Part shown: positions 1 to 64,000 of the stretch, one piece after another
How the letters are laid out: each line of letters begins with the position of its first letter
How positions within the stretch are numbered: position 1 is the first letter of the stretch
NCBI GenBank assembly: GCA_035528575.1
Contig: DATKYK010000020.1
Location: 1-64,000, forward strand
Origin: Dehalococcoidia bacterium
GTDB taxonomy: Bacteria > Chloroflexota > Dehalococcoidia > E44-bin15
Direction of reading: 5' to 3'
Length of the DNA stretch: 64,000 nt
The notes under the pieces: model-generated
Told to the model about the DNA's origin: nothing
The model's input: the letters and a program-made list of their open reading frames with translations, nothing else
Database searches by the model: none
Made by a program: the position numbers and the translations under genes

Positions 1-4
1 TCCT

Positions 5-26
5 GAGGCTTCATGCCTCTTTTTTC
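5..26 (+). terminator. Rho-independent terminator of an upstream gene outside the window
   Basis: A hairpin with stem GAGGC / GCCTC and a five-base loop is followed directly by a run of six T on the + strand. It would end a + strand gene lying left of the window. The stem is short, so confidence is moderate. Confidence 0.55.
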
Positions 27-242
27 TTTCACTATCACTATAACACCCTTCTGGGGCAACTGACTTCCGCCGTAATACCTGTTTCTGCTTGCCGAAATGT
101 CGTATGCCCATGATCAATGGATAGGTATTTATGCCTGGTGATAATGATGTAAGCAGGTGGGTGGCCACCTTGATGTTAAGATAGCCTTGATCGGGCACAA
201 CGGCTGACGGCAAACCAGTGGCGACTGGCAAAACTTCAGGCT
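27..242. other. Left-end intergenic DNA, nothing recognised
   Basis: No open frame with a ribosome-binding site and no RNA gene was recognised between the left-end terminator and the first copy of the 102-bp repeat. Confidence 0.4.
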
Positions 243-344
243 ATGCGTGACAGACTATATTTGACAATGCGTGCAAATCACGCCAGAGTTCGCCATGCTT
301 CGTAGAGGCTCTCATGGGACAGCCGTCAATATGAAACCCTCGGG
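243..344. repeat. 102-bp direct repeat, copy 1
   Basis: This segment matches 8548-8649 with about nine mismatches and no indels. The minus strand of both copies is open in the same frame, but seven of the eight codon differences within the compared frame change the amino acid. It therefore behaves as a non-coding repeat rather than a conserved peptide. The two copies bracket 8.2 kb. Confidence 0.8.
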
Positions 345-355
345 CCTTTTCCCTT

Positions 356-1135
356 TTACTTAATCGCTCTCTGGAACGCAACGTAGGCCAATAACATACC
401 AAAAGCCGCAAAAGCCACAACGACAATAAAACATAGCCATAAGGGCAGAAACTCGGCACCTGCCAGAGTAACGCTGCTGTCGAAAAATGTTTGTCGCATG
501 CCGTCTACTACATAGCTGGTCGGATTCAAGCGGGCACAGATCTCCATCCACTTTGGCATAGATTCCAGAGGATAGAGTGCGTTGCTCATGAATAGAAGCG
601 GCAAGGTTAGGAGAAAGATCACCATGTGATATGAACCAGGGTTGTCCGTCTTGGATGCAAATGCCAGCGCAATGCCAGCAAAGCCCAACCCATAGGCCAT
701 GACCAACACCAGTCCACCAAGCCAGCCCAAAGGATCGAGGTTTCCTTGAGCGCCAATCAGCACTCCAATCACTAGTATCACTATCGCCTGAAACAGTGTC
801 TTGGTTACTATGCTCAGGGCATTACCCAACAGTATACTAAGTCGGGGAATAGGCGCTGCAAGATACTCCTTGACAATGCCCTGGATCCGCTCGGTCAACC
901 ACACCAGGCCGCCGCCGATAGCACCGCTCATAGCGGTGAGGGCAACAATGCCTGGCACCATGAACGTTATATAGATATCGCCTCCGCCTGCAATTGCCGG
1001 TCCAAGCAGGCCCTTCATACCAATACCAAACAGCACGACCCACAGGATGGGCTGGATCAGCATTCCAACAGCTTCTTCCGGGTGCACCCGCAGCTTCTGC
1101 ATTTGCTTGCTCCAAAGGATCAAAGCTGCACTCAT
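356..1135 (-). CDS. ABC-2 type transporter permease
   Basis: 259 residues with about six hydrophobic segments in the DrrB/ABC-2 permease pattern. It would form the membrane channel of an exporter powered by the ATPase encoded directly upstream on the same strand (1178-2311), 42 bp away. A purine-rich AAGGGGG sits about seven bases before the ATG. Families of this type export drugs, lipids or polysaccharides; the substrate cannot be read from sequence. The pair forms a typical two-gene ATPase-permease operon with the ATPase first. Nothing is unusual in the permease itself, and its length is normal for the family. Confidence 0.9.
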   Translation of the reverse strand: MSAALILWSKQMQKLRVHPEEAVGMLIQPILWVVLFGIGMKGLLGPAIAGGGDIYITFMVPGIVALTAMSGAIGGGLVWLTERIQGIVKEYLAAPIPRLSILLGNALSIVTKTLFQAIVILVIGVLIGAQGNLDPLGWLGGLVLVMAYGLGFAGIALAFASKTDNPGSYHMVIFLLTLPLLFMSNALYPLESMPKWMEICARLNPTSYVVDGMRQTFFDSSVTLAGAEFLPLWLCFIVVVAFAAFGMLLAYVAFQRAIK

Positions 1136-1177
1136 TTCGTATTCCCCCTTATCTTCGGCGCTATAGGCGGTTTGCGT

Positions 1178-2311
1178 CTATTTATCCCGCAACTGGCGGC
1201 CCGTGTACTTGAGGAAAACATCGCTCAGGCTGGGCTTAGCAACTGAGATGTCCTCGACAACAAAGCCGCTGCCGGTCGCCGCAGATATCACATCGGAAAG
1301 CCGTCTGTTACCAGAATCGACGCCAATCTGAATCAACCCATCGCCCGTCGTCACAGTCTCTACAAAGGATAAAGCCCGAACTTTCTCAACGAACTTGTCG
1401 CTATCTCCTTGCCCCACAATTCGGATAGAATCAGCGCCCATCTGGTCAATCAACTCACGAGGCGAACCTTCAACCACAATGCGCCCATGGTCAATGATTC
1501 CAACCCGATCGGCCAGTTGCTCGGCTTCGTCCATATAGTGCGTCGTCAGCAGCAACGTCGAGCCGCGCTGCGTCTTCAAATTGCGGATGTAGTCCCAAAT
1601 ACTGGCTCTATTTTGCGGGTCGAGACCCAGTGTTGGCTCATCAAGAAAGAGCACCTCCGGCTCCGTCATTAAGCCACGTGCAAGCTCCAGGCGGCGCTTC
1701 ATGCCACCTGAGTAGGTATTGACCCGGCGGTCAGCCGCCTCTTTCAACTCAACCAGTGCCAGCAATTCGGCAATCTTGGCCTTGCGTCGTGCCCTTCTCA
1801 AGCCATATAGCCGTCCGTGATATTCCAGTACCTGTCGCCCTGTCAGCTCGATATCTAAAACCATCTCTTGAAATGTTACACCGATGCGTCGGCGGACGGC
1901 GCTTGCCTGGTGTACCACATTAAAGCCAGCTACACTTGCCGAACCAGCCGTCGGTTGGATAAGCGTCGTCAGCATGAGAATCGTCGTCGTCTTACCGGCC
2001 CCATTTGGACCCAGCAGAGCATACACGGTGCTGCGTCTAATGGCTAGGTCAACTCCATCTACCGCTAGGATATCGTCACCATAGCGTTTAACCAGTCCCC
2101 TGGCTTCAACGGCCATGTCTGCGATAGCTTGTTTGTGAACTTCTGCTGCCTGAGTAGTGTCGCCCTCTTGACCTCCAATTGCTACTTTCCCCTTGCACTC
2201 AGGATAACGAGTGCACACATGGAATGAACGGCCAACATTTGGGCCTCTTTTTGCTGTCCGTACAACTGTTTGAGAGCCACATTTTGGACATCTAATATCT
2301 TGGGACATCAC
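1178..2311 (-). CDS. ABC transporter ATPase with N-terminal topoisomerase-type zinc finger
   Basis: 377 residues. Residues about 7-45 contain a four-cysteine module (CPKCGS, then CTRYPECKG) resembling the C4 zinc finger of topoisomerase I tails. A standard DrrA-like nucleotide-binding domain follows: Walker A GPNGAGKT, signature YSGGMKRR, Walker B VLFLDEPTLGLD, and a switch histidine in LLTTHYMDEAEQ. The start codon is GTG at 2311, followed by an in-frame ATG at 2308; GGAGAGAAGGGAG lies upstream. It energises the permease encoded at 356-1135. The zinc finger is not part of ordinary DrrA proteins, so the fusion is the odd feature; its role (nucleic acid, lipid or protein contact) is unknown. 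Confidence 0.92.
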   Translation of the reverse strand: MMSQDIRCPKCGSQTVVRTAKRGPNVGRSFHVCTRYPECKGKVAIGGQEGDTTQAAEVHKQAIADMAVEARGLVKRYGDDILAVDGVDLAIRRSTVYALLGPNGAGKTTTILMLTTLIQPTAGSASVAGFNVVHQASAVRRRIGVTFQEMVLDIELTGRQVLEYHGRLYGLRRARRKAKIAELLALVELKEAADRRVNTYSGGMKRRLELARGLMTEPEVLFLDEPTLGLDPQNRASIWDYIRNLKTQRGSTLLLTTHYMDEAEQLADRVGIIDHGRIVVEGSPRELIDQMGADSIRIVGQGDSDKFVEKVRALSFVETVTTGDGLIQIGVDSGNRRLSDVISAATGSGFVVEDISVAKPSLSDVFLKYTGRQLRDK

Positions 2312-3032
2312 CCAACTCCCTTCTCTCCAAATCCGTCTGGCTGGAGTGTTCGCTCTATTATGGTACTATCATATAGCATGGCACACAATAGACCAGACAG
2401 CTTGCCGTTTTAGCTTTCCCAGTTAAAAATGTTAGCCGATAATACGCATGGATGGTGAACAATTCACTAGAATGTGACCGAGTGAACAAATCGTCAAAGA
2501 GTGCAGGTTTTTACGTCCTCATGGATACCGATATAACCAAGCAACGCATACTTTAATCTATTGACCTCGCCTCATTAAGATCCCTGTTGCCTATTGGCAC
2601 TAATGTGTAGGACTGTTATTACCTATCTGCCTATAACCTTCCACTTCATCATCATTAAGGCTGAGCATGTTCCATTCACTCTCGTCCATAATACTTACCT
2701 CGCTTCAGTTAGCCTCTTCTTAAAAGTACACTAATCTGCCACCCTGCCTTTGTCGAGAGCCCACTCTGTTTATCATTAATTGGCTATCTAGCAACAGCCA
2801 AGTTACTCAGGGATATGCCATTCTCTTTTCGAAGCGAGTGCAATATAGGTTCCTCTGTTCTGCTTAAATCATTTCCATGGTTGAGAACGGTGGATAGCCT
2901 CCACTAGAACTTAGATGAAACCAACTTAGGGCGTCGAAATGGAGGTTAGGGGGTTGCCATATATGTAAAACGCTGACTGCTTAACTTCTGATTATGGTGT
3001 CGATGTATTTGGTCTCTACTTGTGAGTAACTA
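2312..3032. other. Long AT-rich intergenic region without recognisable genes
   Basis: About 720 bp between divergently transcribed genes. Both strands are broken by frequent stops. No RNA gene, repeat or remnant was recognised apart from the promoter-like sequence at its right end. Confidence 0.5.
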
Positions 3033-3061
3033 TTGACATCATCCTTCTTAGCATCTAGGAT
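3033..3061 (+). promoter_or_regulatory. Putative sigma-70 promoter for the rubredoxin-TPP enzyme
   Basis: TTGACA at 3033-3038 is a perfect -35 box. With a 17-bp spacer, TAGGAT at 3056-3061 fits as the -10 box. Transcription would start near 3068, about 60 bp before the preferred start codon at 3128. Confidence 0.45.
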
Positions 3062-3127
3062 GTGCACACAAATGAACAGAGCACAATTTGCCTAGTTTGG
3101 TATTTAATATAAAGCTGAGGGATGACT

Positions 3128-4891
3128 ATGAAGAAGTTCAGATGTACCGTTTGCAATTACATATATGATGAAGCGAAAGAGGGCAGGGAGTTTTCAATAC
3201 TAACAGATGATTGGACTTGCCCGGTATGCAATGCTCTCAAGAATGCCTTTGTACCACTCTCAGAAGATCGCAAGGAAATACCTTCTAAACAGAAGACTGT
3301 ATCTGATGTGCTAGTTGAACAAATGGCAGAGTGGGGTATAAATTACGTCTTCGGCGTACCTGGAACATCCTCATTAGGGTTGGTGGATGCTATCAGAAAA
3401 AATGCGAGACTGAAATACTACCAAGTACGACATGAGCAAACAGCCGCCTTTATGGCATCGGCTTATGGAAAGCTCACTGGACATATAGCTGCCTGTCTGA
3501 CTGTGGCAGGGCCTGGCGCGGTTAACCTCGCTACTGGTCTGTATGATGCTAAGTTAGATCATGCTCCGGTATTGGCTATAACCGGATTAGTAAAGAGGCA
3601 GTTGATTGGGCCTGGATCATTTCAGGAAATAGACCAACATTCCTTTTTTGAACCTATATGTGTATTCAATAAAGTCCTTATGTCGGAAGATCAGACAACG
3701 AGCTTGGTAACTCTAGCAATCAAGCATGCTTTGGTTGATAGAGGTGTTTCACACATTAGTGTACCCAATGATCTTCAGAAGCTTCCATATAATGGGAACG
3801 TTTTGCCCATGCAAGGTAGAATCCCTAATAGAAATATCTTGCAGTGCGATCTGCTTATTAAGGAAGCGGCTTTGGTCATCAATAATACGAAAAGGCCTGT
3901 AATAATAGCTGGGTTTGGTGCTATAGACCAGGGGAACAAATTACTGCAACTTGCAAAAAAAATTTCCTCTCCCATTGTGACTACATTTCGGGGTAAGGGA
4001 GTTATTGATGAAGAAAATGAACTGTATGTAGGAAGCCATGGGACAATTGGATCGACTGCTGCTGCTAGGCTAGTGCGAGAGAGCGACTTATTGATAGTGA
4101 TTGGATCGTCATTCTCCGATATGACCCAAATACCACAAAAGAGAATAATACAGATAGATATAGATCCAATGATGATAGCTAAGAATTACCCTGTAGAGGT
4201 TGGATTATGGGGCAACAGTGCTGAACTCATACCGAAACTCACTGAAGCTGTTAAGAAAAAACCAAATACCGAGTACCTGGCTGAAATAACCAGACTAAAG
4301 GGGGAATGGGTTTCTCAACTGATTCGAGAAGCTGATGCATCAAGAACCCCAATAAGACCGCAATACATAATCAAAGTACTGAATGATAGAATAGGCAGTG
4401 ACGCTGTGATTTCCTTAGACGTAGGAGAGAACGGCTGGTGGTTTGGCAGGAATTTCTGGATGAAACAAACTCAGAAAATGGTCATGTCAGGTTATTTAGC
4501 TTCAATGGGTGCTGGGTTGCCCGGAGCTATGGCAGCACAGATTGCATATCCAGATAAACAAGTTGTATGTATTACAGGTGATGGAGGGTTCTCAATGGTA
4601 ATGGGTGACTTCCTTACTGCTGTGAAATATGCGTTGCCTGTTAAGGTTATACTCTTTAACAACAAGCAACTCGGCATGATTATGCAGGAGCAGAAGGTTG
4701 AGAATTATCCTAATTGGCAGACAGACCTATACAATTGCGATTTTGCGGAATATGCGCGCAACTGTGGCGGACTCGGGATTAAGGTGGTGGATCCTAAGGA
4801 GCTCGATAGTTCTATTGAAAATGCACTATCATCCGACATGCCAGTTATTGTAGACATAGATACCGATCCGAGGAGATTCATTAGAAGCTGA
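3128..4891 (+). CDS. Rubredoxin domain fused to a thiamine-diphosphate 2-oxoacid enzyme
   Basis: 587 residues from the preferred ATG at 3128. An ATG at 3122 is also open, but the GAGG at about 3116-3119 is too close to it, and MKKFRCTVC matches usual rubredoxin starts. Residues 1-50 form a rubredoxin fold with two CxxC pairs (CTVC and CPVC). The rest is a complete TPP enzyme of the acetolactate synthase/pyruvate oxidase superfamily: HEQ with the catalytic glutamate near residue 100, a GPGSFQEIDQ segment resembling pyruvate oxidase, and the GDGGFSMV TPP/Mg motif with its downstream Asn. Inference: a flavin-dependent 2-oxoacid oxidase that passes electrons to its own rubredoxin. Acetolactate synthase, decarboxylase or oxidase activity cannot be separated from sequence. 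The gene is AT-richer than later housekeeping genes. Confidence 0.88.
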   Translation: MKKFRCTVCNYIYDEAKEGREFSILTDDWTCPVCNALKNAFVPLSEDRKEIPSKQKTVSDVLVEQMAEWGINYVFGVPGTSSLGLVDAIRKNARLKYYQVRHEQTAAFMASAYGKLTGHIAACLTVAGPGAVNLATGLYDAKLDHAPVLAITGLVKRQLIGPGSFQEIDQHSFFEPICVFNKVLMSEDQTTSLVTLAIKHALVDRGVSHISVPNDLQKLPYNGNVLPMQGRIPNRNILQCDLLIKEAALVINNTKRPVIIAGFGAIDQGNKLLQLAKKISSPIVTTFRGKGVIDEENELYVGSHGTIGSTAAARLVRESDLLIVIGSSFSDMTQIPQKRIIQIDIDPMMIAKNYPVEVGLWGNSAELIPKLTEAVKKKPNTEYLAEITRLKGEWVSQLIREADASRTPIRPQYIIKVLNDRIGSDAVISLDVGENGWWFGRNFWMKQTQKMVMSGYLASMGAGLPGAMAAQIAYPDKQVVCITGDGGFSMVMGDFLTAVKYALPVKVILFNNKQLGMIMQEQKVENYPNWQTDLYNCDFAEYARNCGGLGIKVVDPKELDSSIENALSSDMPVIVDIDTDPRRFIRS

Positions 4892-5103
4892 TTTTATTTA
4901 TAGCGACCATACATTCTATTTAAACAAATATGGACACAATTTTACTGGTTCATGCTATTAGATATGCAGGCTAATATAACCTCACACGTTAATTATGGTT
5001 AACACATTACATGCTCAGTATTCTTTCTATGTGCTATTCCGCTATTACTTAGTATAGTGATAATAAACTACCGTCTTAATGTATTGGAGGGGATAGGAGA
5101 ACA

Positions 5104-5214
5104 ATGGATGATACATTGAAGCACAAGTCTATCACAGAAGAGGGACTCTCACAGTGTGATGGGCAAGATAGCCACCCATCCTACGTAGCATACAATGGTA
5201 AGGGCCTCACATAA
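5104..5214 (+). pseudogene. Truncated cytochrome b5-like heme/steroid-binding domain gene
   Basis: A 36-codon frame behind a good ribosome-binding site (GGAGGGGATAGGAG) reads ITEEGLSQCDGQ and then PSYVAYNGKG before a stop. This resembles the start of small bacterial cytochrome b5-like proteins (Thr-x-Glu-Glu-Leu, Tyr-Asp-Gly, Pro-x-Tyr-Val-Ala-x-x-Gly-x-Val-Tyr-Asp). The frame ends exactly where the VYDVS segment and the heme-ligand region should follow, so the gene is a 5' fragment. It sits between the rubredoxin-TPP gene and thiol peroxidase, suggesting a former small redox cluster. Confidence 0.6.
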
Positions 5215-5267
5215 GCGAGGAGGTTGGTACTGGCTATATCTATCGTAATATCAGTAAGGATAGGTGC

Positions 5268-5789
5268 ATGAAAGAAAGAAAAGCAGTCGTAACTTTCCAT
5301 GGCAATCCACTAACGTTGCTGGGGCCAGAGATCGAAGTGGGGCAGAAGGCGCCTCATTTCAGACTATTGTCAACAGATATGAAGGAGGTAGAGCTATCGC
5401 AAAGCGGAGGCAAGATCAGGCTTCTCAGCGTCGTACCGTCCCTGGATACGCCGGTCTGCGACCTGCAGACGCAGAGATTTGAAAGCGAGGCGAGCAACTT
5501 CAGGGATGTGGTCATATATACGATAAGCATGGACTTGCCTTTTGCCCAAGCCCGCTACTGTGGTGCACACGGTATTAGCAACCTGCAGACTCTTTCTGAT
5601 CACCGTGAAGCGTCTTTTGGCGCTGCCTACGGGGTTTTAATCAAGGAACTGCGCCTACTTGGCCGCGCAGTTTTCATTATCGACCGCAATGACACTATAC
5701 GATACGTTGAGTACGTGAAAGAGGTTACACAGCATCCTGACTATGATAAGGCGGTTGAGGCTCTAAGAGAAGCAGTCGCCGCAAATTAG
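5268..5789 (+). CDS. tpx: Thiol peroxidase (Tpx, atypical 2-Cys peroxiredoxin)
   Basis: 173 residues, normal for Tpx. The active-site segment PSLDTPVCDLQTQRF carries the peroxidatic cysteine, and ARYCGAHGIS carries the resolving cysteine about 35 residues later, the Tpx-specific arrangement. It reduces hydrogen peroxide and organic peroxides in the cytoplasm using thioredoxin. The ATG at 5268 is preceded by AAGGA. The redox neighbours (rubredoxin fusion, cytochrome b5 remnant) fit an oxidative-stress or electron-transfer neighbourhood in an anaerobe. Confidence 0.95.
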   Translation: MKERKAVVTFHGNPLTLLGPEIEVGQKAPHFRLLSTDMKEVELSQSGGKIRLLSVVPSLDTPVCDLQTQRFESEASNFRDVVIYTISMDLPFAQARYCGAHGISNLQTLSDHREASFGAAYGVLIKELRLLGRAVFIIDRNDTIRYVEYVKEVTQHPDYDKAVEALREAVAAN

Positions 5790-5824
5790 TGATAAACTCG
5801 GCTCACAGCACTTTAAACTAGCCC

Positions 5825-7915
5825 TTAGTTCGAATTGAAAAACCCCAGCATTGTATTGACATCTGTTGTCGGCAGTTGGCAAGAGTAGTTTATACACACA
5901 TAGGCAGTGGCCTTACCATCAATACTTACGAGGTCTTTAGCAAACGGGGCAATATGGTCGATCTCAGGAGATTCCTGATCCACCGGACGAAGAATTACCA
6001 CCTTATTCGGTATATATCTCGCTTGAATCGCTTCTAACATCTCTTTCATATCCTCTGCTTTAGAGTCGCCAGCGAGGACGATTTCGTAAGTTAGTCCTAA
6101 AGCAAAGTCCAAGGCAACCATAAGTTGGGTATAAGATGATGGTGATTGTCCGACATTATTGGCAAAAGCACGGCCTATTCTGGCCGCTTTGTAATCAAGA
6201 TCAGGATTGGCAGTTATCCGCCCCAGGCGAAGCAGGTTCAACATTGCGACCGAATTCCCCGACGGTATTGCACCATCATAAATCTCCTTCTGGCGAATTA
6301 GGAGATTCTCACTATCATCCGCTGTAAAATAAAATCCTCCGTTATCTTTGTCCCAGAAGTGCTCTATTAAATCTTGGTTCAGTGATAATGCCCATTCTAG
6401 GTAACTCTCCTTAAAAGTCGTCTCGTATAGTTCAAGCATTGCATAGATTAAGAAAGCGTAATCATCCAAATAAGCTGGTACTGATGCCTGACCATCTCGA
6501 TGGCGGTGAAGAAGTCTCCCATCGGCAGTAATCATATTATTCAGGATGAACTGCGTTGCTTTTTCAGCAGCGCTTGTATACCTGGATTCACCAAACACTC
6601 GTGCCCCTTTGGCTAATGCAGCGACCATAAGACCATTCCAATCGGTTAAAATCTTATCGTCCTTATAAGGGTGAATGCGCTTCTCACGGTAGGCGAATAG
6701 TCTCTGTCGTACTACCTCCATATGCCTTTGCAGCTCTGGTATGGACATCTTCATATCGGAGGCGATTTCTTCAAAGGATGCGGTAAGGTGCAGAATGTTG
6801 TTGCCGGTTTTCCTCCCAGTAAACTCCATAAAATTGCCATCATCCTGGATATTGAACACCTTAAAGGCCAAATCTGCTTCTTCCGCTGATAATATATGGT
6901 CGATTTCCCCTCGTCTCCATACATAGAATTTCCCCTCTTCACCCTCACTATCGGCATCCTCGGCAGAGTAAAAGCCACCCCCTGGAGCCGCCATATCACG
7001 CAAGACATAGGTAAAGATTTCACGGGCTGTCTGAGAATATTCGACTTTTCCCGTTGCCTGATAAGTCTCCGTGTATGCCATTGCTAACATAGACTGGTCA
7101 TAGAGCATCTTTTCAAAGTGAGGCACAAGCCACTGGGAGTCTGTTGAATAGCGATGAAAGCCAAATCCAATATGGTCATACATTCCACCAAGTCGTACTG
7201 CTTGAAGGGTTTTTTCAACCATATACAAAGCTTTCTGATTATCAGTACGGGCCCAGTGACGAAGTAAAAAAAGCAAGTTGTGCGGAGTCGCAAATTTCGG
7301 TGCGCCGCCAAAACCACCATACTGTTCATCGAAGCGCTCTGCAAGCTGCTCATAAGCACGATGGAGTATAGGTTCACCTAATTCCTTGCCCGGCATAGTC
7401 ATAGATGTTTGTTGTAAAGCTGAAGTGATTTGACTGGCTGAATTAAGAATCTCGGCATGTCGAGTTAACCATAGTTCCTTAATACGTGGTATAAGGTCCA
7501 GCATTCCAATTTGTCCAAACTTCGCTTCCCTGGGAATGTAGGTGGCTGCAAAAAACGGCTCCTTATCAGGTGTCATAATGATGGTAAGAGGCCAGCCCCC
7601 ACTGCCTGTCATTATCTGACAAACTTGCATATATACTGAATCTATGTCAGGTCGCTCCTCACGGTCTACCTTTATAGAAATAAATGTATCATTCATTAAA
7701 CTGCCTATTTCCGGGTCCTCAAATGACTCATGCCCCATTACATGGCACCAGTGGCAAGTCGAATACCCTATAGATAAAAATATTGGCTTGTTTTCCTCTT
7801 GAGCTTTGGTAAATGCCTCGTCTCCCCAGGAATACCAATCAACAGGATTTGATGCATGCTGCAGCAGATAGGGGCTTTTCTCAAGAACTAATCTATTTTG
7901 ATATTTATTACTCAT
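5825..7915 (-). CDS. DUF255 thioredoxin-domain protein (YyaL/SPATA20 family)
   Basis: 696 residues, the usual length for the YyaL family. The N-terminal domain contains [15 protein letters not shown], the conserved STCHWCHVM redox-type motif and [10 protein letters not shown], followed by GGWPLTI. The remaining ~500 residues form the N-acylglucosamine-2-epimerase-like alpha/alpha barrel seen in this family ([20 protein letters not shown]). The molecular function is not established. The gene ends at 5825, convergent with tpx and separated by about 35 bp. Confidence 0.95.
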
Positions 7916-8124
7916 TCTTTTATGCCGTTACTAGTCTTAGGTATTACTTCTCTTGTTTCAATTATTTATCTTACCAATCTGTGGTACTCCTTGTATGCAA
8001 CCTTTGTCTCATTTGGGAGACCAGAGGTCCCTCGGAATACTGTGCAATGCGTGCATTACTCTGACAAGGTAATCTTAGCACGGTGCAATGAACTGGAAGT
8101 GATTCATACATGTTACCAAGATAA
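7916..8124. other. Non-coding stretch left of the gene graveyard
   Basis: This AT-rich DNA separates the YyaL gene start from a row of gene remnants. Nothing specific was recognised in it. Confidence 0.4.
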
Positions 8125-8292
8125 ATGAGAGGGCAGCACGAGTCAAGTGCAAGAAGCATTAAAAAAGCCAGGAGACACGTTATCAAAGAGATTTTCGATA
8201 TGTTAGCCTATGAGGAAGAAGTTCACATTAGCGTTCTGGAGAAGTCTGAAAAGGACTTGAAGATCCTGTGTGCCGACGACAAGAAGCTGTAG
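8125..8292 (+). pseudogene. Ferritin-like/rubrerythrin-type domain remnant
   Basis: A 55-codon frame starting ATG at 8125 contains HVIKEIFDMLAYEEEVHISV. This resembles the helix with the ExxH iron-ligand motif of rubrerythrin-type ferritin-like domains, where a phrase such as 'EIFEFLAKEEEKHI' is common. A complete domain needs about 130 residues, so this is a fragment or a very small relative. No ribosome-binding site is evident. Similarity is judged by eye only. Confidence 0.4.
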
Positions 8293-8404
8293 ACAGAGTA
8301 TTCAAGTTGTTGACCTGACCTGGCGGAGGTGACACAATATCTCTGAGGAAAAAATGAGCACTCAAATGCTGATCTACTCAGATTTCGTCTGACCCTTCTG
8401 CTAT

Positions 8405-8555
8405 AGAGCCGGGAGGAGCAGCCTGGTCAGGCCGGAAAAGGAATTTGACATCGAGGTGAAGGATGGGGTGGTCTCGGTTAGGCTAACCTGTGCCTGCGGC
8501 GGTTGCCCCCGTGGCGACCATGACCCTGCGGAACGGGATCGACCGCAATGCGTGA
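8405..8555 (+). pseudogene. Frameshifted NifU C-terminal domain-like remnant
   Basis: The first frame reads KDGVVSVRLTCACGGCP, matching the NifU C-terminal (Fe-S scaffold) pattern in which a VKVRLTGACGGCP-like core is typical. One extra C in the run of five at 8506-8510 shifts the frame; the next frame reads VATMTLRNGIDR, exactly what NifU domains continue with. The reading stops at 8555, seven bases into the 102-bp repeat that starts at 8548. The gene therefore lost both its reading frame and its 3' end, apparently at the repeat boundary. Confidence 0.65.
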
Positions 8556-8649
8556 CAGACCATATTTGACAATGCGTGCAAATCATGATAGAGTTCGCCA
8601 TACTTCGTAGAGGCTCTTATGGGACAGCCGACACTATGAAACCCCCGGG
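8548..8649. repeat. 102-bp direct repeat, copy 2
   Basis: About 91 percent identical to 243-344 in the same orientation. Its left edge coincides with the point where the NifU-like remnant breaks off, which suggests the repeat arrived by insertion or marks a recombination junction. A palindrome begins at its right end. Confidence 0.8.
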
Positions 8650-8668
8650 GCTCTGGCCGGGGTTTCAT
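8636..8668. repeat. Hairpin at the right edge of the 102-bp repeat
   Basis: ATGAAACCCC is followed 13 bases later by the complementary GGGGTTTCAT, a ten-base perfect stem. No T run follows, so it is not a standard terminator. Copy 1 of the repeat lacks the second arm. Confidence 0.5.
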
Positions 8669-8816
8669 AATAATGGTTCGCACAATATCGACTATGTGGT
8701 AGCACGGCCATGTATTTATGTCAACATATAATGCTACAACGGTTGATTTGTTACCACTGATATGAATCATGCCGGCCATCGCATGGCATCTTACTTATGC
8801 GGAAAGGAGTCCAAGA

Positions 8817-10130
8817 ATGTCCTGGAGAGAGGAATACAAATCGAAGTTATGCAGTAATGAGGATGTAGCGAAGATCGTTCAATCGCACGACCGGTTATTC
8901 ACCCCCCTTGGCCTCGGTGAGCCTACAACGGCTATAATGGACGCAATCGCGGACCGCAAAGATGAGCTCGAGGACATCCAGTATATATCGGCGCTCAGTT
9001 TTCATCCTTACAAGATTTTCACACCCGAGTACAGAAAAACCTTCAGGCTGATGTGCGGCTTTTATTCACAGCTTACCATGGGTCAGCATGCAGATGGCAG
9101 TTCAACATTCATTCCGGTTCAAAGCTCCAGTGTAGCTCTTGTTGCAGAGAAGCGGCAAGAAATCGATCCGCGCAGGCAGGTTATGATCACCCAGGTCAGC
9201 CCTCCGGACGACCACGGGTATGTATCACTCGGCCTCGACCTGTTCTACACGCCGGACATGTTTGGCAAGGTCGACCGGTTTATCGGCGAGGTCAACCCGA
9301 AGATGCCGAGGACCTACGGCGACACGCACCACCACATCAGCCAATTCGACAGGTTCGTTGAGATAGACGAACCCCTGTTTGCGCCTCCGCTGCCCGAGCC
9401 GTCAGAGACGGATAAGAGGATTGCGGAGAACGTGGTACGCCTGCTCAGGGACAGGGATTGCCTTCAGGTAGGAATAGGCGCAGTTCCCGGGCAGATATCC
9501 AAGCTTATTGCGGGCAGCGATCTCAAGGACCTGGGCATTCACACCGAGATGGCTCCCATGGGCACCCGCCAGCTTGTGGAGAAGGGCATCGTCACCGGTA
9601 AATATAAGAAGACCCATCCGAATAAGATAGTCATGGCCTTTGCCTTTGGCGACCAGGAGCTTTACGACTTTCTGGGCAACAACCCCCTGGTCGAGTTCTA
9701 TTCCGCTTCATATTGCAACTCGATTCCCATGCTGGTCAAGGAGAAGAACCTGGTGGCTATAAACGGCGCTGTCGAGGTCGACCTTGTGGGAACCATCTGC
9801 TCGGAGTCTTACGGCGATGCGATGCGCTCCGGCACGGGCGGACAGCTCGACTTTGTAATTGGCGCTTACTGGTCCGAAGGAGGAAGGGCGATCAACACCC
9901 TGCACAGCACCGCCAAGGGCGGGACAGTATCACGCATCGTGCCTTACCCGACGAAGGGGTCCAGGGTGACCGTGCCCAGGCACTACGCGCAGTATATAAT
10001 CACCGAGTGGGGAACCGCTGACCTTGGGGGCCTGGATGAAAGAGAGCGCGCCCTGGCTCTTATCGAGATAGCGCATCCCAAGTTTAGAGATGAGCTTCTA
10101 GAGGCAGCCAAAAAGAGACTCATGTTTTAA
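8817..10130 (+). CDS. Acetyl-CoA hydrolase/CoA-transferase family enzyme
   Basis: 437 residues from the ATG at 8817, chosen because AAAGGAG lies seven bases before it; the longer frame from 8769 lacks such a site. The sequence matches the acetyl-CoA hydrolase / 4-hydroxybutyrate CoA-transferase family over its full length. It shows the N-terminal Rossmann-like half, the glutamate-containing NGAVEVDLVG segment, GTGGQLDFVIGA and the C-terminal EWGTADLGG with RALALIEIAHP. Such enzymes move CoA between short-chain acids and acyl-CoAs, often in fermentation. The exact acid is not predictable. It is a single-gene unit followed by a short gap and a tRNA-derived fragment. Confidence 0.9.
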   Translation: MSWREEYKSKLCSNEDVAKIVQSHDRLFTPLGLGEPTTAIMDAIADRKDELEDIQYISALSFHPYKIFTPEYRKTFRLMCGFYSQLTMGQHADGSSTFIPVQSSSVALVAEKRQEIDPRRQVMITQVSPPDDHGYVSLGLDLFYTPDMFGKVDRFIGEVNPKMPRTYGDTHHHISQFDRFVEIDEPLFAPPLPEPSETDKRIAENVVRLLRDRDCLQVGIGAVPGQISKLIAGSDLKDLGIHTEMAPMGTRQLVEKGIVTGKYKKTHPNKIVMAFAFGDQELYDFLGNNPLVEFYSASYCNSIPMLVKEKNLVAINGAVEVDLVGTICSESYGDAMRSGTGGQLDFVIGAYWSEGGRAINTLHSTAKGGTVSRIVPYPTKGSRVTVPRHYAQYIITEWGTADLGGLDERERALALIEIAHPKFRDELLEAAKKRLMF

Positions 10131-10192
10131 CAGGATTAACTTTGTAGCTGGCATTTGAACTGGTATGATGAAATAACCCGCAAGGGGCAGGC

Positions 10193-10223
10193 AAAAAAAG
10201 GGCACGGCTTTTCAGCCGCGCCC
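10193..10223 (-). terminator. Strong rho-independent terminator
   Basis: On the minus strand the ten-base stem GGGCGCGGCT / AGCCGTGCCC (one G-A mismatch) with a GAAA loop is followed by seven T. It would end transcription coming from 10292-10828 through the tRNA fragment. The intact tRNA at 13099-13173 has an analogous downstream hairpin, so this terminator may be part of the duplicated tRNA end. Confidence 0.85.
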
Positions 10224-10231
10224 TCTCTAAA

Positions 10232-10267
10232 TCTTGGTAGCGGGAGTTGGATTCGAACCAACGACCT
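10232..10267 (-). repeat. 36-bp duplicate of the tRNA-fMet 3' end (att-like site)
   Basis: Identical over 36 bp to 13096-13131, covering the CCA end, acceptor 3' strand, T arm and variable region of the initiator tRNA gene. Beyond it the sequences diverge completely. Duplication of a tRNA 3' end with a tyrosine recombinase remnant next to the intact tRNA is the classic scar of an integrated element, so this is best read as the distal attachment site. Confidence 0.85.
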
Positions 10268-10291
10268 ACTGTTTAGGAGGGTTGGGATTTG

Positions 10292-10828
10292 TCATGGTGT
10301 CCCCCTTCTTCTCATTCGAGGAATCAACATTGGAACCTCTTTCTTATAATCTTCATAGTCCTTGCCAAATTTACCCAACAACAGTTTTTCCTCATGTTTT
10401 GAGTTAAAATAGTAGAAGGTAATGATAAGAACCCAAATACCTATTGCAATGATCGAAAAAGTTATTACCAATAGACCTAAGTAAAACAATATGGCCCCTA
10501 GATATATAGGATGGCGAACAATGCCGAAAACTCCCTTTCTAATAACACTTGGCTGTTCTCTGATTTCGCCAAACACAATACTCAGGCCAGTCCTTGCCAA
10601 ATATCCTGCGCTGAACAGAATAATTACTGATAACGGCACTTTTACATACAGCGGAACATAATTTGAAATGAAGGTTGAATAGCTGAATATAAAGGAATCA
10701 AGTATCCATGCAGTTAAGAACGTGAATAAAAGCAAGAGCTGTCCTATATCACTTAACGCATGTTCACCTGCTAAATCCTTTCTTTTATCATGTCCCGTTC
10801 TATCAGACATTTCCCCCTCATAACGCAT
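10292..10828 (-). CDS. Isoprenylcysteine carboxyl methyltransferase-like membrane protein
   Basis: 178 residues with four to five hydrophobic segments. The C-terminal half holds the family signature: GIVRHPIYLGAIL, then a hydrophobic segment and HEEKLLLGKFGKDYEDYKK. Relatives are SAM-dependent methyltransferases of membranes (ICMT/PEMT type) acting on lipids or isoprenoids; bacterial substrates are mostly unknown. Two start codons are possible (10828, or ATG six codons later at 10810) with no decisive ribosome site. A second member of the family lies at 43076-43669. The gene is the outermost one inside the tRNA-bounded island. Confidence 0.85.
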   Translation of the reverse strand: MRYEGEMSDRTGHDKRKDLAGEHALSDIGQLLLLFTFLTAWILDSFIFSYSTFISNYVPLYVKVPLSVIILFSAGYLARTGLSIVFGEIREQPSVIRKGVFGIVRHPIYLGAILFYLGLLVITFSIIAIGIWVLIITFYYFNSKHEEKLLLGKFGKDYEDYKKEVPMLIPRMRRRGTP

Positions 10829-11095
10829 TCTCCCCTTTTTTATCTACCTCACTCCTCGCTCTACCTCATTTACTGATAGGGTACATGGGGAGCCTCGATT
10901 TGCACTAGAATACACCTGGGTCAGAGATTGTTCAATAGCAAGAAGTAATGTTCTGATGAATTATTAAATACTATTGCAGGCAGATAAAAGGATTTCATAT
11001 TAAGGCGCTATAATAACTGCACCCGCAGGGGGTCCGACCCCACCTCGGGGCGGGTAAAAAGAGGGGGGACAGTTTCAAGACCGCGCCCCCTCACT
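10829..11095. other. Intergenic region with no recognised gene
   Basis: A GC-rich patch around 11028-11090 precedes the second degenerate tRNA-like fragment. No coding frame or RNA gene was recognised. Confidence 0.4.
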
Positions 11096-11128
11096 CTCTT
11101 GGCAGCGGGAGTTAGCTCCGAACCAATT
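11096..11128 (-). repeat. Degenerate second copy of the tRNA-fMet 3' end
   Basis: This stretch, beginning CTTGGCAGCGGGAGTT and continuing with CCGAACCA, aligns to the acceptor and T arm of the tRNA at 13099 with several substitutions and one deletion. It cannot fold as a tRNA. It could be an older attachment site inside the island, left by an earlier integration. Confidence 0.55.
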
Positions 11129-11133
11129 TGGGA

Positions 11134-11373
11134 CTAGGATAGGTCCTTCTTGATCTGCTCAAACTCTTCCTGCGAGATCTCGCCTTTGGCGTAGCGCTCC
11201 TTAGCTATGTCCAGCGGGGTGCGCTTTTCCGCAGGGCCTGTACTGGAGCCCCTGCCTCCTCTAAGCCTACTTATCCCCCAGACCACTAGAGCGATGACAG
11301 CGCCCCAGAATAACAGCATAAATATGCCACCAAACGCCATCCACCATCCCATGCCGTCATGCAAATAACACAT
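11134..11373 (-). CDS. Small SHOCT-domain membrane protein
   Basis: 79 residues: one strong transmembrane helix (IFMLLFWGAVIALVVWGI) and a C-terminal SHOCT motif (LDIAKERYAKGEISQEEF). The N-terminus is rich in His, Asp, Gly, Met and Trp, common for SHOCT proteins found near metal-handling genes. The function is unknown. Neighbours in the island are a YHS protein and a protein with a His/Met-rich tail, consistent with but not proving metal handling. Confidence 0.85.
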   Translation of the reverse strand: MCYLHDGMGWWMAFGGIFMLLFWGAVIALVVWGISRLRGGRGSSTGPAEKRTPLDIAKERYAKGEISQEEFEQIKKDLS

Positions 11374-11492
11374 TGCTATCCTCCTTGCACCTCTAATTAC
11401 CCGTATATACTTTTATACTTTAACCCGGCGTGTTAATCAAGGAACACCTTTGTGCACACAGACCTAATCACCTCATCGCGTCAGTATTGGAC

Positions 11493-11648
11493 CTATTTCT
11501 CTTCCTCGCTGAGGTACTTCTCAGGAGCTTGCTCAAAAGCCTTCTTGCAGCCAGGCGCACAAAAATAGTAGGTCTTCCCTTTGTATTCAGAAGTTCCCGC
11601 AGCGACTTTCTCATCCACTTCCATATTGCAAACAGGATCCTTAGCCAT
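11493..11648 (-). CDS. Small YHS-domain protein
   Basis: 51 residues, MAKDPVCNMEVDEK at the N-terminus, then YKGKTYYFCAPGCKKAF, the two halves of a YHS domain with its conserved cysteines (DPVCNM and FCAPGC). YHS domains bind metals and accompany heavy-metal ATPases, oxygenases and similar proteins. AAAGGAGG eight bases before the ATG is a near-perfect ribosome site, so the gene is real despite its size. Confidence 0.88.
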   Translation of the reverse strand: MAKDPVCNMEVDEKVAAGTSEYKGKTYYFCAPGCKKAFEQAPEKYLSEEEK

Positions 11649-11700
11649 TGCCCTTGCCTCCTTTAAATAATTACCAGCCTATTATTTATACTATATTCTA

Positions 11701-12561
11701 TCACCAGTCCATCATACCCCCGTCCATGTGATCCCACATTCCACCCCGAGGATTGGTAGGTGCTTGGCTTCCATCCTCATGTGTGTGATAGCCTTCCTCG
11801 TGGCATGGCATGTAGCCAAAGCCTTCGCTGTGTATATCCTCGGCTGCTTCAGCCATTGCACCCCCGTCACCAACCTCACAGGCTTCGTGCATATCTTCCC
11901 AGAGCTCTTTATTAAAAGGAGCTCTTCGGATGGGGCAATTGGCACGATGGCACAGTTGGCAGCTCTGAAAGGAAGTCTCCGAAGAAAAAAGGATACCTGT
12001 AACTGACATGTCCGGTACCATTACAAGTGAATCCGTCAACCTTACACCAATAAGCCTTTCAACATCACTAAAAATGGAAAATAATTCCTTCAGTTGTTCG
12101 ATGGGCCATACACTAGCATCACCGGAACCCGGGTTCATGGTGGATAAATCAGATACTTTATAACGCTCTTTTATTTGCTCTATCAAATACTGAATACTGG
12201 TTTGCAGGAGGTTCAGTTTGATGTAATACAGCCAGACTTTCTTCTCTAAATCGTCATTTTCTATCACAATTTCATCAATTTCGGTACCACATGTCGCAAT
12301 ATATGGAAATACACGGTTAACCGAATCAAGGTTTGTCCTTAAAGCGAGGCTGGTAAATGTAACATCCTCTATTGTGATGGAATCAGTATCTTTATTGTCT
12401 ATGAAGGAAACTTTATATAGGGCTTTCGGTTTTCCAATCTCTTGTACTACACTAACGAGCTCTTCCAACTCTCTACTGAGACTAGTACCTAAGTTAATAT
12501 GAAGCGTTTCAGACAGCTGGTCGGAATTCAGATTAAACGGAATGTCAGTTATCGAGATCAT
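11701..12561 (-). CDS. B12-dependent methionine synthase activation domain-like protein with His/Met-rich tail
   Basis: 286 residues from the ATG at 12561; GGAG lies six bases before it, whereas the longer frame to 12594 has no ribosome site and overlaps the upstream gene. The centre (MNPGSGDASVWPIEQ, GVRLTDSLVMVPDMSVTG) resembles the activation domain of cobalamin-dependent methionine synthase, here freestanding as in many anaerobes. Such modules support reductive reactivation of B12 enzymes. A cysteine cluster follows (SCQLCHRANCPIRR), then an unusual tail rich in His, Met, Gly and Asp ending WDHMDGGMMDW, which looks metal-binding. Whether it serves methionine synthase, a corrinoid methyltransferase or metal storage is open. 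Confidence 0.75.
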   Translation of the reverse strand: MISITDIPFNLNSDQLSETLHINLGTSLSRELEELVSVVQEIGKPKALYKVSFIDNKDTDSITIEDVTFTSLALRTNLDSVNRVFPYIATCGTEIDEIVIENDDLEKKVWLYYIKLNLLQTSIQYLIEQIKERYKVSDLSTMNPGSGDASVWPIEQLKELFSIFSDVERLIGVRLTDSLVMVPDMSVTGILFSSETSFQSCQLCHRANCPIRRAPFNKELWEDMHEACEVGDGGAMAEAAEDIHSEGFGYMPCHEEGYHTHEDGSQAPTNPRGGMWDHMDGGMMDW

Positions 12562-12584
12562 ATGCACTCCAAAATGTGCTGTGT

Positions 12585-12764
12585 CTATCCCCATCTATCC
12601 GCAAGGATCTTCCCAAGACGCTTGTATCCGGCCGACGGAACCCATTTCTTCATCCAGTCTTCAACAGCCGTGAGACCATCCGGATGTTGTTCCCTTATAG
12701 CCTCTATTTCAAGTGATGCATCGTTGGCTGCGTCGTCCATCGCTTTTGGATCGAAGTCTGGCAT
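12585..12764 (-). CDS. Small conserved-looking protein, function unknown
   Basis: 59 residues beginning MPDFDPKAMDDAAND, acidic then amphipathic, with HPDGLTAVEDWMKKW near the middle. The ATG at 12764 is preceded by AGGAGGGGAGAC, a strong ribosome site; the longer frame to 12815 lacks one. It lies 23 bp before the B12-activation-like gene and is likely co-transcribed with it. No family was recognised. Confidence 0.65.
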   Translation of the reverse strand: MPDFDPKAMDDAANDASLEIEAIREQHPDGLTAVEDWMKKWVPSAGYKRLGKILADRWG

Positions 12765-12907
12765 GTCTCCCCTCCTGTTTTCTGGATCTGTGGCGGTTAA
12801 CTTACTCCCGATCATTGTACCACTTTTAAATTAGGGCTTTCTGGCGTTGGAGTGCTCCCCAATTCAAGTTTATAAAACGTTAGGGCACAGAAAAGTGTTG
12901 CACTTCA

Positions 12908-13027
12908 CAGATTACCCTTGACACCTACAGCCATGTAGCCCCCGGACTCCAGGAAGCTGCGGCTAACCGCTTTGACGAACTGGTAAACCCTGGTCATGAA
13001 AAAGAAGCTCTTGAAATATTTGATTAG
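12908..13027 (+). pseudogene. Tyrosine recombinase (phage-type integrase) C-terminal remnant
   Basis: Forty codons to a stop read QITLDTYSHVAPGLQEAAA and continue RFDELV. This is the canonical C-terminus of phage integrases, including the catalytic tyrosine in DTYSHV. No upstream catalytic domain remains in frame. It ends 72 bp from the 3' end of the tRNA-fMet gene, the usual place for an integrase at its attachment site, and explains the duplicated tRNA end at 10232. Confidence 0.85.
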
Positions 13028-13040
13028 CTTTTTATTAGCT

Positions 13041-13086
13041 AAATTAAGAAAGACCCCTGTGCCACGTGGCTTTGCAGGGGTCTTTC
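13041..13086 (-). terminator. Terminator hairpin downstream of tRNA-fMet and 23S rRNA
   Basis: A perfect 12-base inverted repeat (GAAAGACCCCTG / CAGGGGTCTTTC) with a 15-base spacer. On the minus strand its distal arm ends in TTTC and runs into TTAATTT. It lies just beyond the tRNA 3' end and should end the 23S-tRNA transcript. Confidence 0.75.
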
Positions 13087-13098
13087 ACGTATAATTCT

Positions 13099-13173
13099 TG
13101 GTAGCGGGAGTTGGATTCGAACCAACGACCTCCGGGTTATGAGCCCGACGAGCTGCCACTGCTCTATCCCGCG
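13099..13173 (-). tRNA. Initiator tRNA-fMet (CAT anticodon), CCA encoded
   Basis: 75 nt folding as a full cloverleaf. The first base C faces T at position 72 (no pair), and the anticodon stem ends in three G-C pairs (GGG/CCC) around CTCATAA; both are hallmarks of initiator tRNA. The 3' CCA is encoded. It lies only about 40 bp downstream of the 23S 3' end in the position where 5S rRNA would often be, and its 3' end served as an integration site. Confidence 0.95.
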
Positions 13174-13197
13174 TCACAAACGCTTAAAACGTTAGCT

Positions 13198-13214
13198 ATG
13201 CCCAACTATTAGTG

Positions 13215-13224
<10 letters not shown>
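13198..13224. other. Left arm of the 23S precursor processing stem
   Basis: This segment is complementary to 16177-16203 over about 27 bp with a few mismatches (shared core TAGTGTAGGTCAAGC). The two arms flank the 23S gene and would pair in the precursor to form the RNase III processing stem. Confidence 0.8.
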
Positions 13225-16184
<2,960 letters not shown>

Positions 16185-16240
16185 TACACTAACAGGTGGG
16201 CATATAACTCTATTCAGTTTTTAAGGTGCTATACACATTA

Positions 16241-16267
16241 AGAGGCGGCTTGATGCAAGCCGCCTCT
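16241..16267. other. Hairpin upstream of the 23S 5' end
   Basis: Perfect 12-base stem AGAGGCGGCTTG / CAAGCCGCCTCT with a three-base loop. It lies in the leader between the putative promoter and the 23S processing stem. It may be a leader structure or an old terminator; no T run follows on either strand. Confidence 0.55.
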
Positions 16268-16334
16268 CAGTTTACATCAGGCTCTAATCTAAGTCAACTA
16301 TTCAGTTTTCTCTCGCTTCCGTATCACTTCTAAT

Positions 16335-16364
16335 ATGCTATCACATTTAATCTCACTATGTCAA
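16335..16364 (-). promoter_or_regulatory. Putative promoter of the 23S-tRNA transcript
   Basis: On the minus strand TTGACA (16359-16364) is followed after 18 bp by TAGCAT (16335-16340). It points toward the 23S gene 150 bp downstream. An independent promoter is expected because 23S is not linked to 16S. Confidence 0.5.
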
Positions 16365-16380
16365 TACCTGCGATATCAAG

Positions 16381-16588
16381 TTGACAACCGCCGACAACCC
16401 TTTCTACGTAACGCGACCCAGCGGGACCACCGGCGAGCCTCCACAGGTTAGCACCATCGGCTCCCATCACGGGCACCGCAAAATACCATCCTCTGCTGCG
16501 CTGGTCCACGACACGCCTCCGACGCTAGAGACAGGGTAACGAGTTGCGGTATCTCCCGACCTTTCACCACTGCTCCTTCCGCTTTCTT
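16381..16588. other. GC-rich, possibly structured, unexplained interval
   Basis: Between glnA and the 23S promoter lies about 200 bp of GC-rich sequence with complementary segments (on the minus strand GACCAGC around 16480 and GCTGGGTC around 16417-16424). It was compared by eye with 5S, SRP, RNase P and tmRNA signatures without a convincing match. It may be the glnA 3' untranslated region or an unrecognised structured RNA. Confidence 0.35.
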
Positions 16589-17926
16589 TCACAGGATGGG
16601 CAGATAGCGCCTCATCTCGTAGTCGGTTACCTGGGTGCGGTATTGGTCCCACTCGATCTTCTTGTTCTTAATGAAGGTATCGAAAACATGGTCACCGAGG
16701 GCTTTTCGCACCAGATGGCTCCCCTCTGTGACCTTAATGGCCTCGAACAGGTTCCCCGGCAGCGTATCGATCCCCCTGCGCTCCCGCTCCTCCTCAGCCA
16801 TCTCAAACACGTTCTCCTCCACTGGCGGGGGTAGCTCGTAACCCTTCTCAACCCCCTCGAGCCCGGCGGCCAGCATTACGGCGAAGGCGAGGTAGGGGTT
16901 GCAGGCGGGGTCCGGCGAGCGGAACTCTACCCGGGTAGCATTCTCCTTCCCCGGCTGGTACTCGGGGATGCGGATGAGGTCAGAGCGGTTTCTGCGGGCC
17001 CAGGAGATATAGACCGGCGCTTCATAGCCCGGGATCAATCTCTTATAGGAATTGACCCACTGGCTGGTGATGGCGGTTATCTCCGCGGCATGTTTCAGTA
17101 GCCCCGCCACATAGCATTTCCCTATTTTGGATAGGTGATATGCATCATCCTTATCGAAGAAGGCGTTGCGCTCGCCCTTAAATAGCGATTGGTGCACATG
17201 CATGCCATTGCCATTCACCCCAGCGATAGGCTTGGGCATAAAGGTGGCATAAACACCGTACTTCTGGGCTACCTGCTTCACCACCAGGCGATAGGTCATC
17301 ACGCCATCGGCCATATTAAGGGCCTCGGCATACCTCAGGTCGATCTCGTGCTGACTCGGGGCCACTTCGTGGTGAGCAAACTCCACCTTGAGGCCCATCT
17401 CTTCAATGGCGAGTACAGTCTCGCGACGCATGTCGGTGACTACGTCCGATGGGGTTAAGTCGAAGTACCCGCCCTGATCCAGGGGTTTAGCTCCCTCGGC
17501 ATCCTGGAAGTAAAAAAACTCCAGCTCTGGCCCCACATAGAAGGTGTAACCGAGGTCGGACGCCCGTTTCAGGTTCCGCTTCAACACATAGCGGGGGTCG
17601 CCTTGGAAGGGCTCGCCACCGGGCTTGAGGATGTCGCAAAACATCCTGGCTACCGCATGCTGCTTGGGCCTCCAGGGAAGCATGCAAAAGGTTAGGGGAT
17701 CGGGCATTGCCACCATATCGCTTTCATCGATCCGGGCAAAACCCTCGATTGAGGAGCCATCGAAACCTATCCCATCCTCCAGCGCCCTCTCCAGCTCCTC
17801 TACCGTGATGGAAACGCTCTTTAAAAAGCCCAGGATGTCGGCGAACCACAGCCTGATGAATTTTACATCCTGCTCCTTGGCTATCTTAAGAACCTGCTCT
17901 CTGGCCGCTTCAACCCCGCTTGCCAT
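16589..17926 (-). CDS. glnA: Glutamine synthetase type I
   Basis: 445 residues from the ATG at 17926; GGAAGGAAGG six bases before it marks the start, and the longer GTG frame at 17944 runs through that site. The ATP-dependent amidation of glutamate is supported by DGIGFDGSSIEGF, the NGNGMHVHQSL glutamate/ATP motif, KRLIPGYEAPVYISW and EFRSPDPACNPYLA. Length and lack of an NLYDLP adenylation segment place it with the GlnA type I-alpha forms of Gram-positives and Chloroflexi, usually feedback-regulated rather than adenylylated. It is followed on the same strand by an unexplained interval and then the 23S gene. Confidence 0.97.
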   Translation of the reverse strand: MASGVEAAREQVLKIAKEQDVKFIRLWFADILGFLKSVSITVEELERALEDGIGFDGSSIEGFARIDESDMVAMPDPLTFCMLPWRPKQHAVARMFCDILKPGGEPFQGDPRYVLKRNLKRASDLGYTFYVGPELEFFYFQDAEGAKPLDQGGYFDLTPSDVVTDMRRETVLAIEEMGLKVEFAHHEVAPSQHEIDLRYAEALNMADGVMTYRLVVKQVAQKYGVYATFMPKPIAGVNGNGMHVHQSLFKGERNAFFDKDDAYHLSKIGKCYVAGLLKHAAEITAITSQWVNSYKRLIPGYEAPVYISWARRNRSDLIRIPEYQPGKENATRVEFRSPDPACNPYLAFAVMLAAGLEGVEKGYELPPPVEENVFEMAEEERERRGIDTLPGNLFEAIKVTEGSHLVRKALGDHVFDTFIKNKKIEWDQYRTQVTDYEMRRYLPIL

Positions 17927-17953
17927 GTTAAACCTTCCTTCCACGTCGATAGC

Positions 17954-18910
17954 TTATATCTGTACTCGATGCCCTGTCAACACTACCTTCAATACCCGAG
18001 CTGCGCCACCGAGGTCGGCGAGGAGCTCTATCCAAGCCTCGGGGAAGAGGCCCTTTACCCATGAGGTCAGCGCCGGCCCCTGAGGGGGCGCGATCTCGAG
18101 AAGGATTACGCCCCCGGGGCGAAGCTTCTGGGGCGCATCAGCCAGCAGCTGACGCACCTTATCCAGCCCATCTCGACCCCCGGCGAGGGCCACTCTAGGC
18201 TCGTATATCCTTATCTCTGCGCCGAGCTCCCCCAGTTCCTCGTCCCTAACATAGGGCAGGTTGGCGATGATGATATCCACCGGCTCAGGAAGGGGATCCA
18301 GCAGGTCACCCTCCAGGAGATGGACCTGAACCCTATGCCGCTCGCAATTGATCGCCGCAATCTCCAATGCGCGCGGTGAGATGTCGGTGGCATAGACTGT
18401 CGCCCACGGCAGGCGCAGTGCCAGGGAGATGGCGATGGCCCCACAGCCAGTTCCGATATCCGCGATCTTCTGGAATTTTTCCAGCGTCGCCAGTTTATGC
18501 CCGGCTGGCAGTTCTTCCCCTGACGTTTCAACCCCTTCAAACCCCTGGGAGCAGTGTAGACTATCCGGGCGATGGCGCTCCACCAAATCGAGTGCCTCCT
18601 CCACCAGGAGCTCACTCTCCGCCCTGGGGATTAGCACCCCGGGGGCTACGTGGAAGTCCTGGCCGAAAAACTCCCGGTGACCGGTAATATAGGACATAGG
18701 CTCACGAGAGAGGCGACGATCTATCAGCCGGTCAAGGGCATGCTCATCATCGGGTAGGAGTTCATCCTCAAGTCGGACATAGAGGTGAGCGCGGTCGACG
18801 CCTAAAAGGTGCATGAGAAGCAGCTCTGCTTCCAATAGGGCATCATCGATAGCGTGAGCGGCCAGGGTTTGCGAAGCCTGGTGGCGGGCCTTCTTTATGG
18901 TTGTGGTCAC
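17954..18910 (-). CDS. prmC: Peptide chain release factor N5-glutamine methyltransferase
   Basis: 318 residues. It methylates the GGQ glutamine of release factors using SAM. Visible are the N-terminal helical domain ending REPMSYITGHREFFG, the SAM motif ADIGTGCGAIAI and the catalytic loop IIANLPYV, an NLPY variant of the usual NPPY. About 30 extra residues separate IPRAESE from the SAM motif. Its ATG overlaps the prfA stop by 4 bp, the standard prfA-prmC coupling. Confidence 0.93.
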   Translation of the reverse strand: MTTTIKKARHQASQTLAAHAIDDALLEAELLLMHLLGVDRAHLYVRLEDELLPDDEHALDRLIDRRLSREPMSYITGHREFFGQDFHVAPGVLIPRAESELLVEEALDLVERHRPDSLHCSQGFEGVETSGEELPAGHKLATLEKFQKIADIGTGCGAIAISLALRLPWATVYATDISPRALEIAAINCERHRVQVHLLEGDLLDPLPEPVDIIIANLPYVRDEELGELGAEIRIYEPRVALAGGRDGLDKVRQLLADAPQKLRPGGVILLEIAPPQGPALTSWVKGLFPEAWIELLADLGGAARVLKVVLTGHRVQI

Positions 18911-19971
18911 GCCTCCTCCAGCCGATTCGCCCGATCGTGCGAAGCCAGATGGTCGATGAGGGAGTCGATCTCCCCACCAAGGATGCTTTCCAGGTTGTGA
19001 AGGTTGAGCCCGATGCGGTGGTCGGTTACTCTTCCCTGGGGGAAATTGTAGGTACGAATCTTCTCGGAGCGATCCCCGGTACCAACCTGAGAGCGTCGCT
19101 CTCTGGCGATCTCCTCAAAATGTCTTCTTTGCTCCTGGTCGAAGACGCGAGCCCGCAGCACCGCCATTGCCCTCGTCTTGTTCCTGGACTGGGAGCGCTC
19201 ATCCTGACAGATGGCCATAATCCCGGTAGGTAGATGGGTGATGCGCACCGCAGTGGCTACCTTGTTCACGTTCTGCCCCCCATGACCCCCGCTGCAGAAG
19301 ATGTCCACCCTGAGGTCATCGGGTTTGATATTCACCTCCACGTCCTCAGCCTCGGGCATGACGGCGACGGTAGCGGTGGAGGTATGAATGCGACCGCTTG
19401 ACTCGGTGACCGGCACCCGCTGCACCCGGTGCACACCTCGCTCGTACTTGAGCCTGCTATAGGCGCCCTTCCCCTTGACCTCGAATATGACCTCCTTAAA
19501 CCCACCAACGCCGCTCTGGCTACTGTCGATCACATCCACCTGCCAACCCCTGGTTTCAGCGTATCGGGTGTACATCCGGAGCAAATCTGCGGCAAAGAGG
19601 GCGGCCTCCTCACCACCGGCACCAGCGCGAACCTCCACAATGACATCCTTCTCAGCATAGGCATCCTTGGGGGTAAGGGCTTCCTCCAGTTCCCCGGTCA
19701 GGCTCTCAAGGCGCGCTTCGAGGCTTGCCAGCTCTTCCCGCACCAGTGCCGCCATCTCATCGTCCATGCCCTTTTCCAGCATGGCGCGTGTCTCTTCAAG
19801 ATCCCGAGACGTCTTCTTATAATCCCTATATTTGGCCACCAGGTCGCCAATCCCTGCCTGCTCCTTAGCCAGACCATGCAGGCGCTCCATATCGGCGATA
19901 ACTCCGGGCTGGGCCATGAGCCGGTTCAGCTCCTCATAACGATTTTCCAGGGTTTCCAGTCTCTCCTGCAT
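18907..19971 (-). CDS. prfA: Peptide chain release factor 1
   Basis: 354 residues, normal length. The GGQ peptidyl-hydrolysis motif is in SGGHGGQNVNKVATAVR, and the stop-codon recognition tripeptide PVT is in RVPVTESSGRIHTS, the RF1 rather than RF2 form. It terminates translation at UAA/UAG. Overlap with prmC couples synthesis of the factor and its methyltransferase. Confidence 0.97.
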   Translation of the reverse strand: MQERLETLENRYEELNRLMAQPGVIADMERLHGLAKEQAGIGDLVAKYRDYKKTSRDLEETRAMLEKGMDDEMAALVREELASLEARLESLTGELEEALTPKDAYAEKDVIVEVRAGAGGEEAALFAADLLRMYTRYAETRGWQVDVIDSSQSGVGGFKEVIFEVKGKGAYSRLKYERGVHRVQRVPVTESSGRIHTSTATVAVMPEAEDVEVNIKPDDLRVDIFCSGGHGGQNVNKVATAVRITHLPTGIMAICQDERSQSRNKTRAMAVLRARVFDQEQRRHFEEIARERRSQVGTGDRSEKIRTYNFPQGRVTDHRIGLNLHNLESILGGEIDSLIDHLASHDRANRLEEA

Positions 19972-19988
19972 TTCTCGCCCTCTTCACC

Positions 19989-20276
19989 TCAATTGCCTGA
20001 CATAATCGCAATAAAAAATCCTGTCCTATCGCCTCTTGTAGCAGCTCGAGCAGAGAACCCTCCCCGCTCATGGGAGCATATTGACCATAGCGTTCCTTCC
20101 CTGCGATTGTGATCCAAATAGGGAAACCAAAATTCATGCTTGCCTTCGGAGGGAGGCCCTTCCCAATCTATATTTACCAGACATGGCTCAGAATGTGCCT
20201 CGCCTATCTCAGCGCTATGGCAGATGACTGGCTTGGCCAGTTTATATACCTTCTTTACCGTGAAACTCCCCCCCAT
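19989..20276 (-). CDS. Possible small protein upstream of prfA
   Basis: A 95-codon frame ending 17 bp before prfA on the same strand. It contains HSEPCLVNIDWEGPP and then HEFWFPYLDHNRREG, compositionally protein-like, but no family was recognised and the ATG at 20276 lacks a clear ribosome site. Many bacteria carry rpmE here; this is not L31. It may be a real small gene coupled to prfA or a decayed one. Confidence 0.35.
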   Translation of the reverse strand: MGGSFTVKKVYKLAKPVICHSAEIGEAHSEPCLVNIDWEGPPSEGKHEFWFPYLDHNRREGTLWSICSHERGGFSARAATRGDRTGFFIAIMSGN

Positions 20277-20332
20277 ACTCCGCTCGCTTTTCCTTACCTA
20301 ATTTTATCACCGCTACTTCATCCTTTTTTAGT

Positions 20333-20351
20333 AAAAAAACCCCGAAGGGGG
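20333..20351 (-). terminator. Rho-independent terminator after hisS
   Basis: On the minus strand a CCCC / GGGG stem closed by a TTCG tetraloop is followed by seven T. It lies about 33 bp beyond the hisS stop. Confidence 0.85.
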
Positions 20352-20383
20352 TCATTTATATTGTACCACAACCGAGCTATTTG

Positions 20384-21640
20384 TTAAACCTGCGTTAGCA
20401 GGGCAATCACCTCATCCACCGAAACCTCCCACTGCTCCCCCTCCACCATGTCCCGGTAGACCACCTTGCCGTTTTTAATCTCATCCTCTCCAAATATGAA
20501 GGCCTGGTCTGCCCCTGAGGCATTCGCCTGACGCATCTGGGCCTTCAGACTCTTTTGACCAAAGCTCCGGTAGACCGGTAGGCCGGCACCGCGCAACCGG
20601 GCAGTCAGCTTAACCGCCTCTTCTTTCGCCTTATCCCCCACGTAGGCAATGTATATCCCCTGCGCTTTGGGTGCCGGCAGGGTGATGTCATGCTCCTTCA
20701 GATTGAGCACGGTCCGCTCTATCCCCGCAGCGAAGCCGATGGCCGGTGTGGGCTTGCCCCCCAGCTCCTCGATGAGGTCATCGTAGCGACCACCGCCACC
20801 CAGGGCACTCTGTGCACCCCCGTCACCCTGAGGCTGGACCTCGAAGACAGTCCTTGTATAGTAATCCAGGCCCCGCACCAGACGATGGTTCTGCTTGAAG
20901 GGGATCTTCACAAGACGGAGATGCCCTAACACATCTTTGAAATGTTCTCTGCATTCGGGGCACAGGGACGCTGTGCTTTTAGGAGCACCGTTGGCTGCAC
21001 CCTGACATGAGGGCTTCTTACAGTCAAGCAGGCGTATCGGATTCTTGCCATACCTTGTTTTACACTCGGGGCACAGCTGGTCGATATACTGGGAGTAATA
21101 CCCCTTGAGCTTCTTTAGATAGACAGGGCGGCACTTCTTGCAACCGATGCTGTTTACCTGCATGGAAAGCCTGCGCAATCCGAGTGACTTGAAGAAGCAC
21201 CGCGCCATCTCGATTACCTCGGCATCCAAGGCGGGGTCGCCCTCGCCCAGCGCCTCATAGCCAAACTGCCGATGCTGCCGGTATCTACCCTTCTGGGGCC
21301 GCTCGTATCTGAAGATGGAGGCAAAGTAATAGAGCCTTACCGGCAGGGGCAGGTTATGCATACCATGCTCCAGGTAAGCACGACATATCGGGGCAGTGCC
21401 CTCGGGGCGCAGGGTCATCATGTGACCACTGCGATCGTAAAAGCTGTAGGTCTCCTTCTCCACGATGTCCGTGCCCGGGCCGATGGTACGAATAAAAAGG
21501 CGGGAATCCTCGAAGACCGGGGTATCGATGCGTACGTAGCCATAACGCTGGCAAATCTCGGCTGCCCGCTCCTCCACGTATCTGAAGTAAGCCTGTTCCG
21601 CGGGCAGTACATCCGCTGTTCCTCTCGGTGCCTTATACAA
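20384..21640 (-). CDS. hisS: Histidyl-tRNA synthetase
   Basis: 418 residues, normal for bacterial HisRS. Class II motifs are visible: motif 2 in FRYERPQKGRYRQHRQFG, the histidine-binding signature LVRGLDYYTRTVFE and motif 3 in AAGIERTVL. A C-terminal anticodon-binding domain follows. The insertion domain carries extra CxxC-type cysteines (IGCKKC, CPECK, CPEC), suggesting a bound zinc. It charges tRNA-His in the cytoplasm. The gene is monocistronic with its own terminator. Confidence 0.97.
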   Translation of the reverse strand: MYKAPRGTADVLPAEQAYFRYVEERAAEICQRYGYVRIDTPVFEDSRLFIRTIGPGTDIVEKETYSFYDRSGHMMTLRPEGTAPICRAYLEHGMHNLPLPVRLYYFASIFRYERPQKGRYRQHRQFGYEALGEGDPALDAEVIEMARCFFKSLGLRRLSMQVNSIGCKKCRPVYLKKLKGYYSQYIDQLCPECKTRYGKNPIRLLDCKKPSCQGAANGAPKSTASLCPECREHFKDVLGHLRLVKIPFKQNHRLVRGLDYYTRTVFEVQPQGDGGAQSALGGGGRYDDLIEELGGKPTPAIGFAAGIERTVLNLKEHDITLPAPKAQGIYIAYVGDKAKEEAVKLTARLRGAGLPVYRSFGQKSLKAQMRQANASGADQAFIFGEDEIKNGKVVYRDMVEGEQWEVSVDEVIALLTQV

Positions 21641-21706
21641 AAGTCCCCTCTTAACTGGCTAGCATACACTAGGGTAAAGGGGTTGTAAAGGGTGCACAAG
21701 AAAGCT

Positions 21707-24241
21707 TTACCAGGAATACAAATCCCACACCTCATGTAAAACGGGGGTATTGGCGCTATCTGTAGTTGTCAGAGTTGCCCGCCACTGCTGATACCTCCCC
21801 GTTGGCAGGACAGAGGCATCCTGCCACGCCGGTGTGCCATTACCTTTTAGGAATATGGTATCCGATGCCCTAACCTCAAAGCTTATGTCGGTACCCGAGA
21901 GAAGCGTTTTGTCCCATCCCAGCAGGTCCCAGCCAGCATTCACTTCAGAGGTATCATAGACATTGGAGGCAATGGTGCTCGGGGAGTAAGCCTCTTCCGC
22001 CTCCACGCTGGCGCCCGGCTCCGGGTCGGCGTATTTGCGCCTCTCATAATGACACTTGATTTCATCCGCACTCAAAGCCCTATTGTAGATGCGGACCTCG
22101 TCAATCATGCCATCGAAATATCTCTGGCTAGCACCTGGCCTTCCGATTCTCAGATTGGTGTCCCAATCTGTCCTAGCGGTTTGGTCTCCTGTATCGTTTC
22201 CCACAGAAACCCCATCTAAGAACAGTTCTCCTGATGGTGATGAACCAGCATTCGTTACTATAAAAGCCACATGATGCCAATTGGTTGTATCTGAGAAAGA
22301 AGCATCTATCCTTATAACGTTTGGTTCTGATGCATCTTCATTGGTTCCATAAAAGCCTCCCACTATGTTATCCGCATCATAGGCACCAACATTTATGTGA
22401 GCTTCGTGATGTCCACTAGCACCAGCGCCCCATCCGTTTTCGGCTGACGGGCCTTCCCATAATAAATGATGTGCACCTGTTGTTGTATGTGTCTTGAACC
22501 AACATTCCCAAGTGAAATGGGTGGCTGTTTTCGACTCACCGCTTGTGGTTTGGATATAATCATCACTACCATCAAGATCGAGGGAGTCGCCATTGGAGAA
22601 GCGTACATCAGTTCTGCCATCCCAATAACCGCCATCTGAAGCTACCCACTCATCATTGTCTCCATTAGTAATCGTTCCATGATTTCCCTGTCCAGAACTG
22701 TCTGAAACATTTGTCCCAGATCCTTCGTCCATGTGCCACAATCCTACCAATCCAGACTCACCAAAATCCTTGGTGAACGTGTTATCAAAATTGGTAGCAG
22801 CGCTCGCCTCAGAATTACCATAGTACATGTAAATCCTTATACTTCCCGAAGGGATGGAGGACACTTTGACCCAGAACACCGCCGACGTGTTTGAAGTATA
22901 ACTTTCCGTCCAATACGAGAGTAAAGTGGTACCATCGCTTGCAGTGAAGCGGATGTCATCGAAGTTGGACTGCATGTCAGCATCGTAGGTTACATCAACC
23001 CTGACCTGATAATCAGTCAGGGCAGAGCCCGAGTTACTTATGGTTACCGGGGCCCGCCGGCTCCAGGAAGCATCATACCAGTTAGAAACGGGATAATAGA
23101 GAATTTCCTCCGAGCCTACACTGGTGGTCGGCGCTGGGTCAGCGTATTTGCGAACCCTGACATTGTCAAATCTGCAATATGCCCCGTAATGGTTTGCCAA
23201 GCCAATCTCACCTGGTCCCGAATAGCTTGTGTCGGTTGCCGTGGACTTAAGGCTGCCATCGTTGTATATCTCAAACGTGGAGCCACTTATCACCAGTTTG
23301 GCTTCTTGCCACTGACCTGCGATACCAAATCTTGGCACCGATGTACCAAAAGTTCCCCACCCGCTGTACGGGGGCTTCAGCCACGGCGTTTCATCCCCAG
23401 AGCGACAATCCCACCTTCCTTTATATCCAGTATTTGCAGGATAATTCCCGCGGAATATAATTTCCGGAAGGGCATTTGTGTCTGGATAAATATCAGCCTC
23501 AATTACCCCGTCCTGAAATCCGGTGTAGGTCGCATCTGAGCCGATAGCGGCAAATCCATAGGGAGAGCTTGTTGTGCCTCCACTGATTTCCAGGCAGGGA
23601 GCGGGATTACCGACACTGGAGCTAATCGCAACGTCGGTATCGATGTGAATAGTCCACTTGCTTAAGTCCCCGGAAAAATCATCAAAGAAGACAAAGGTGT
23701 TCGTTCCATTGCTCGTAGTGCTAACGCTCGGATTCCCATAATACATATAGATGGTGGAGTCGCCAGCAGGGACAGAAGACACGTTGACCCAGAACACCGC
23801 AGAGGTGCTCACACTGTAACTCTCCAGCCAATATGAGAGCAAGGTGGTACCATTGCCCTCGGTGAAGCGAATATCATCGAAGTCGGACTGCATGTCATCG
23901 TCGTAGTTTACATCAACCCTGACCTGATATTCGGTGAGGGCAGAGCCAGAGTTACTTATGGTTACCGGTGCCCGCCGGCTCCAGGAAGCATCATACCAGT
24001 CCTCAGGCATTTCAAGCTTTACATCCCCAGGGCTCGAGGAGGTATCGACATTATTGAGAACGCCATCATTAAACTCTGACTCAGTGGTTACTACCCACAG
24101 GCCGAAGGAGCGATTGAAGTTCGATAGCCTCTTTGGGAGCAATTCGTGAGAGCTGAGGGCATACACATTACCGCTGCTGGTAAGAGCAAATAGCAGCGCT
24201 AGAGCAAGGAGAGGGAATATCCTGGTAAAAAGGTTTTTCAT
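21707..24241 (-). CDS. Secreted protein with two DUF2341 domains and a LamG domain
   Basis: 844 residues with an N-terminal signal peptide (hydrophobic LLALALLFALTSSGNVYA). Two DUF2341 units share an almost identical opening, WYDASWSRRAPVTISN, near residues 82 and 388. A concanavalin-like LamG/laminin-G fold runs from about 495 to 715 (GLVGLWHMDEGSGTNVSDSS, WHHVAFIV, IDEVRIYNRALSADEI). Such proteins are extracellular and likely bind sugars or surfaces. The end overlaps nothing; the start overlaps the 3' end of the next gene by 4 bp, so it is co-translated with 24238-24801. Confidence 0.85.
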   Translation of the reverse strand: MKNLFTRIFPLLALALLFALTSSGNVYALSSHELLPKRLSNFNRSFGLWVVTTESEFNDGVLNNVDTSSSPGDVKLEMPEDWYDASWSRRAPVTISNSGSALTEYQVRVDVNYDDDMQSDFDDIRFTEGNGTTLLSYWLESYSVSTSAVFWVNVSSVPAGDSTIYMYYGNPSVSTTSNGTNTFVFFDDFSGDLSKWTIHIDTDVAISSSVGNPAPCLEISGGTTSSPYGFAAIGSDATYTGFQDGVIEADIYPDTNALPEIIFRGNYPANTGYKGRWDCRSGDETPWLKPPYSGWGTFGTSVPRFGIAGQWQEAKLVISGSTFEIYNDGSLKSTATDTSYSGPGEIGLANHYGAYCRFDNVRVRKYADPAPTTSVGSEEILYYPVSNWYDASWSRRAPVTISNSGSALTDYQVRVDVTYDADMQSNFDDIRFTASDGTTLLSYWTESYTSNTSAVFWVKVSSIPSGSIRIYMYYGNSEASAATNFDNTFTKDFGESGLVGLWHMDEGSGTNVSDSSGQGNHGTITNGDNDEWVASDGGYWDGRTDVRFSNGDSLDLDGSDDYIQTTSGESKTATHFTWECWFKTHTTTGAHHLLWEGPSAENGWGAGASGHHEAHINVGAYDADNIVGGFYGTNEDASEPNVIRIDASFSDTTNWHHVAFIVTNAGSSPSGELFLDGVSVGNDTGDQTARTDWDTNLRIGRPGASQRYFDGMIDEVRIYNRALSADEIKCHYERRKYADPEPGASVEAEEAYSPSTIASNVYDTSEVNAGWDLLGWDKTLLSGTDISFEVRASDTIFLKGNGTPAWQDASVLPTGRYQQWRATLTTTDSANTPVLHEVWDLYSW

Positions 24242-24801
24242 AAGCCATTAGCCCGATCACCGTTTTGATTCAGCGCTATGCTCAGCGAGTCTATATCCTC
24301 AAGCGGGAACTTCCGGGGCAGGGGCACGGCAACATACACAGTGGCGTCGGGGTCGATATCCACATACCGAATGACGCGGTTGACGGGTTCATCATTTATG
24401 TCGACATCTACAGCTACTTTATGGGGGCAGGTATCACCATTGGTAACCTTTACGATGACACCGCTCACCTTGCTAATGGCCTCTATAGCTTTCCCCTTGC
24501 TTCTCTTAGTAGCGTAAGCCAGGCGGTAATCATTCACCATGATGGAGTCCGCATTGGTGATTTTGCTCCTGATCTGACACACCGCGGGCTTGCTTGAAGC
24601 GAAAATTGTGATGCCGGCGCCGAGGACCGCAGCCCCGGCAATAACCGCCACCAGAATATAATCCCCCCATTTAATCACGCCCCCAATTAGGTAGCCATAA
24701 CCTATTATCGCCACTGCAATTACAATCAAGGGGACTATGGCGATGCTGATTCCCTTGGAATCCCTCATCGCTGGATCCTTATAGCTTCTCGATTTACCCA
24801 T
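24238..24801 (-). CDS. Membrane-anchored protein of the surface operon, unknown function
   Basis: 187 residues with two adjacent transmembrane helices (IAIVPLIVIAVAIIGYGYLI and ILVAVIAGAAVLGAGITIF) followed by a ~110-residue domain of beta-strand pattern that includes one NGDTCPHKVAVDVDI stretch. That outer domain resembles the beta-rich part of the 146-residue neighbour. It overlaps the DUF2341 gene by 4 bp. Possibly an assembly or anchoring partner; no family recognised. Confidence 0.7.
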   Translation of the reverse strand: MGKSRSYKDPAMRDSKGISIAIVPLIVIAVAIIGYGYLIGGVIKWGDYILVAVIAGAAVLGAGITIFASSKPAVCQIRSKITNADSIMVNDYRLAYATKRSKGKAIEAISKVSGVIVKVTNGDTCPHKVAVDVDINDEPVNRVIRYVDIDPDATVYVAVPLPRKFPLEDIDSLSIALNQNGDRANGL

Positions 24802-24899
24802 CAGATCGCTCCCACCGGCGAAATCAACTCAGGGGGCTGAAGGGGCACCGCAAATCGGCACCCCCTCAGCCAATGATAACCCTACAGCTATCGATTACC

Positions 24900-25340
24900 T
24901 TAGCCCTCATCGGTTACTATTATTTTCAGCTCGTCTACATCTACCAGGGCAACATTGCTGCCGAGACTTACAGTAACCTCGGTAGTGGTTGATGCAGTAA
25001 TAGTCTCGTCAGCTGCCGTCCCGCTGGCCTGGAGCGTGCTAGTGCCATCGAGAATGGCGACATCGATATCCGCCGTATGATTGGAAGTATCGGTATTATT
25101 CACCGTGACCTTTACCTGTGTTACCTCGGTTAGCTCACCATTGTAAACTAACTCATAGTCGGTCACCGACAAATCACCGGATTCCGAAATCGTCGCCTCT
25201 CCCGCCCAGGGCTCGGTGCCCGGCGTTACGGTATTCACCGTAAAGGCATAGGCGACACCGACGCCAGCCAGCAGCACTATCACCAGCAGCTCCACCGCTA
25301 TGATAGGCCTCATGACTACCCTTTTATTCATCGCTTTCAT
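24900..25340 (-). CDS. Pilin-like or secreted beta-rich surface protein
   Basis: 146 residues: a short basic N-terminus, one hydrophobic helix (IIAVELLVIVLLAGVGVAYAF) and a Thr/Val/Asp-rich extracellular domain with few aromatic or basic residues. This is the layout of archaeal-type pilins or small tethered surface proteins, though no clear prepilin peptidase site was identified. AGGGGGTGAGAG precedes the ATG. First gene of the surface operon, directly behind a structured leader. Confidence 0.7.
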   Translation of the reverse strand: MKAMNKRVVMRPIIAVELLVIVLLAGVGVAYAFTVNTVTPGTEPWAGEATISESGDLSVTDYELVYNGELTEVTQVKVTVNNTDTSNHTADIDVAILDGTSTLQASGTAADETITASTTTEVTVSLGSNVALVDVDELKIIVTDEG

Positions 25341-25359
25341 CTCTCACCCCCTATATACA

Positions 25360-25387
25360 ATAAAAACCGACCCTTACGGTCGGTTTT
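25360..25387 (-). terminator. Terminator-like hairpin in the leader of the surface operon
   Basis: AAAACCGACC / GGTCGGTTTT, a perfect ten-base stem with a five-base loop and a T-rich tail, lies 20-47 bp before the start codon at 25340 on the minus strand. A terminator inside a 5' leader indicates transcription attenuation. Confidence 0.75.
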
Positions 25388-25460
25388 GCTATTGGCTCCG
25401 CGAAGCCCCAGCAACCATCTAACAGGCTACGCTTCTACGCCTCCGTAAAACAATTTCCCC
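25386..25460 (-). promoter_or_regulatory. Structured leader upstream of the surface operon (possible riboswitch or attenuator)
   Basis: Immediately upstream of the leader terminator is a second hairpin (TTGCT .. AGCAA enclosing GGCT .. AGCC, 25386-25414 in plus coordinates), which shares bases with the terminator stem at 25386-25387. A GC-rich segment (GGAGGCGTAGAAGCGTAGCC on the minus strand) precedes it in an otherwise AT-rich interval. The arrangement is that of an aptamer-terminator switch, but no known riboswitch consensus, including c-di-GMP types, could be matched by eye. Confidence 0.4.
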
Positions 25461-25469
25461 CAGTTTTAA

Positions 25470-25785
25470 ATGATCTTTTAATTTAGGTTCAACACCCCCT
25501 TCCCCGGCTAATTTTGGTCGCCACCGTTCCCCGAAGCTGGCAACCATTTAATTCATAACACCATAATTTTTTGCTCTATATAGCATATTATTTTATATAT
25601 TATTATACTAAATCCGTATATTATATAACTTATAGTATACTTTGTCAATACCTTTTAAGCATAATTAAGCAAATTGCTTTATTATTATCCTAATCGGCAC
25701 ATCAAGTTTTACTGGCCAGTTGCGGATAGCTTGAACCATTTGGAGATTACAGGGCAATGACTTGGTGCCAACCGACTTTGGTGCT
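25470..25785. other. Very AT-rich intergenic interval
   Basis: About 300 bp including an AT-rich, partly palindromic stretch (25575-25660). It likely contains the promoter of the surface operon, but no box could be assigned with confidence. Confidence 0.35.
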
Positions 25786-26044
25786 GGTTGTCATGCTAAA
25801 CTTGTTTCAGCATCCCCACGTTTCATGACGGAATAACACTGAGATTGCCACGTCCCCCGACACGTCGGGGAACGCTTCGGCCTATATTGGGGCCGGGGGT
25901 CTGGGGGTCATCATCCGGCTTGACCGGATGATCCAGGGAGCATACTGAGCCAGTTTCTGGATTGCCCGATCGAGTCGGGCAATGACGGGTACGGTGTAGG
26001 GAGGGCAATGACAGTTAAAAAGTCGGCCAGCGGTTCTGAGGAAA
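25786..26044. repeat. Composite intergenic repeat, copy A
   Basis: Mosaic of palindromes (GTCATGCTAAACTTG.., CCCCGACACGTCGGGG, CATCATCCGG/CCGGATGATC, TTGCCCGATCGAGTCGGGCAA). Its middle matches 31012-31200 in inverted orientation over about 130 bp, and its two ends match 35456-35642, also inverted. It forms the left border of the kinase region. Confidence 0.8.
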
Positions 26045-26136
26045 CACAACGAGTAATGAATCACCCCTCAGCAAGCTGAGGGGCATTTCACCAATTGCCA
26101 ATCACTAATCTCTAATTGCCAATTACCCAACACGGC

Positions 26137-26748
26137 CTAGAATGACCTCTGACATTTCGGGCATACAAAATGCGCTACGAACCAGTGCCCATCGGTCCGG
26201 CTATAATCGGGCATAAGCTCCATAACTAATTCTTCTGAACAGTCAGGACAATTAAATGGCCCGGTTAGACCGATACCGTGCGCTAACTTTGTCGCATCTA
26301 CCTTTTCTTCCTTCACCAGAACTCTACATGGGCTAATAGCTTTTCTGATCTCAGCCTGTTCCAGTATTGTGTCAATCTTTGTCATTACTTCGCTTGGCGA
26401 GTAAAAACCCTTTAGCAGATAGTCATTTGCTCCCAAATGCAGACCTTTGCGAATGTCCTCCCATTGACCCAATATGGTTAGAATAATAACAGGAATGTCT
26501 TTTATTTCATCGTCACAACGAATGTTTTTCAACACTTCCAATCCATGAATTCTGGGCAGCTTTAAATCCAGCAGGATCAGGTCCGGCTTCCCTGTCTTTG
26601 CCATTTGCAGTCCACTCTCGGCATCTTCAGCCATTAGAACCTTATAACCATAATCGGTGAGAGCATCCTCATACACCATCTTGAATACGGTTTCATCTTC
26701 GATAACTAATACCGTTCCCTTATTCACTTCGTTACCAGTGGTGCTCAT
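26137..26748 (-). CDS. Response regulator with C-terminal zinc-ribbon-like domain (copy 1)
   Basis: 203 residues. A receiver domain (about 12-130) has the phospho-acceptor in LILLDLKLPR, an acidic pair (EDE) near the N-terminus and the conserved Lys in YLLKGFYSP. A linker leads to a C-terminal module with CPDC and CPKC about 32 residues apart, likely a zinc ribbon, instead of a common DNA-binding output. It is about 85 percent identical to the next gene, and the intergenic sequence after each stop is also similar, so the pair is a recent ~800-bp tandem duplication. It may bind nucleic acid or protein. Confidence 0.88.
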   Translation of the reverse strand: MSTTGNEVNKGTVLVIEDETVFKMVYEDALTDYGYKVLMAEDAESGLQMAKTGKPDLILLDLKLPRIHGLEVLKNIRCDDEIKDIPVIILTILGQWEDIRKGLHLGANDYLLKGFYSPSEVMTKIDTILEQAEIRKAISPCRVLVKEEKVDATKLAHGIGLTGPFNCPDCSEELVMELMPDYSRTDGHWFVAHFVCPKCQRSF

Positions 26749-26933
26749 ATATTTTTACCTCGCATGTCTCTATTCCCAAAGCGGCATTTTCAATGCCTGG
26801 TAAATAAAAGCACCTTCCAGTCCATCAATTTTTCTACCTTCGGTAATATTCGGTTGAACCGCCACAAGCTCGGAATGACATATGGCTACAACCACCAATT
26901 ACCAATTACGAATTGCCAATTACCCAACACGGC

Positions 26934-27545
26934 CTAGAACGACCTCTGACATTTCGGACACACAAAATGCGCTACGAACCAGTGCCCCTCGGTCCGGGTA
27001 TAATCGGGCATAAGCTCCATAGTTAATTCTTCTGAACAGTCAGGACAACTAAATTGCTCGGCTAGACCGATATCTCTCCCCAAGTTAACTGCATCTGCCT
27101 TTGCTTCCTTCACCAGAAGTCTATATGAGCTAATGGCTTTTTTGATATCAGCCTGTTCCAGTATTGCGTCAATCTTCCTTAATACCTCGCGTGGCGAGTA
27201 AAAGCCTTTTACCAGATAGTCATTTGCTCCCAAATCCAGACCTTTGCGAATGTCCTCCCGTTGACCCAGTACTGATAGAATAATAACAGGAATGGCTTTT
27301 ATTTCATCGTCATAACGAATGTTTTTCAACACTTCCAATCCATGAAGTTTGGGCAGATTCAAATCCAGCAGGATCAGGTCTGGCTTCTCTGTTTTTGCCA
27401 TTTGCCATCCACTCTCGCCATCTTCAGCCGTTAGAGTCTTATAACCATAATTGGTAAGAGCATCCTGATACACCATCCTGAAAACGTTTTCATCTTCGAT
27501 AATTAATATCCTTCCCCTATTCACTTCGTTACCAGTGGTGGTCAT
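26934..27545 (-). CDS. Response regulator with C-terminal zinc-ribbon-like domain (copy 2)
   Basis: 203 residues, paralogue of 26137-26748 with the same receiver (LILLDLNLPK, YLVKGFYSP) and CPDC/CPKC tail. It follows the REC-PAS-kinase gene (27567-29060) by 21 bp on the same strand and may be its phosphorylation partner. Both copies keep the catalytic aspartate and lysine, so both should be functional. Confidence 0.88.
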   Translation of the reverse strand: MTTTGNEVNRGRILIIEDENVFRMVYQDALTNYGYKTLTAEDGESGWQMAKTEKPDLILLDLNLPKLHGLEVLKNIRYDDEIKAIPVIILSVLGQREDIRKGLDLGANDYLVKGFYSPREVLRKIDAILEQADIKKAISSYRLLVKEAKADAVNLGRDIGLAEQFSCPDCSEELTMELMPDYTRTEGHWFVAHFVCPKCQRSF

Positions 27546-27566
27546 ATACTTTTACCCCATATGTTT

Positions 27567-29060
27567 CTACTTAGATCGACCACGACGTTCTCTCGAAACC
27601 CTTAAAACAAAGGTGCTTCCTTCGCCAACAACAGAGGTTGCGGTAACATCCCCCTTCTGTGCCTTCATAAAATTCTTTGCAATATAAAGACCAATGCCCA
27701 CACCGCCTCCTGCTATTGGGGGACCGTTAAGAACTTTCTCTTTGGTGAATAAATTGTTTAGAACTTTGTCGGACATTCCAGTCCCGGTATCCCTGACCTC
27801 AACAATCCCATATTTACCTTCCATGGTTATCTCATCAGTAATCCTAATGGTAATTGATCCTTTACCGGTGAACTTCACCGCATTATTGATGACATTGCTC
27901 AGTGCCTCAACCATCTTATCCACATCTGCAAGAACAACGATTCCTTCATCCACTTCCTCAAGCTTCAGGGCTAATCCCTTCTTCTTGATATCCTTCTGGT
28001 AATCTCGTAGGGCCAGGTCCACAATTTCCCTCAGCTTGACAGGCTCTATATCCACCGATAACACCCCGCGCTCAATCCTTGATACGTTGAGCAAATCGGT
28101 AACTAAACGGTGACTCCTGGAGCAAATCTCATACATCTCCTGAAGATACCGCTTTTGCTTGGTGGTCAACTCACCGGTCAGTCCCCCCAGCATGTTTTCT
28201 ATACCCAGCTTTATTCCTACCACAGGTGTTTTCAATTGATGAGAAACAAGGGAAACAAAATCGCTTTTCATTGTCTCAATTTTCTTGCGCTCGGTGATAT
28301 CCCTTAAGATTCCCACGAAGCCAACTGGATTGTCAGAAGCATCCCTCAACAATGCTCCAGTTAATTCAGCATCAAATTCGGAAAAATCTGCTCTCAGGGA
28401 AGTATATTCCAGATGCATGACTGTCCCATGCTCCAGAGTTCTCTGCATTTCGACTATCGCCGTGTTAATGTCACTTGCATTAAAAAACTCAAAGTAGTTT
28501 TTCCCCAGGATCTCATCCTTGGAGCCAACCCCGAGCATCTCCAGCATTTTGTCATTGAGTTCCGTGTAGGCGCCATTCAGGTCAAGAGTGAATATGCCAT
28601 CGGTGGCAGACCTAAAAAGTTGCCGCATTTTCTCCTCCGACTTCCGCAGTGCCTCCTCCGACCGTTTGCGCTCCATAGAATAGCGCAGGGCACGCCACAG
28701 CAGCTTGCTATCGACATCGCCTTTGACCAGGTAATCCTGTGCGCCCTGGCGCACCGCTTCCACGGCAGTTACCTCATCATCCAGACCAGTAAGCACAATA
28801 ATAGGCACCGCCGACGCCTGAGCGCGCACCTTGCCCAGTGTTTCCAGCCCCTGGCTATCGGGCAGGCCAAGGTCCAGGAGCACCACATCGATTCCTCCCT
28901 CTAGTAAGCGCTCCAATCCCTGGGACAGCCTGTCGGCGTGCTCAAGTTGATAATCTGCCTTTCCCGGTTCGGCCAGCATTTCCTGTATCAAACGAGCGTC
29001 ACCGGGGTTATCCTCCACCAGCAAAATCCCAATAGTTCTGATAGCCTCTCCGGTTGTCAC
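27567..29060 (-). CDS. Hybrid REC-PAS histidine kinase
   Basis: 497 residues, no transmembrane segment. Receiver domain at 10-125 (VVLLDLGLPDSQG, YLVKGDVDSK), one PAS domain at about 140-260, then HisKA with the phospho-histidine in SLVSHQLKTPV and an HATPase domain (N box NVINNAVKF, G boxes VRDTGTGMS and GGGVGIGLYIAK). A receiver in front of the kinase suggests it relays from another kinase. The GTG start overlaps the stop of the preceding kinase gene by 4 bp, with the ribosome site AAAGGAGGTGAAG inside that gene's last codons. Confidence 0.93.
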   Translation of the reverse strand: MTTGEAIRTIGILLVEDNPGDARLIQEMLAEPGKADYQLEHADRLSQGLERLLEGGIDVVLLDLGLPDSQGLETLGKVRAQASAVPIIVLTGLDDEVTAVEAVRQGAQDYLVKGDVDSKLLWRALRYSMERKRSEEALRKSEEKMRQLFRSATDGIFTLDLNGAYTELNDKMLEMLGVGSKDEILGKNYFEFFNASDINTAIVEMQRTLEHGTVMHLEYTSLRADFSEFDAELTGALLRDASDNPVGFVGILRDITERKKIETMKSDFVSLVSHQLKTPVVGIKLGIENMLGGLTGELTTKQKRYLQEMYEICSRSHRLVTDLLNVSRIERGVLSVDIEPVKLREIVDLALRDYQKDIKKKGLALKLEEVDEGIVVLADVDKMVEALSNVINNAVKFTGKGSITIRITDEITMEGKYGIVEVRDTGTGMSDKVLNNLFTKEKVLNGPPIAGGGVGIGLYIAKNFMKAQKGDVTATSVVGEGSTFVLRVSRERRGRSK

Positions 29061-30979
29061 TGCTCTTCACCTCCTTTGGGTATTGTGAAATGGAATGTAG
29101 AGCCCTCCCCGGGCTGAGACTCCACCCAGATGCGCCCGCCGTGACGCTCCACAATCCTCTTGCAAACCGACAGGCCAATGCCGGTTCCGGGATACTCTTC
29201 CCTCCCGTGCAGGCGCTGGAAGATAACGAAGATGCGGTCGAAATACTCTGGGTTGATGCCAATGCCGTTATCGCCGACGGAGAAGAGGCACTCATTTGAA
29301 TCCTGTTTGGCTGAGACATGAATACGCGGCTGCTCCTCCCCGCGAAACTTGATGGCGTTGCCCAGCAGGTTCTGGAATAGCTGAATCATCTGCGTTTCGT
29401 CGGCCATTACCCGCGGCAGCGGGTCATGGGTCACCCCGGCGCCGCTCTCATCAATGGTCACTTTCAGATTATCCAGCGCCTGTTTAAAGACGGACTCACA
29501 CTCTGTTGGCTCAAAGGGCTTGCCGCGGGTACCCACGCGGGAATAGGACAGCAGGCTCTGGATCATGTTCTGCATCCTTTTGGAACCATCCACAGCGTAG
29601 GCGATGAACTCCTCCGCATCGGCATCCAGACTGCCTTTGTAGCGCTTCTCCAGTAGCTGGGTGTAACTGGCCACCATGCGCAGTGGCTCCTGCAGGTCAT
29701 GTGATATTATATAGCCGAACTGTTCCAGTTCGGCATTGGAGCGCTCCAGATCGTGAAGCAGGCGCTCACGCTCCTCCTCCGCCCGCTTGCGCTCTGTGAT
29801 GTCTTTATCTACGCCACGGTAACCTATTAAAGAACCTGTGTTATCTAATAGAGGCACACCGCTAGTTAGTAAGTAAACAAGCTCTCCGTTTTTAGTTAAA
29901 TTCCAGTTTTCTAAATCAACGATCATTTCCTTTTTAGCTACAATTTGTTCGAAAATCTGACCAATATGCTTCGCTTCTTCTTCCGGCATCAGTTCAAAAG
30001 GGGTTTTACCAATAAGTTCTTCGGGAGAATATCCAAGAATCTGTTTAACGCGCCCTGATGTAAAAACGTATTTCCCATTGGCGTCAACTTCCCAAATCAA
30101 GTCTGCTGAACTCAGCGCTATATCCTCAAACCTCTTCTCAGATTCTTTCAGTTCCTCCTCCGCCCTCTTGCGCTCGGTGAAGTCCTGGGCAATGGCAACG
30201 AACCCGGTGGGATTTCCGTCGCTATCATGCATTGTGCCGATGATTAGATTAGTAGTACTTGAGCTACCAACATTAGGGGATACCTCATGCTCCATCCTTA
30301 CCGGGCCGGTCTCCCCTCTAACTATCTTCTTCCCTTGACCTACTACCTTATCCCGGTCTTCGCGCGGTAGCAGTGAAAAGCCGTCTCGACCGATAATCTC
30401 CTCCCTGCCTAGCCCGGACATGTTAACTACTACATCATTCGCGTCCGTAATTTTACCCTGTAAATCCGTAACCACGATCCCATCGGTAATGGACTCAAAC
30501 ATTACCCGCAGCTTCTCCTCGCTCGCCTTAAGCTCCTCCACCGCCTCGGCCAGTTTCTGCTCAGTTGCCAGCTGTTCAAACGTTCGCTGAACGGCTATGG
30601 GCAGCCGGTCAAGAAATGTGGAGTCCTTCACCATATAATCCCGTGCCCCAAGCTTCATCATCTCCACGGCTAGCACTTCGTCACCTCGGCCAGTGACCAC
30701 GATGAAGGGAACGCTGCACTTATTTTCGGCAAGGGCTTTAATTAGTTCGGCACCGGTCATGTCTGGCAGACCGTAGTCCAATAGTGCCAGTGCTGCCCGA
30801 TTGCTAGCCAACCATTCGATCGCCTGCGCACCATTCAGGGCTCTTTCGACATGAAAGTTGAGGCGCTCTAGACGTCCCTGGATCAGACGTGATAAACCCT
30901 GGTCATCCTCAACGACGAGAATTGTACCGGACATCGGTTCTTCGCCTGCTCCGTTGCTATCCCTGGATTGCTTTTTCAT
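29057..30979 (-). CDS. Hybrid REC-PAS-PAS histidine kinase
   Basis: 640 residues, cytosolic. Receiver at about 17-135 (LALLDYGLPDMTG), PAS at 150-270, PAS at 275-400, HisKA with YIISHDLQEPLRMVASYTQL, and HATPase (LGNAIKFRGE, GIGLSVCKRIVERHGG). The kinase module is of the type found in cyanobacterial and Chloroflexi phytochrome-like kinases. Its last ~750 bp are nearly identical in DNA to the 3' end of 31722-34442, and its first PAS block matches another there, evidence of recent duplication or gene conversion. Confidence 0.93.
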   Translation of the reverse strand: MKKQSRDSNGAGEEPMSGTILVVEDDQGLSRLIQGRLERLNFHVERALNGAQAIEWLASNRAALALLDYGLPDMTGAELIKALAENKCSVPFIVVTGRGDEVLAVEMMKLGARDYMVKDSTFLDRLPIAVQRTFEQLATEQKLAEAVEELKASEEKLRVMFESITDGIVVTDLQGKITDANDVVVNMSGLGREEIIGRDGFSLLPREDRDKVVGQGKKIVRGETGPVRMEHEVSPNVGSSSTTNLIIGTMHDSDGNPTGFVAIAQDFTERKRAEEELKESEKRFEDIALSSADLIWEVDANGKYVFTSGRVKQILGYSPEELIGKTPFELMPEEEAKHIGQIFEQIVAKKEMIVDLENWNLTKNGELVYLLTSGVPLLDNTGSLIGYRGVDKDITERKRAEEERERLLHDLERSNAELEQFGYIISHDLQEPLRMVASYTQLLEKRYKGSLDADAEEFIAYAVDGSKRMQNMIQSLLSYSRVGTRGKPFEPTECESVFKQALDNLKVTIDESGAGVTHDPLPRVMADETQMIQLFQNLLGNAIKFRGEEQPRIHVSAKQDSNECLFSVGDNGIGINPEYFDRIFVIFQRLHGREEYPGTGIGLSVCKRIVERHGGRIWVESQPGEGSTFHFTIPKGGEEQ

Positions 30980-31011
30980 CCTTTAGTTCTCCGTTGATTT
31001 TGGGCACTTCC

Positions 31012-31200
31012 ACCGTACCTGTCATTGCCCGACTCGTCCGAATGAAATATCGGACTCCGATGCTTTGCTCGGAGATCGGGCAATCCAGAAATTGGTTCAG
31101 CATGATCCCTGGATCATCCGGTCAAGCCGGATGATGACCCCCAGACCCCCGGCCCCAATATAGGCCGAAGCGTCCCCCGATATATCGGGGTCGGGGCACC
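31012..31200. repeat. Composite intergenic repeat, copy B
   Basis: Inverted relative to copy A: the CATCCGGTCAAGCCGGATGA palindrome, a GACCCCCAGACCCCCGGCCC run and a GGCCGAAGCGTC segment are shared almost base for base with A. Ends in CCCCGATATATCGGGG, the palindrome also found in the 23S gene. It separates two kinase operons and interrupts a receiver gene vestige. Confidence 0.8.
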
Positions 31201-31261
31201 TTTTTTTCAGTAGTCTCTTATTGCCCTGCGCCCCCCCTCCCGTTGCCCTGATTGAAAGCCT

Positions 31262-31282
31262 TTCACTCTCCATTTCATTCAC
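31262..31282 (-). pseudogene. Vestige of a second receiver gene (first seven codons)
   Basis: GTG at 31282 begins MNEMESE, the same opening as the receiver gene at 37112-37729, and overlaps the stop of the receiver at 31279-31725 by 4 bp exactly as in the other locus. After these codons the similarity ends and repeat B follows. The second receiver of this operon has therefore been deleted. Confidence 0.65.
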
Positions 31283-31725
31283 CGCGACGGCAGCCTGACG
31301 ACCCTAAGCCAGAAATCCTCGATGGACCTAAACATGTTCATAAAGTTTTCCGGGTCAACCGGCTTGGTGATATAGCTGTTGCCGTGATTGTTGTAGGTAT
31401 TGAGGATGTCCTCCTCGGTATTTGAGATTGTCATAATCACCACCGGGATGCGTCTGAGGTCGGTATCCCCCTTGATTTCGGCCAGCACCTCCCGACCATC
31501 CTTCTTCGGCATATTCAAATCCAGCAGGATGATGTCGGGAAGAGGCGCATCGGCATACCTGCCCTCCCGGTGCAGGAAGGCCATGGCCTCCTCGCCATCC
31601 ACCACTGTGTGCAGGTTGTGGAGCACCTCGCTGCCTCTGAACGCTTCGATGACAAGGCGTACGTCACCGGGGTTGTCCTCCACCAGCAAAACATCAATGG
31701 GTCTTCCAACCTCTCCGGTTGTCAC
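31279..31725 (-). CDS. Rcp1-type single-domain response regulator (copy 1)
   Basis: 148 residues consisting only of a receiver domain: LLVEDNPGDVRL acidic pair, IILLDLNMPKKDG phospho-acceptor, VVIMTISNTEEDI and SYITKPVDPENF with the conserved lysine. The pattern matches Rcp1-like partners of phytochrome-type kinases. Its GTG start overlaps the stop of the upstream five-PAS kinase by 4 bp, so kinase and receiver are a coupled pair. It closely matches 37726-38172. Confidence 0.92.
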   Translation of the reverse strand: MTTGEVGRPIDVLLVEDNPGDVRLVIEAFRGSEVLHNLHTVVDGEEAMAFLHREGRYADAPLPDIILLDLNMPKKDGREVLAEIKGDTDLRRIPVVIMTISNTEEDILNTYNNHGNSYITKPVDPENFMNMFRSIEDFWLRVVRLPSR

Positions 31726-34442
31726 TGCTCTTCACCTCCTTTGGGTATTGCGAAATGGAATGTAGAGCCCTCTCCAGGCTGAGACTCCACCCAGATGCGC
31801 CCGCCGTGACGCTCCACAATCCTCTTGCAAACCGACAGGCCAATGCCGGTTCCGGGATACTCTTCCCTCCCGTGCAGGCGCTGGAAGATAACGAAGATGC
31901 GGTCGAAATACTCGGGGTTGATGCCAATGCCGTTATCGCTGACGGAGAAGAGACACTCATTTGAATCCTGTTTGGCTGAGACATGAATACGCGGCTGCTC
32001 CTCCCCGCAAAACTTGATGGCGTTGGCCAGCAGGTTCTGGAATAGCTGAATTAGCTGCGTTTCGTCGGCTATTACCCGCGGCAGCGGGTCATGGGTCACC
32101 CCGGCGCCGCTCTCATCAATGGTCAGTTTCAGATTGGCCAGCGCCTGTTCAAAGACGGACTCACACTCAGTCGGCTCAAAGGGCTTGCCGCGGCTACCCA
32201 CGCGGGAATAGGACAGCAGGCCCTGGATCAGGTTCTGCATCCTCCTGGCACCATCCACAGCGTAGGCGATGAAATCATCAGCATCGGCATCCAGACTGCC
32301 CTTGTAGCGCTTCTCCAGTAGCTGGGTGTAACTGGCCACCATGCGCAGCGGCTCCTGCAGGTCATGCGAGGCCACATGGGCAAACTGTTGCAGTTCGGCA
32401 TTGGAGCGCTCCAGCTCGTGAAGCAGGCTCTCACGCTCCTCCTCCGCCCGCTTGCGCTCGGTGACGTCCCGGGCGACGCCAACAAAATTGATGATATTTC
32501 TAGAGCTATCACGCAGCACGGCGGTGCTAAACTCGCTCTCAAATTCCCTGCCATCCCTGTTTACAAGCGTATACGACCGTACCCCCAGGGCATCTCCCTC
32601 TCCCAGTGTCTGCGCCATGTCCAACACGATCTTATCACGATCTTTCTTAGCTATAATAGTTTCAAGGACATTTCGTCCCACTAGCTCTTCCTTGGTGTAT
32701 CCGGACATGCGGGCTGCTGCCTCATTCACCTGTACAAAACGTCCCTCCAGGTCGATGACGGCAACCGCATCGCCTATGGATTCAAATGTAATGCGCATTT
32801 TTTCCTCTGACTCCCTAAGCGCCTCCTCCGCCCGCTTGCGCTCGGTGATGTCGGTTATCACTCCAGTAACGCCGATTACACGGTCTTCCTCGAAGACGGG
32901 GTGGTTGGAGGAACGCACCCAGCGGACTTCACCTGACTTGGTCACAACCCGAAACTCACCTGTCTCGCTATTTCCGGAGAGGGTGTTCATGAAACCCTCT
33001 GTGGCCGATTGCAGGTCCTCCTGATAAATGAAATCGGCAAATGAGCTGCCGATTAACTCTGAAGGAGTGTATCCCAGGACTGATTCTACTACGGGGCTGA
33101 TATATGTAGTTACCCCGTTCGCATCCACTGAGTAGATGACATCGCTTATGCTCTCCACCAGGTCTCGGTACTTTGCCTCGCTCTCCCTGAGCGCATTCTC
33201 CGCCTTCTTGCGCTCGGTAAAGTCCTGGGCAATGGCAACGAACCCGGTTGGATTTCCCTCGCTATCATGCATTGTGCCGAGGATTAGATTGGTGGTACTT
33301 GAGCTACCAACCTTGGGGGATATCTCATGCTCCATCCTTACCGGGCCGGTCTCCCCTCTAACTATCTTCTTCCCTTGATCCACTACCTTATCCCGGTCTT
33401 CACTCGGTATCAGTGAAAAGCCGTCTTTACCGATAATCTCCTCCCTGCTTAGCCCGGACATGCGAACCACTACATCATTCACGTCTAAAATTATACCCTG
33501 CAAATCGGTAACCACAATCCCGTCGGTAATGGATTCAAACATTGCACGCAGCTTCTCCTCGCTCGCCTTAAGCGCCTGCTCCGCCCGCTCGCGCTCGGCG
33601 ATGTCACGAATAATACCACGGAACCCCACCGGCTCACCTGAGGGCCCGCTCATCAGGGATATGGACGCCTCAACGAAACTCTTTGTCCCGTCTTTCCTGA
33701 TAACCTGCCAACCGAATGCTCTGGCCGGTTCCCCTGTCCGGTAGACCCGGTTAAAGGTCTCATACACCACCTTGGCCGTCTCATCGCTCATATACTGGCG
33801 GTTATTCATTCCCATCATTTCATCACGGGGATATCCATTAATCCCGCACAAGGAATCATTGAAAAAGGTGAGGTTCCCGGCGAGGTCAACCTCATAGTAG
33901 CCCTCTTCGATGGTCTCAAGGACCGTTCGATATCTTTCCTCGCTCTCCCTGAGCTCCTCCTCCGCCCGCCTGCGCTCGGTGATGTCTCGAAAAACACTAA
34001 TGAATCCCGTTGTATTTCCAGCGCTATCAAGCAGCAGAGAGGCGCTGGCCTCTGCATCATATTCTCTCCCGTCTTTGTCTACAAACATATACTCATGTGC
34101 AGGGCCATACCCCTGTTCCACTGCCTTCATCGCGTTCTCAATTGCCCTGGCGCGGTCCTTTTCGGCAATGAATTCGAAGCCAGTTCGTCCAATAACTTCT
34201 ACCCTATCACTGTAGCCTTGCAGACGAACTGCGGCCTCATTCTCGTCTATTATTTGGCCCTCTAAATCACTGACTATAATTCCATCTGTAATGGATTCAA
34301 ATATTACACGCAGCTTCTCCTCGCTCTCCCTCAGCGCCTCCTCCGCCCGCTCCAACTCGGAAACCCTCTTTCGCGTTTTCTCCAGTTCACGTACAAACTG
34401 TTCTTTAGTCTCGTTTTGCTTTTTCATCGTCTTGTGCCTCAC
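31722..34442 (-). CDS. Five-PAS cytosolic histidine kinase
   Basis: 906 residues. A short coiled N-terminus is followed by five PAS/PAC units (starting near 40, 165, 290, 415 and 540, each ending DITERKRAEE or similar), then HisKA with HVASHDLQEPLRMV and an HATPase domain. No transmembrane helix is present, so it senses intracellular signals, perhaps redox, ligand or light through bound cofactors. None of the PAS domains shows an obvious cofactor-binding motif by eye. The 3' third is nearly identical to that of 29057-30979. Confidence 0.93.
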   Translation of the reverse strand: MRHKTMKKQNETKEQFVRELEKTRKRVSELERAEEALRESEEKLRVIFESITDGIIVSDLEGQIIDENEAAVRLQGYSDRVEVIGRTGFEFIAEKDRARAIENAMKAVEQGYGPAHEYMFVDKDGREYDAEASASLLLDSAGNTTGFISVFRDITERRRAEEELRESEERYRTVLETIEEGYYEVDLAGNLTFFNDSLCGINGYPRDEMMGMNNRQYMSDETAKVVYETFNRVYRTGEPARAFGWQVIRKDGTKSFVEASISLMSGPSGEPVGFRGIIRDIAERERAEQALKASEEKLRAMFESITDGIVVTDLQGIILDVNDVVVRMSGLSREEIIGKDGFSLIPSEDRDKVVDQGKKIVRGETGPVRMEHEISPKVGSSSTTNLILGTMHDSEGNPTGFVAIAQDFTERKKAENALRESEAKYRDLVESISDVIYSVDANGVTTYISPVVESVLGYTPSELIGSSFADFIYQEDLQSATEGFMNTLSGNSETGEFRVVTKSGEVRWVRSSNHPVFEEDRVIGVTGVITDITERKRAEEALRESEEKMRITFESIGDAVAVIDLEGRFVQVNEAAARMSGYTKEELVGRNVLETIIAKKDRDKIVLDMAQTLGEGDALGVRSYTLVNRDGREFESEFSTAVLRDSSRNIINFVGVARDVTERKRAEEERESLLHELERSNAELQQFAHVASHDLQEPLRMVASYTQLLEKRYKGSLDADADDFIAYAVDGARRMQNLIQGLLSYSRVGSRGKPFEPTECESVFEQALANLKLTIDESGAGVTHDPLPRVIADETQLIQLFQNLLANAIKFCGEEQPRIHVSAKQDSNECLFSVSDNGIGINPEYFDRIFVIFQRLHGREEYPGTGIGLSVCKRIVERHGGRIWVESQPGEGSTFHFAIPKGGEEQ

Positions 34443-34813
34443 AAATTGGTTAAATGGTTAACTGGGTTATTGGTTCGTTGCTTACCTCCCCTGGCTCTGG
34501 TGATGTAAGCGTTTAGCTTCAACAATAACCGGTCTTTCACTTCAACTGTGCCAGCATACTCGTCAGCATTTATCAAGTTTTGAGTTTCCGCTCTATCGAG
34601 CTAGAACCTGGTTTCATACGAGAAACATGACGTATTTCAAATAGGTGACGCATCCGGCTAAATGTAGCCTGTGCTGGACTCTCCCTTCCAAAACTGCGCT
34701 CCGGTATTGGCCAAAATCTATGTTCCTGTTCCTGTTCCTCTTTATCTTGTCCAGAAGGAATTTAAAAATCCCTATCCACTTTCATTTACTTTTCCAGTTC
34801 CTCAACGCATGAC
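34443..34813. other. Intergenic interval upstream of the five-PAS kinase
   Basis: About 370 bp that should hold the promoter of the kinase operon. No boxes, repeats or coding remnants were recognised with confidence. Confidence 0.4.
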
Positions 34814-35029
34814 CTATCGACGTGTATCTAAATGGACCCTGTTGGCCTCAGCCCTCATCTTTTCGATATCCTCCTCAGTGAATAGTCTCCATCCCCTTCT
34901 ATCTCTGGAGGCCATATCCTCGACAATGCCCTCCTTCAGCCAACGGAAGAAGGTGGCTCGGCTTATGCCAGCTATCTTACAGGCTTCCAGGGTCCTGTAG
35001 TAGGTTTGACCATTAATTCTCGTTGACAT
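34814..35029 (-). CDS. MerR-like/BldC-type small DNA-binding protein
   Basis: 71 residues. A winged helix-turn-helix of the MerR/excisionase type: YYRTLEACKIAGISRATFFR (helix-turn-helix) followed by WLKEGIVEDMASRDRRGWRL (wing) and a short helix. It lacks the dimerisation helix of full MerR proteins. It probably regulates the neighbouring kinase operon, which lies 370 bp downstream on the same strand; BldC- or excisionase-like roles are alternatives. Confidence 0.85.
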   Translation of the reverse strand: MSTRINGQTYYRTLEACKIAGISRATFFRWLKEGIVEDMASRDRRGWRLFTEEDIEKMRAEANRVHLDTRR

Positions 35030-35455
35030 GTTACAGTCTTCTTAAGATATATTGAGATATCTCATTTCCTTATATAAAAAAACCCTTCTCCATCGAGAAA
35101 GGCTCTCCATAATATCCTTCAGCAGCCCGGCTATCCTGGCCCTTAAAGCCTCGGACCCGTGGCTTTGCGCCCCGCGATCTCCCGCGGTTTGCCTTTCCCG
35201 GACTAAAATATTCAGTTGTCCCACAATTCTATTTGTATACTGGCAATTCTCATGAATTTGTTATCTTAATATTCAACTGCTCGGTTTGTCTGTCGGAAGA
35301 GTGTGTCTTCTTGCATGGCGAAAGACACTACATTTTTTGGTATATCCTGCATAAATATTCTGTATTACAATATTATTTCAATTTTATTTTGCGAAAATAT
35401 ACCATAGTAAAGTATTTTTGTCAAGTGCTTTTTTACGGTGTTTAAGACATTGGCG
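35030..35455. other. AT-rich intergenic interval
   Basis: A 60-codon minus-strand frame (35042-35224) exists here, but it starts with GTG without a ribosome site and matches no family. The stretch from 35330 to 35430 is very AT-rich and could hold a promoter. Confidence 0.35.
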
Positions 35456-35642
35456 TCATAGAACCGCTGGCCGACTTTTTAACTGTCATTGCGAGAACCC
35501 CTCCGCCTTGCGAGAGTCCGATTTATCGGACGATTTAGGCCGAAGCGTCGGCCGACCTGTCGGCCTCGGGGGACGTGGCAATCTTATTTATGTCCTTCCA
35601 TGAAACAAGGGATGCTGAAATAAGTTCAGCATGACAACGTGG
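35456..35642. repeat. Composite intergenic repeat, copy C
   Basis: Inverted relative to copy A: ACCGCTGGCCGACTTTTTAA and the AGCATGAC-ending palindrome at the two ends match 26015-26045 and 25786-25830 in reverse. The internal module differs (GTCCGATTTATCGGAC and GGCCGACCTGTCGGCC palindromes). Forms the right border of the kinase block. Confidence 0.75.
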
Positions 35643-35704
35643 AGATTGATGGCGTGATATTCAGGAAAAAGCGGTCAATATGTCCCCGAACGCCTATGCC
35701 ATTC

Positions 35705-35885
35705 CGACCGCCAGCGGCACCACGGAGGATGATAATGTTGCATTTTCGCTCCGGCTTTATCTGTCAGTACTACGGAAGCAGGAACCCGGAGACCGATGGG
35801 CCTGGATTCCCGCCTGCGCGGGAATGACATGGGCGTAGAGTTCATCCAGACATATCCAAGCTCTATTTTCGTGGCAATGACATAG
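35705..35885. repeat. Dispersed ~180-bp intergenic repeat, copy 1
   Basis: Matches 49133-49335 in the same orientation and, in part, 40920-41030. It contains the common palindrome ATTCCCGCCTGCGCGGGAAT and the phrase GGCGTAGAGTTCATCC. No coding capacity. Confidence 0.75.
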
Positions 35886-35994
35886 GGCAGCATGCGGCGC
35901 TTTTCGACGGGGGTTGTGGTTTTACGTTCGGCTCGCAATGACAGAGGTCGGAGCAGATGCTCCGACCTACCCACAATCCCAGATCCTTCACAGC

Positions 35995-37107
35995 CTATCT
36001 CTTTTCAAATCCGCGATACTTAACAGAAGGGCCTCCTAGCGAAGCACTCTGTCTATCTACTTCGGCAGGGTGTTTATACGATCTGTTGGTCCTGACGGAC
36101 GCTTCCTCCCAGGTGATGACACCGGACCTCGAAAGATCATCCAGGTGTTGATCCATGGTATTCATGCCGTATTGCCCACTAGTTTGTATATAAGTGGGAA
36201 TCTGTTCGCTCTTGCCCTCTCTTATCAGATTCCGGATAGCATCAGTGGCGAGCATCACCTCGAAGACAGCTACCCTGCCCCTACCGTTAGCTTTGGGCAA
36301 TAGAATCTGCGACAGCACACCTTCCAGAGCCAGGGCTAACTGAGTCCGAATTTGTGTCTGCTGGTGCGGGGGAAAAACATCAATTATGCGGTCGATGGTT
36401 TGAGGTGCATTCGGAGTATGCAACGTGCTCAATACCAGGTGGCCCGTTTCAGCAGCCGTGACCGCCGTAGCTATGCTTTCCAGGTCCCGCATTTCTCCAA
36501 CAAGGATAACGTCAGGGTCCTGGCGAAGCACATGTTTAAGCGCAGAGGCGAAGGACTTGGTATCGTCCCCCAGTTCCCGCTGGGCAATAATGCATTTGTC
36601 GTTGCTATGCAGGTACTCAATCGGGTCCTCGATGGTTATCACGTTTCGTGTTTCGTTCTTGTTCAGGTGGTCGATCATGGCGGCTAATGTCGTGGACTTT
36701 CCGCTTCCAGTGGGGCCGGTTACCAGTACCAGGCCCTTTGGCTTGAGCACCAGCGTCTTGCAAACGTCGGGAAGACCCAGCTCATCGATAGTGGGTATTT
36801 TCACCGGGATCTTACGAAAGGCCAGGTTTATTGTCCCTCGCTGGAGGGAGGCATTGACCCTGAAACGGGCTAAACCGTGAATGCTGTAGGCTAGATCCAG
36901 CTCGAGCTCTTCGTGGAAAGTCTCTCTCTGGGTTTCGGTGGTTATATTCTCTAGGGCTTCCCTCATATCCTGGGGCGTGATAGCGGTTAATCCATCTAAA
37001 GGCATCAGATGACCATCGATGCGAATAATAGGGGAACTCGGCACCCTCAGATGCAGGTCCGAGGCCCCTTTCTCTACCATAACACGCAACATTTCATCTA
37101 TGTTCAC
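35995..37107 (-). CDS. pilT: Type IV pilus retraction ATPase PilT-like
   Basis: 370 residues starting at GTG 37107, chosen because GGAAGGG lies eight bases before it and this start leaves the upstream receiver gene (ending at 37112) intact; longer frames to 37158 overlap it. Walker A GPTGSGKSTT, Asp box DLHLRVPSSPII, Walker B ILVGEMRDLESI and the His box AAETGHLVLSTLHT are all present, with the PilT-type C-terminal region. It would power pilus retraction or twitching. No pilin or assembly gene is adjacent; it is instead the last gene of a receiver operon, suggesting signal control of motility or adhesion. Confidence 0.93.
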   Translation of the reverse strand: MNIDEMLRVMVEKGASDLHLRVPSSPIIRIDGHLMPLDGLTAITPQDMREALENITTETQRETFHEELELDLAYSIHGLARFRVNASLQRGTINLAFRKIPVKIPTIDELGLPDVCKTLVLKPKGLVLVTGPTGSGKSTTLAAMIDHLNKNETRNVITIEDPIEYLHSNDKCIIAQRELGDDTKSFASALKHVLRQDPDVILVGEMRDLESIATAVTAAETGHLVLSTLHTPNAPQTIDRIIDVFPPHQQTQIRTQLALALEGVLSQILLPKANGRGRVAVFEVMLATDAIRNLIREGKSEQIPTYIQTSGQYGMNTMDQHLDDLSRSGVITWEEASVRTNRSYKHPAEVDRQSASLGGPSVKYRGFEKR

Positions 37108-37111
37108 GTTG

Positions 37112-37729
37112 TTAGCCCTTCCGGTTATCCTCATTAATGGCCTGGAGGAATGCTTCAACTAACTGGGGATCCAATTGGTTTCCGGAGCAGCGTCTGATTT
37201 CCTCCATCGCCTCATACACTCTATCCAGGGCATTGTTCAGCGCTCCGTCCATATTCAGGGAATGGCTTACAGCCTGGGCAACGGCATAGAGAGCCTCCAC
37301 CCGCTTGCTATAGCGCTTGGCATCCTCCACCGCCCGCTTGCGCTCAACAGAATAGCGCACGGCACGGTACAGCACCTTGCTGTCGACGTCTCCTTTGACC
37401 AAATAGTCCTGTGCGCCGTGACGTATTGCTTCGACGGCAAGCGTTTCATCATCGAAACCGGTCAGCACCACAACCGGCACTGCTGGTACCTGAGCCTGCA
37501 CCTTTTCGAATGCGTCGAGCCCCTGGCCATCAGGCAGGCTAAGGTCCAACAAGACCACATCGACTCCTCCATTTTTAAGGTGCTCCAACCCTCTGGACAG
37601 CCGGTCGGCATACTCGACTCGAAACCAGGCTTCGCCCGCTTCGGTCAGCATCTCCTGTATCAGGCGGGCATCTCCTGGGTTGTCCTCGATAAGCAGGACC
37701 TCGATCTTCTCACTTTCCATTTCATTCAC
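37112..37729 (-). CDS. Receiver domain protein with C-terminal helical region
   Basis: 205 residues: receiver at about 8-125 (VVLLDLSLPDGQG, YLVKGDVDSK) closely related to the N-terminal receiver of the kinase at 27567-29060, then a coiled-coil-like segment (RYSKRVEALYAVAQAVSHSL) reminiscent of the start of a kinase or GAF linker but with no catalytic domain. Its start overlaps the stop of the Rcp1-like gene by 4 bp, and pilT follows 4 bp later. It may act as a truncated relay protein. Confidence 0.88.
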   Translation of the reverse strand: MNEMESEKIEVLLIEDNPGDARLIQEMLTEAGEAWFRVEYADRLSRGLEHLKNGGVDVVLLDLSLPDGQGLDAFEKVQAQVPAVPVVVLTGFDDETLAVEAIRHGAQDYLVKGDVDSKVLYRAVRYSVERKRAVEDAKRYSKRVEALYAVAQAVSHSLNMDGALNNALDRVYEAMEEIRRCSGNQLDPQLVEAFLQAINEDNRKG

Positions 37730-38172
37730 CGCGACGGTAGTCTAACGACGGTAAGCCAGAAATCCTCGAGAGACTTAAACATGTTCATAAAGTTCTCCAG
37801 GTCAATTGGCTTGGTTATATAGCTGTTGACGTGCAGGTTGTAGGTATTGAGGATGTCCTCCTCGGAATTTGAGATAGTCATTATCACCACCGGGATGCGC
37901 CTGAGGTCGGGATCCCCCTTTATCTCGGCCAGCACCTCCCGGCCATCCTTCTTGGGCAGATTCAAATCCAGCAGGATGAGGTCCGGAAGAAGCGCATCGG
38001 CATACCTGCCCTCCCGGTGCAAGAAGGCCATGGCCTCCTCGCCATCCCCCACTGTGTGCAGGTTGTTGGGCGCCTCGCTGTCCTTTAACGCCTCAATTGC
38101 AAGGCGTGCGTCACCGGGGTTGTCCTCCACCAGTAAAATCTCAAAGGTTCTGATAGCCTCTGCAGTTGTCAC
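37726..38172 (-). CDS. Rcp1-type single-domain response regulator (copy 2)
   Basis: 148 residues, near-duplicate of 31279-31725 (LILLDLNLPKKDG, SYITKPIDLENF). It is first in the operon with the second receiver and pilT. The ribosome site and GTG start are embedded in a leftover histidine kinase 3' end, showing that its kinase partner was deleted. Confidence 0.92.
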   Translation of the reverse strand: MTTAEAIRTFEILLVEDNPGDARLAIEALKDSEAPNNLHTVGDGEEAMAFLHREGRYADALLPDLILLDLNLPKKDGREVLAEIKGDPDLRRIPVVIMTISNSEEDILNTYNLHVNSYITKPIDLENFMNMFKSLEDFWLTVVRLPSR

Positions 38173-38192
38173 TGCTCTTCACCTCCCTTCGG
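38169..38192 (-). pseudogene. Vestige of a histidine kinase 3' end (last seven codons)
   Basis: Directly upstream of and overlapping the GTG of 37726-38172, the codons read PKGGEEQ-stop, the same ending as both long kinases at 29057 and 31722, with 18 identical bases (GGAGGTGAAGAGCAGTGA). Upstream the DNA turns AT-rich and non-coding. The kinase gene was lost but its end was retained, probably because it carries the ribosome site of the receiver. Confidence 0.7.
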
Positions 38193-38343
38193 GGCAGTTT
38201 TGCATAATCTATATTATACTATTTTATACACTATTATATTATTTATAACATATAATTAAGTATTTGTCAAGAATATTATCATGTTGTTACAGATAATTGC
38301 TAAACCGCCATACCTGCGGTATACTAAAGTCGGATGTAACGCC

Positions 38344-40473
38344 ATGGCAAAGAAGACCGATATCAGGGCGCTTATCGATAAGACGCAGGAGTATCTGGCC
38401 AGCGAGACCCTGGTGCTCATCGAGGATGCCTACGAGTTTATCTCCCGGGCATGCCAGGGGGATGTGGAACATGCCCTTAACACCGCGAGCACCATCGCTG
38501 AGCTTCAGCTAGATGAGCAATGTATCGCTGCGGCGTTACTTCATGAAGCGCCCCAGCGATGCGGGGTAACCCTGACCCAGATAGAGGATGAGTTTGGCCC
38601 CGATGTGGCAAAGCTCGTTGAAGGGCTGACGAAACTGGACAAGGTCTCATGGCCCGAGGAGCTCAAGCCCAAAAAGGGCACCATCGATATCGAAACCCAC
38701 GCCGAGAGCCTGCGAAAGATGCTGGTGGCGATGTCCGAGGACATCCGGGTGGTGTTTATCAGGCTTGCCTGTCGGCTGCACGAGATGCGCTTCCTGAAGC
38801 GGACGCCCCCCTCGAAGCGGCGTGCCATCGCCCAGGAGACCATGGAGATCTACGCCCCGGTAGCCCATCGCCTGGGCATCTGGCAGCTAAAGTGGCAGCT
38901 TGAGGACCTAGCCTTCCGCTATCTGGAGCCTGAGAAATACCGTAACATCGTTAGATTCGTCGCCTCCCAGCGGGGGGAGAGGGAGAGGTATATAGCTCAG
39001 GTAACCAGAATACTCAAGGAGGAGTTGAGGAAGGCAGGGATAGAGGCAGAGGTTACGGGGAGGCCGAAGCACATGTACGGCATAAATAGAAAGATGGAGA
39101 AGTATGCCTCCCAGGGCAAGGAGTTTAGCGATATCTACGACCTTTTGGGTTTCCGAGTCCTGGTGAGTGAGGTGGCCGATTGCTATAGCGCCCTGGGGGT
39201 GGTACACAGCCTCTGGCGCCCACTGCCCAAGGAGTTTAACGATTACATCGTACAGCCTAGAGGTAGGGTATATCGTGCGCTTCATACTACGGTAATGTGC
39301 CTGGGAACTACACCCCTCGAGATACAGATTCGTACCCATGAGATGCACCAGGTCGCCGAATATGGCATCGCCGCTCACTGGCGCTATAAGGAGGGGACGA
39401 AAGGGGACGCGGTGTTTGAGGAGAGGCTGGCAGTACTACGTCAGCTCCTTGATTGGTACAAGGATGTTGGTGGCACCGAGTTCATTGAGTCCATAAGTGC
39501 CGATGTCTTTGGCGACCGCGTTCTGGTATATACCCCCACGGGGGATATAGAGGACCTGCCCACGTCCTCCACCCCCCTCGATTTCGCCTATCGGGTCCAC
39601 ACCGACCTGGGTCATCGCTGCATTGGGGCAAAGGTTAATGGTAAAATGGTCCCCCTGACCTACCATCTCCAAAATGGCGATACCGTGGAGATCCTGTCTA
39701 CCAAGGGGGGTAAGGGGCCGAGCCGTGATTGGCTCAACCCCGCCCTGGGCTACCTCAAGACATCACACGCCAGGGAAAAGGTCAGGCAGTGGTTCAGGAA
39801 GCAGGAGCGCAGCGAGAACATCCAGCGGGGCAGGGAACTTCTGGAGAAGGAGCTGCGGCGGCTGGGAATATCCATATCCGAGGTGGAGCTTGCCGAGCTG
39901 TTCAAGCGTGCCAGCGTGGATGATTTCTTTGCCGCCATCGGCTATGGTGACATCAGCACACATCAAATTGCCACCAAGCTCGCCGTGCAGCAAGAGAAAC
40001 CGCTCCCCCAGGTTGCGCCGCCCAAGCAGGGAGCTCCCCCAGCAGTTCAGGTGATGGGAGTGGGGGACCTGTTGACCCGCATCGCCCCCTGCTGCAATCC
40101 GTTGCCCGGCGAGGAGATCATCGGCTATGTAAGCCGCTCAAAGGGGATAAGCGTCCACCGCAGGGACTGCCCTAATATAGCTCACATAGATGAGAAGGAG
40201 CGCTTAATTGGGGTGGAATGGGGTCCTCGGGAAGAGTTTCATTCCGTGCCGGTTCATATTGAGGCGTTGAATCGGGTGGGCCTACTTCGGGATATTTCCG
40301 CCCTCGTCGCCGAGGAGGGGGTGAACATAGCTGCGGCGAATGTAGCCGACCACGAAGACCACACCACCTTGATATTACTCACCCTTCAGACCAAAGGTAT
40401 CGAGCAGTTAAGCCGGCTCTTCTCCAAGCTGGAGGGTGTGCGCGGGGTGCTCAGCGTGACACGACACACATAG
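38344..40473 (+). CDS. relA: RelA/SpoT family (p)ppGpp synthetase
   Basis: 709 residues from the ATG at 38344 (the frame is open from 38281 but MAKKTDIRALIDK is the natural start). Domains in order: N-terminal HD-type domain, synthetase (YDLLGFRVLV, YRALHTTVM, LEIQIRTHEMHQVAEYGIAAHW), TGS (VFGDRVLVYTPTGD), a Cys-containing zinc-finger region (IAPCCNPLPG) and C-terminal ACT. In the HD domain the expected LLHDVVEDT reads LLHEAPQRC, so the metal-binding HD and ED residues are changed and hydrolase activity is probably lost. The synthetase residues look intact. Expected role: stringent-response alarmone synthesis. Confidence 0.93.
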   Translation: MAKKTDIRALIDKTQEYLASETLVLIEDAYEFISRACQGDVEHALNTASTIAELQLDEQCIAAALLHEAPQRCGVTLTQIEDEFGPDVAKLVEGLTKLDKVSWPEELKPKKGTIDIETHAESLRKMLVAMSEDIRVVFIRLACRLHEMRFLKRTPPSKRRAIAQETMEIYAPVAHRLGIWQLKWQLEDLAFRYLEPEKYRNIVRFVASQRGERERYIAQVTRILKEELRKAGIEAEVTGRPKHMYGINRKMEKYASQGKEFSDIYDLLGFRVLVSEVADCYSALGVVHSLWRPLPKEFNDYIVQPRGRVYRALHTTVMCLGTTPLEIQIRTHEMHQVAEYGIAAHWRYKEGTKGDAVFEERLAVLRQLLDWYKDVGGTEFIESISADVFGDRVLVYTPTGDIEDLPTSSTPLDFAYRVHTDLGHRCIGAKVNGKMVPLTYHLQNGDTVEILSTKGGKGPSRDWLNPALGYLKTSHAREKVRQWFRKQERSENIQRGRELLEKELRRLGISISEVELAELFKRASVDDFFAAIGYGDISTHQIATKLAVQQEKPLPQVAPPKQGAPPAVQVMGVGDLLTRIAPCCNPLPGEEIIGYVSRSKGISVHRRDCPNIAHIDEKERLIGVEWGPREEFHSVPVHIEALNRVGLLRDISALVAEEGVNIAAANVADHEDHTTLILLTLQTKGIEQLSRLFSKLEGVRGVLSVTRHT

Positions 40474-40485
40474 GAGGTATGAAGC

Positions 40486-40773
40486 TTGACCAATAAAAAA
40501 TCAGCAGAGAAGTCAGCAAAAGTGGCTGAAAGAAATGCACAGCGCAATAGACCCGTTCGCAGCTCGGTGAAGACCGCCGTCACCAAGGCAAGGAAGCTGA
40601 TCCTACAAAACGATCTCGATGCCGCTCAGGTAGCAGTAAAGGATGCAGCACAGGCTCTGGACAAGGCAGCCCAAAAGGGGGTGCTCCACCCCAATAATGC
40701 CGCCCGTCGCAAGTCCCGCCTCATGAAGCAGCTTAACCAGGCGCTCGCCGCCGGCACCAGGCAGGAAGATTGA
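40486..40773 (+). CDS. rpsT: 30S ribosomal protein S20
   Basis: 95 residues, beginning at TTG 40486 with TAGGAGGT seven bases upstream. The basic helical sequence with NPVRSSVKT-like and VLHPNNAARRKSRLMKQLN segments is characteristic of S20, which binds 16S rRNA. It follows relA by 12 bp and is probably co-transcribed. Confidence 0.96.
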   Translation: MTNKKSAEKSAKVAERNAQRNRPVRSSVKTAVTKARKLILQNDLDAAQVAVKDAAQALDKAAQKGVLHPNNAARRKSRLMKQLNQALAAGTRQED

Positions 40774-40865
40774 GCCAGGCCACTGGCGACTGAAGAAACG
40801 CATCCCCTGAGAGCGATACCCTCTATCCTGAGGGAATCCCCCTATATAGCTGATTTCCTCCACCT

Positions 40866-41030
40866 TGTCATGCTGAACTTGTTTCAGCATCCCTTGTTTC
40901 ATGACAAAACATCGCTGATTATGAAACAGGAACCCGGTGACCGATCGGCCTGGATTCCCGCCTGCGCGGGAATGACAAGGGTGTAGGGTTCATCCGGACA
41001 GATAATGGTATTTTCGTGGCAATGACTGTG
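40866..41030. repeat. Dispersed intergenic repeats between rpsT and lexA
   Basis: TGTCATGCTGAACTTGTTTC at 40868 matches the outer ends of repeats A and C. From 40920 on, the GAACCCGGTGACCGATCGGC and ATTCCCGCCTGCGCGGGAAT segments match 35773-35850 and 49200-49275. Confidence 0.75.
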
Positions 41031-41083
41031 AAAAGTCGGGTTGCTGTGATGCATCACTGAATGTGCTGGACAAGTAAGATGGG

Positions 41084-41112
41084 TTGACAAAAACCCCTAT
41101 CCGTGTTAATCT
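41084..41112 (+). promoter_or_regulatory. lexA promoter
   Basis: TTGACA at 41084-41089 and TAATCT at 41107-41112, separated by 17 bp, form a good sigma-70 promoter ending four bases before the LexA operator. Confidence 0.7.
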
Positions 41113-41116
41113 CTTA

Positions 41117-41128
41117 GAACATGTGTTC
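41117..41128. promoter_or_regulatory. LexA operator (SOS box)
   Basis: GAACATGTGTTC is a perfect palindrome of the Gram-positive type GAAC-N4-GTTC. It sits between the -10 box and the ribosome site of lexA, so LexA should repress its own gene. Confidence 0.85.
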
Positions 41129-41140
41129 GAGGAGAGAGGA

Positions 41141-41761
41141 ATGAAACAGCTTTCTGACAAGCAGTCTCGCATCCTAAATTTCCTCCACCGCTTTCTACAT
41201 GAGCAGGGTTACCCGCCCACCATCAGGGATATCCAGAGCGGGTGCCAGATAAGCTCCACATCGGTGGTGGAATACAACCTGAGGATTCTGGAGCGGGAGG
41301 GGCATATCCGAAGGGCCCGGGAGATTTCCCGCGGCATTGAGCTGGGGGTGCGGCGAGTCGTGCGCGTACCTATCGTCGGGCACATCGCCGCCGGCGAACC
41401 GATACCCGTGCCCACCTCCGATAGCTGGAACACGGAGGAGTTGGAGTCCCTGGAGCTCACCGAGGAGCTCACCAGGGGCAAAGAGGGGGTCTATGCCCTC
41501 AGGGTGAAGGGAACATCGATGATCGATGCCCTGATCGGAGAGGGAGACCTGGTGCTGATGCAGCAGGCGGCCACCGCAGAGAACGGGGAGATGGTCGCCG
41601 CCTGGCTGAAACGAGATGGGGAGGCTACCCTTAAGCGATTTTACCTGGAATCAGGGCGAGTCCGCCTGCAGCCGGCCAATGAGGATATGCCACCCATCTA
41701 TGTCGACCCGAAGGACGTGTTAATACAGGGAAAGGTCATCGGTGTCCTCAGAAAAGTGTAG
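41141..41761 (+). CDS. lexA: SOS repressor LexA
   Basis: 206 residues from the ATG at 41141, preceded by GAGAGAGGA; the frame from 41084 runs through its own promoter and is not used. Winged helix-turn-helix at residues 1-65 (YPPTIRDIQ, SSTSVVEYNLRIL), the self-cleavage Ala-Gly in GHIAAGEPIP, catalytic Ser in GTSMIDALI and Lys in MVAAWLKRDGEATLK. It represses DNA-damage genes until RecA-stimulated self-cleavage. Confidence 0.97.
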   Translation: MKQLSDKQSRILNFLHRFLHEQGYPPTIRDIQSGCQISSTSVVEYNLRILEREGHIRRAREISRGIELGVRRVVRVPIVGHIAAGEPIPVPTSDSWNTEELESLELTEELTRGKEGVYALRVKGTSMIDALIGEGDLVLMQQAATAENGEMVAAWLKRDGEATLKRFYLESGRVRLQPANEDMPPIYVDPKDVLIQGKVIGVLRKV

Positions 41762-41769
41762 TGAATGCA

Positions 41770-42825
41770 CTAACGCTGGGGCTCGATGATGACCTTCATG
41801 GACTCCTGGGCGGCAGTCACGAGCTGAAAGCCCAGTACCGTCTCCGCCAGGCTCAGGCGGTGGGTTATCATCTCGCCAAAGCGCACCCTGCGACTGCGGA
41901 TCAGTTCCAGCGCCGTTGCATAATCGGCGGGGCTGCCGGCATAGGATGTGGTAAGCGTTATATCGTTCTTGTAGAAGAGCTTCGTCACCGGTACGGGTAG
42001 GGTTACAGAGGGCTCTGTCGCCGCGAAAAAGAGAACTGTGCCCCCGCGCTCCACTGAATTTAGCGCCTGAGCCAGGGCAGATGGCGCTCCGGTGCATACC
42101 ACCACCAGGTCAGCAAGGCGACCGTCGTTTAGCTGGCGAAGGCGAGCCGGTACATCCTCCTCCGCATGGATGGTTGCATCGGCCCCAAACCGCTTCGCCG
42201 CCTCCAGTCGATATGGCGTTATGTCGGTGGCTACAACACGAGATGCCCCCAGCTTAACCGCCAGTTGAACATGAATCAGCCCGGCAATGCCGCTCCCGAT
42301 GACGAGCACGCTCTGTCCCGGCTGGAGGCGCGCTATCCTTTGCCCGCGCAGCACGCAGGCCAGCGGCTCGGTAAAGCACGCCTCCTCGAAGGATACCTCA
42401 TCGGGCAAGCGAAATACCCCGCGGTCCACATTGATTGCGGGCAGCCGCAGGAACTCGGCGAAGCCACCTGGGTCGAAATGCGTACGTCGCAACGTTTCGC
42501 AGACGGTGTGATGGCCGCTCAGGCAATAACGACAGGTATTGCAGGGGACATGATGGGCTGCAGTTACCCGCTCTCCTTTTTCAAACTCCCCCACACCCTT
42601 TCTCGAGCTCTCTACCCCCACCCCCTCCCCCACATCGACAACAACGCCAGCGATCTCATGGCCCAGAACCAGGGGAGCCCTGGGGACACGATCCCATTCC
42701 ATCACATCGCTGCCACAGATGCCGCAAGCTTCCACTCGCACCAGAAGCTCGCCGGGGCCAATCTGTGGTACGGGCATCTCCTCCACCCGCACATCATGGT
42801 TATTGTAATAAATTGCGACACGCAT
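41770..42825 (-). CDS. Zinc-dependent medium-chain alcohol/polyol dehydrogenase
   Basis: 351 residues. Catalytic-zinc residues in ACGICGSD and LGHEIAG, the structural-zinc cysteines in HHVPCNTCRYCLSGHHTVC, and the NAD-binding GSGIAGLIHVQLA. Closest by eye to sorbitol/threonine dehydrogenase-like members; the substrate is not predictable. The region after GVVVDVGEGVGV contains a short insertion (ESSRKGVGEFEKGE). The gene ends 8 bp after lexA on the opposite strand. Confidence 0.92.
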   Translation of the reverse strand: MRVAIYYNNHDVRVEEMPVPQIGPGELLVRVEACGICGSDVMEWDRVPRAPLVLGHEIAGVVVDVGEGVGVESSRKGVGEFEKGERVTAAHHVPCNTCRYCLSGHHTVCETLRRTHFDPGGFAEFLRLPAINVDRGVFRLPDEVSFEEACFTEPLACVLRGQRIARLQPGQSVLVIGSGIAGLIHVQLAVKLGASRVVATDITPYRLEAAKRFGADATIHAEEDVPARLRQLNDGRLADLVVVCTGAPSALAQALNSVERGGTVLFFAATEPSVTLPVPVTKLFYKNDITLTTSYAGSPADYATALELIRSRRVRFGEMITHRLSLAETVLGFQLVTAAQESMKVIIEPQR

Positions 42826-42939
42826 GGTTATTTCTCCATTCCACCTAGCATTTTCGCCGTTTACGAAATGCCGGCGTCATTTAGTCAAACATCATAAATA
42901 AGCTTTAATAAAGAGAATGCTGAAATAATCTCAATCAAC

Positions 42940-43020
42940 CCCCTAATCCCCCAATCTTGGGGGATTTTTTAAAGCTGGGGGACACCCCCAGACCCCCGGC
43001 AGGAAGTATCCTGCACCTCT
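42940..43020. repeat. Palindromic intergenic repeat
   Basis: CCCCCAATCTTGGGGG followed by ATTTTTT resembles a + strand terminator, but no + strand gene ends here. The adjoining GGGGGACACCCCCAGACCCC resembles modules of repeats A and B, so it is best treated as another repeat family member. Confidence 0.55.
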
Positions 43021-43075
43021 TTTTCAGCGGCCTCATAATATATCACCATCGTTTCCTCTAAGACAATGAATTATG

Positions 43076-43669
43076 TCAATTTGTATTTCTCCTGGGTATG
43101 AGAAAGCCCGTATTTCTCTTATACTCCATATACTGCTCTCCATAGCGAATAACGAGATCTTTTTCCTCCGCCCGGCACAGCACATAGAAGATTGGTAACC
43201 AGATGAACGAGAATAGCACCAGGAATGGGGAGTTCAATACGAATGCAATTACCCACCAGTACGTAACCTCGCCGGTCGCCTGAGGGTGCCGAACCTTCCG
43301 ATAAATACCTCCGTAGAGCGTGTGCTCTTTTCTCGGCTCCATCGTTTCCTTACCGGCATCCTTTGTTCCGCGCCACCACAGATAACCGCCGGGAATGGCA
43401 ATTGCAATCGCTATGATTACTGAAATCCACCAATCCCATGGAAAGGTCTCGAGGAGTTGGAGTGGCAGGGGATAAAAGAAATATACTATATAGTTGGCAG
43501 CAGCGATTATCTCAAAGGCCGAAGCTATTATCCTGTACTGCGTACATTTAGCGTAAGCAACCTCACCGATCTTCTTTTCTAATGCAGCAGGGCTTACACT
43601 CTTCACATAGAAATACAAGAAAAGTAAAGCCGCAAGGAGTAATGAGACAAAATTAATCCAAGCTATCAC
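43076..43669 (-). CDS. Isoprenylcysteine carboxyl methyltransferase-like membrane protein
   Basis: 197 residues with about five hydrophobic segments. The C-terminal catalytic part shows YGGIYRKVRHPQATGEV, then a helix and AEEKDLVIRYGEQYMEYKR, the same motif order as 10292-10828 but a distinct paralogue. Expected to be an inner-membrane SAM-dependent methyltransferase; substrate unknown. Confidence 0.82.
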   Translation of the reverse strand: MIAWINFVSLLLAALLFLYFYVKSVSPAALEKKIGEVAYAKCTQYRIIASAFEIIAAANYIVYFFYPLPLQLLETFPWDWWISVIIAIAIAIPGGYLWWRGTKDAGKETMEPRKEHTLYGGIYRKVRHPQATGEVTYWWVIAFVLNSPFLVLFSFIWLPIFYVLCRAEEKDLVIRYGEQYMEYKRNTGFLIPRRNTN

Positions 43670-43680
43670 GTTTATCCACG

Positions 43681-43818
43681 TTAAACAGACTTGCTGCGGC
43701 GATTTCGGATAACAGCCATGTAGGCAAAGTCAGGGTTCGCCCGATCCAGCTGTTGCTCTCGTTTGCCAACCTTCAAGCTGTACTTATGGTACCCCTGCGG
43801 CAGTAGGATGGAATCGAT
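43681..43818 (-). pseudogene. Possible gene remnant, unidentified
   Basis: A 45-codon open stretch ending at 43681 reads QGYHKYSLKVGKREQQLDRA and NPDFAYMAVIRNRR, protein-like in composition, but has no start codon. A partial DNA match occurs at about 47070-47110 (GATCCAGCTG..CTCTTGTTTT), at the HNH fragment. Likely part of a decayed gene family; not recognised. Confidence 0.3.
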
Positions 43819-43890
43819 TTATTGCGCCCTAACGTACTCGTTCCTTTTGCATTTCCCTCTGCTATCTCGAACGCTGCCGGCTCGCTAAAC

Positions 43891-45324
43891 CTATGCCGAT
43901 ACCGGTGGCCGGCGTCCGGCCCAGGGACGCGCCTCCTCTAGCTGCGCGGCAAGGCGGAACAGGGTCGCCTCATCCCCGAAGCGCCCGATGAAGTGAGTGC
44001 CCACCGGTAGCCCCTCGGCATTCCAGTACAGGGGCACCGACATAGCAGGCTGCCCGGTGAAGTTGCAGAGCGGCGTGAATGGACAGAACACCACAGCACG
44101 GTCGAAACCCTTCATTGGATTATCCGGCGGAGAGTCGAAGGTGCCCAGTGGCACCGGCGGCTCGGCCAGCGTCGGGGTGAGCCAAACATCATAGTCGACC
44201 AAGAAATGACCGATGTCACGGGTCACTCTCTGGAGCAACGTCACGGCGATGAGATAGGCCGGTGCGCTAGTCTGGCGACCCCTCTCGCACAGGGCCCAGG
44301 TGAGAGGTTCGAACTGATCCGGGGTGGCGGTACGGCCGGTCAGAAAGGCGTAGCCATCCACGGCCATGGCGGCACCTGCCTCCCACACGGTGATGAACGG
44401 CTGAATCACCATCTCACCGACTATAGCCGGGGACGCCTCCACCACCTCGTGACCGAGATCAGCACACAGCGCCGCTGCCTCGCGCACCGCGCTGACGCAG
44501 TCGGCATGCACCGCTCCACCGGTGAAGGCCTCGGTGTTAAAGGCGATGCGCAGCCGCCCGTGGTCGGCGCCCACCTCCTTAAGGAACGGGCGCGCCGGCG
44601 GCGGGGCCCAGTACGGGTCGCCGATATCGGGGCCAGAGGTGGCATCAAGCAGGGCAGCACTGTCCCGCACCGAGCGGGTGAGGGCGTGATCGATGGTAAG
44701 CCCACCGAGGATATCGCCGTAATCGGGGCCGGAGGGGTTGCGCGCCCGGGTTGGCTTCAGCCCGAAGAGTCCGCAGCACGAAGCCGGAATACGTATCGAT
44801 CCGCCGCCGTCGTTGCCATGCGCCGCGGGAACCAATCCGGCGGCCACCGCGGCGGCAGAGCCCCCGCTGGAGCCGCCCGTGGTGTAGTCGGTATTCCAGG
44901 GATTGCGGCTGGGTCCGAAGAGACGCGGCTCGGTGGTCGGGACGAGGCCAAACTCCGGCAGGTTGGTCTTCCCCAAAATAATGAGTCCGGCGCGCTTCAG
45001 CCGTGCCACAAATTCACTGTCGTGATCGGGCACGTAGTCGCGCAGGAAGGTTGACCCCGACGTCATCGGCACCCCGGCGTAAGGAGCAAATATGTCCTTG
45101 AGCAGGTAGGGCACGCCGGCAAAGGGTGCATCGGGTAGCTCGCCGCTGGCAGCGGCGCGCGCCTCCTCAAACATCGGCGTCACCACCGCATTGAGGGTTG
45201 GGTTCAAGCGCTCGATCCGCTCTATAGCAGCGTCCACCAGCTCGATGGGCTTGACCTCCCTTCGCCGCACCAGCTCGGCCTGGGCGGTGGCATCGAGTTC
45301 GACAAATGTATCTAATTTCGCCAT
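43891..45324 (-). CDS. Amidase (amidase signature family)
   Basis: 477 residues from the ATG at 45324, preceded by AAAGGGGG; the frame is open to 45369 without a ribosome site. The Ser-cisSer-Lys catalytic core is visible: PYLLKDIFA (Lys) and [17 protein letters not shown] (both serines), followed by [15 protein letters not shown]. Similar enzymes hydrolyse aliphatic or aryl amides or 6-aminohexanoate dimers. It is not GatA: no gatB/gatC are nearby and the family resemblance is to catabolic amidases. Confidence 0.92.
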
Positions 45325-45414
45325 GGTTATCCCCCTTTCTTTACAGGCTAATACGCTGATTTCATGCAACTACACCTCACCGACGGCAAATCTGAACCCT
45401 GTTTTTCAGCCCGA

Positions 45415-46782
45415 TCAGGTTGGTTTCACCAGTCCATTATCAGCAATGACCTGCTTGTACCAGAGCGCGCTATCTTTAGGAATGCGCCGCTGGGTCTGGT
45501 AGTCCACCCAGACAATGCCAAAGCGCTGCGCGTAGCCCCTGTTCCACTCGAAATTGTCAATGAGCGACCAGACAAAATAGCCCGCCAGGGGAACGCCGCA
45601 CTCAATGGCACGGTGGGCAGCCATAAAATGCTCGCGCAGATAGCTCAAGCGCCGCTGATCCCGTATCCGTCCGTCGCCATCGGGACCATCCGAATAGCTT
45701 GCACCGTTCTCGGTAATATAAAGCTTTCCCGGCTGATACTCAAAATACAACCGGTTCAGCAACCGGTAGAGGCCATCGGGGTTGACCGGCAAGCCCATCT
45801 CGGTGCACTCCACATCGGGCTCCGGGGAGACCGGAGACTGATTTCCTCCCTCCTCTTGCAGCACTATAGCGGTATAATAGTTGACCCCCAGGAAATCGGT
45901 GGGGGCGGCGATGGCATCCAGGTCGCCTGGCTGGACAAAGGTCAAGCCCTCGGGAGGTAAATTGCCGGCGGCGATGTGATCGGCCACGAGGTCAGCGGGA
46001 TAGTGGCGCCCATAAAGCGGATCCAGATACCAGCGGTTTGAGTGGCCGTCTAATTGACGGGCGATATGAAAGGTGGCAGCAGCAGATGAGGCAATCACAA
46101 TGGGAATGAAGAAGAGGGTGATACCAACCTCTGCATCGGGGCTGTTGCGGCGCAGCACCGGCACTGCCCAACCGTGGGAGAGCAGCAGATGGTGAATGAC
46201 CTTGAGTGAAGCTGCGGTATTTGTTAGCCCCGGTGCATGTTCGCCTTTTTGATATCCCATAACCGCAACCGAAAACGGCTCGTTGTGGGTAATCCAGTGG
46301 TTCACCCGGTCCCCCAGGTGGCGGCTCAGGACATCGGCATACTCCACGAAGGCTTCGGCAGTCGAACGTGCCGCCCATCCACCCCCCTCTTGCAGGCCCT
46401 GCGGCAGGTCCCAGTGATACAGGGTGGGAAAAGGCTGGATTCCTGCCTCCAGCAGCCCATCAACCAGGCGGCTGTAGAAATCAATCCCGGCCTGATTCAC
46501 TTTCCCCCGTCCGGCGGGAAGTATGCGGGGCCAGGACACGGAGAAGCGATATGCCTCAAGGCCAAGTTCCTTCATCAGGGCGATGTCCTCGCGCCAGCGG
46601 TGGTAGTGGTCACAGGCCACATCGCCGGTGCTGCCATCTTCAATGGTGCCATGGGTGTGGGAGAAGCGATCCCAGATCGATTCGCCCTTACCATCATCGT
46701 TCCATGCACCCTCTATCTGGTACGCCGATGTGGCTGCCCCCCAGATAAAGCCATCGGGGAAGCTAAGAAACCCAGGTCGCAT
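45415..46782 (-). CDS. Family 1 glycoside hydrolase (beta-glucosidase-like)
   Basis: 455 residues from the ATG at 46782, with AGGAGG seven bases upstream; the longer frame to 46872 is not supported. FPDGFIWGAATSAYQIEG opens the GH1 barrel, THNEPF carries the acid/base glutamate, and YITENGASY the nucleophile. It hydrolyses beta-glucosides or beta-galactosides in the cytoplasm. No transporter or regulator is adjacent. Confidence 0.95.
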   Translation of the reverse strand: MRPGFLSFPDGFIWGAATSAYQIEGAWNDDGKGESIWDRFSHTHGTIEDGSTGDVACDHYHRWREDIALMKELGLEAYRFSVSWPRILPAGRGKVNQAGIDFYSRLVDGLLEAGIQPFPTLYHWDLPQGLQEGGGWAARSTAEAFVEYADVLSRHLGDRVNHWITHNEPFSVAVMGYQKGEHAPGLTNTAASLKVIHHLLLSHGWAVPVLRRNSPDAEVGITLFFIPIVIASSAAATFHIARQLDGHSNRWYLDPLYGRHYPADLVADHIAAGNLPPEGLTFVQPGDLDAIAAPTDFLGVNYYTAIVLQEEGGNQSPVSPEPDVECTEMGLPVNPDGLYRLLNRLYFEYQPGKLYITENGASYSDGPDGDGRIRDQRRLSYLREHFMAAHRAIECGVPLAGYFVWSLIDNFEWNRGYAQRFGIVWVDYQTQRRIPKDSALWYKQVIADNGLVKPT

Positions 46783-46816
46783 CAAATATCCTCCTATTTG
46801 CAACTGACAATAGCAG

Positions 46817-47128
46817 CTAGCACCGTTTTGACTGTTCTTTGGTATAGACGCCAGAATCGGCCTTCTGGGCATGGTTGGCGCATAGCGCTATCATACCTTC
46901 GGGATTATGATGCTGATACTCTCTCCAAGGCGGATCAAAGTGATGCCATGTCAAGAACGGGCTGCCGCAACCGGGGACGGGGCAACCATAATTCACTTCT
47001 TGCCGCAACGTCTTGCATACGCTCGCTGGTGGTTTTCTGTTCATTTTTTTTGTTGTATCAATATTGCCCAATAGCTTCCAAGACGAATCAAGCATTGGCC
47101 TGATCCAGCTGCTACTCTTGTTTTCCAC
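46817..47128 (-). CDS. HNH-type protein, probably truncated
   Basis: 103 residues. From about residue 45: VNYGCPVPGCGSPFLTWHHF, DPPWREYQHHNPEGM, ALCANHAQKADSGVYT. This is the HNH signature (CPVPxC, HHFDPPW, ALCxxHH) of a family of larger proteins, in which the last part is HH-x-KAD; here it reads NHAQKAD, and the protein stops soon after KEQSKRC. It is therefore probably a 5' fragment with an altered final histidine. The frame start is uncertain (GTG 47128 or ATG 47044), and the 5' end overlaps the aldolase gene 3' end by 17 bp. Confidence 0.55.
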   Translation of the reverse strand: MENKSSSWIRPMLDSSWKLLGNIDTTKKMNRKPPASVCKTLRQEVNYGCPVPGCGSPFLTWHHFDPPWREYQHHNPEGMIALCANHAQKADSGVYTKEQSKRC

Positions 47129-47909
47129 TCTTTACACTATCGTATATTCCTTGGGCCTCTTCCGGGGTGGCATTTTCGTGAATGATGGCGCGCAGCGCAC
47201 GGATCATTGCCACCGGATAGTCGTTCTGCCATACGTTCCTGCCCAGGTTCACCCCCACCGCCCCCCTCTGAATGCCGTCGTGGACAAAGTCGAACACCTC
47301 ACGCTCCGTATCCACCTGGGGACCGCCAGCTATAACCACCGGAACGGGACAACCCGCGGTAATCTTCTCAAAGCCCTCACACCAGTAGGTTTTTACCACA
47401 CGTGCGCCCAGCTCGGCGGCGATGCGACTGCACAGAGCAAGGTAGCGGGCGTCTCGCTTCTCCAGCTCTTTGCCCACAGCGGTAACCGCCATCACCGGAA
47501 TGCCGTACTTCTCTCCCTCGTCGACCAGCTTGGACAGGTTCAGTAGCGATTCACGCTCATAGTCACTGCCGACAAAGATGGAGATGCCTACAGCAGCCAC
47601 ATTAAGCCGAATAGCCTCCTCCATGGAGGTCGTGATACCTTCATTGGCCAGGTCTTTTCCCACCATGCTGGTGCCTCCGGAAACCCTGAGGATGACCGGC
47701 TTAGCGCTATCGGGCTCTATCGATGAGCGCAATACACCCCTGGTAACAAAAACGGCGTCGCAGTAAGGGAGGAGTGGCTTTAGAGTATCGCTCGGTTTCT
47801 CCAATTTTCGGGTAGGCCCCTGGAAATACCCATGATCGATGGGCATAAAAAGACAGCGGCCGTCCGATTGGATAAGCTGCGCCATGCGGTTTTTCATTCC
47901 CCAATCCAT
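47112..47909 (-). CDS. LsrF/DhnA-family class I aldolase (3-hydroxy-5-phosphonooxypentane-2,4-dione thiolase-like)
   Basis: 265 residues from the ATG at 47909 (MDWGMKNRMAQ, the family start), with AAAGGGGG nine bases before it. FMPIDHGYFQGP, VKTYWCEGFEKI (Schiff-base lysine) and GVNLGRNVWQ match LsrF closely. LsrF completes breakdown of phosphorylated autoinducer-2, but no other lsr gene is nearby, so a related sugar-phosphate aldolase role is equally possible. It is upstream of HNH, GH1 and amidase genes on the same strand. Confidence 0.85.
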   Translation of the reverse strand: MDWGMKNRMAQLIQSDGRCLFMPIDHGYFQGPTRKLEKPSDTLKPLLPYCDAVFVTRGVLRSSIEPDSAKPVILRVSGGTSMVGKDLANEGITTSMEEAIRLNVAAVGISIFVGSDYERESLLNLSKLVDEGEKYGIPVMAVTAVGKELEKRDARYLALCSRIAAELGARVVKTYWCEGFEKITAGCPVPVVIAGGPQVDTEREVFDFVHDGIQRGAVGVNLGRNVWQNDYPVAMIRALRAIIHENATPEEAQGIYDSVKSGKQE

Positions 47910-48094
47910 GCTGAGAATCCCCCTTTTCAAGCGGTGTGCCCGTAGTTTAGTGATTCGATTGCGTTTAGTCAAGTCGCTTTTGATACCTTTTTACAACCCA
48001 GCATTCCTATTGCCAGCGGCAACACTGAAGATGAAAAAGATAAGTTAGCCAACGTATTGCGCGAAATATTATTCTCGTGGAAATTGTAAAAGCG

Positions 48095-48135
48095 TCAAAA
48101 AAGACACCTCACCATAAAAGCAAGGTGCCTTTTTA
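48095..48135 (-). terminator. Bidirectional terminator-like hairpin after the desulforedoxin-like genes
   Basis: Stem arms AGACACCT (48102-48109) and AGGTGCCT (48123-48130, one G-T pair) are flanked by A-rich and T-rich runs on both sides. On the minus strand it follows the gene ending at 48172. Confidence 0.7.
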
Positions 48136-48171
48136 AAAACAGTGTTATATATCTACCGTCGGTCGCTGTCC

Positions 48172-48315
48172 CTAGTCCGAAGAGGGCAGCGGCCTGGGCT
48201 CCTGGATCTCCATTTCCTTATCGCAACAAATGACCGAACCGTCGCCAGCCTTTACACACAATACCTCTGTCTGGCATACCGAGCATTTAAACCGCTTACC
48301 CAGTTGATTTGCCAC
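48172..48315 (-). CDS. Desulforedoxin-like small protein 1
   Basis: 47 residues starting at GTG 48315 with AGGAGG about nine bases upstream. MANQLGKRFKCSVCQTEVLC is followed by VICCDKEMEIQEPRP: CxxC plus CC, the cysteine set of the desulforedoxin/N-terminal desulfoferrodoxin iron site. It probably carries one Fe(Cys)4 centre and functions in electron transfer or superoxide defence. It pairs with the next gene. Confidence 0.85.
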   Translation of the reverse strand: MANQLGKRFKCSVCQTEVLCVKAGDGSVICCDKEMEIQEPRPLPSSD

Positions 48316-48341
48316 TGGCCATTCCTCCTTTTTCTACATAC

Positions 48342-48461
48342 CTACTTCTTTAGGGTCATTGGCTGACCGCAGCAAGTTAGCTTGCCTTGGCCCGCCTTGG
48401 TAACAATGAATTCTGTGCCGCACTTCTCACAGAAGTATCTCTTGCCCACTTCGTTCGCCAA
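48342..48461 (-). CDS. Desulforedoxin-like small protein 2
   Basis: 39 residues starting at TTG 48461, with AAGGTGGT upstream. MANEVGKRYFCEKCGTEFIV and LTCCGQPMTLKK give the same CxxC plus CC pattern as its neighbour, with which it shares the opening MAN-x-x-GKR. The two are tandem paralogues 26 bp apart and likely co-transcribed. Confidence 0.85.
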   Translation of the reverse strand: MANEVGKRYFCEKCGTEFIVTKAGQGKLTCCGQPMTLKK

Positions 48462-48553
48462 TTTAACACCACCTTCCGATATCTATAAGTCCTCAATAAT
48501 TATAGCCTGCCTCCAAAGCTAGGTCAACACCTCTTAATGGCGCAGCCCCAGCT

Positions 48554-49108
48554 TTAATCCCGGTCATAAGAGACACCTCTAATGAGGTGCCAATCGCTCA
48601 GTGGCCAGTAGACAAGCCATGCCCTGCCGGTAACGTTCTCCCGCGGCAGCATTCCCCACCCGCGGGAATCGGTGCTGTGGCTGCGGTTGTCCCCCATAAC
48701 AAAGTAGCTGTTTTCAGGCACTTTAGTGCGGGGGTATATAGGATGGTTTACACCCTCTATATAGGGCTCCTCCAGCGGCTCGCCGTTAATATATACATAG
48801 TCCGTGGTGACCTGCACCCACTCGCCGGGCAAGGCTATTACCCGTTTTATGAGCCCCCTATGCTCCTGGGGATGCTCACATGTGATTACATCCCCCCGCT
48901 GTGGGTCTGCGAACCAGTAGGCCACCCTTACTTTCATCACGCCCTGGCCATCATAAATGGTAGGCTCCATGGAATGACCCTCCACCGTGAAGCTGCCCAG
49001 TGTGATAAAAATCGCCAGCAGGAAAAGCAGTGCCACCACAAGGCTGCCCAGAAACCTCAGCCGGCTGACTTTTCCGGCAAAGACCTGGCGAACAGAAATC
49101 TTCTTCAT
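48554..49108 (-). CDS. lepB: Signal peptidase I
   Basis: 184 residues from the ATG at 49108 (an in-frame TTG at 49117 is also possible). One N-terminal transmembrane helix (FLGSLVVALLFLLAIFITLG), catalytic Ser in VEGHSMEPTI, catalytic Lys in GLIKRVIALPGE, and the GDNRSHSTDSRGWG box. It cleaves signal peptides of secreted proteins such as the DUF2341/LamG protein in this window. Confidence 0.95.
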   Translation of the reverse strand: MKKISVRQVFAGKVSRLRFLGSLVVALLFLLAIFITLGSFTVEGHSMEPTIYDGQGVMKVRVAYWFADPQRGDVITCEHPQEHRGLIKRVIALPGEWVQVTTDYVYINGEPLEEPYIEGVNHPIYPRTKVPENSYFVMGDNRSHSTDSRGWGMLPRENVTGRAWLVYWPLSDWHLIRGVSYDRD

Positions 49109-49132
49109 CACAATCAAACATGCCTCTTGCCA

Positions 49133-49335
49133 GCGGTAACACCGAGTTATGAAAATGTTGCGCGTCTACGCCGGCTTTTTCTGCCAGTACTATGGAAGCA
49201 GGAACCCGGAGACCGATCGGTCTGGATTCCCGCCTTCGCGGGAATGACATGGGCGTAGAGTTCATCCAAACATATCAGGGCTCTATTTTCTTAGTAGTGA
49301 CAGACACTGTCGCTCCATCTTCGTGGCAATGACAA
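49133..49335. repeat. Dispersed ~200-bp intergenic repeat, copy 2
   Basis: Same order of segments as 35705-35885: GCCAGCGG-AACAC, CCGGCTTTxTCTG, AGGAACCCGGAGACCGAT, ATTCCCGCCTTCGCGGGAAT, GGCGTAGAGTTCATCC and TTCGTGGCAATGAC. It sits between signal peptidase and yebC. Confidence 0.75.
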
Positions 49336-49431
49336 TCCATAAAAGAATTTTACGCCATTATAAACCTTTTGACCTGAAGCAAGCGAGGTGATAGAATTTG
49401 GTAGCAATAAATAATTAGTTGGGAGAGGCAA

Positions 49432-50187
49432 ATGTCAGGTCATTCCAAGTGGTCCCAGATCAAGCGCCAGAAGGGGATAACAGACTCCAGGCGAGGTCAG
49501 CTTTTTACCAAGCTGAGCAAGGAGATTGCGGCTGCGGTGCGCCAGGGTGGCGATAGCCCGGAGATGAACTTCCGCCTTCGCCTGGCCGTCCAGAAAGCCC
49601 GCGATAGCAATATGCCAACGGATAATATTGAGCGGGCCATCAAGCGAAGCTCGGGTGGAACCGAAGGGGCAAACTTCATTGAGGCCAACTATGAAGGCTA
49701 TGGCCCTGGGGGCGTCGCCATCCTAATTGAGACGCTCAGCGATAATCGCAACCGCACCACAGCGGAGATACGCAACGTGTTCTCTAGATGGGGCGGTAGC
49801 ATGGGGGAAAGCGGTTGTGTCACCTGGATTTTCCAGCCCAAAGGGGTGATTACGCTGACGGCGGGGGACGCAGAGGAAGAGGAGCTGACCTTATACATCA
49901 TTGATTCTGGAGCGGAGGATATTAAGCACATCGACGGGTCACTGGAGGTGCACACCAAGCCCGAGGATCTGGAGGGGATCAGAAAGGCCCTTGAAGAGCG
50001 AGAACTGGATATAGTCTCCGCCGAGGTATTGATGGTGCCCACCAGTGTGGTGATGCTCGATGAAAAGGCGGCACTTCAGGCGCTTAGACTCCTGGACAGG
50101 CTTGAGGAGCTGGATGACGTTCAGCGGGTGTTCACCAACGCTGACTTCCCCGATGAGGCCCTGGAGAAGTATCGCAGTCAGGGATAG
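49432..50187 (+). CDS. yebC: YebC/PmpR family protein (TACO1-like)
   Basis: 251 residues, standard length. It opens MSGHSKWSQIKRQKG, has IERAIKRSSGG and YEGYGPGGVAI, and ends VQRVFTNAD. Family members are transcriptional regulators or translation factors that relieve ribosome stalling. GGGAGAGGC precedes the ATG. It is the first gene of the ruvC-ruvA operon, the common bacterial order. Confidence 0.96.
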   Translation: MSGHSKWSQIKRQKGITDSRRGQLFTKLSKEIAAAVRQGGDSPEMNFRLRLAVQKARDSNMPTDNIERAIKRSSGGTEGANFIEANYEGYGPGGVAILIETLSDNRNRTTAEIRNVFSRWGGSMGESGCVTWIFQPKGVITLTAGDAEEEELTLYIIDSGAEDIKHIDGSLEVHTKPEDLEGIRKALEERELDIVSAEVLMVPTSVVMLDEKAALQALRLLDRLEELDDVQRVFTNADFPDEALEKYRSQG

Positions 50188-50260
50188 ATTCGCCCGCAAA
50201 CGACTTCTTGAGCAATTGCTTTGAAATTACAGGTCGGCTTTCTATAACAGAACCGTTAGA

Positions 50261-50767
50261 ATGAGAATGCGAGTATTAGGCATCGATCCCGGCACCATAA
50301 GCCTGGGCTATGGTCTGGTAGATGAGGAAGCGGGGCAAATCACTCAGGTGGCCTGTGGTGCTTTGACCGCTCCCCCTAACACGCCACTGGCGGAGCGTCT
50401 TTATGCCTTATTCCTGGGGCTTCGCGACATCATCGCCCGCTATCAGCCAGAGGAGGCTGCCATAGAAGAGCCCTTCGTGGCCAAGAACGCGCGCTCCGCC
50501 CTGGCAGTGGGGCAGGCGATAGGGGTAGCAACGGTGGCGGTAACCGAGAAGGGGATCCCAACTCACCACTACACCCCCACCCAGGTAAAGCAGGCGGTAA
50601 CCAGCTACGGGCACAGCGGGAAGGGGCAGGTGCAGGAGATGGTATGCATCCTGCTGGGGCTTTCCTCCCCCCCCGAGCCCTCCGACGCTGCCGATGCCCT
50701 GGCAGTGGCGATATGCCACATCCAGGAGAGACGCATCTCGAGGATACTGGCAGAGCAGGGAATATGA
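50261..50767 (+). CDS. ruvC: Crossover junction endodeoxyribonuclease RuvC
   Basis: 168 residues; starts at ATG 50261 or the in-frame ATG at 50267. Catalytic acids in LGIDPGTIS, AAIEEPF and SDAADALAVAICH. It cleaves Holliday junctions during recombination with RuvAB. Its stop overlaps the ruvA start (ATGA). Confidence 0.96.
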   Translation: MRMRVLGIDPGTISLGYGLVDEEAGQITQVACGALTAPPNTPLAERLYALFLGLRDIIARYQPEEAAIEEPFVAKNARSALAVGQAIGVATVAVTEKGIPTHHYTPTQVKQAVTSYGHSGKGQVQEMVCILLGLSSPPEPSDAADALAVAICHIQERRISRILAEQGI

Positions 50768-51336
50768 TCGCTGGTCTTGAGGGAAAACTCCAGTCCCGGA
50801 GCACCAATGGGGCGATTATCAAGGTGGGCGGGGTGAGCCTTCAGGTTTATATGCCCTCCTCCACACTCAGCAAGCTCGGAGCCATCGGTGAGACGGTCAA
50901 TCTCCATACCCATCTCTACCTCAGGGAGGACAATATAACCCTCTATGGCTTTGACACTGCGGAAGAGCTCGATCTCTTCCGCACCCTCATCGGCGTACGC
51001 GGGGTGGGACCCAAGGTGGCCCTGGCAATACTTTCGGCGATGGAACCCGGCCATCTGGCCCTCGCGATCGCCACCGGAAACGTCGATCTCCTATCCAGTG
51101 TGCCCGGGGTAGGCAACAAGATGGCCGGTCGCCTGGCGCTGGAGCTTAAGGGGAAGCTGGAGGGCATCATGGTAAGCGCTCCGGCTGAAGGAGATGCCGA
51201 GGTGGTTGCGGCGCTAACCAGCCTGGGCTACAGTGCTTCCGAAGCCGCCTCCGCCCTCGCGTCACTGCCCGATTCCGCAGAGCTCTCCGTCGAAGAGAAG
51301 ATAAAGCGGGCATTGCAGTACTTCGCCTCTCGTTGA
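50764..51336 (+). CDS. ruvA: Holliday junction helicase subunit RuvA
   Basis: 190 residues from the ATG at 50764, overlapping the ruvC stop by 4 bp; the longer open frame from 50644 lies inside ruvC. MIAGLEGKL, LYGFDTAEELDLF and the two helix-hairpin-helix motifs (GVRGVGPKVALAIL, SVPGVGNKMAGRL) are diagnostic. RuvB is not in the window. Confidence 0.96.
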   Translation: MIAGLEGKLQSRSTNGAIIKVGGVSLQVYMPSSTLSKLGAIGETVNLHTHLYLREDNITLYGFDTAEELDLFRTLIGVRGVGPKVALAILSAMEPGHLALAIATGNVDLLSSVPGVGNKMAGRLALELKGKLEGIMVSAPAEGDAEVVAALTSLGYSASEAASALASLPDSAELSVEEKIKRALQYFASR

Positions 51337-51340
51337 TACA

Positions 51341-52303
51341 ATGAATCGTAACCTGCTTGAGCTTTTGGCCTGCCCGGAGTGCGGGGAGGCAGAACTGGCG
51401 CTCCTCCCCGGGGATACGCTTGCTTGCTCCTCCTGTGCCTCCCGCTATCCCATCATTAACGGCATCCCTCACATGTTGCCAGCCCACCTCGCCGCAACAC
51501 TCCGGCAAAAAAAAGACTACCTGGAGAGGCTGATGGCGGCGATGCTCCGGGGAGAGGACCTTAAAAACCGGGGCAGCCCGGAGCTCGACCGCTTCATGTG
51601 GGAGCACCACCTCTATAACTGGGGGAAAGCGGTAATCTACAGCGACTCCAGAGCGGCTGAGATATTCGTTCAATATGCGGAAAAGGGGGCCCGCAGGCTG
51701 TGCCGATTTCTCCAGGAAAGGGCTGGTGGGGTTCATGGCAAGCGCCTGCTCTATGTTGGTAGCGGGAACGACCGCCTGGTGTCGCTACCACTGGAGCAAG
51801 CGGGAGCCTTCATGGTTAACCTGGATGTGGTGAGCGATTCGCTGGAGGATCTCATGGCGGCCGGGGCAGAGAACTGCGTCTGTGGCGACATCCGCCGGCT
51901 CCCCTTCCGAGCCGAGGCCTTCGATGTGGTCTTCTCCAAGGGCTCCATTCATCACTCCCACCCTGTAGCCGAGCCACTCCGATCTATGGCCAGGGTGGTC
52001 AAGCGGGGGGGGCATATCATCGTTGCCGAGCCGAGCAAATACATGCTCTCCCGCCTGCCCAGATTTCTCCTGCCCGCTGGATTGGGGTACCCCACACCCT
52101 ATGAGGATGCCATCTCAGCCGGCGAGGTGATGAGCATCCTCGCCAAAGAGGGTATTTCCCGATTTCAACTCGCAACCCTTACCCACGCCCCTCCGGGGAC
52201 GCCGGCACCCCTCGCTCGCTTATGGGAGCGCTTTGGGAAGGCGATGCCCTGGCTATTTAAGCGTTTCGCCTTCGAGTTTATGGTGTATGGGCGGAGGGTC
52301 TAG
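51341..52303 (+). CDS. SAM-dependent methyltransferase with N-terminal Trm112-like zinc domain
   Basis: 320 residues, 4 bp after ruvA. The first 50 residues form a Trm112-like/zinc-ribbon segment (LLACPECGEAEL, LACSSCASRYPIINGIPHML). A class I methyltransferase fold follows (LLYVGSGNDRLVSL, CGDIRRLPFRAEAFDVVFSKGSIHH). The substrate is unknown. Operon position with a B12-type radical SAM protein suggests a shared pathway, possibly lipid or cofactor modification. Confidence 0.85.
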   Translation: MNRNLLELLACPECGEAELALLPGDTLACSSCASRYPIINGIPHMLPAHLAATLRQKKDYLERLMAAMLRGEDLKNRGSPELDRFMWEHHLYNWGKAVIYSDSRAAEIFVQYAEKGARRLCRFLQERAGGVHGKRLLYVGSGNDRLVSLPLEQAGAFMVNLDVVSDSLEDLMAAGAENCVCGDIRRLPFRAEAFDVVFSKGSIHHSHPVAEPLRSMARVVKRGGHIIVAEPSKYMLSRLPRFLLPAGLGYPTPYEDAISAGEVMSILAKEGISRFQLATLTHAPPGTPAPLARLWERFGKAMPWLFKRFAFEFMVYGRRV

Positions 52304-52319
52304 TTTAAGGAGGACTCAT

Positions 52320-53798
52320 ATGAGAATCGCCTTCGTTTACATCGACCCCAGCTACCAGGTTATGGGGCCCTTCCATGTGGGGATCGCCTCTTTAATTGCC
52401 TCTCTGAGACAGGGGGGGCATGAATGCCAGTTCTTTCACCTCATGGGCGATGTGGCTGAGGAGGAATATATCGACTTCCTGGAAAAGAATCGCCCCGATG
52501 TGGTGGCCTTCTCTGTAATGACGAACGCGTTCCCCCATGTCGCCCCGCTGGCCTTGCTCACCAAGCGTCACTCCGATGCGCTGACCATTTGTGGCGGCGT
52601 CCATGCCACCCTGTGCCCCGATGAAGTGATCGCCGTTGAGGGCATCGATGTAGTCTGCCGCGGAGAGGGGGAAGAGCCACTTTTCGACCTGTGCCAGGGG
52701 CTGGAAGAGGGAAAGGATTTTTCGAACATTTCGAACATCCCTAATCTATGGGTTAAACAAGGCGAAGAGATTCATAAAAACCCGCTGCGGCCGCTCATTG
52801 CCGACTTAGATGCCTTACCCTTCCTCGATCGGGAGGTCTTCCCGTATAAGGATAGCTTTGACCTTCAGTTCATGAAGCGGGGCGTCTTCATGGCTTCCCG
52901 CGGCTGCCCCTATAACTGCGCCTACTGCTGCAATCATGCCATCAAGCAGTTATACGGTGGCGACATGTATATCAGGTTCCGCAGCGTTGAAAGCATTGTG
53001 GAAGAGGTGGAGATGGTGATCAGGAACTTCCCCCAGGTCGAGTACAACGTCTTCCACGACGACCTACTGCCGATGAAGAAAGAGTGGTTCGCCGATTTCG
53101 TCACGGAATATCGGAGAAGGATAAAGCTGCCCTTCGAGATGAACTGCCACCCCAACCTGATGGACCGGGAGATTGCCCAGATGGCGAAGTCGGCGGGGTG
53201 CTCGCTGATGCGCTTCGGGCTGGAGAGCGGCAACGACCATATCCGCCGCAAGGTTCTCGACCGCCCTGTGAGCACAGAGCGTATCATCAATGCCTTCGCC
53301 TGCTGCGATGAGGCGGGGATCCAGACCCTGAGCTACGATATGATCGGGCTGCCGTTTGAGACCAGGCCCCAGATTCTGGACACCATCAAGCTCAATGCCA
53401 GGGTGAGACCGAAGGTGATGCACGTCTCCATCTTCTACCCCTATCCGGGGACAAAAGCCTACGAGATATGTAAGCGGGAAGGCTTTGTGACCGATAAACA
53501 CATCGATACCTATTATGAGGACAGCGTGCTTCAGCAGGAGAGCGTCTCGGCGGAGCAACTGAGGGCTTTGAGAAGGCGCTTCGAGTTTTTCGTTCGCCTG
53601 TATTCCTGGCGTTATCGGTTGCCCGGATTTCTGGGCAAAATCGCCGAGAAGATTATCGATATTGGCATTCTGGCAGCCACCAGCCGGCGGGTGCTCAGGG
53701 CATTGGGCGGGAGAGCGGGGCAAAAGGGGGAAAGCGATGGTGCCGGCACATGCTATACTTTAGGGGAGGGGGAGGTCAGGGTCTGGGGCGAGGAGTAA
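52320..53798 (+). CDS. B12-binding-domain radical SAM protein
   Basis: 492 residues from the ATG at 52320, which has AAGGAGG upstream; the frame from 52233 is an overlap with the preceding gene. A cobalamin-binding-like N-terminal domain (residues 1-150, FHVGIASLIASLRQGGH, VAFSVMTNAFPH) lacks an obvious DxHxxG motif. The radical SAM core has the 4Fe-4S CxxxCxxC in GCPYNCAYCC. Family members methylate or rearrange lipids, sugars or phosphonates; the substrate is unknown. Confidence 0.9.
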   Translation: MRIAFVYIDPSYQVMGPFHVGIASLIASLRQGGHECQFFHLMGDVAEEEYIDFLEKNRPDVVAFSVMTNAFPHVAPLALLTKRHSDALTICGGVHATLCPDEVIAVEGIDVVCRGEGEEPLFDLCQGLEEGKDFSNISNIPNLWVKQGEEIHKNPLRPLIADLDALPFLDREVFPYKDSFDLQFMKRGVFMASRGCPYNCAYCCNHAIKQLYGGDMYIRFRSVESIVEEVEMVIRNFPQVEYNVFHDDLLPMKKEWFADFVTEYRRRIKLPFEMNCHPNLMDREIAQMAKSAGCSLMRFGLESGNDHIRRKVLDRPVSTERIINAFACCDEAGIQTLSYDMIGLPFETRPQILDTIKLNARVRPKVMHVSIFYPYPGTKAYEICKREGFVTDKHIDTYYEDSVLQQESVSAEQLRALRRRFEFFVRLYSWRYRLPGFLGKIAEKIIDIGILAATSRRVLRALGGRAGQKGESDGAGTCYTLGEGEVRVWGEE

Positions 53799-53807
53799 GG
53801 GGGTATT

Positions 53808-54311
53808 ATGGATACGGTTGTCTATGTAATTTTCGCTATAGTTGTCCTGGCGCTGCTGGCAGTCATCGTGGTGCTGGCGCTCAGGCCGCGCAGGGTAGAG
53901 ATTCCGGACATCGCCAGCATGGAGCAGAAGCTCCTTTTCGCCCTGGCCTCGCAGACCTCGGTTAAAGAGATACAGGATATTCTAAAAGATTTGCCCCGCG
54001 ACGTGATGCAGTCGATCACCGGCAGCCTGAGCAAGCGTACCGGCAAGCTCCACGAACTGCTGGCCACGCTGGAGATGACTAAATATGACCGCTTGTTCTA
54101 CCTGGAGTCTCCGATAGACTTCGTAGGAATCAAATACGACGAGGGGGTGGACTTCATCGAGGTGAAATCGGGCAAAGCACGCTACACCGACGATGAGAAG
54201 AAGCTGCGGGAATTGATAGAAACGGGGCGGGTATACTATGTACCTCTAAAGGTTGAGCGAATAAAGATTCCCGATGAGATAGACACAGAGGAGATGGAGA
54301 CGGGGGAGTAA
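53808..54311 (+). CDS. Endonuc_Holl-type nuclease related to archaeal Holliday junction resolvase
   Basis: 167 residues: an N-terminal transmembrane helix (VVYVIFAIVVLALLAVIVVLAL), a helical linker and a C-terminal PD-(D/E)xK-like core, PIDFVGIKYDEGVDFIEVKS followed by GKARYTDDEKKLRELI. This resembles the Pfam Endonuc_Holl family. A membrane-anchored nuclease close to ruvC-ruvA fits recombination. Its last codons (EEMETGE-stop) are a sequence that recurs twice downstream, each time after a uvrB fragment. Confidence 0.8.
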   Translation: MDTVVYVIFAIVVLALLAVIVVLALRPRRVEIPDIASMEQKLLFALASQTSVKEIQDILKDLPRDVMQSITGSLSKRTGKLHELLATLEMTKYDRLFYLESPIDFVGIKYDEGVDFIEVKSGKARYTDDEKKLRELIETGRVYYVPLKVERIKIPDEIDTEEMETGE

Positions 54312-54316
54312 GGGGA
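54286..54316 (+). repeat. Nuclease-tail repeat, copy 1 (in its native gene)
   Basis: GAGGAGATGGAGACGGGGGA followed by GTAAGGGG, encoding EEMETGE-stop at the end of the nuclease gene. Recurs at 56031-56060 and 56809-56839. Confidence 0.85.
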
Positions 54317-54326
54317 GATAAAGACT

Positions 54327-55931
54327 GTGAGCTGTCTTGGCCTGATCACAGCGGTCGCAACAATATGGGGATACCTATCATCGCCGATTAGGTGGCTCTT
54401 TAGGCTGTACCGCCGTTTCCAAACAGAAAAGAGGATAGCGGTGGAAGATGTAGGCGTCTCGTTGGAAAACCTCAAGAAACTACTTGACGAGCAACTAGCT
54501 AAGGAGACAAACCCTGAGAAAAGACAAGCCCTTGAGGATAGATTAGAAGAACTGAATGCGGCGGAGAGAGGCTACTATATGGCGAGGCTAAAATCAGCCC
54601 TTGAGCGAAGCGACCTGCCTCCGTACGATGCCCTAGTGGCCAACGGTGAACGGGTGCTGGAGCCTGAGAATAAGGCGAAACTCACTGAAGCAGTTACCCA
54701 CCTCGACCTCCTGCCACCCCCACCCACAGCGGATGATTTCATGGCTTCAGCCACTGCAAACTATGCCCTGGAGCGCTATGAGGCGGCTCTCGCAGACTTG
54801 AACCAGGCCCTTAACTTAAGACCTGATTACCATGAGGCCCTCAACAATCGGGGCATCATCTACCGTCACCTGGAGCGCTACGATGAGTCCCTGGCAGACT
54901 ATAATCGCGCCCTGGCGCTAAGACCTGATGACCCGGACACTCTTAACAACAGGGGTGTAACCTACGGTAGCTTAAAGCGCTACGATGAGGCCCTGGCCGA
55001 CTATAATCGCTCCCTAGCGCTAAGACCTGATCACCCGGACACTCTTAGCAACAGGGGTGTAGCCTACGATAGCTTAAAGCGCTACGATGAGGCCCTGGCA
55101 AACTATAATCGCTCCCTGGCGCTAAGACCTGATCACCCGGACACTCTTTACAACAGGGGTGTAACCTACGGTAGCTTAAAGCGCTACGATGATGCCCTGG
55201 CCGACTATAATCGCTGCCTGGCGCTAAGACCCGATCACCCGGACACTCTTAACAACAGGGGTGTTACCTACTATAGCTTAAAGCGCTACGATGAGGCCCT
55301 GGCCGACTATAATCGCTCCCTTCAGCTAAGACCTGATCACCCGGACACTCTGAACAACAGCGGTTTAACCTACGATAGCTTAAAGCGCTACGATGAGGCC
55401 CTAGCAGACTATAATCGCGCCCTGGCGCTAAGACCCGATCACCCGGACACTCTTAACAACAGGGGTGTTACCTACTATAGCTTAAAGCGCTACGATGAGG
55501 CCCTGGCAGACTTGAACCAGGCCCTCAACTTAAGACCTGATTACCATGAGGCCCTCAACAATCGGGGCATGATCTACCGTCACCTGGAGCGCTACGAGGA
55601 GGCCCTGGTAGACTATAATCGCGCCCTTCAGCTAAGACCTGATCACCCGGACACTCTTAACAATAGAGGAGCCACCTACTCAAAAATGGCGCGCTATGAC
55701 GAGGCACTCTCCGATTTTAACCAAGCCCTCAAGATAAAACCTGATTACCCGGATGTCGTCTACAACAAGGCATGCTTCTTCTCACTAAAGCACAAACCAA
55801 AAGACGCCATTTCCTATTTAGAGAAAGCTATAGGGCTGGATGAGAAATGCCGGCAGGATGCTGCAACCGAGAGCGACTTCGACAATATTAGGGATAACCC
55901 CCACTTTAAGAAACTCATCGCTGGGGATTAA
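54327..55931 (+). CDS. Tetratricopeptide repeat protein
   Basis: 534 residues starting GTG 54327. An N-terminal hydrophobic segment ([18 protein letters not shown]) and a ~130-residue helical region are followed by about eleven 34-residue TPR units, many nearly identical in DNA (core [20 protein letters not shown]), between about 54740 and 55760. Such repeats make protein-protein scaffolds; near-identity means recent internal duplication. It lies between the nuclease-tail repeat and the first uvrB fragment, so it appears to be inserted cargo rather than an old operon member. Confidence 0.9.
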
Positions 55932-55933
55932 CC

Positions 55934-56056
55934 ATGCCATCCTTCAAGATCGTCTCTGACTTTCAGTCTACCGGAGACCAACCCCAGGCGGTGGACAGGC
56001 TGGTGGAGGAACTAGAGCGCGTCGGCATCGCCGAGGGGTTGGAGACGGGGGAATAA
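55934..56056 (+). pseudogene. uvrB 5' fragment 1 joined to the nuclease-tail repeat
   Basis: Codons read [20 protein letters not shown] and [10 protein letters not shown], the unmistakable UvrB N-terminus, then break off into GLETGE-stop. The break leads straight into the second copy of the nuclease-tail repeat. Only about 30 UvrB residues of some 660 remain. Starts 3 bp after the TPR stop. Confidence 0.85.
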
Positions 56057-56060
56057 GGGG
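56031..56060 (+). repeat. Nuclease-tail repeat, copy 2
   Basis: GAGGGGTTGGAGACGGGGGA followed by ATAAGGGG, a slightly diverged copy of the 3' end of the nuclease gene at 54286, in the same reading frame relation (ETGE-stop). Confidence 0.8.
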
Positions 56061-56106
56061 TTAGGAGTGAAGCGGATAACCGGTTTTTAGATAGGGCGAT
56101 AAAACA

Positions 56107-56562
56107 ATGGTTATAAAGGCGGCTCTCACACTATTGGGGATAATCGTGGTGGCGGTTGTAATCTTTAGCATTGGAATGTGTGCGTTTACGGATGAGGGTT
56201 CAGTATCCTACACGGACATCAAAAAGTCGATGGGGGTAGCGGTGCCCGCTTACGCGCTCCAGGCGCATTCGGCCAATCCGCCAACTACGGGCGAAACGGT
56301 TACTATAGACAAGGGAACGTTCGAGATTATCGACATCTGTAAAATAGTAGATACCGTCTCATTCGAGCCAGAAGTCCTGGAGGCACTGCTTCTATCCTGC
56401 GCCGATACCACCCATGACAACTGCGAGCCTGGACCCTGTAGCTGTAATACAAATGCCCACTACGTCTGGCTGGTAGACGATGAATTGAACGTTTATTCAA
56501 CGTGTGTGGGCAATGACTGCGCTGACAATAATGAGGATGGCTATCAGGGCGTCTGGCCCTGA
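56107..56562 (+). CDS. Secreted or membrane-anchored cysteine-rich protein, unknown
   Basis: 151 residues with an N-terminal hydrophobic helix (AALTLLGIIVVAVVIFSIGM) and an outer domain with eight or so cysteines in the second half (SCADTTHDNCEPGPCSCN, YSTCVGNDCADN). No family recognised. It lies as cargo between nuclease-tail copy 2 and uvrB fragment 2. Confidence 0.65.
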   Translation: MVIKAALTLLGIIVVAVVIFSIGMCAFTDEGSVSYTDIKKSMGVAVPAYALQAHSANPPTTGETVTIDKGTFEIIDICKIVDTVSFEPEVLEALLLSCADTTHDNCEPGPCSCNTNAHYVWLVDDELNVYSTCVGNDCADNNEDGYQGVWP

Positions 56563-56594
56563 GCTCCTGAGCTATCAATAGAGTTGAAGATAAA

Positions 56595-56661
56595 GTAGGA
56601 TGGGTGCAACCCATCGAATTGTGCTAAAGGTGGGTTATGCTGCGCTGCACCCACCCTACAG
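56595..56661. repeat. Intergenic palindrome of the GGGTGGGT type
   Basis: GTAGGATGGGTGCAACCCAT and, inverted, GCACCCACCCTAC, with GGTGGGTTATGCTGCGC between. This is the widespread bacterial intergenic palindrome type, here in two nested hairpins. Confidence 0.7.
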
Positions 56662-56681
56662 TCTAAAATAGTAAGATAGCC

Positions 56682-56834
56682 ATGCCACCCTTCAGGATCG
56701 TATCTGATTTCAAGCCTACCGGGGACCAGCCGCAGGCGGTGGACCGGCTGGTCGAGGGGCTGGAGCGCGGCTATAAGCACCAGACGCTGCTGGGCGTGAC
56801 CGGCAGCGGCGAGGAGATGGACACGGGGGAGTAG
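56682..56834 (+). pseudogene. uvrB 5' fragment 2 joined to the nuclease-tail repeat
   Basis: [20 protein letters not shown] continues [20 protein letters not shown] and GSG, stopping one residue before the Walker A Lys of UvrB, then EEMDTGE-stop from the third nuclease-tail copy. It keeps more of UvrB than fragment 1, so the two joins are independent events or successive deletions. Confidence 0.88.
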
Positions 56835-56839
56835 GGGGG
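56809..56839 (+). repeat. Nuclease-tail repeat, copy 3
   Basis: GAGGAGATGGACACGGGGGA followed by GTAGGGGG. One base change from copy 1 within the coding part. It marks the left border of the mobile-looking DNA that fills the rest of the window. Confidence 0.82.
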
Positions 56840-56889
56840 TGAGGAAAAGACAAAGCCGGGAATACATAAGTTTGGGAGGGGCTAAATCC

Positions 56890-57219
56890 TTATGCGGCGC
56901 GAAATAGCTTTCTGGGTAGGCCTTGCACTATTAGTAGTGCTCTGCATTGGGCTGGCTCTAAGCGGTCGGTGGCTTCCCAGGCCGCCTTCAGCGTCTCAGC
57001 TACCTCAGGGCCATAACGCCGAGGACGTCCCTGACGCTTGACCGACCGCGGCAGGTTGCCTCGACGCAGCAAACGGACTGCTGCCTTACGGTGGTAGCCC
57101 GTGACCTGGGTGAACTCGTCTAGCATCCGTCCCTTCTCCTTCTTGCCAGCGCCAAGGTAGCGACCTCGCACTGCCTCGGTGTACTCCCGTATGCTGCCTC
57201 TTGTCATGCTCCCCTCCAT
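56890..57219 (-). pseudogene. Transposase N-terminal fragment
   Basis: MTRGSIREYTEAVRGRYLGA followed by KKEKGRMLDEFTQVTGYHRK and AAVRLLRRG matches the N-terminal DNA-binding part of a transposase with an integrase-type catalytic domain common in Chloroflexota insertion sequences. Only 109 codons remain; the DDE domain is missing and the end drifts out of similarity. No terminal inverted repeats were recognised. Confidence 0.7.
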
Positions 57220-57287
57220 GGGTAACAGTTTTTTTGAGGCAACAATACATCATTTAATAATAGGGTTAAAACACCTACCTACTTTCC

Positions 57288-57293
57288 TATAAT
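57288..57293 (+). promoter_or_regulatory. Putative -10 box of the recombinase gene
   Basis: A perfect TATAAT lies 30 bp before the recombinase start; the matching -35 position reads GTTAAA, a weak match. Confidence 0.35.
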
Positions 57294-57322
57294 GGGTCGG
57301 CTTCCTACGAAGGAGCTAGCTC

Positions 57323-57919
57323 ATGCCAGGTAAACCGAAAGGCTTGTCCTGCAAAGAGGATGCCCTAGACCCTCAACAGGTAACCGAACTTCTGTTGGTT
57401 TGTTCTAGCCTCCGAGACAAATTTATCATCTACAGTCTGATATTTGCTGGGCTGCGGGTATCGGAACTCAAGCATTTACAGAGGGCTTGGTTTAACGCCG
57501 AAGAAGAAACCATCACCATTCCAAACCGACAGACTTGCGAGTGTAAGGAGTGTAAGAAGAAAAGGAACTGCAAATGGCAACCAAAAACAAAAAAGGGGGC
57601 TAGAACCATACTGATACACCCGAAGCTATTGCCAGTCATGCATGAGTTCTTAGCTGGCCATGAGGAAATAGGCTTAACTAGAACCAGGATATGGCAGATA
57701 GTTCAGAAGCTAGGCAGAGATGCAGGGATACCTCATGTTTACCCCCACGCTCTGAGGAGCACAGCAGCCACTATCATGGCCTATAAAGGAGTATCGGGAC
57801 CCACGCTACAGTACGATTTCGGATGGGCTAGGTTGAGCAGTGCTGAGGAGTATGTCAAGTCAGACATGAAGCGCGCCCTGAATGAAACCAGGGAGATATA
57901 TCAAAAGGAGAGTGTGTAG
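57323..57919 (+). CDS. Tyrosine recombinase, catalytic domain only, with Cys-rich insertion
   Basis: 198 residues, ribosome site GAAGGAG. Active-site residues: Arg in FAGLRVSELKHL, HxxR in PHALRSTAATIM, Trp in the second histidine position (FGWARLSSAEEYV) and Tyr in the same segment. The N-terminal core-binding domain of normal integrases is absent. A CECKECKKKRNC insertion after the first conserved Arg looks zinc-binding. This could be an integrase of a small mobile element or an XerH/resolvase-like variant. It is followed by the ATPase gene 69 bp away. Confidence 0.82.
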   Translation: MPGKPKGLSCKEDALDPQQVTELLLVCSSLRDKFIIYSLIFAGLRVSELKHLQRAWFNAEEETITIPNRQTCECKECKKKRNCKWQPKTKKGARTILIHPKLLPVMHEFLAGHEEIGLTRTRIWQIVQKLGRDAGIPHVYPHALRSTAATIMAYKGVSGPTLQYDFGWARLSSAEEYVKSDMKRALNETREIYQKESV

Positions 57920-57988
57920 GATGTAACATTGTATATAGGAATGTTAAAACTGAACGTGATAAAGGGGAGTTTTGAATAGGGGGATTAT

Positions 57989-59023
57989 ATGACAGTAGAA
58001 CAGTTAGTGAAACTCATCAACGAAGTATGCGGTCTGGTCGAAAAGTGGGCTAAAGCATGTATATATTACACGATGGCAACTCACAAACTAGCACTCATAG
58101 ATTGGATGCCTGCGCTACAGCTATTAGCACCACCAGGATCAGGGAAAACCGAGCTCATGAAAGTTTTAGGGCGTATTTGTTATCGCCCACATTGGATTGC
58201 ATGTTACGACAAAATGACCAGCGCAACGCTTAGAAACGAGTTAGAAAAGGCAAAGAAACGGACTGCTCTTATCGAGGAAGCCGACTTGTATCCGAATAGG
58301 ACAGAGTTGGAGCGGTATCTAATTAATAGAGCAAGCACAGCTACATCTGCTCTCTCAATCACTCAGCAAAAGGCGACCTCTGCAGGGGCTATAAGATGGG
58401 TCACAAGCAAATTATACATACCGGGAGCTACTATCATACACGACAGGCACGGCCTTGACGATTTGGCATCCGAGCGGAGGGCTATTGTCGTAAATATCAG
58501 GAAACAGAAAAGGGGAACCTTTCTAAAGCCAGACGCGACGCAATTGAAAAACTTATCACTACCGGCCTTTGATTATGGCACCATCCCATCTGAATTTCAT
58601 TCGCCAGAGACGACAGGTAGCGGGTTGGATACGTGGGAACCGTTGATAAGGATTGCCAGCTATTTAAAAGACGATTCATGGCTTCAATGGGTATGGAATG
58701 AGGTTGCTGACTTCAATGAACGCCTTGCCGATGGGAATCAGTACGAGCTAGAAATGACGGTTTTTAAGGCTGTCATTGGAGCCTTCAATAAGAACACAGG
58801 AATGCTGATGGTAAAAGACCCACTGCCTCTGAAAGATGTTACCGAAATTGTCAAAGAAGAATTCCCTTGGGTCAAGGGGAAAACTGTAGGTACAACACTG
58901 CGGAAACTCGGTTTTCATAAGGATGATTTTAGGACTATAGGTGGCAATACAAAACTAATCACGACGGCTGAACAGTTGAAGGAGATAGCTAAGGAGATTG
59001 GCTATCAGGATGACCAATTATGA
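57989..59023 (+). CDS. AAA-type ATPase with C-terminal winged-helix-like region
   Basis: 344 residues. Walker A APPGSGKTEL near residue 47, Walker B RTALIEEAD about 45 residues later, a DRHGLDDLASERRAIVVNI segment with an arginine-finger-like pair, and a C-terminal domain (VTEIVKEEFPWVKGKTVGTT, LRKLGFHKDDFR) resembling a winged helix. The arrangement fits replication helicases of small mobile elements, primase-helicase type, without the primase. AT-richer than the core genes, and next to a recombinase. Confidence 0.72.
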   Translation: MTVEQLVKLINEVCGLVEKWAKACIYYTMATHKLALIDWMPALQLLAPPGSGKTELMKVLGRICYRPHWIACYDKMTSATLRNELEKAKKRTALIEEADLYPNRTELERYLINRASTATSALSITQQKATSAGAIRWVTSKLYIPGATIIHDRHGLDDLASERRAIVVNIRKQKRGTFLKPDATQLKNLSLPAFDYGTIPSEFHSPETTGSGLDTWEPLIRIASYLKDDSWLQWVWNEVADFNERLADGNQYELEMTVFKAVIGAFNKNTGMLMVKDPLPLKDVTEIVKEEFPWVKGKTVGTTLRKLGFHKDDFRTIGGNTKLITTAEQLKEIAKEIGYQDDQL

Positions 59024-59107
59024 GAATATTAGAAAATGCCGAAAAAATATGTATATATACAGATATATATAGTTTTATTCTCATATTCTCATGCAAAGGA
59101 GTGAACA

Positions 59108-59299
59108 GTGAAACGAATAGTATGGGGCTGCGAAGTTTGCCACAAGGAAGCAGAAGGAGCTAGCCCCCCGCCTGGATGGATCGAGACTTCATTTTGGGAT
59201 AGAAAAGCTGAAAAATACCGGCGACAGGCTTTCTGTTCGAACGAATGCGCAATCCAGTGGCTCTCCAACAACCAGGAAAGACTGAGGTCGAGAGGATAA
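59108..59299 (+). CDS. Small zinc-finger-like protein
   Basis: 63 residues starting GTG 59108 with AAAGGAG upstream. Cysteine pairs CEVC and CSNEC, with W-x-E-T-S-F-W between, suggest a compact zinc-binding domain of the type seen in mobile elements. Possibly a regulator; no family recognised. Confidence 0.65.
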   Translation: MKRIVWGCEVCHKEAEGASPPPGWIETSFWDRKAEKYRRQAFCSNECAIQWLSNNQERLRSRG

Positions 59300-59330
59300 C
59301 CAGAGCCAAGAATTCGAAGAAGGCATTAGT

Positions 59331-59714
59331 ATGAGACTGCTGATTATTAGCCCTGAAAAGTTCGCTGCCGAGTTCAATCAGGTAGTGCCCGGCGCATATC
59401 GGAGCATAACGGTTCAAGATATCCGAGACCTGACTGAGTGTGGCCTGATTGGCAAATATGGTTATTATGGGCGTGCAGATTTGGAAACTGTCAGGGCTGT
59501 CCTTCAGTATGAGCAACTGAGGCAGAATCGCCAGAAAAAAGACGAAATCAGGGACAGTAACGGTGCCATTCACTGCCGTCGGTGCGGAACACTATTAACC
59601 GCTAAACCTAATGGCAAGAGGGGAAGACCAAGCGAGTACTGCACTGATTGTGAACCTTTTCGAGGAAGAGAGCGGAACAGGAAATGGCAAAGAAAAATGC
59701 TAGCATTGCGGTGA
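59331..59714 (+). CDS. Zinc-finger/helix protein of the mobile element
   Basis: 127 residues. N-terminal half YRSITVQDIRDLTECGLIGK resembles a MerR-like helix-turn-helix; the C-terminal half holds CRRCG and CTDC with a basic tail (RGRERNRKWQRK). Looks like a DNA-binding protein. Spacing of 31 bp from the previous gene suggests one operon with recombinase and ATPase. Confidence 0.65.
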   Translation: MRLLIISPEKFAAEFNQVVPGAYRSITVQDIRDLTECGLIGKYGYYGRADLETVRAVLQYEQLRQNRQKKDEIRDSNGAIHCRRCGTLLTAKPNGKRGRPSEYCTDCEPFRGRERNRKWQRKMLALR

Positions 59715-59751
59715 GTAATGCGGATTTTCAGACCACTTAATGACACTAATT

Positions 59752-59946
59752 CTAAGCCTCCTTCTTAGTCTGCTTTGAGAATCTCGCTACCCACTTACGA
59801 CTGAGCTCCCATCCGTGATTCTCAAGCCCTTCGTATTCCCAACCCTCATGCTCAGCCTTGGCAATTACTTTAGCCAAATCCTTTTCGTTAACATGGCCTG
59901 ACCACCACCTTTTCTTCACCGGGACATGTTTGACCTTCTTTGGCAC
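59752..59946 (-). CDS. Small hypothetical protein
   Basis: 64 residues starting GTG 59946 after AAGGGGG. Basic and tryptophan-rich: KKRWWSGHVNEKDLAKVIAK then AEHEGWEYEGLENHGWELS. The GWE pairs recall small DUF4177-like proteins, but this is a weak similarity. Confidence 0.5.
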   Translation of the reverse strand: MPKKVKHVPVKKRWWSGHVNEKDLAKVIAKAEHEGWEYEGLENHGWELSRKWVARFSKQTKKEA

Positions 59947-60121
59947 AATTCACCCCCTTATCGGTGAGATCTTGAAGCTTAACAGCATCGGTTGTACTTT
60001 AAACACATTCGTCGCTAACTGTCAAGAAAACGTGATATTAGGAGCGAGAACAGCTATCAAGCTCTAGGACGCGGCGCTGGCATGATGCGGCATGTAGGAC
60101 AAGTAGGAAAGCCTAGAGATT

Positions 60122-60190
60122 GTGCAGAGGTATACCAGGTCGGTTACCTTTGAGGATAGCCTGAAGTTTTATAAGCCACCGTTGGAGTGA
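60122..60190 (+). repeat. Direct repeat with conserved peptide, copy 1
   Basis: Reads VQRYTRSVTFEDSLKFYKP then a stop. Matches 62657-62734; most base differences are synonymous (e.g. CTG/TTG, TCG/TCA, GTT/GTC), meaning the segment comes from genes that were translated. It borders a three-gene minus-strand cassette. Confidence 0.65.
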
Positions 60191-60205
60191 AAGAGTGCTA
60201 TAACA

Positions 60206-60682
60206 TCATTTGCAATCTTGTAGTATTTCATCCTTATATGTAAACACAAAACTCCTCACGCTTTGAAGTTCAGGGTCTTGAATATCGCCAATTTTTTTCT
60301 GTAGTCTTTTGTCTTGCAGCATGTCCTCAATGCTTACTACAACTTCAGGAGTCGCCTCTGTTAGCCACCACTTTATATAGTCCAAAATATTATGTAGATA
60401 CCAAGCTCTTACGAACTCTTGACCTTTTTGTCGTAGGAATTTAAGCTGGATTGCTCTGATATTCTTATCAGTTCTACTAGAGTCATGTCTTGTGAAATCA
60501 GCCGCAGTCATGCTAGTGGGTCTACCTTTACTATAAATCCTAGCGTCCGACTCCATCTCACAAAAATTTATATACTCCTGACATTTCTTAGGAAAATCTA
60601 TGAGATTATTAATGAAACTGGAGATTTCACTCGGTATTCCCATTCGTTCAGCCCATTTATCATGGATTTTCCATTCAGGCAT
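60206..60682 (-). CDS. Hypothetical protein, cassette gene 1
   Basis: 158 residues, helical and charged, opening MPEWKIHDKWAERMGIPSEI. AGGAGAT lies six bases before the ATG, so it is a genuine gene. A C-terminal segment KRLQKKIGDIQDPELQSVRS looks coiled. No family recognised. AT-rich codon use unlike the housekeeping genes. Confidence 0.6.
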   Translation of the reverse strand: MPEWKIHDKWAERMGIPSEISSFINNLIDFPKKCQEYINFCEMESDARIYSKGRPTSMTAADFTRHDSSRTDKNIRAIQLKFLRQKGQEFVRAWYLHNILDYIKWWLTEATPEVVVSIEDMLQDKRLQKKIGDIQDPELQSVRSFVFTYKDEILQDCK

Positions 60683-60887
60683 TTTAATCTCCTATTCCTT
60701 AGCGCTTATTGATAGCCAAGTTTGTTTATTGCGACGATACTCTGATAGGACTTGCTAGTCAATAAAATGTTAATAACAGAGGGGCCACACATTCTCGGAT
60801 AGCCCCCTGTAATCCGCCGCGCTAGTCTTAGATTGCCTTACAATGGACTCCTATCAGCCAATTTCTAAGCCGACTACTATAAGTGTG

Positions 60888-61379
60888 CTAGATTGGTTCA
60901 GTTGATGCTGTTCCTTCTGGGTTCACTTTACCCTTCCCTACCCACGCCTTTCTATAAAGATTAAAACTCAGGAATCCGTGGAACACTTGTATTTGAGGTA
61001 TCCCAATATCAGCCTCAAATTCTTTTTTATTGGGACTTATTCTATTGGTGCGATGCCCCCCGTACCCCCCCATTCCCCTTTCAAATAAATCCTTAATATT
61101 AGCTGTAACCCCCTCAATATCCACATCCAGTGCATCAGCCTTTTCATCCCATCGAAACCAAAACCCTGGCAGTGACTTCTTACGAGGCTCTAACTTTGCG
61201 ACAACCAGCAATCCAGTAGGTGTTATCTCATTTTCTTGACATGGCTCTAGGTTATAGTTTTCATCGCAAAGATAATCAATCTGTATATTTAATCCGAAGC
61301 ACCTAAAAGCTATTCGTTCATAACCTTCACCTTCTTGTCTTGAACCTTTCCAACCACCCATGTGGCTTCCTCCTTGCAC
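60888..61379 (-). CDS. Hypothetical protein, cassette gene 2, with zinc ribbon in frame upstream
   Basis: 163 residues from GTG 61379. The frame is open to 61505 and there encodes a zinc ribbon (LDKCPKCGKWKDIDTELCDN plus C) without any ATG, GTG or TTG start, so either a rare start (ATT/ATA) is used or the start has been lost. AAGGAGGAAG in front of the internal ATG at 61364 offers a second start for the ribbon-less form. The main domain (GFWFRWDEKADALDVDIEGV) is not recognised. Confidence 0.5.
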   Translation of the reverse strand: MQGGSHMGGWKGSRQEGEGYERIAFRCFGLNIQIDYLCDENYNLEPCQENEITPTGLLVVAKLEPRKKSLPGFWFRWDEKADALDVDIEGVTANIKDLFERGMGGYGGHRTNRISPNKKEFEADIGIPQIQVFHGFLSFNLYRKAWVGKGKVNPEGTASTEPI

Positions 61380-61614
61380 TCTTAAAATGCGCCTAGATGG
61401 ACCTACTTCTTTTTTGTTGCAATTATCACATAGTTCCGTATCAATATCTTTCCATTTGCCACACTTAGGACACTTATCAAGCTCAATCTGTATTTCGGCA
61501 TTACGCTACGGGTTAAGCTTTATGCCATTTGTACTAGTCTTTTGCGGTGTCTATCTAGTAAAGCAGATGGAAATTCAACGGCGTCGCGTATAAGGACTGA
61601 ACGCTAGGACGGAA

Positions 61615-62562
61615 TCATAAACGATCATTTGCCAGGCTAGCAATGAATTCCTTGAGGCGACTTGATAAAACGAGTTGTCGTTCTATCTCAGCCTCCAATT
61701 CATGCAAGCCTCGTATGTTACCGAGGGCCTCCTTTACATCTGGGTCGTCCAGATCCCCGGGTGAGGATTCAACTATCAACTTGTGGCATGTAGCCAGTAT
61801 TAGAGTGGTGATGTCCTGGAAGATCTCGATGCACTTTCTGTACTCTTTCTCGTTAAAAGATACACATGAGGGACAGGATGCGCAGTCGGGTCTGCTAATG
61901 TCTGTTGCCTTGAAATTAGGGTGTAAGAAATTGTTTAATTTTCTGATCTTTTTCTGTAGATCCGCTTTGTATGTTGGATCTATTACTTTTTTGGCAAGTA
62001 GCCATGCCAATAGGAAATCCTGATCAAGGTACTCCTTCTTTCTCTTATCGTCGCTGATAAAGGCTTCGTTTCTATCTTCCTCCGGCACAACGTATCTGTC
62101 CTGTTTCGTAAATTTATTGTACTCCTCTTTTACCGTCTGTCGGGCTTTCTCATCGTCACCGGACTGTAGCAGTTTCGCGTCCCAATATAGCCCGGTCAGG
62201 AAGTTCTCTATCACCGGCCTAAAGATTTGCATTGCATTTCTATAGTGGCCAGTAAATACTAGGAGTAAAACCGCCTTCAGGTCTCTTATACACTGATTAT
62301 ACATTTCAAATGATAATTCATCCGAAATCTTTACTAACAACTTACAGAGACATTGAATCAGTACACCGAATTCGCATGGAAGATGAACCTTATTCTTGAC
62401 TGTTGATTCGTAAAGGTAGAGCTCGCCACTCTCGTTGCTATCGACTTCGCGATAGAGATTCGTACATGGCACAACGCCACACTTCAGGCAATTGTGTCTG
62501 TTGCCACTTCTCTTTAGGATTCGCAGCCAGCTTCCCATATCACGATACCTGTGTCTACTCAA
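61615..62562 (-). CDS. Hypothetical protein, cassette gene 3
   Basis: 315 residues from TTG 62562, or from ATG 62538. Mostly helical; cysteine pairs near the N-terminus (CLKCGVVPC) and in the middle (CASCPSC) suggest metal binding. A central VFTGHYRNAMQIFRPVIENF helix recalls abortive-infection-like or HEPN-type helical proteins, but no catalytic motif is visible. Function unknown. Confidence 0.55.
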   Translation of the reverse strand: MSRHRYRDMGSWLRILKRSGNRHNCLKCGVVPCTNLYREVDSNESGELYLYESTVKNKVHLPCEFGVLIQCLCKLLVKISDELSFEMYNQCIRDLKAVLLLVFTGHYRNAMQIFRPVIENFLTGLYWDAKLLQSGDDEKARQTVKEEYNKFTKQDRYVVPEEDRNEAFISDDKRKKEYLDQDFLLAWLLAKKVIDPTYKADLQKKIRKLNNFLHPNFKATDISRPDCASCPSCVSFNEKEYRKCIEIFQDITTLILATCHKLIVESSPGDLDDPDVKEALGNIRGLHELEAEIERQLVLSSRLKEFIASLANDRL

Positions 62563-62656
62563 TCTGAATATATAGAGGAATGCCTAATGACTGAACTTGA
62601 CCTGCCTCCGATCATTATAACATTGTGGAGACTTAGTCAAACGGGAATCATTAGAG

Positions 62657-62734
62657 ATGGTGCAGTGCTATACTCGCTCAGTCAGCTTTGAGGATAGCTT
62701 GAAGTTTTATAAGCCGCTGTTCGATATAATTTAG
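62657..62734 (+). repeat. Direct repeat with conserved peptide, copy 2
   Basis: ATG-initiated 25-codon frame MVQCYTRSVSFEDSLKFYKP plus five codons and a stop. Second border of the three-gene cassette, 2.5 kb from copy 1. Confidence 0.65.
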
Positions 62735-62748
62735 ATACAGGTAGGCTA

Positions 62749-62777
62749 TTGACATTACTATAGTAATCACATATGCT
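62749..62777 (+). promoter_or_regulatory. Promoter of the DUF5679-like gene
   Basis: TTGACA (62749-62754), 17-bp spacer, TATGCT (62772-62777). It lies 25 bp before the start codon at 62802. Confidence 0.65.
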
Positions 62778-62801
62778 CCCCCACAGAAAGGCGGTGGATT
62801 A

Positions 62802-62942
62802 ATGCAAGCATATTGTATGAAGTGCCGAAAAAAGGTGGATATCAAGGACCCGAAGTCAATCACGATGAAGAATGGCCGACCGGCCACTCAGGGCGTGTGC
62901 CCGAAATGCAACACCAAAGTATTTAGAATAGGGAAGAGTTAA
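62802..62942 (+). CDS. DUF5679-like small zinc-ribbon protein
   Basis: 46 residues: MQAYCMKCRKKVDIKDPKSI, then a basic NGRPATQG turn and CPKC with KVFRIGKS at the end. The pattern matches the DUF5679 family of small proteins frequent in Chloroflexota. Two CxxC pairs indicate one zinc. Probably nucleic-acid related; function unproven. It has its own promoter. Confidence 0.85.
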   Translation: MQAYCMKCRKKVDIKDPKSITMKNGRPATQGVCPKCNTKVFRIGKS

Positions 62943-63122
62943 AGCTGGTATTTGAGTATCTATAGTATGTAAGAAGTATGTAAGAGGCTGCGGCTGCCCG
63001 CTTTGATGATATGGTGAATCCAAGCCGTGAAAGGGGCGTTTGATAGTGCCCGCAAGTTGGCTTATAGTGCGAGTAGCCACCGTTATGTTACCAGAGAAAG
63101 AAAAACCGAAAAAGGGAAGACA

Positions 63123-63212
63123 ATGAGCATCAGTAAGATAAGGGGATGCCTCTACAAGACAGCCCAGCTCCTGGGTGATGACTTTTGTAAGGGGGTCATA
63201 TGGGATTCTTAG
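63123..63212 (+). pseudogene. Truncated small protein ahead of the HNH gene
   Basis: AAAGGGAAGACA precedes an ATG at 63123; the frame reads MSISKIRGCLYKTAQLLGDD then FCKGVIWDS-stop. The first part resembles the start of a small basic protein type common in this lineage; the second part is read from the HNH gene leader and its first codons in another frame. The gene lost its 3' end where the HNH gene begins. Confidence 0.4.
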
Positions 63213-63694
63213 ATGCTTATGATAATAGAAAAAGAACATTAGGAATTCGGGACAAGCAGATTCTATATAGGAATGCCAATGGAATCTGCGACAACCCTAA
63301 ATGTGGTAGAAAGATTGATTTTGATGAGATGGAGGTAGGGCATAAGACGGCATTTTCAAAAGGAGGAAATATCACTCTCAAAACCGCGAAATGTCTCTGC
63401 CATCGATGTAACAAACTCCAGGGTACTGACAGTTGGGATACTTTCTTAAAGAAACAGCGAGTTATCGTTACAAACCCTAAAGCAGAAATGAAGGCCTCTT
63501 TGGCCAAATTAAAACTTGGCGAACTGAAACAACTTGCTAAGAAGCATGATGTCTCGGTCAAGGGAAAGATTGTTGAGTATTGGTTTCACGACGAGCACAA
63601 AGCTCCAACTAAGGCAGAGTATATTAACAAACTTTCAATTATTGTTACTGAAAAAGAGATAAAAACACTTTTAAAGGATAAACGGGAAACCTGA
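63200..63694 (+). CDS. HNH endonuclease with SAP-like C-terminal region
   Basis: 164 residues; AGGGGGT precedes the ATG. HNH core: CDNPKCGRKIDFDEMEVGHK, then AFSKGGN and LCHRCN, with the zinc-binding CxxxxC / CxxC and the catalytic His in EVGHK. A SAP-like helix pair follows (LAKLKLGELKQLAKKHDVS), usually DNA-binding. Likely a homing-type or defence nuclease belonging to the mobile region. Confidence 0.82.
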   Translation: MGFLDAYDNRKRTLGIRDKQILYRNANGICDNPKCGRKIDFDEMEVGHKTAFSKGGNITLKTAKCLCHRCNKLQGTDSWDTFLKKQRVIVTNPKAEMKASLAKLKLGELKQLAKKHDVSVKGKIVEYWFHDEHKAPTKAEYINKLSIIVTEKEIKTLLKDKRET

Positions 63695-64000
63695 CTTTCG
63701 GCACCCCTAAATAGGCTTCGCTTTGACTTCGTATCCTAGAGCGTCTCTTATTGTAAAGTAACGCTTTCATGATAGCTCCACGCTCACGGGGAAGCTACCA
63801 AACGCATCAGTAAGGCAAAAGAGCATCTGTGGACTCTCTTATTGTGAGCCAATGACGGGTGTGTAGTTCAAAATGCCATAAGATATGTCGCAGCCCATTG
63901 CGTTTGTTCAGCCTTTCTCATTTCCTGCTTCCTGCCCTTTTTGGATGCGATGATAATCCTGCGGGGGATAGCCTGTAAATAATTGCTACTGTGTGCTAAA
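63695..64000. other. Right-end non-coding DNA
   Basis: No gene, repeat or RNA was recognised in the last 300 bp. If the hotspot model is right, more cargo and then an intact uvrB should follow outside the window. Confidence 0.35.

Follow-up and report, generated by a model that had tools for sequence, protein, structure and literature searches.

A single open reading frame of the Dehalococcoidia bacterium assembly GCA_035528575.1 joins a rubredoxin (Rd) to an enzyme dependent on thiamine diphosphate (ThDP, TPP), which raises the question of where the electrons of such an enzyme would go. The frame lies on contig DATKYK010000020.1, in the 64,000-nucleotide stretch that was analysed as a whole (the window). 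The known routes of 2-oxoacid oxidation use ferredoxin, NAD, quinone or O2 as acceptor.

Gene architecture and family distribution

The open reading frame covers positions 3122-4891 of the plus strand and encodes 589 amino acids, or 587 when translation begins at the ATG at 3128. A GAGGG element is spaced 2 nt from the ATG at 3122 versus 8 nt from that at 3128, and the second methionine is the start in most homologues, hence the start at 3128 chosen in the initial annotation is judged to be the better one. Residues are numbered from the ATG at 3122 throughout. The features are:

3115..3119, plus strand: GAGGG, which probably serves the ATG at 3128 as ribosome-binding site (read directly; spacing)
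3128..4891, plus strand: coding sequence of the rubredoxin-pyruvate oxidase (Rd-POX) fusion, 587 aa (589 aa from 3122)
3134..3250, plus strand: rubredoxin domain, residues 5-43 (PF00301, 32.4 bits, gathering cut-off 23)
3143..3154, plus strand: first CxxC knuckle, C8 and C11 (Cys in 42/42 full-length rows)
3218..3229, plus strand: second knuckle, CPVC, C33 and C36 (Cys in 42/42 full-length rows)
3260..3295, plus strand: linker, residues 47-58, identity 0.22 and variable length (residues 48-55 with pLDDT <50)
3296..3643, plus strand: TPP_enzyme_N (Pyr) domain, residues 59-174 (PF02776)
3434..3436, plus strand: catalytic Glu105 of HEQ (Glu in 42/42; aligned with E. coli PoxB (EcPoxB), Lactobacillus plantarum pyruvate oxidase (LpPOX) and Corynebacterium glutamicum PQO (CgPQO))
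3608..3637, plus strand: GPGSFQEIDQ, with Q168 invariant and F167 variable
3857..4240, plus strand: TPP_enzyme_M, central FAD-type domain, residues 246-373 (PF00205)
4418..4858, plus strand: TPP_enzyme_C (PP) domain, residues 433-579, GDGG at 486-489 (PF02775)
4676..4690, plus strand: M519-E523, Glu523 being the POX position and Trp in acetolactate synthase (AHAS) (alignment with EcPoxB, LpPOX, CgPQO and AHAS)
5268..5789, plus strand: thiol peroxidase (Tpx-type), next gene downstream after a 376 nt gap (PRK00522, 211.9 bits, cut-off 123), linked by position only

One protein therefore holds, in this order, a short true rubredoxin, a linker that is not conserved and an entire ThDP enzyme belonging to the POX branch. 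The rubredoxin and complete TPP enzyme that the initial annotation had read in this frame were borne out by Pfam (PF00301; TPP_enzyme_N, _M and _C, all above cut-off), and the motifs it had named were all located (C8-C11, C33-C36, HEQ at 104-106, GPGSFQEIDQ at 163-172 and GDGGFS at 486-491).

The search for further copies that it had recommended revealed a widespread family, with members in many anaerobes among both bacteria and archaea, rather than a singular event. A scan of 84,980 species returned 76 loci. Besides the window, the Rd-POX family accounts for 46 of these, at 57-91% identity; 41 of them are full length, frame breaks divide 3 and contig ends truncate 2. This family size is a lower bound because the scan uses short exact patterns. 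One clostridial locus (L051, 36% identity) also has an N-terminal Rd, and in the remaining 29 of the 76 the match starts at residue 33 or later. As the 41 other full-length homologues come from separate records and share the architecture, the fusion is neither a chance product nor an assembly chimera; conservation counts are based on 42 full-length rows. According to the record titles, the hosts are Dehalococcoidia, Methanocellales, Methanobacteriaceae, Bathyarchaeota, Altiarchaeota, Methanomethylicus, Pelotomaculum/Desulfotomaculaceae and Actinobacteria, a patchy, domain-crossing distribution of the kind that lateral transfer would be expected to produce. Within the own class, matches at E<=1e-100 were obtained in 10 of 294 genomes, comprising four with the Rd-POX family (one as a fragment lacking the N-terminus, one in two pieces), two with Rieske fusions and four with neither domain. 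An Rd-POX frame split in two was seen at L019, L027, L044 and on contig C110 of genome G160 (L088, L095), and may reflect assembly error or decay.

The catalytic part and its place in the pyruvate oxidase branch

The best match to the fusion in both sequence and fold is E. coli PoxB (pyruvate:ubiquinone oxidoreductase; 3eya, 3ey9), which is ~30% identical and agrees with it in the order of the ThDP/FAD domains, in the catalytic and active-site Glu and in the FAD motifs. A PDB search with a profile of 39 family members placed PoxB first (379 bits) and L. plantarum pyruvate oxidase next (340 bits). PoxB (3eya) was likewise the best fold match to the AlphaFold2 model (mean pLDDT 89.8, pTM 0.85), with Z 46.1, rmsd 2.1 and 518 residues aligned in structure-alignment rows that cover residues 54-589, a result that is not decisive by itself because AHAS has the same fold. 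Among the NCBIfam models, PRK08611 (pyruvate oxidase) ranks highest with 517.6 bits, below its cut-off of 742; the whole-protein score stays below the respective cut-off for each of the 25 models listed, therefore the protein is not a catalogued equivalog. In a tree of 40 catalytic domains, including 17 of the 43 aligned Rd rows, a branch supported at 96/99 unites the fusions with PoxB, PQO and LpPOX, with AHAS and glyoxylate carboligase (Gcl) outside. The N, M and C ThDP domains, the catalytic Glu, the GDG motif, the active-site Glu and the phylogenetic place all agree with the POX branch.

In the central domain, G264, G266, K292, H306, G307 and S330 are invariant in 42/42 rows and D346 is kept in 41/42. 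The FAD motifs of the fusion, taken as the counterparts of the PoxB segments annotated as FAD-binding, align with EcPoxB, CgPQO and LpPOX and are kept across the family, so that the motifs of the FAD site, whose absence the initial annotation had named as a possible objection, are present by alignment, and a flavin site of the POX type is predicted. The two other characterized relatives differ from the fusion in their acceptors or carriers: C. glutamicum PQO (9ev3-9ev6) shares the POX fold and the Met and Glu at the positions of 519 and 523, but is quinone-linked by name and has no rubredoxin, while L. plantarum pyruvate oxidase (1pow, 4fee) shares the fold, the catalytic and active-site Glu and the FAD domain, but has no carrier. 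The latter passes its electrons to O2 and produces acetyl phosphate. A route from acetyl phosphate via acetate kinase was rejected for the own genome (96% complete), in which no acetate kinase was found.

The fusion and PoxB differ at both ends. PoxB has no N-terminal carrier, and its C-terminal membrane tail serves quinone reduction. In the fusion, 0-11 residues follow residue 579 in the 42 rows, and residue 587 of the model pairs with residue 533 of PoxB (572 aa), hence the C-terminal quinone/membrane tail, the mark of the quinone-reducing PoxB/PQO subgroup, is absent, and an Rd is present at the N-terminus instead. Pyruvate is the likely substrate. However, only 20/42 rows retain F167, the Phe in the FQE motif, and the active site has a distinctive WWFGRN segment in place of the PoxB sequence, so the substrate may differ.

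The N-terminal carrier and its exchange

The Rd is of the short-loop form, with 21 residues separating the two CxxC knuckles, and PDB rubredoxins, including short chains of 45-46 aa (e.g., 6nw0, 6rxn), match the first 47 residues (from 3128) with E down to 1.8e-11. W31, F43 and the four cysteines are invariant (42/42 rows), positions 13 and 15 are Tyr, Phe or Trp in 42/42, Phe24 is kept in 41/42 and position 6 is aromatic in 40/42. The domain thus has the two knuckles and the aromatic core of the rubredoxin class, and an Fe(Cys)4 redox centre is predicted. The mean pairwise identity is 0.67 for the Rd and 0.69 for the enzyme core versus 0.22 for the linker, the length of which spans 13 residues, indicating that Rd and enzyme are under like constraint and the tether is free. 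An electron shuttle would need just this combination of a conserved carrier and an unconstrained tether; the mere metal-free regulatory domain that had been considered as a counter-explanation is at odds with an Rd that is conserved like the enzyme and keeps all its cysteines.

The strongest new evidence on the role of this module comes from the sister clade of Rd-POX (support 97/95), in which a Rieske [2Fe-2S] domain occupies the N-terminal place of the Rd. The Rieske domain precedes the POX part at L089 and L090 (PF00355, 50.9 bits, cut-off 20.3, in P0002), and the ligands CxH...CxxH are present in 6/6 Rieske rows. Like Rd-POX, these proteins, which occur in Dehalococcoidia, in haloarchaea and on a Mycobacteroides plasmid, have an N-terminal one-electron carrier and a tail-less C-terminus, but the carrier is a Rieske domain and the identity is ~40%. 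Five of the ten matching plasmid records carry Rieske-POX, four of them haloarchaeal and one from Mycobacteroides, with the annotation "thiamine pyrophosphate-binding protein" only; viral contigs searched for the Rieske form gave no match. One member inside the Rieske clade (L096) has an open reading frame without a Rieske domain, and the Rd-fused clostridial L051 groups with L048, which has no carrier. A single Rd clade was rejected (AU test, p 0.007, in a tree that contains long branches), which argues against one origin of all Rd fusions and for carriers having been attached or exchanged more than once. Two unrelated one-electron carriers have thus become attached to one catalytic lineage, in which at least one more gain, loss or exchange has taken place. 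Mainly because of the exchange of Rd and Rieske, the N-terminal module is read as an electron exit rather than a structural domain, a role that is well supported by comparison.

A literature search for Rd-ThDP or Rieske-ThDP fusions, with subscription papers mostly outside its scope, recognised no description of either. The FDP-rubredoxin-NROR oxidase of Trichomonas offers a likeness in that its Rd is an internal relay from a flavoenzyme to an iron enzyme on one chain, but this protein is NADH-fed and contains no ThDP enzyme (PMC9364112). Our best call is that Rd-POX is a variant within the POX family and that the fusion is apparently new.

Electron acceptors and competing explanations

We consider it probable that the protein is a soluble ThDP/FAD 2-oxoacid oxidase whose tethered N-terminal Rd relays flavin electrons to soluble iron proteins. 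A 2-oxoacid, most likely pyruvate, would be oxidized by the ThDP/FAD unit, the flexibly tethered Rd would take the flavin electrons singly and pass them on, and the Rd would thereby replace the membrane/quinone arm of E. coli PoxB. The intramolecular Rd acceptor put forward in the initial annotation is partly supported and is the best-supported reading, given the POX branch, the FAD motifs, the missing PoxB tail and the Rieske sister clade; pyruvate is a presumed substrate, in view of F167 and the WWFGRN segment. Rubredoxin potentials lie near 0 V, so that transfer from pyruvate to Rd would be strongly downhill and useless for the reduction of NAD(P) or ferredoxin, which favours O2, peroxide or another oxidizing acceptor. 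In anaerobes, the likeliest end acceptors would be Rd-dependent O2/peroxide reductases (rubrerythrin, flavodiiron protein and superoxide-reductase-type proteins), and the 2-oxoacid would directly pay for the removal of O2 and reactive oxygen species (ROS). The feeding of rubrerythrin and superoxide reductase by Rd is established, according to the titles of work that PMC3317640 cites.

The genomic neighbourhood makes a role in O2/ROS defence plausible, if thinly supported. Besides the thiol peroxidase in the window, a rubrerythrin lies +99 bp downstream of Rd-POX at L017, the next gene at L008 is desulforedoxin-like (PF06397) and the second gene downstream at L014 is a peroxiredoxin, so that O2-defence neighbours occur in 4/47 loci of the main family (window counted), each kind once, and the total is 6/47 when the two loci with a divergent Rieske ferredoxin (L009, L027) are included. 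No operon partner conserved across the whole Rd-POX family was found, and the neighbourhood varies for the most part. Redox genes of other kinds neighbour the bathyarchaeal copies, and trp genes lie beside some methanogen copies, which speaks against a defence role. Comparison of near and far neighbours gave only slight redox enrichment among the first 25 families; this tally (93/118 near clusters, with the L014 peroxiredoxin added by hand since its cluster had the Tpx of the window as representative, vs 94/118 sampled far clusters) is weak because of the restriction to those families and the prior exclusion of proteins >700 aa. RUBY_RBDX matched two near members, one of them the L017 rubrerythrin. 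In the own genome (G000), contig C24 carries several rubrerythrin-family matches close to a free rubredoxin and a flavodiiron-type (ODP) match, at ~52-72 kb; no superoxide reductase was found in this genome. The C24 cluster (L005, L105, L107-L112, L122) forms an O2-defence island of this genome.

Three other explanations have to be weighed. That the protein is a carboligase, or another ThDP enzyme without redox function, resembling acetolactate synthase and carrying a structural FAD and an accessory Rd, would be in line with the scores of AHAS models against the fusion (359-380 bits), with the fold shared with AHAS and with Met519, which is common to AHAS and CgPQO. However, the hallmark residues of AHAS, which we take to be the Arg of RFDDR and the Trp of QW, are replaced by S/A/C/L at position 329 and by E523 (presumably E483 of LpPOX) in 42/42 rows, the fusions fall outside the AHAS clade, and the own genome has a separate AHAS (L002; TIGR00118, 796 bits, above cut-off) beside what is presumably ilvD. 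These residues, the tree and the separate gene rule out acetolactate synthase itself and make the broader explanation very improbable. That the Rd serves as a metal domain with a structural or sensory role, holding Zn or acting as a redox/O2 switch in an enzyme that makes direct use of O2 or of a free carrier, is somewhat easier to entertain, since Zn can occupy Rd folds and two members of the wider clade, L048 and L096, have no N-terminal carrier, but the retained aromatic core, the flexible and unconserved linker and the replacement of the Rd by a redox carrier of another fold, the Rieske domain, make it improbable.

The remaining explanation agrees that the Rd is an electron exit and places it in a biosynthetic or redox-balancing circuit, in which the electrons would reach an FMN-containing glutamate-synthase-like enzyme or a flavoprotein/Nfn-like module encoded nearby. 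The relevant genes are:

L016 2205-3704 and L032 9933-11435: DUF2769-Glu_synthase-type genes (PF01645), euryarchaeal, with shared gene order (Pfam run on the L016 copy only)
L118 4724-8341, L119 ~4.8-8.7 kb, L103 6959-14676 and L121 6962-12021: pairs of Rieske-POX and glutamate-synthase-like genes

At L016 and L032, the DUF2769-Glu_synthase-type gene lies directly downstream of Rd-POX, at 6 bp and 156 bp, respectively. In two Dehalococcoidia genomes, Rieske-POX is found beside a glutamate-synthase-like FMN protein with its own Rieske-type segment (L118, at ~34 bp, and L119), and the same gene pair occurs further apart on haloarchaeal plasmids (L103, L121); the Rieske-type segment of the partner is N-terminal and was read in L118, L119 and L103. 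Across 72,556 plasmid records, Rieske-POX is present in 5 and this Glu_synthase clade in 8, and 3 records, all haloarchaeal, contain both. For redox balancing, 12 loci have a set of pyridine-nucleotide-disulphide-type flavoprotein, Nfn-like subunits and FlpD in the vicinity of the fusion; L037 is one of them, and the other 11 are among the 22 titled Bathyarchaeota. Against this, the Glu_synthase gene accompanies 2/47 Rd-family loci, the common gene order of L016 and L032 may go back to a single event, the plasmid overlap comes from one lineage, and an Rd would be too oxidizing to reduce NAD(P) or ferredoxin. Such a circuit is unlikely for the Rd fusion, yet the glutamate-synthase-like protein is the chief rival among candidate end acceptors.

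Returning to the tethered carrier as a relay to soluble iron proteins, a wider scheme can be put forward tentatively. The clade may have dropped quinone and O2 in favour of exchangeable N-terminal carriers, with Rd in strict anaerobes, where the 2-oxoacid would be the direct reductant for peroxide and O2 removal, and Rieske in the sister group (including haloarchaea and a mycobacterial plasmid), where it would form a two-enzyme circuit with the Rieske-carrying, FMN glutamate-synthase-like enzyme. Methanobacteriales are not known to contain quinones. If the Rd acts as proposed, it would constitute a further electron route, usable by quinone-less cells such as these, and would create a direct link from central carbon to O2/ROS defence, while the swap of Rd and Rieske on one catalytic core provides a ready comparison for how an electron exit is chosen.

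Some further observations concern the surroundings of the gene. Rd-POX lies near tryptophan-biosynthesis genes in several methanogen records (L006, L016, L032, L035, L046) and near transketolase in two others (L012, L022). Elsewhere in the window, the minus strand encodes an ABC-transporter ATPase with an N-terminal topoisomerase-type zinc ribbon (1178-2311; PF01396, 32.5 bits, cut-off 32) and a short protein (11701-12594) with a weak match to PF02965, the B12-dependent methionine synthase activation domain (26 bits, cut-off 25), and a C-terminus rich in His and Asp.
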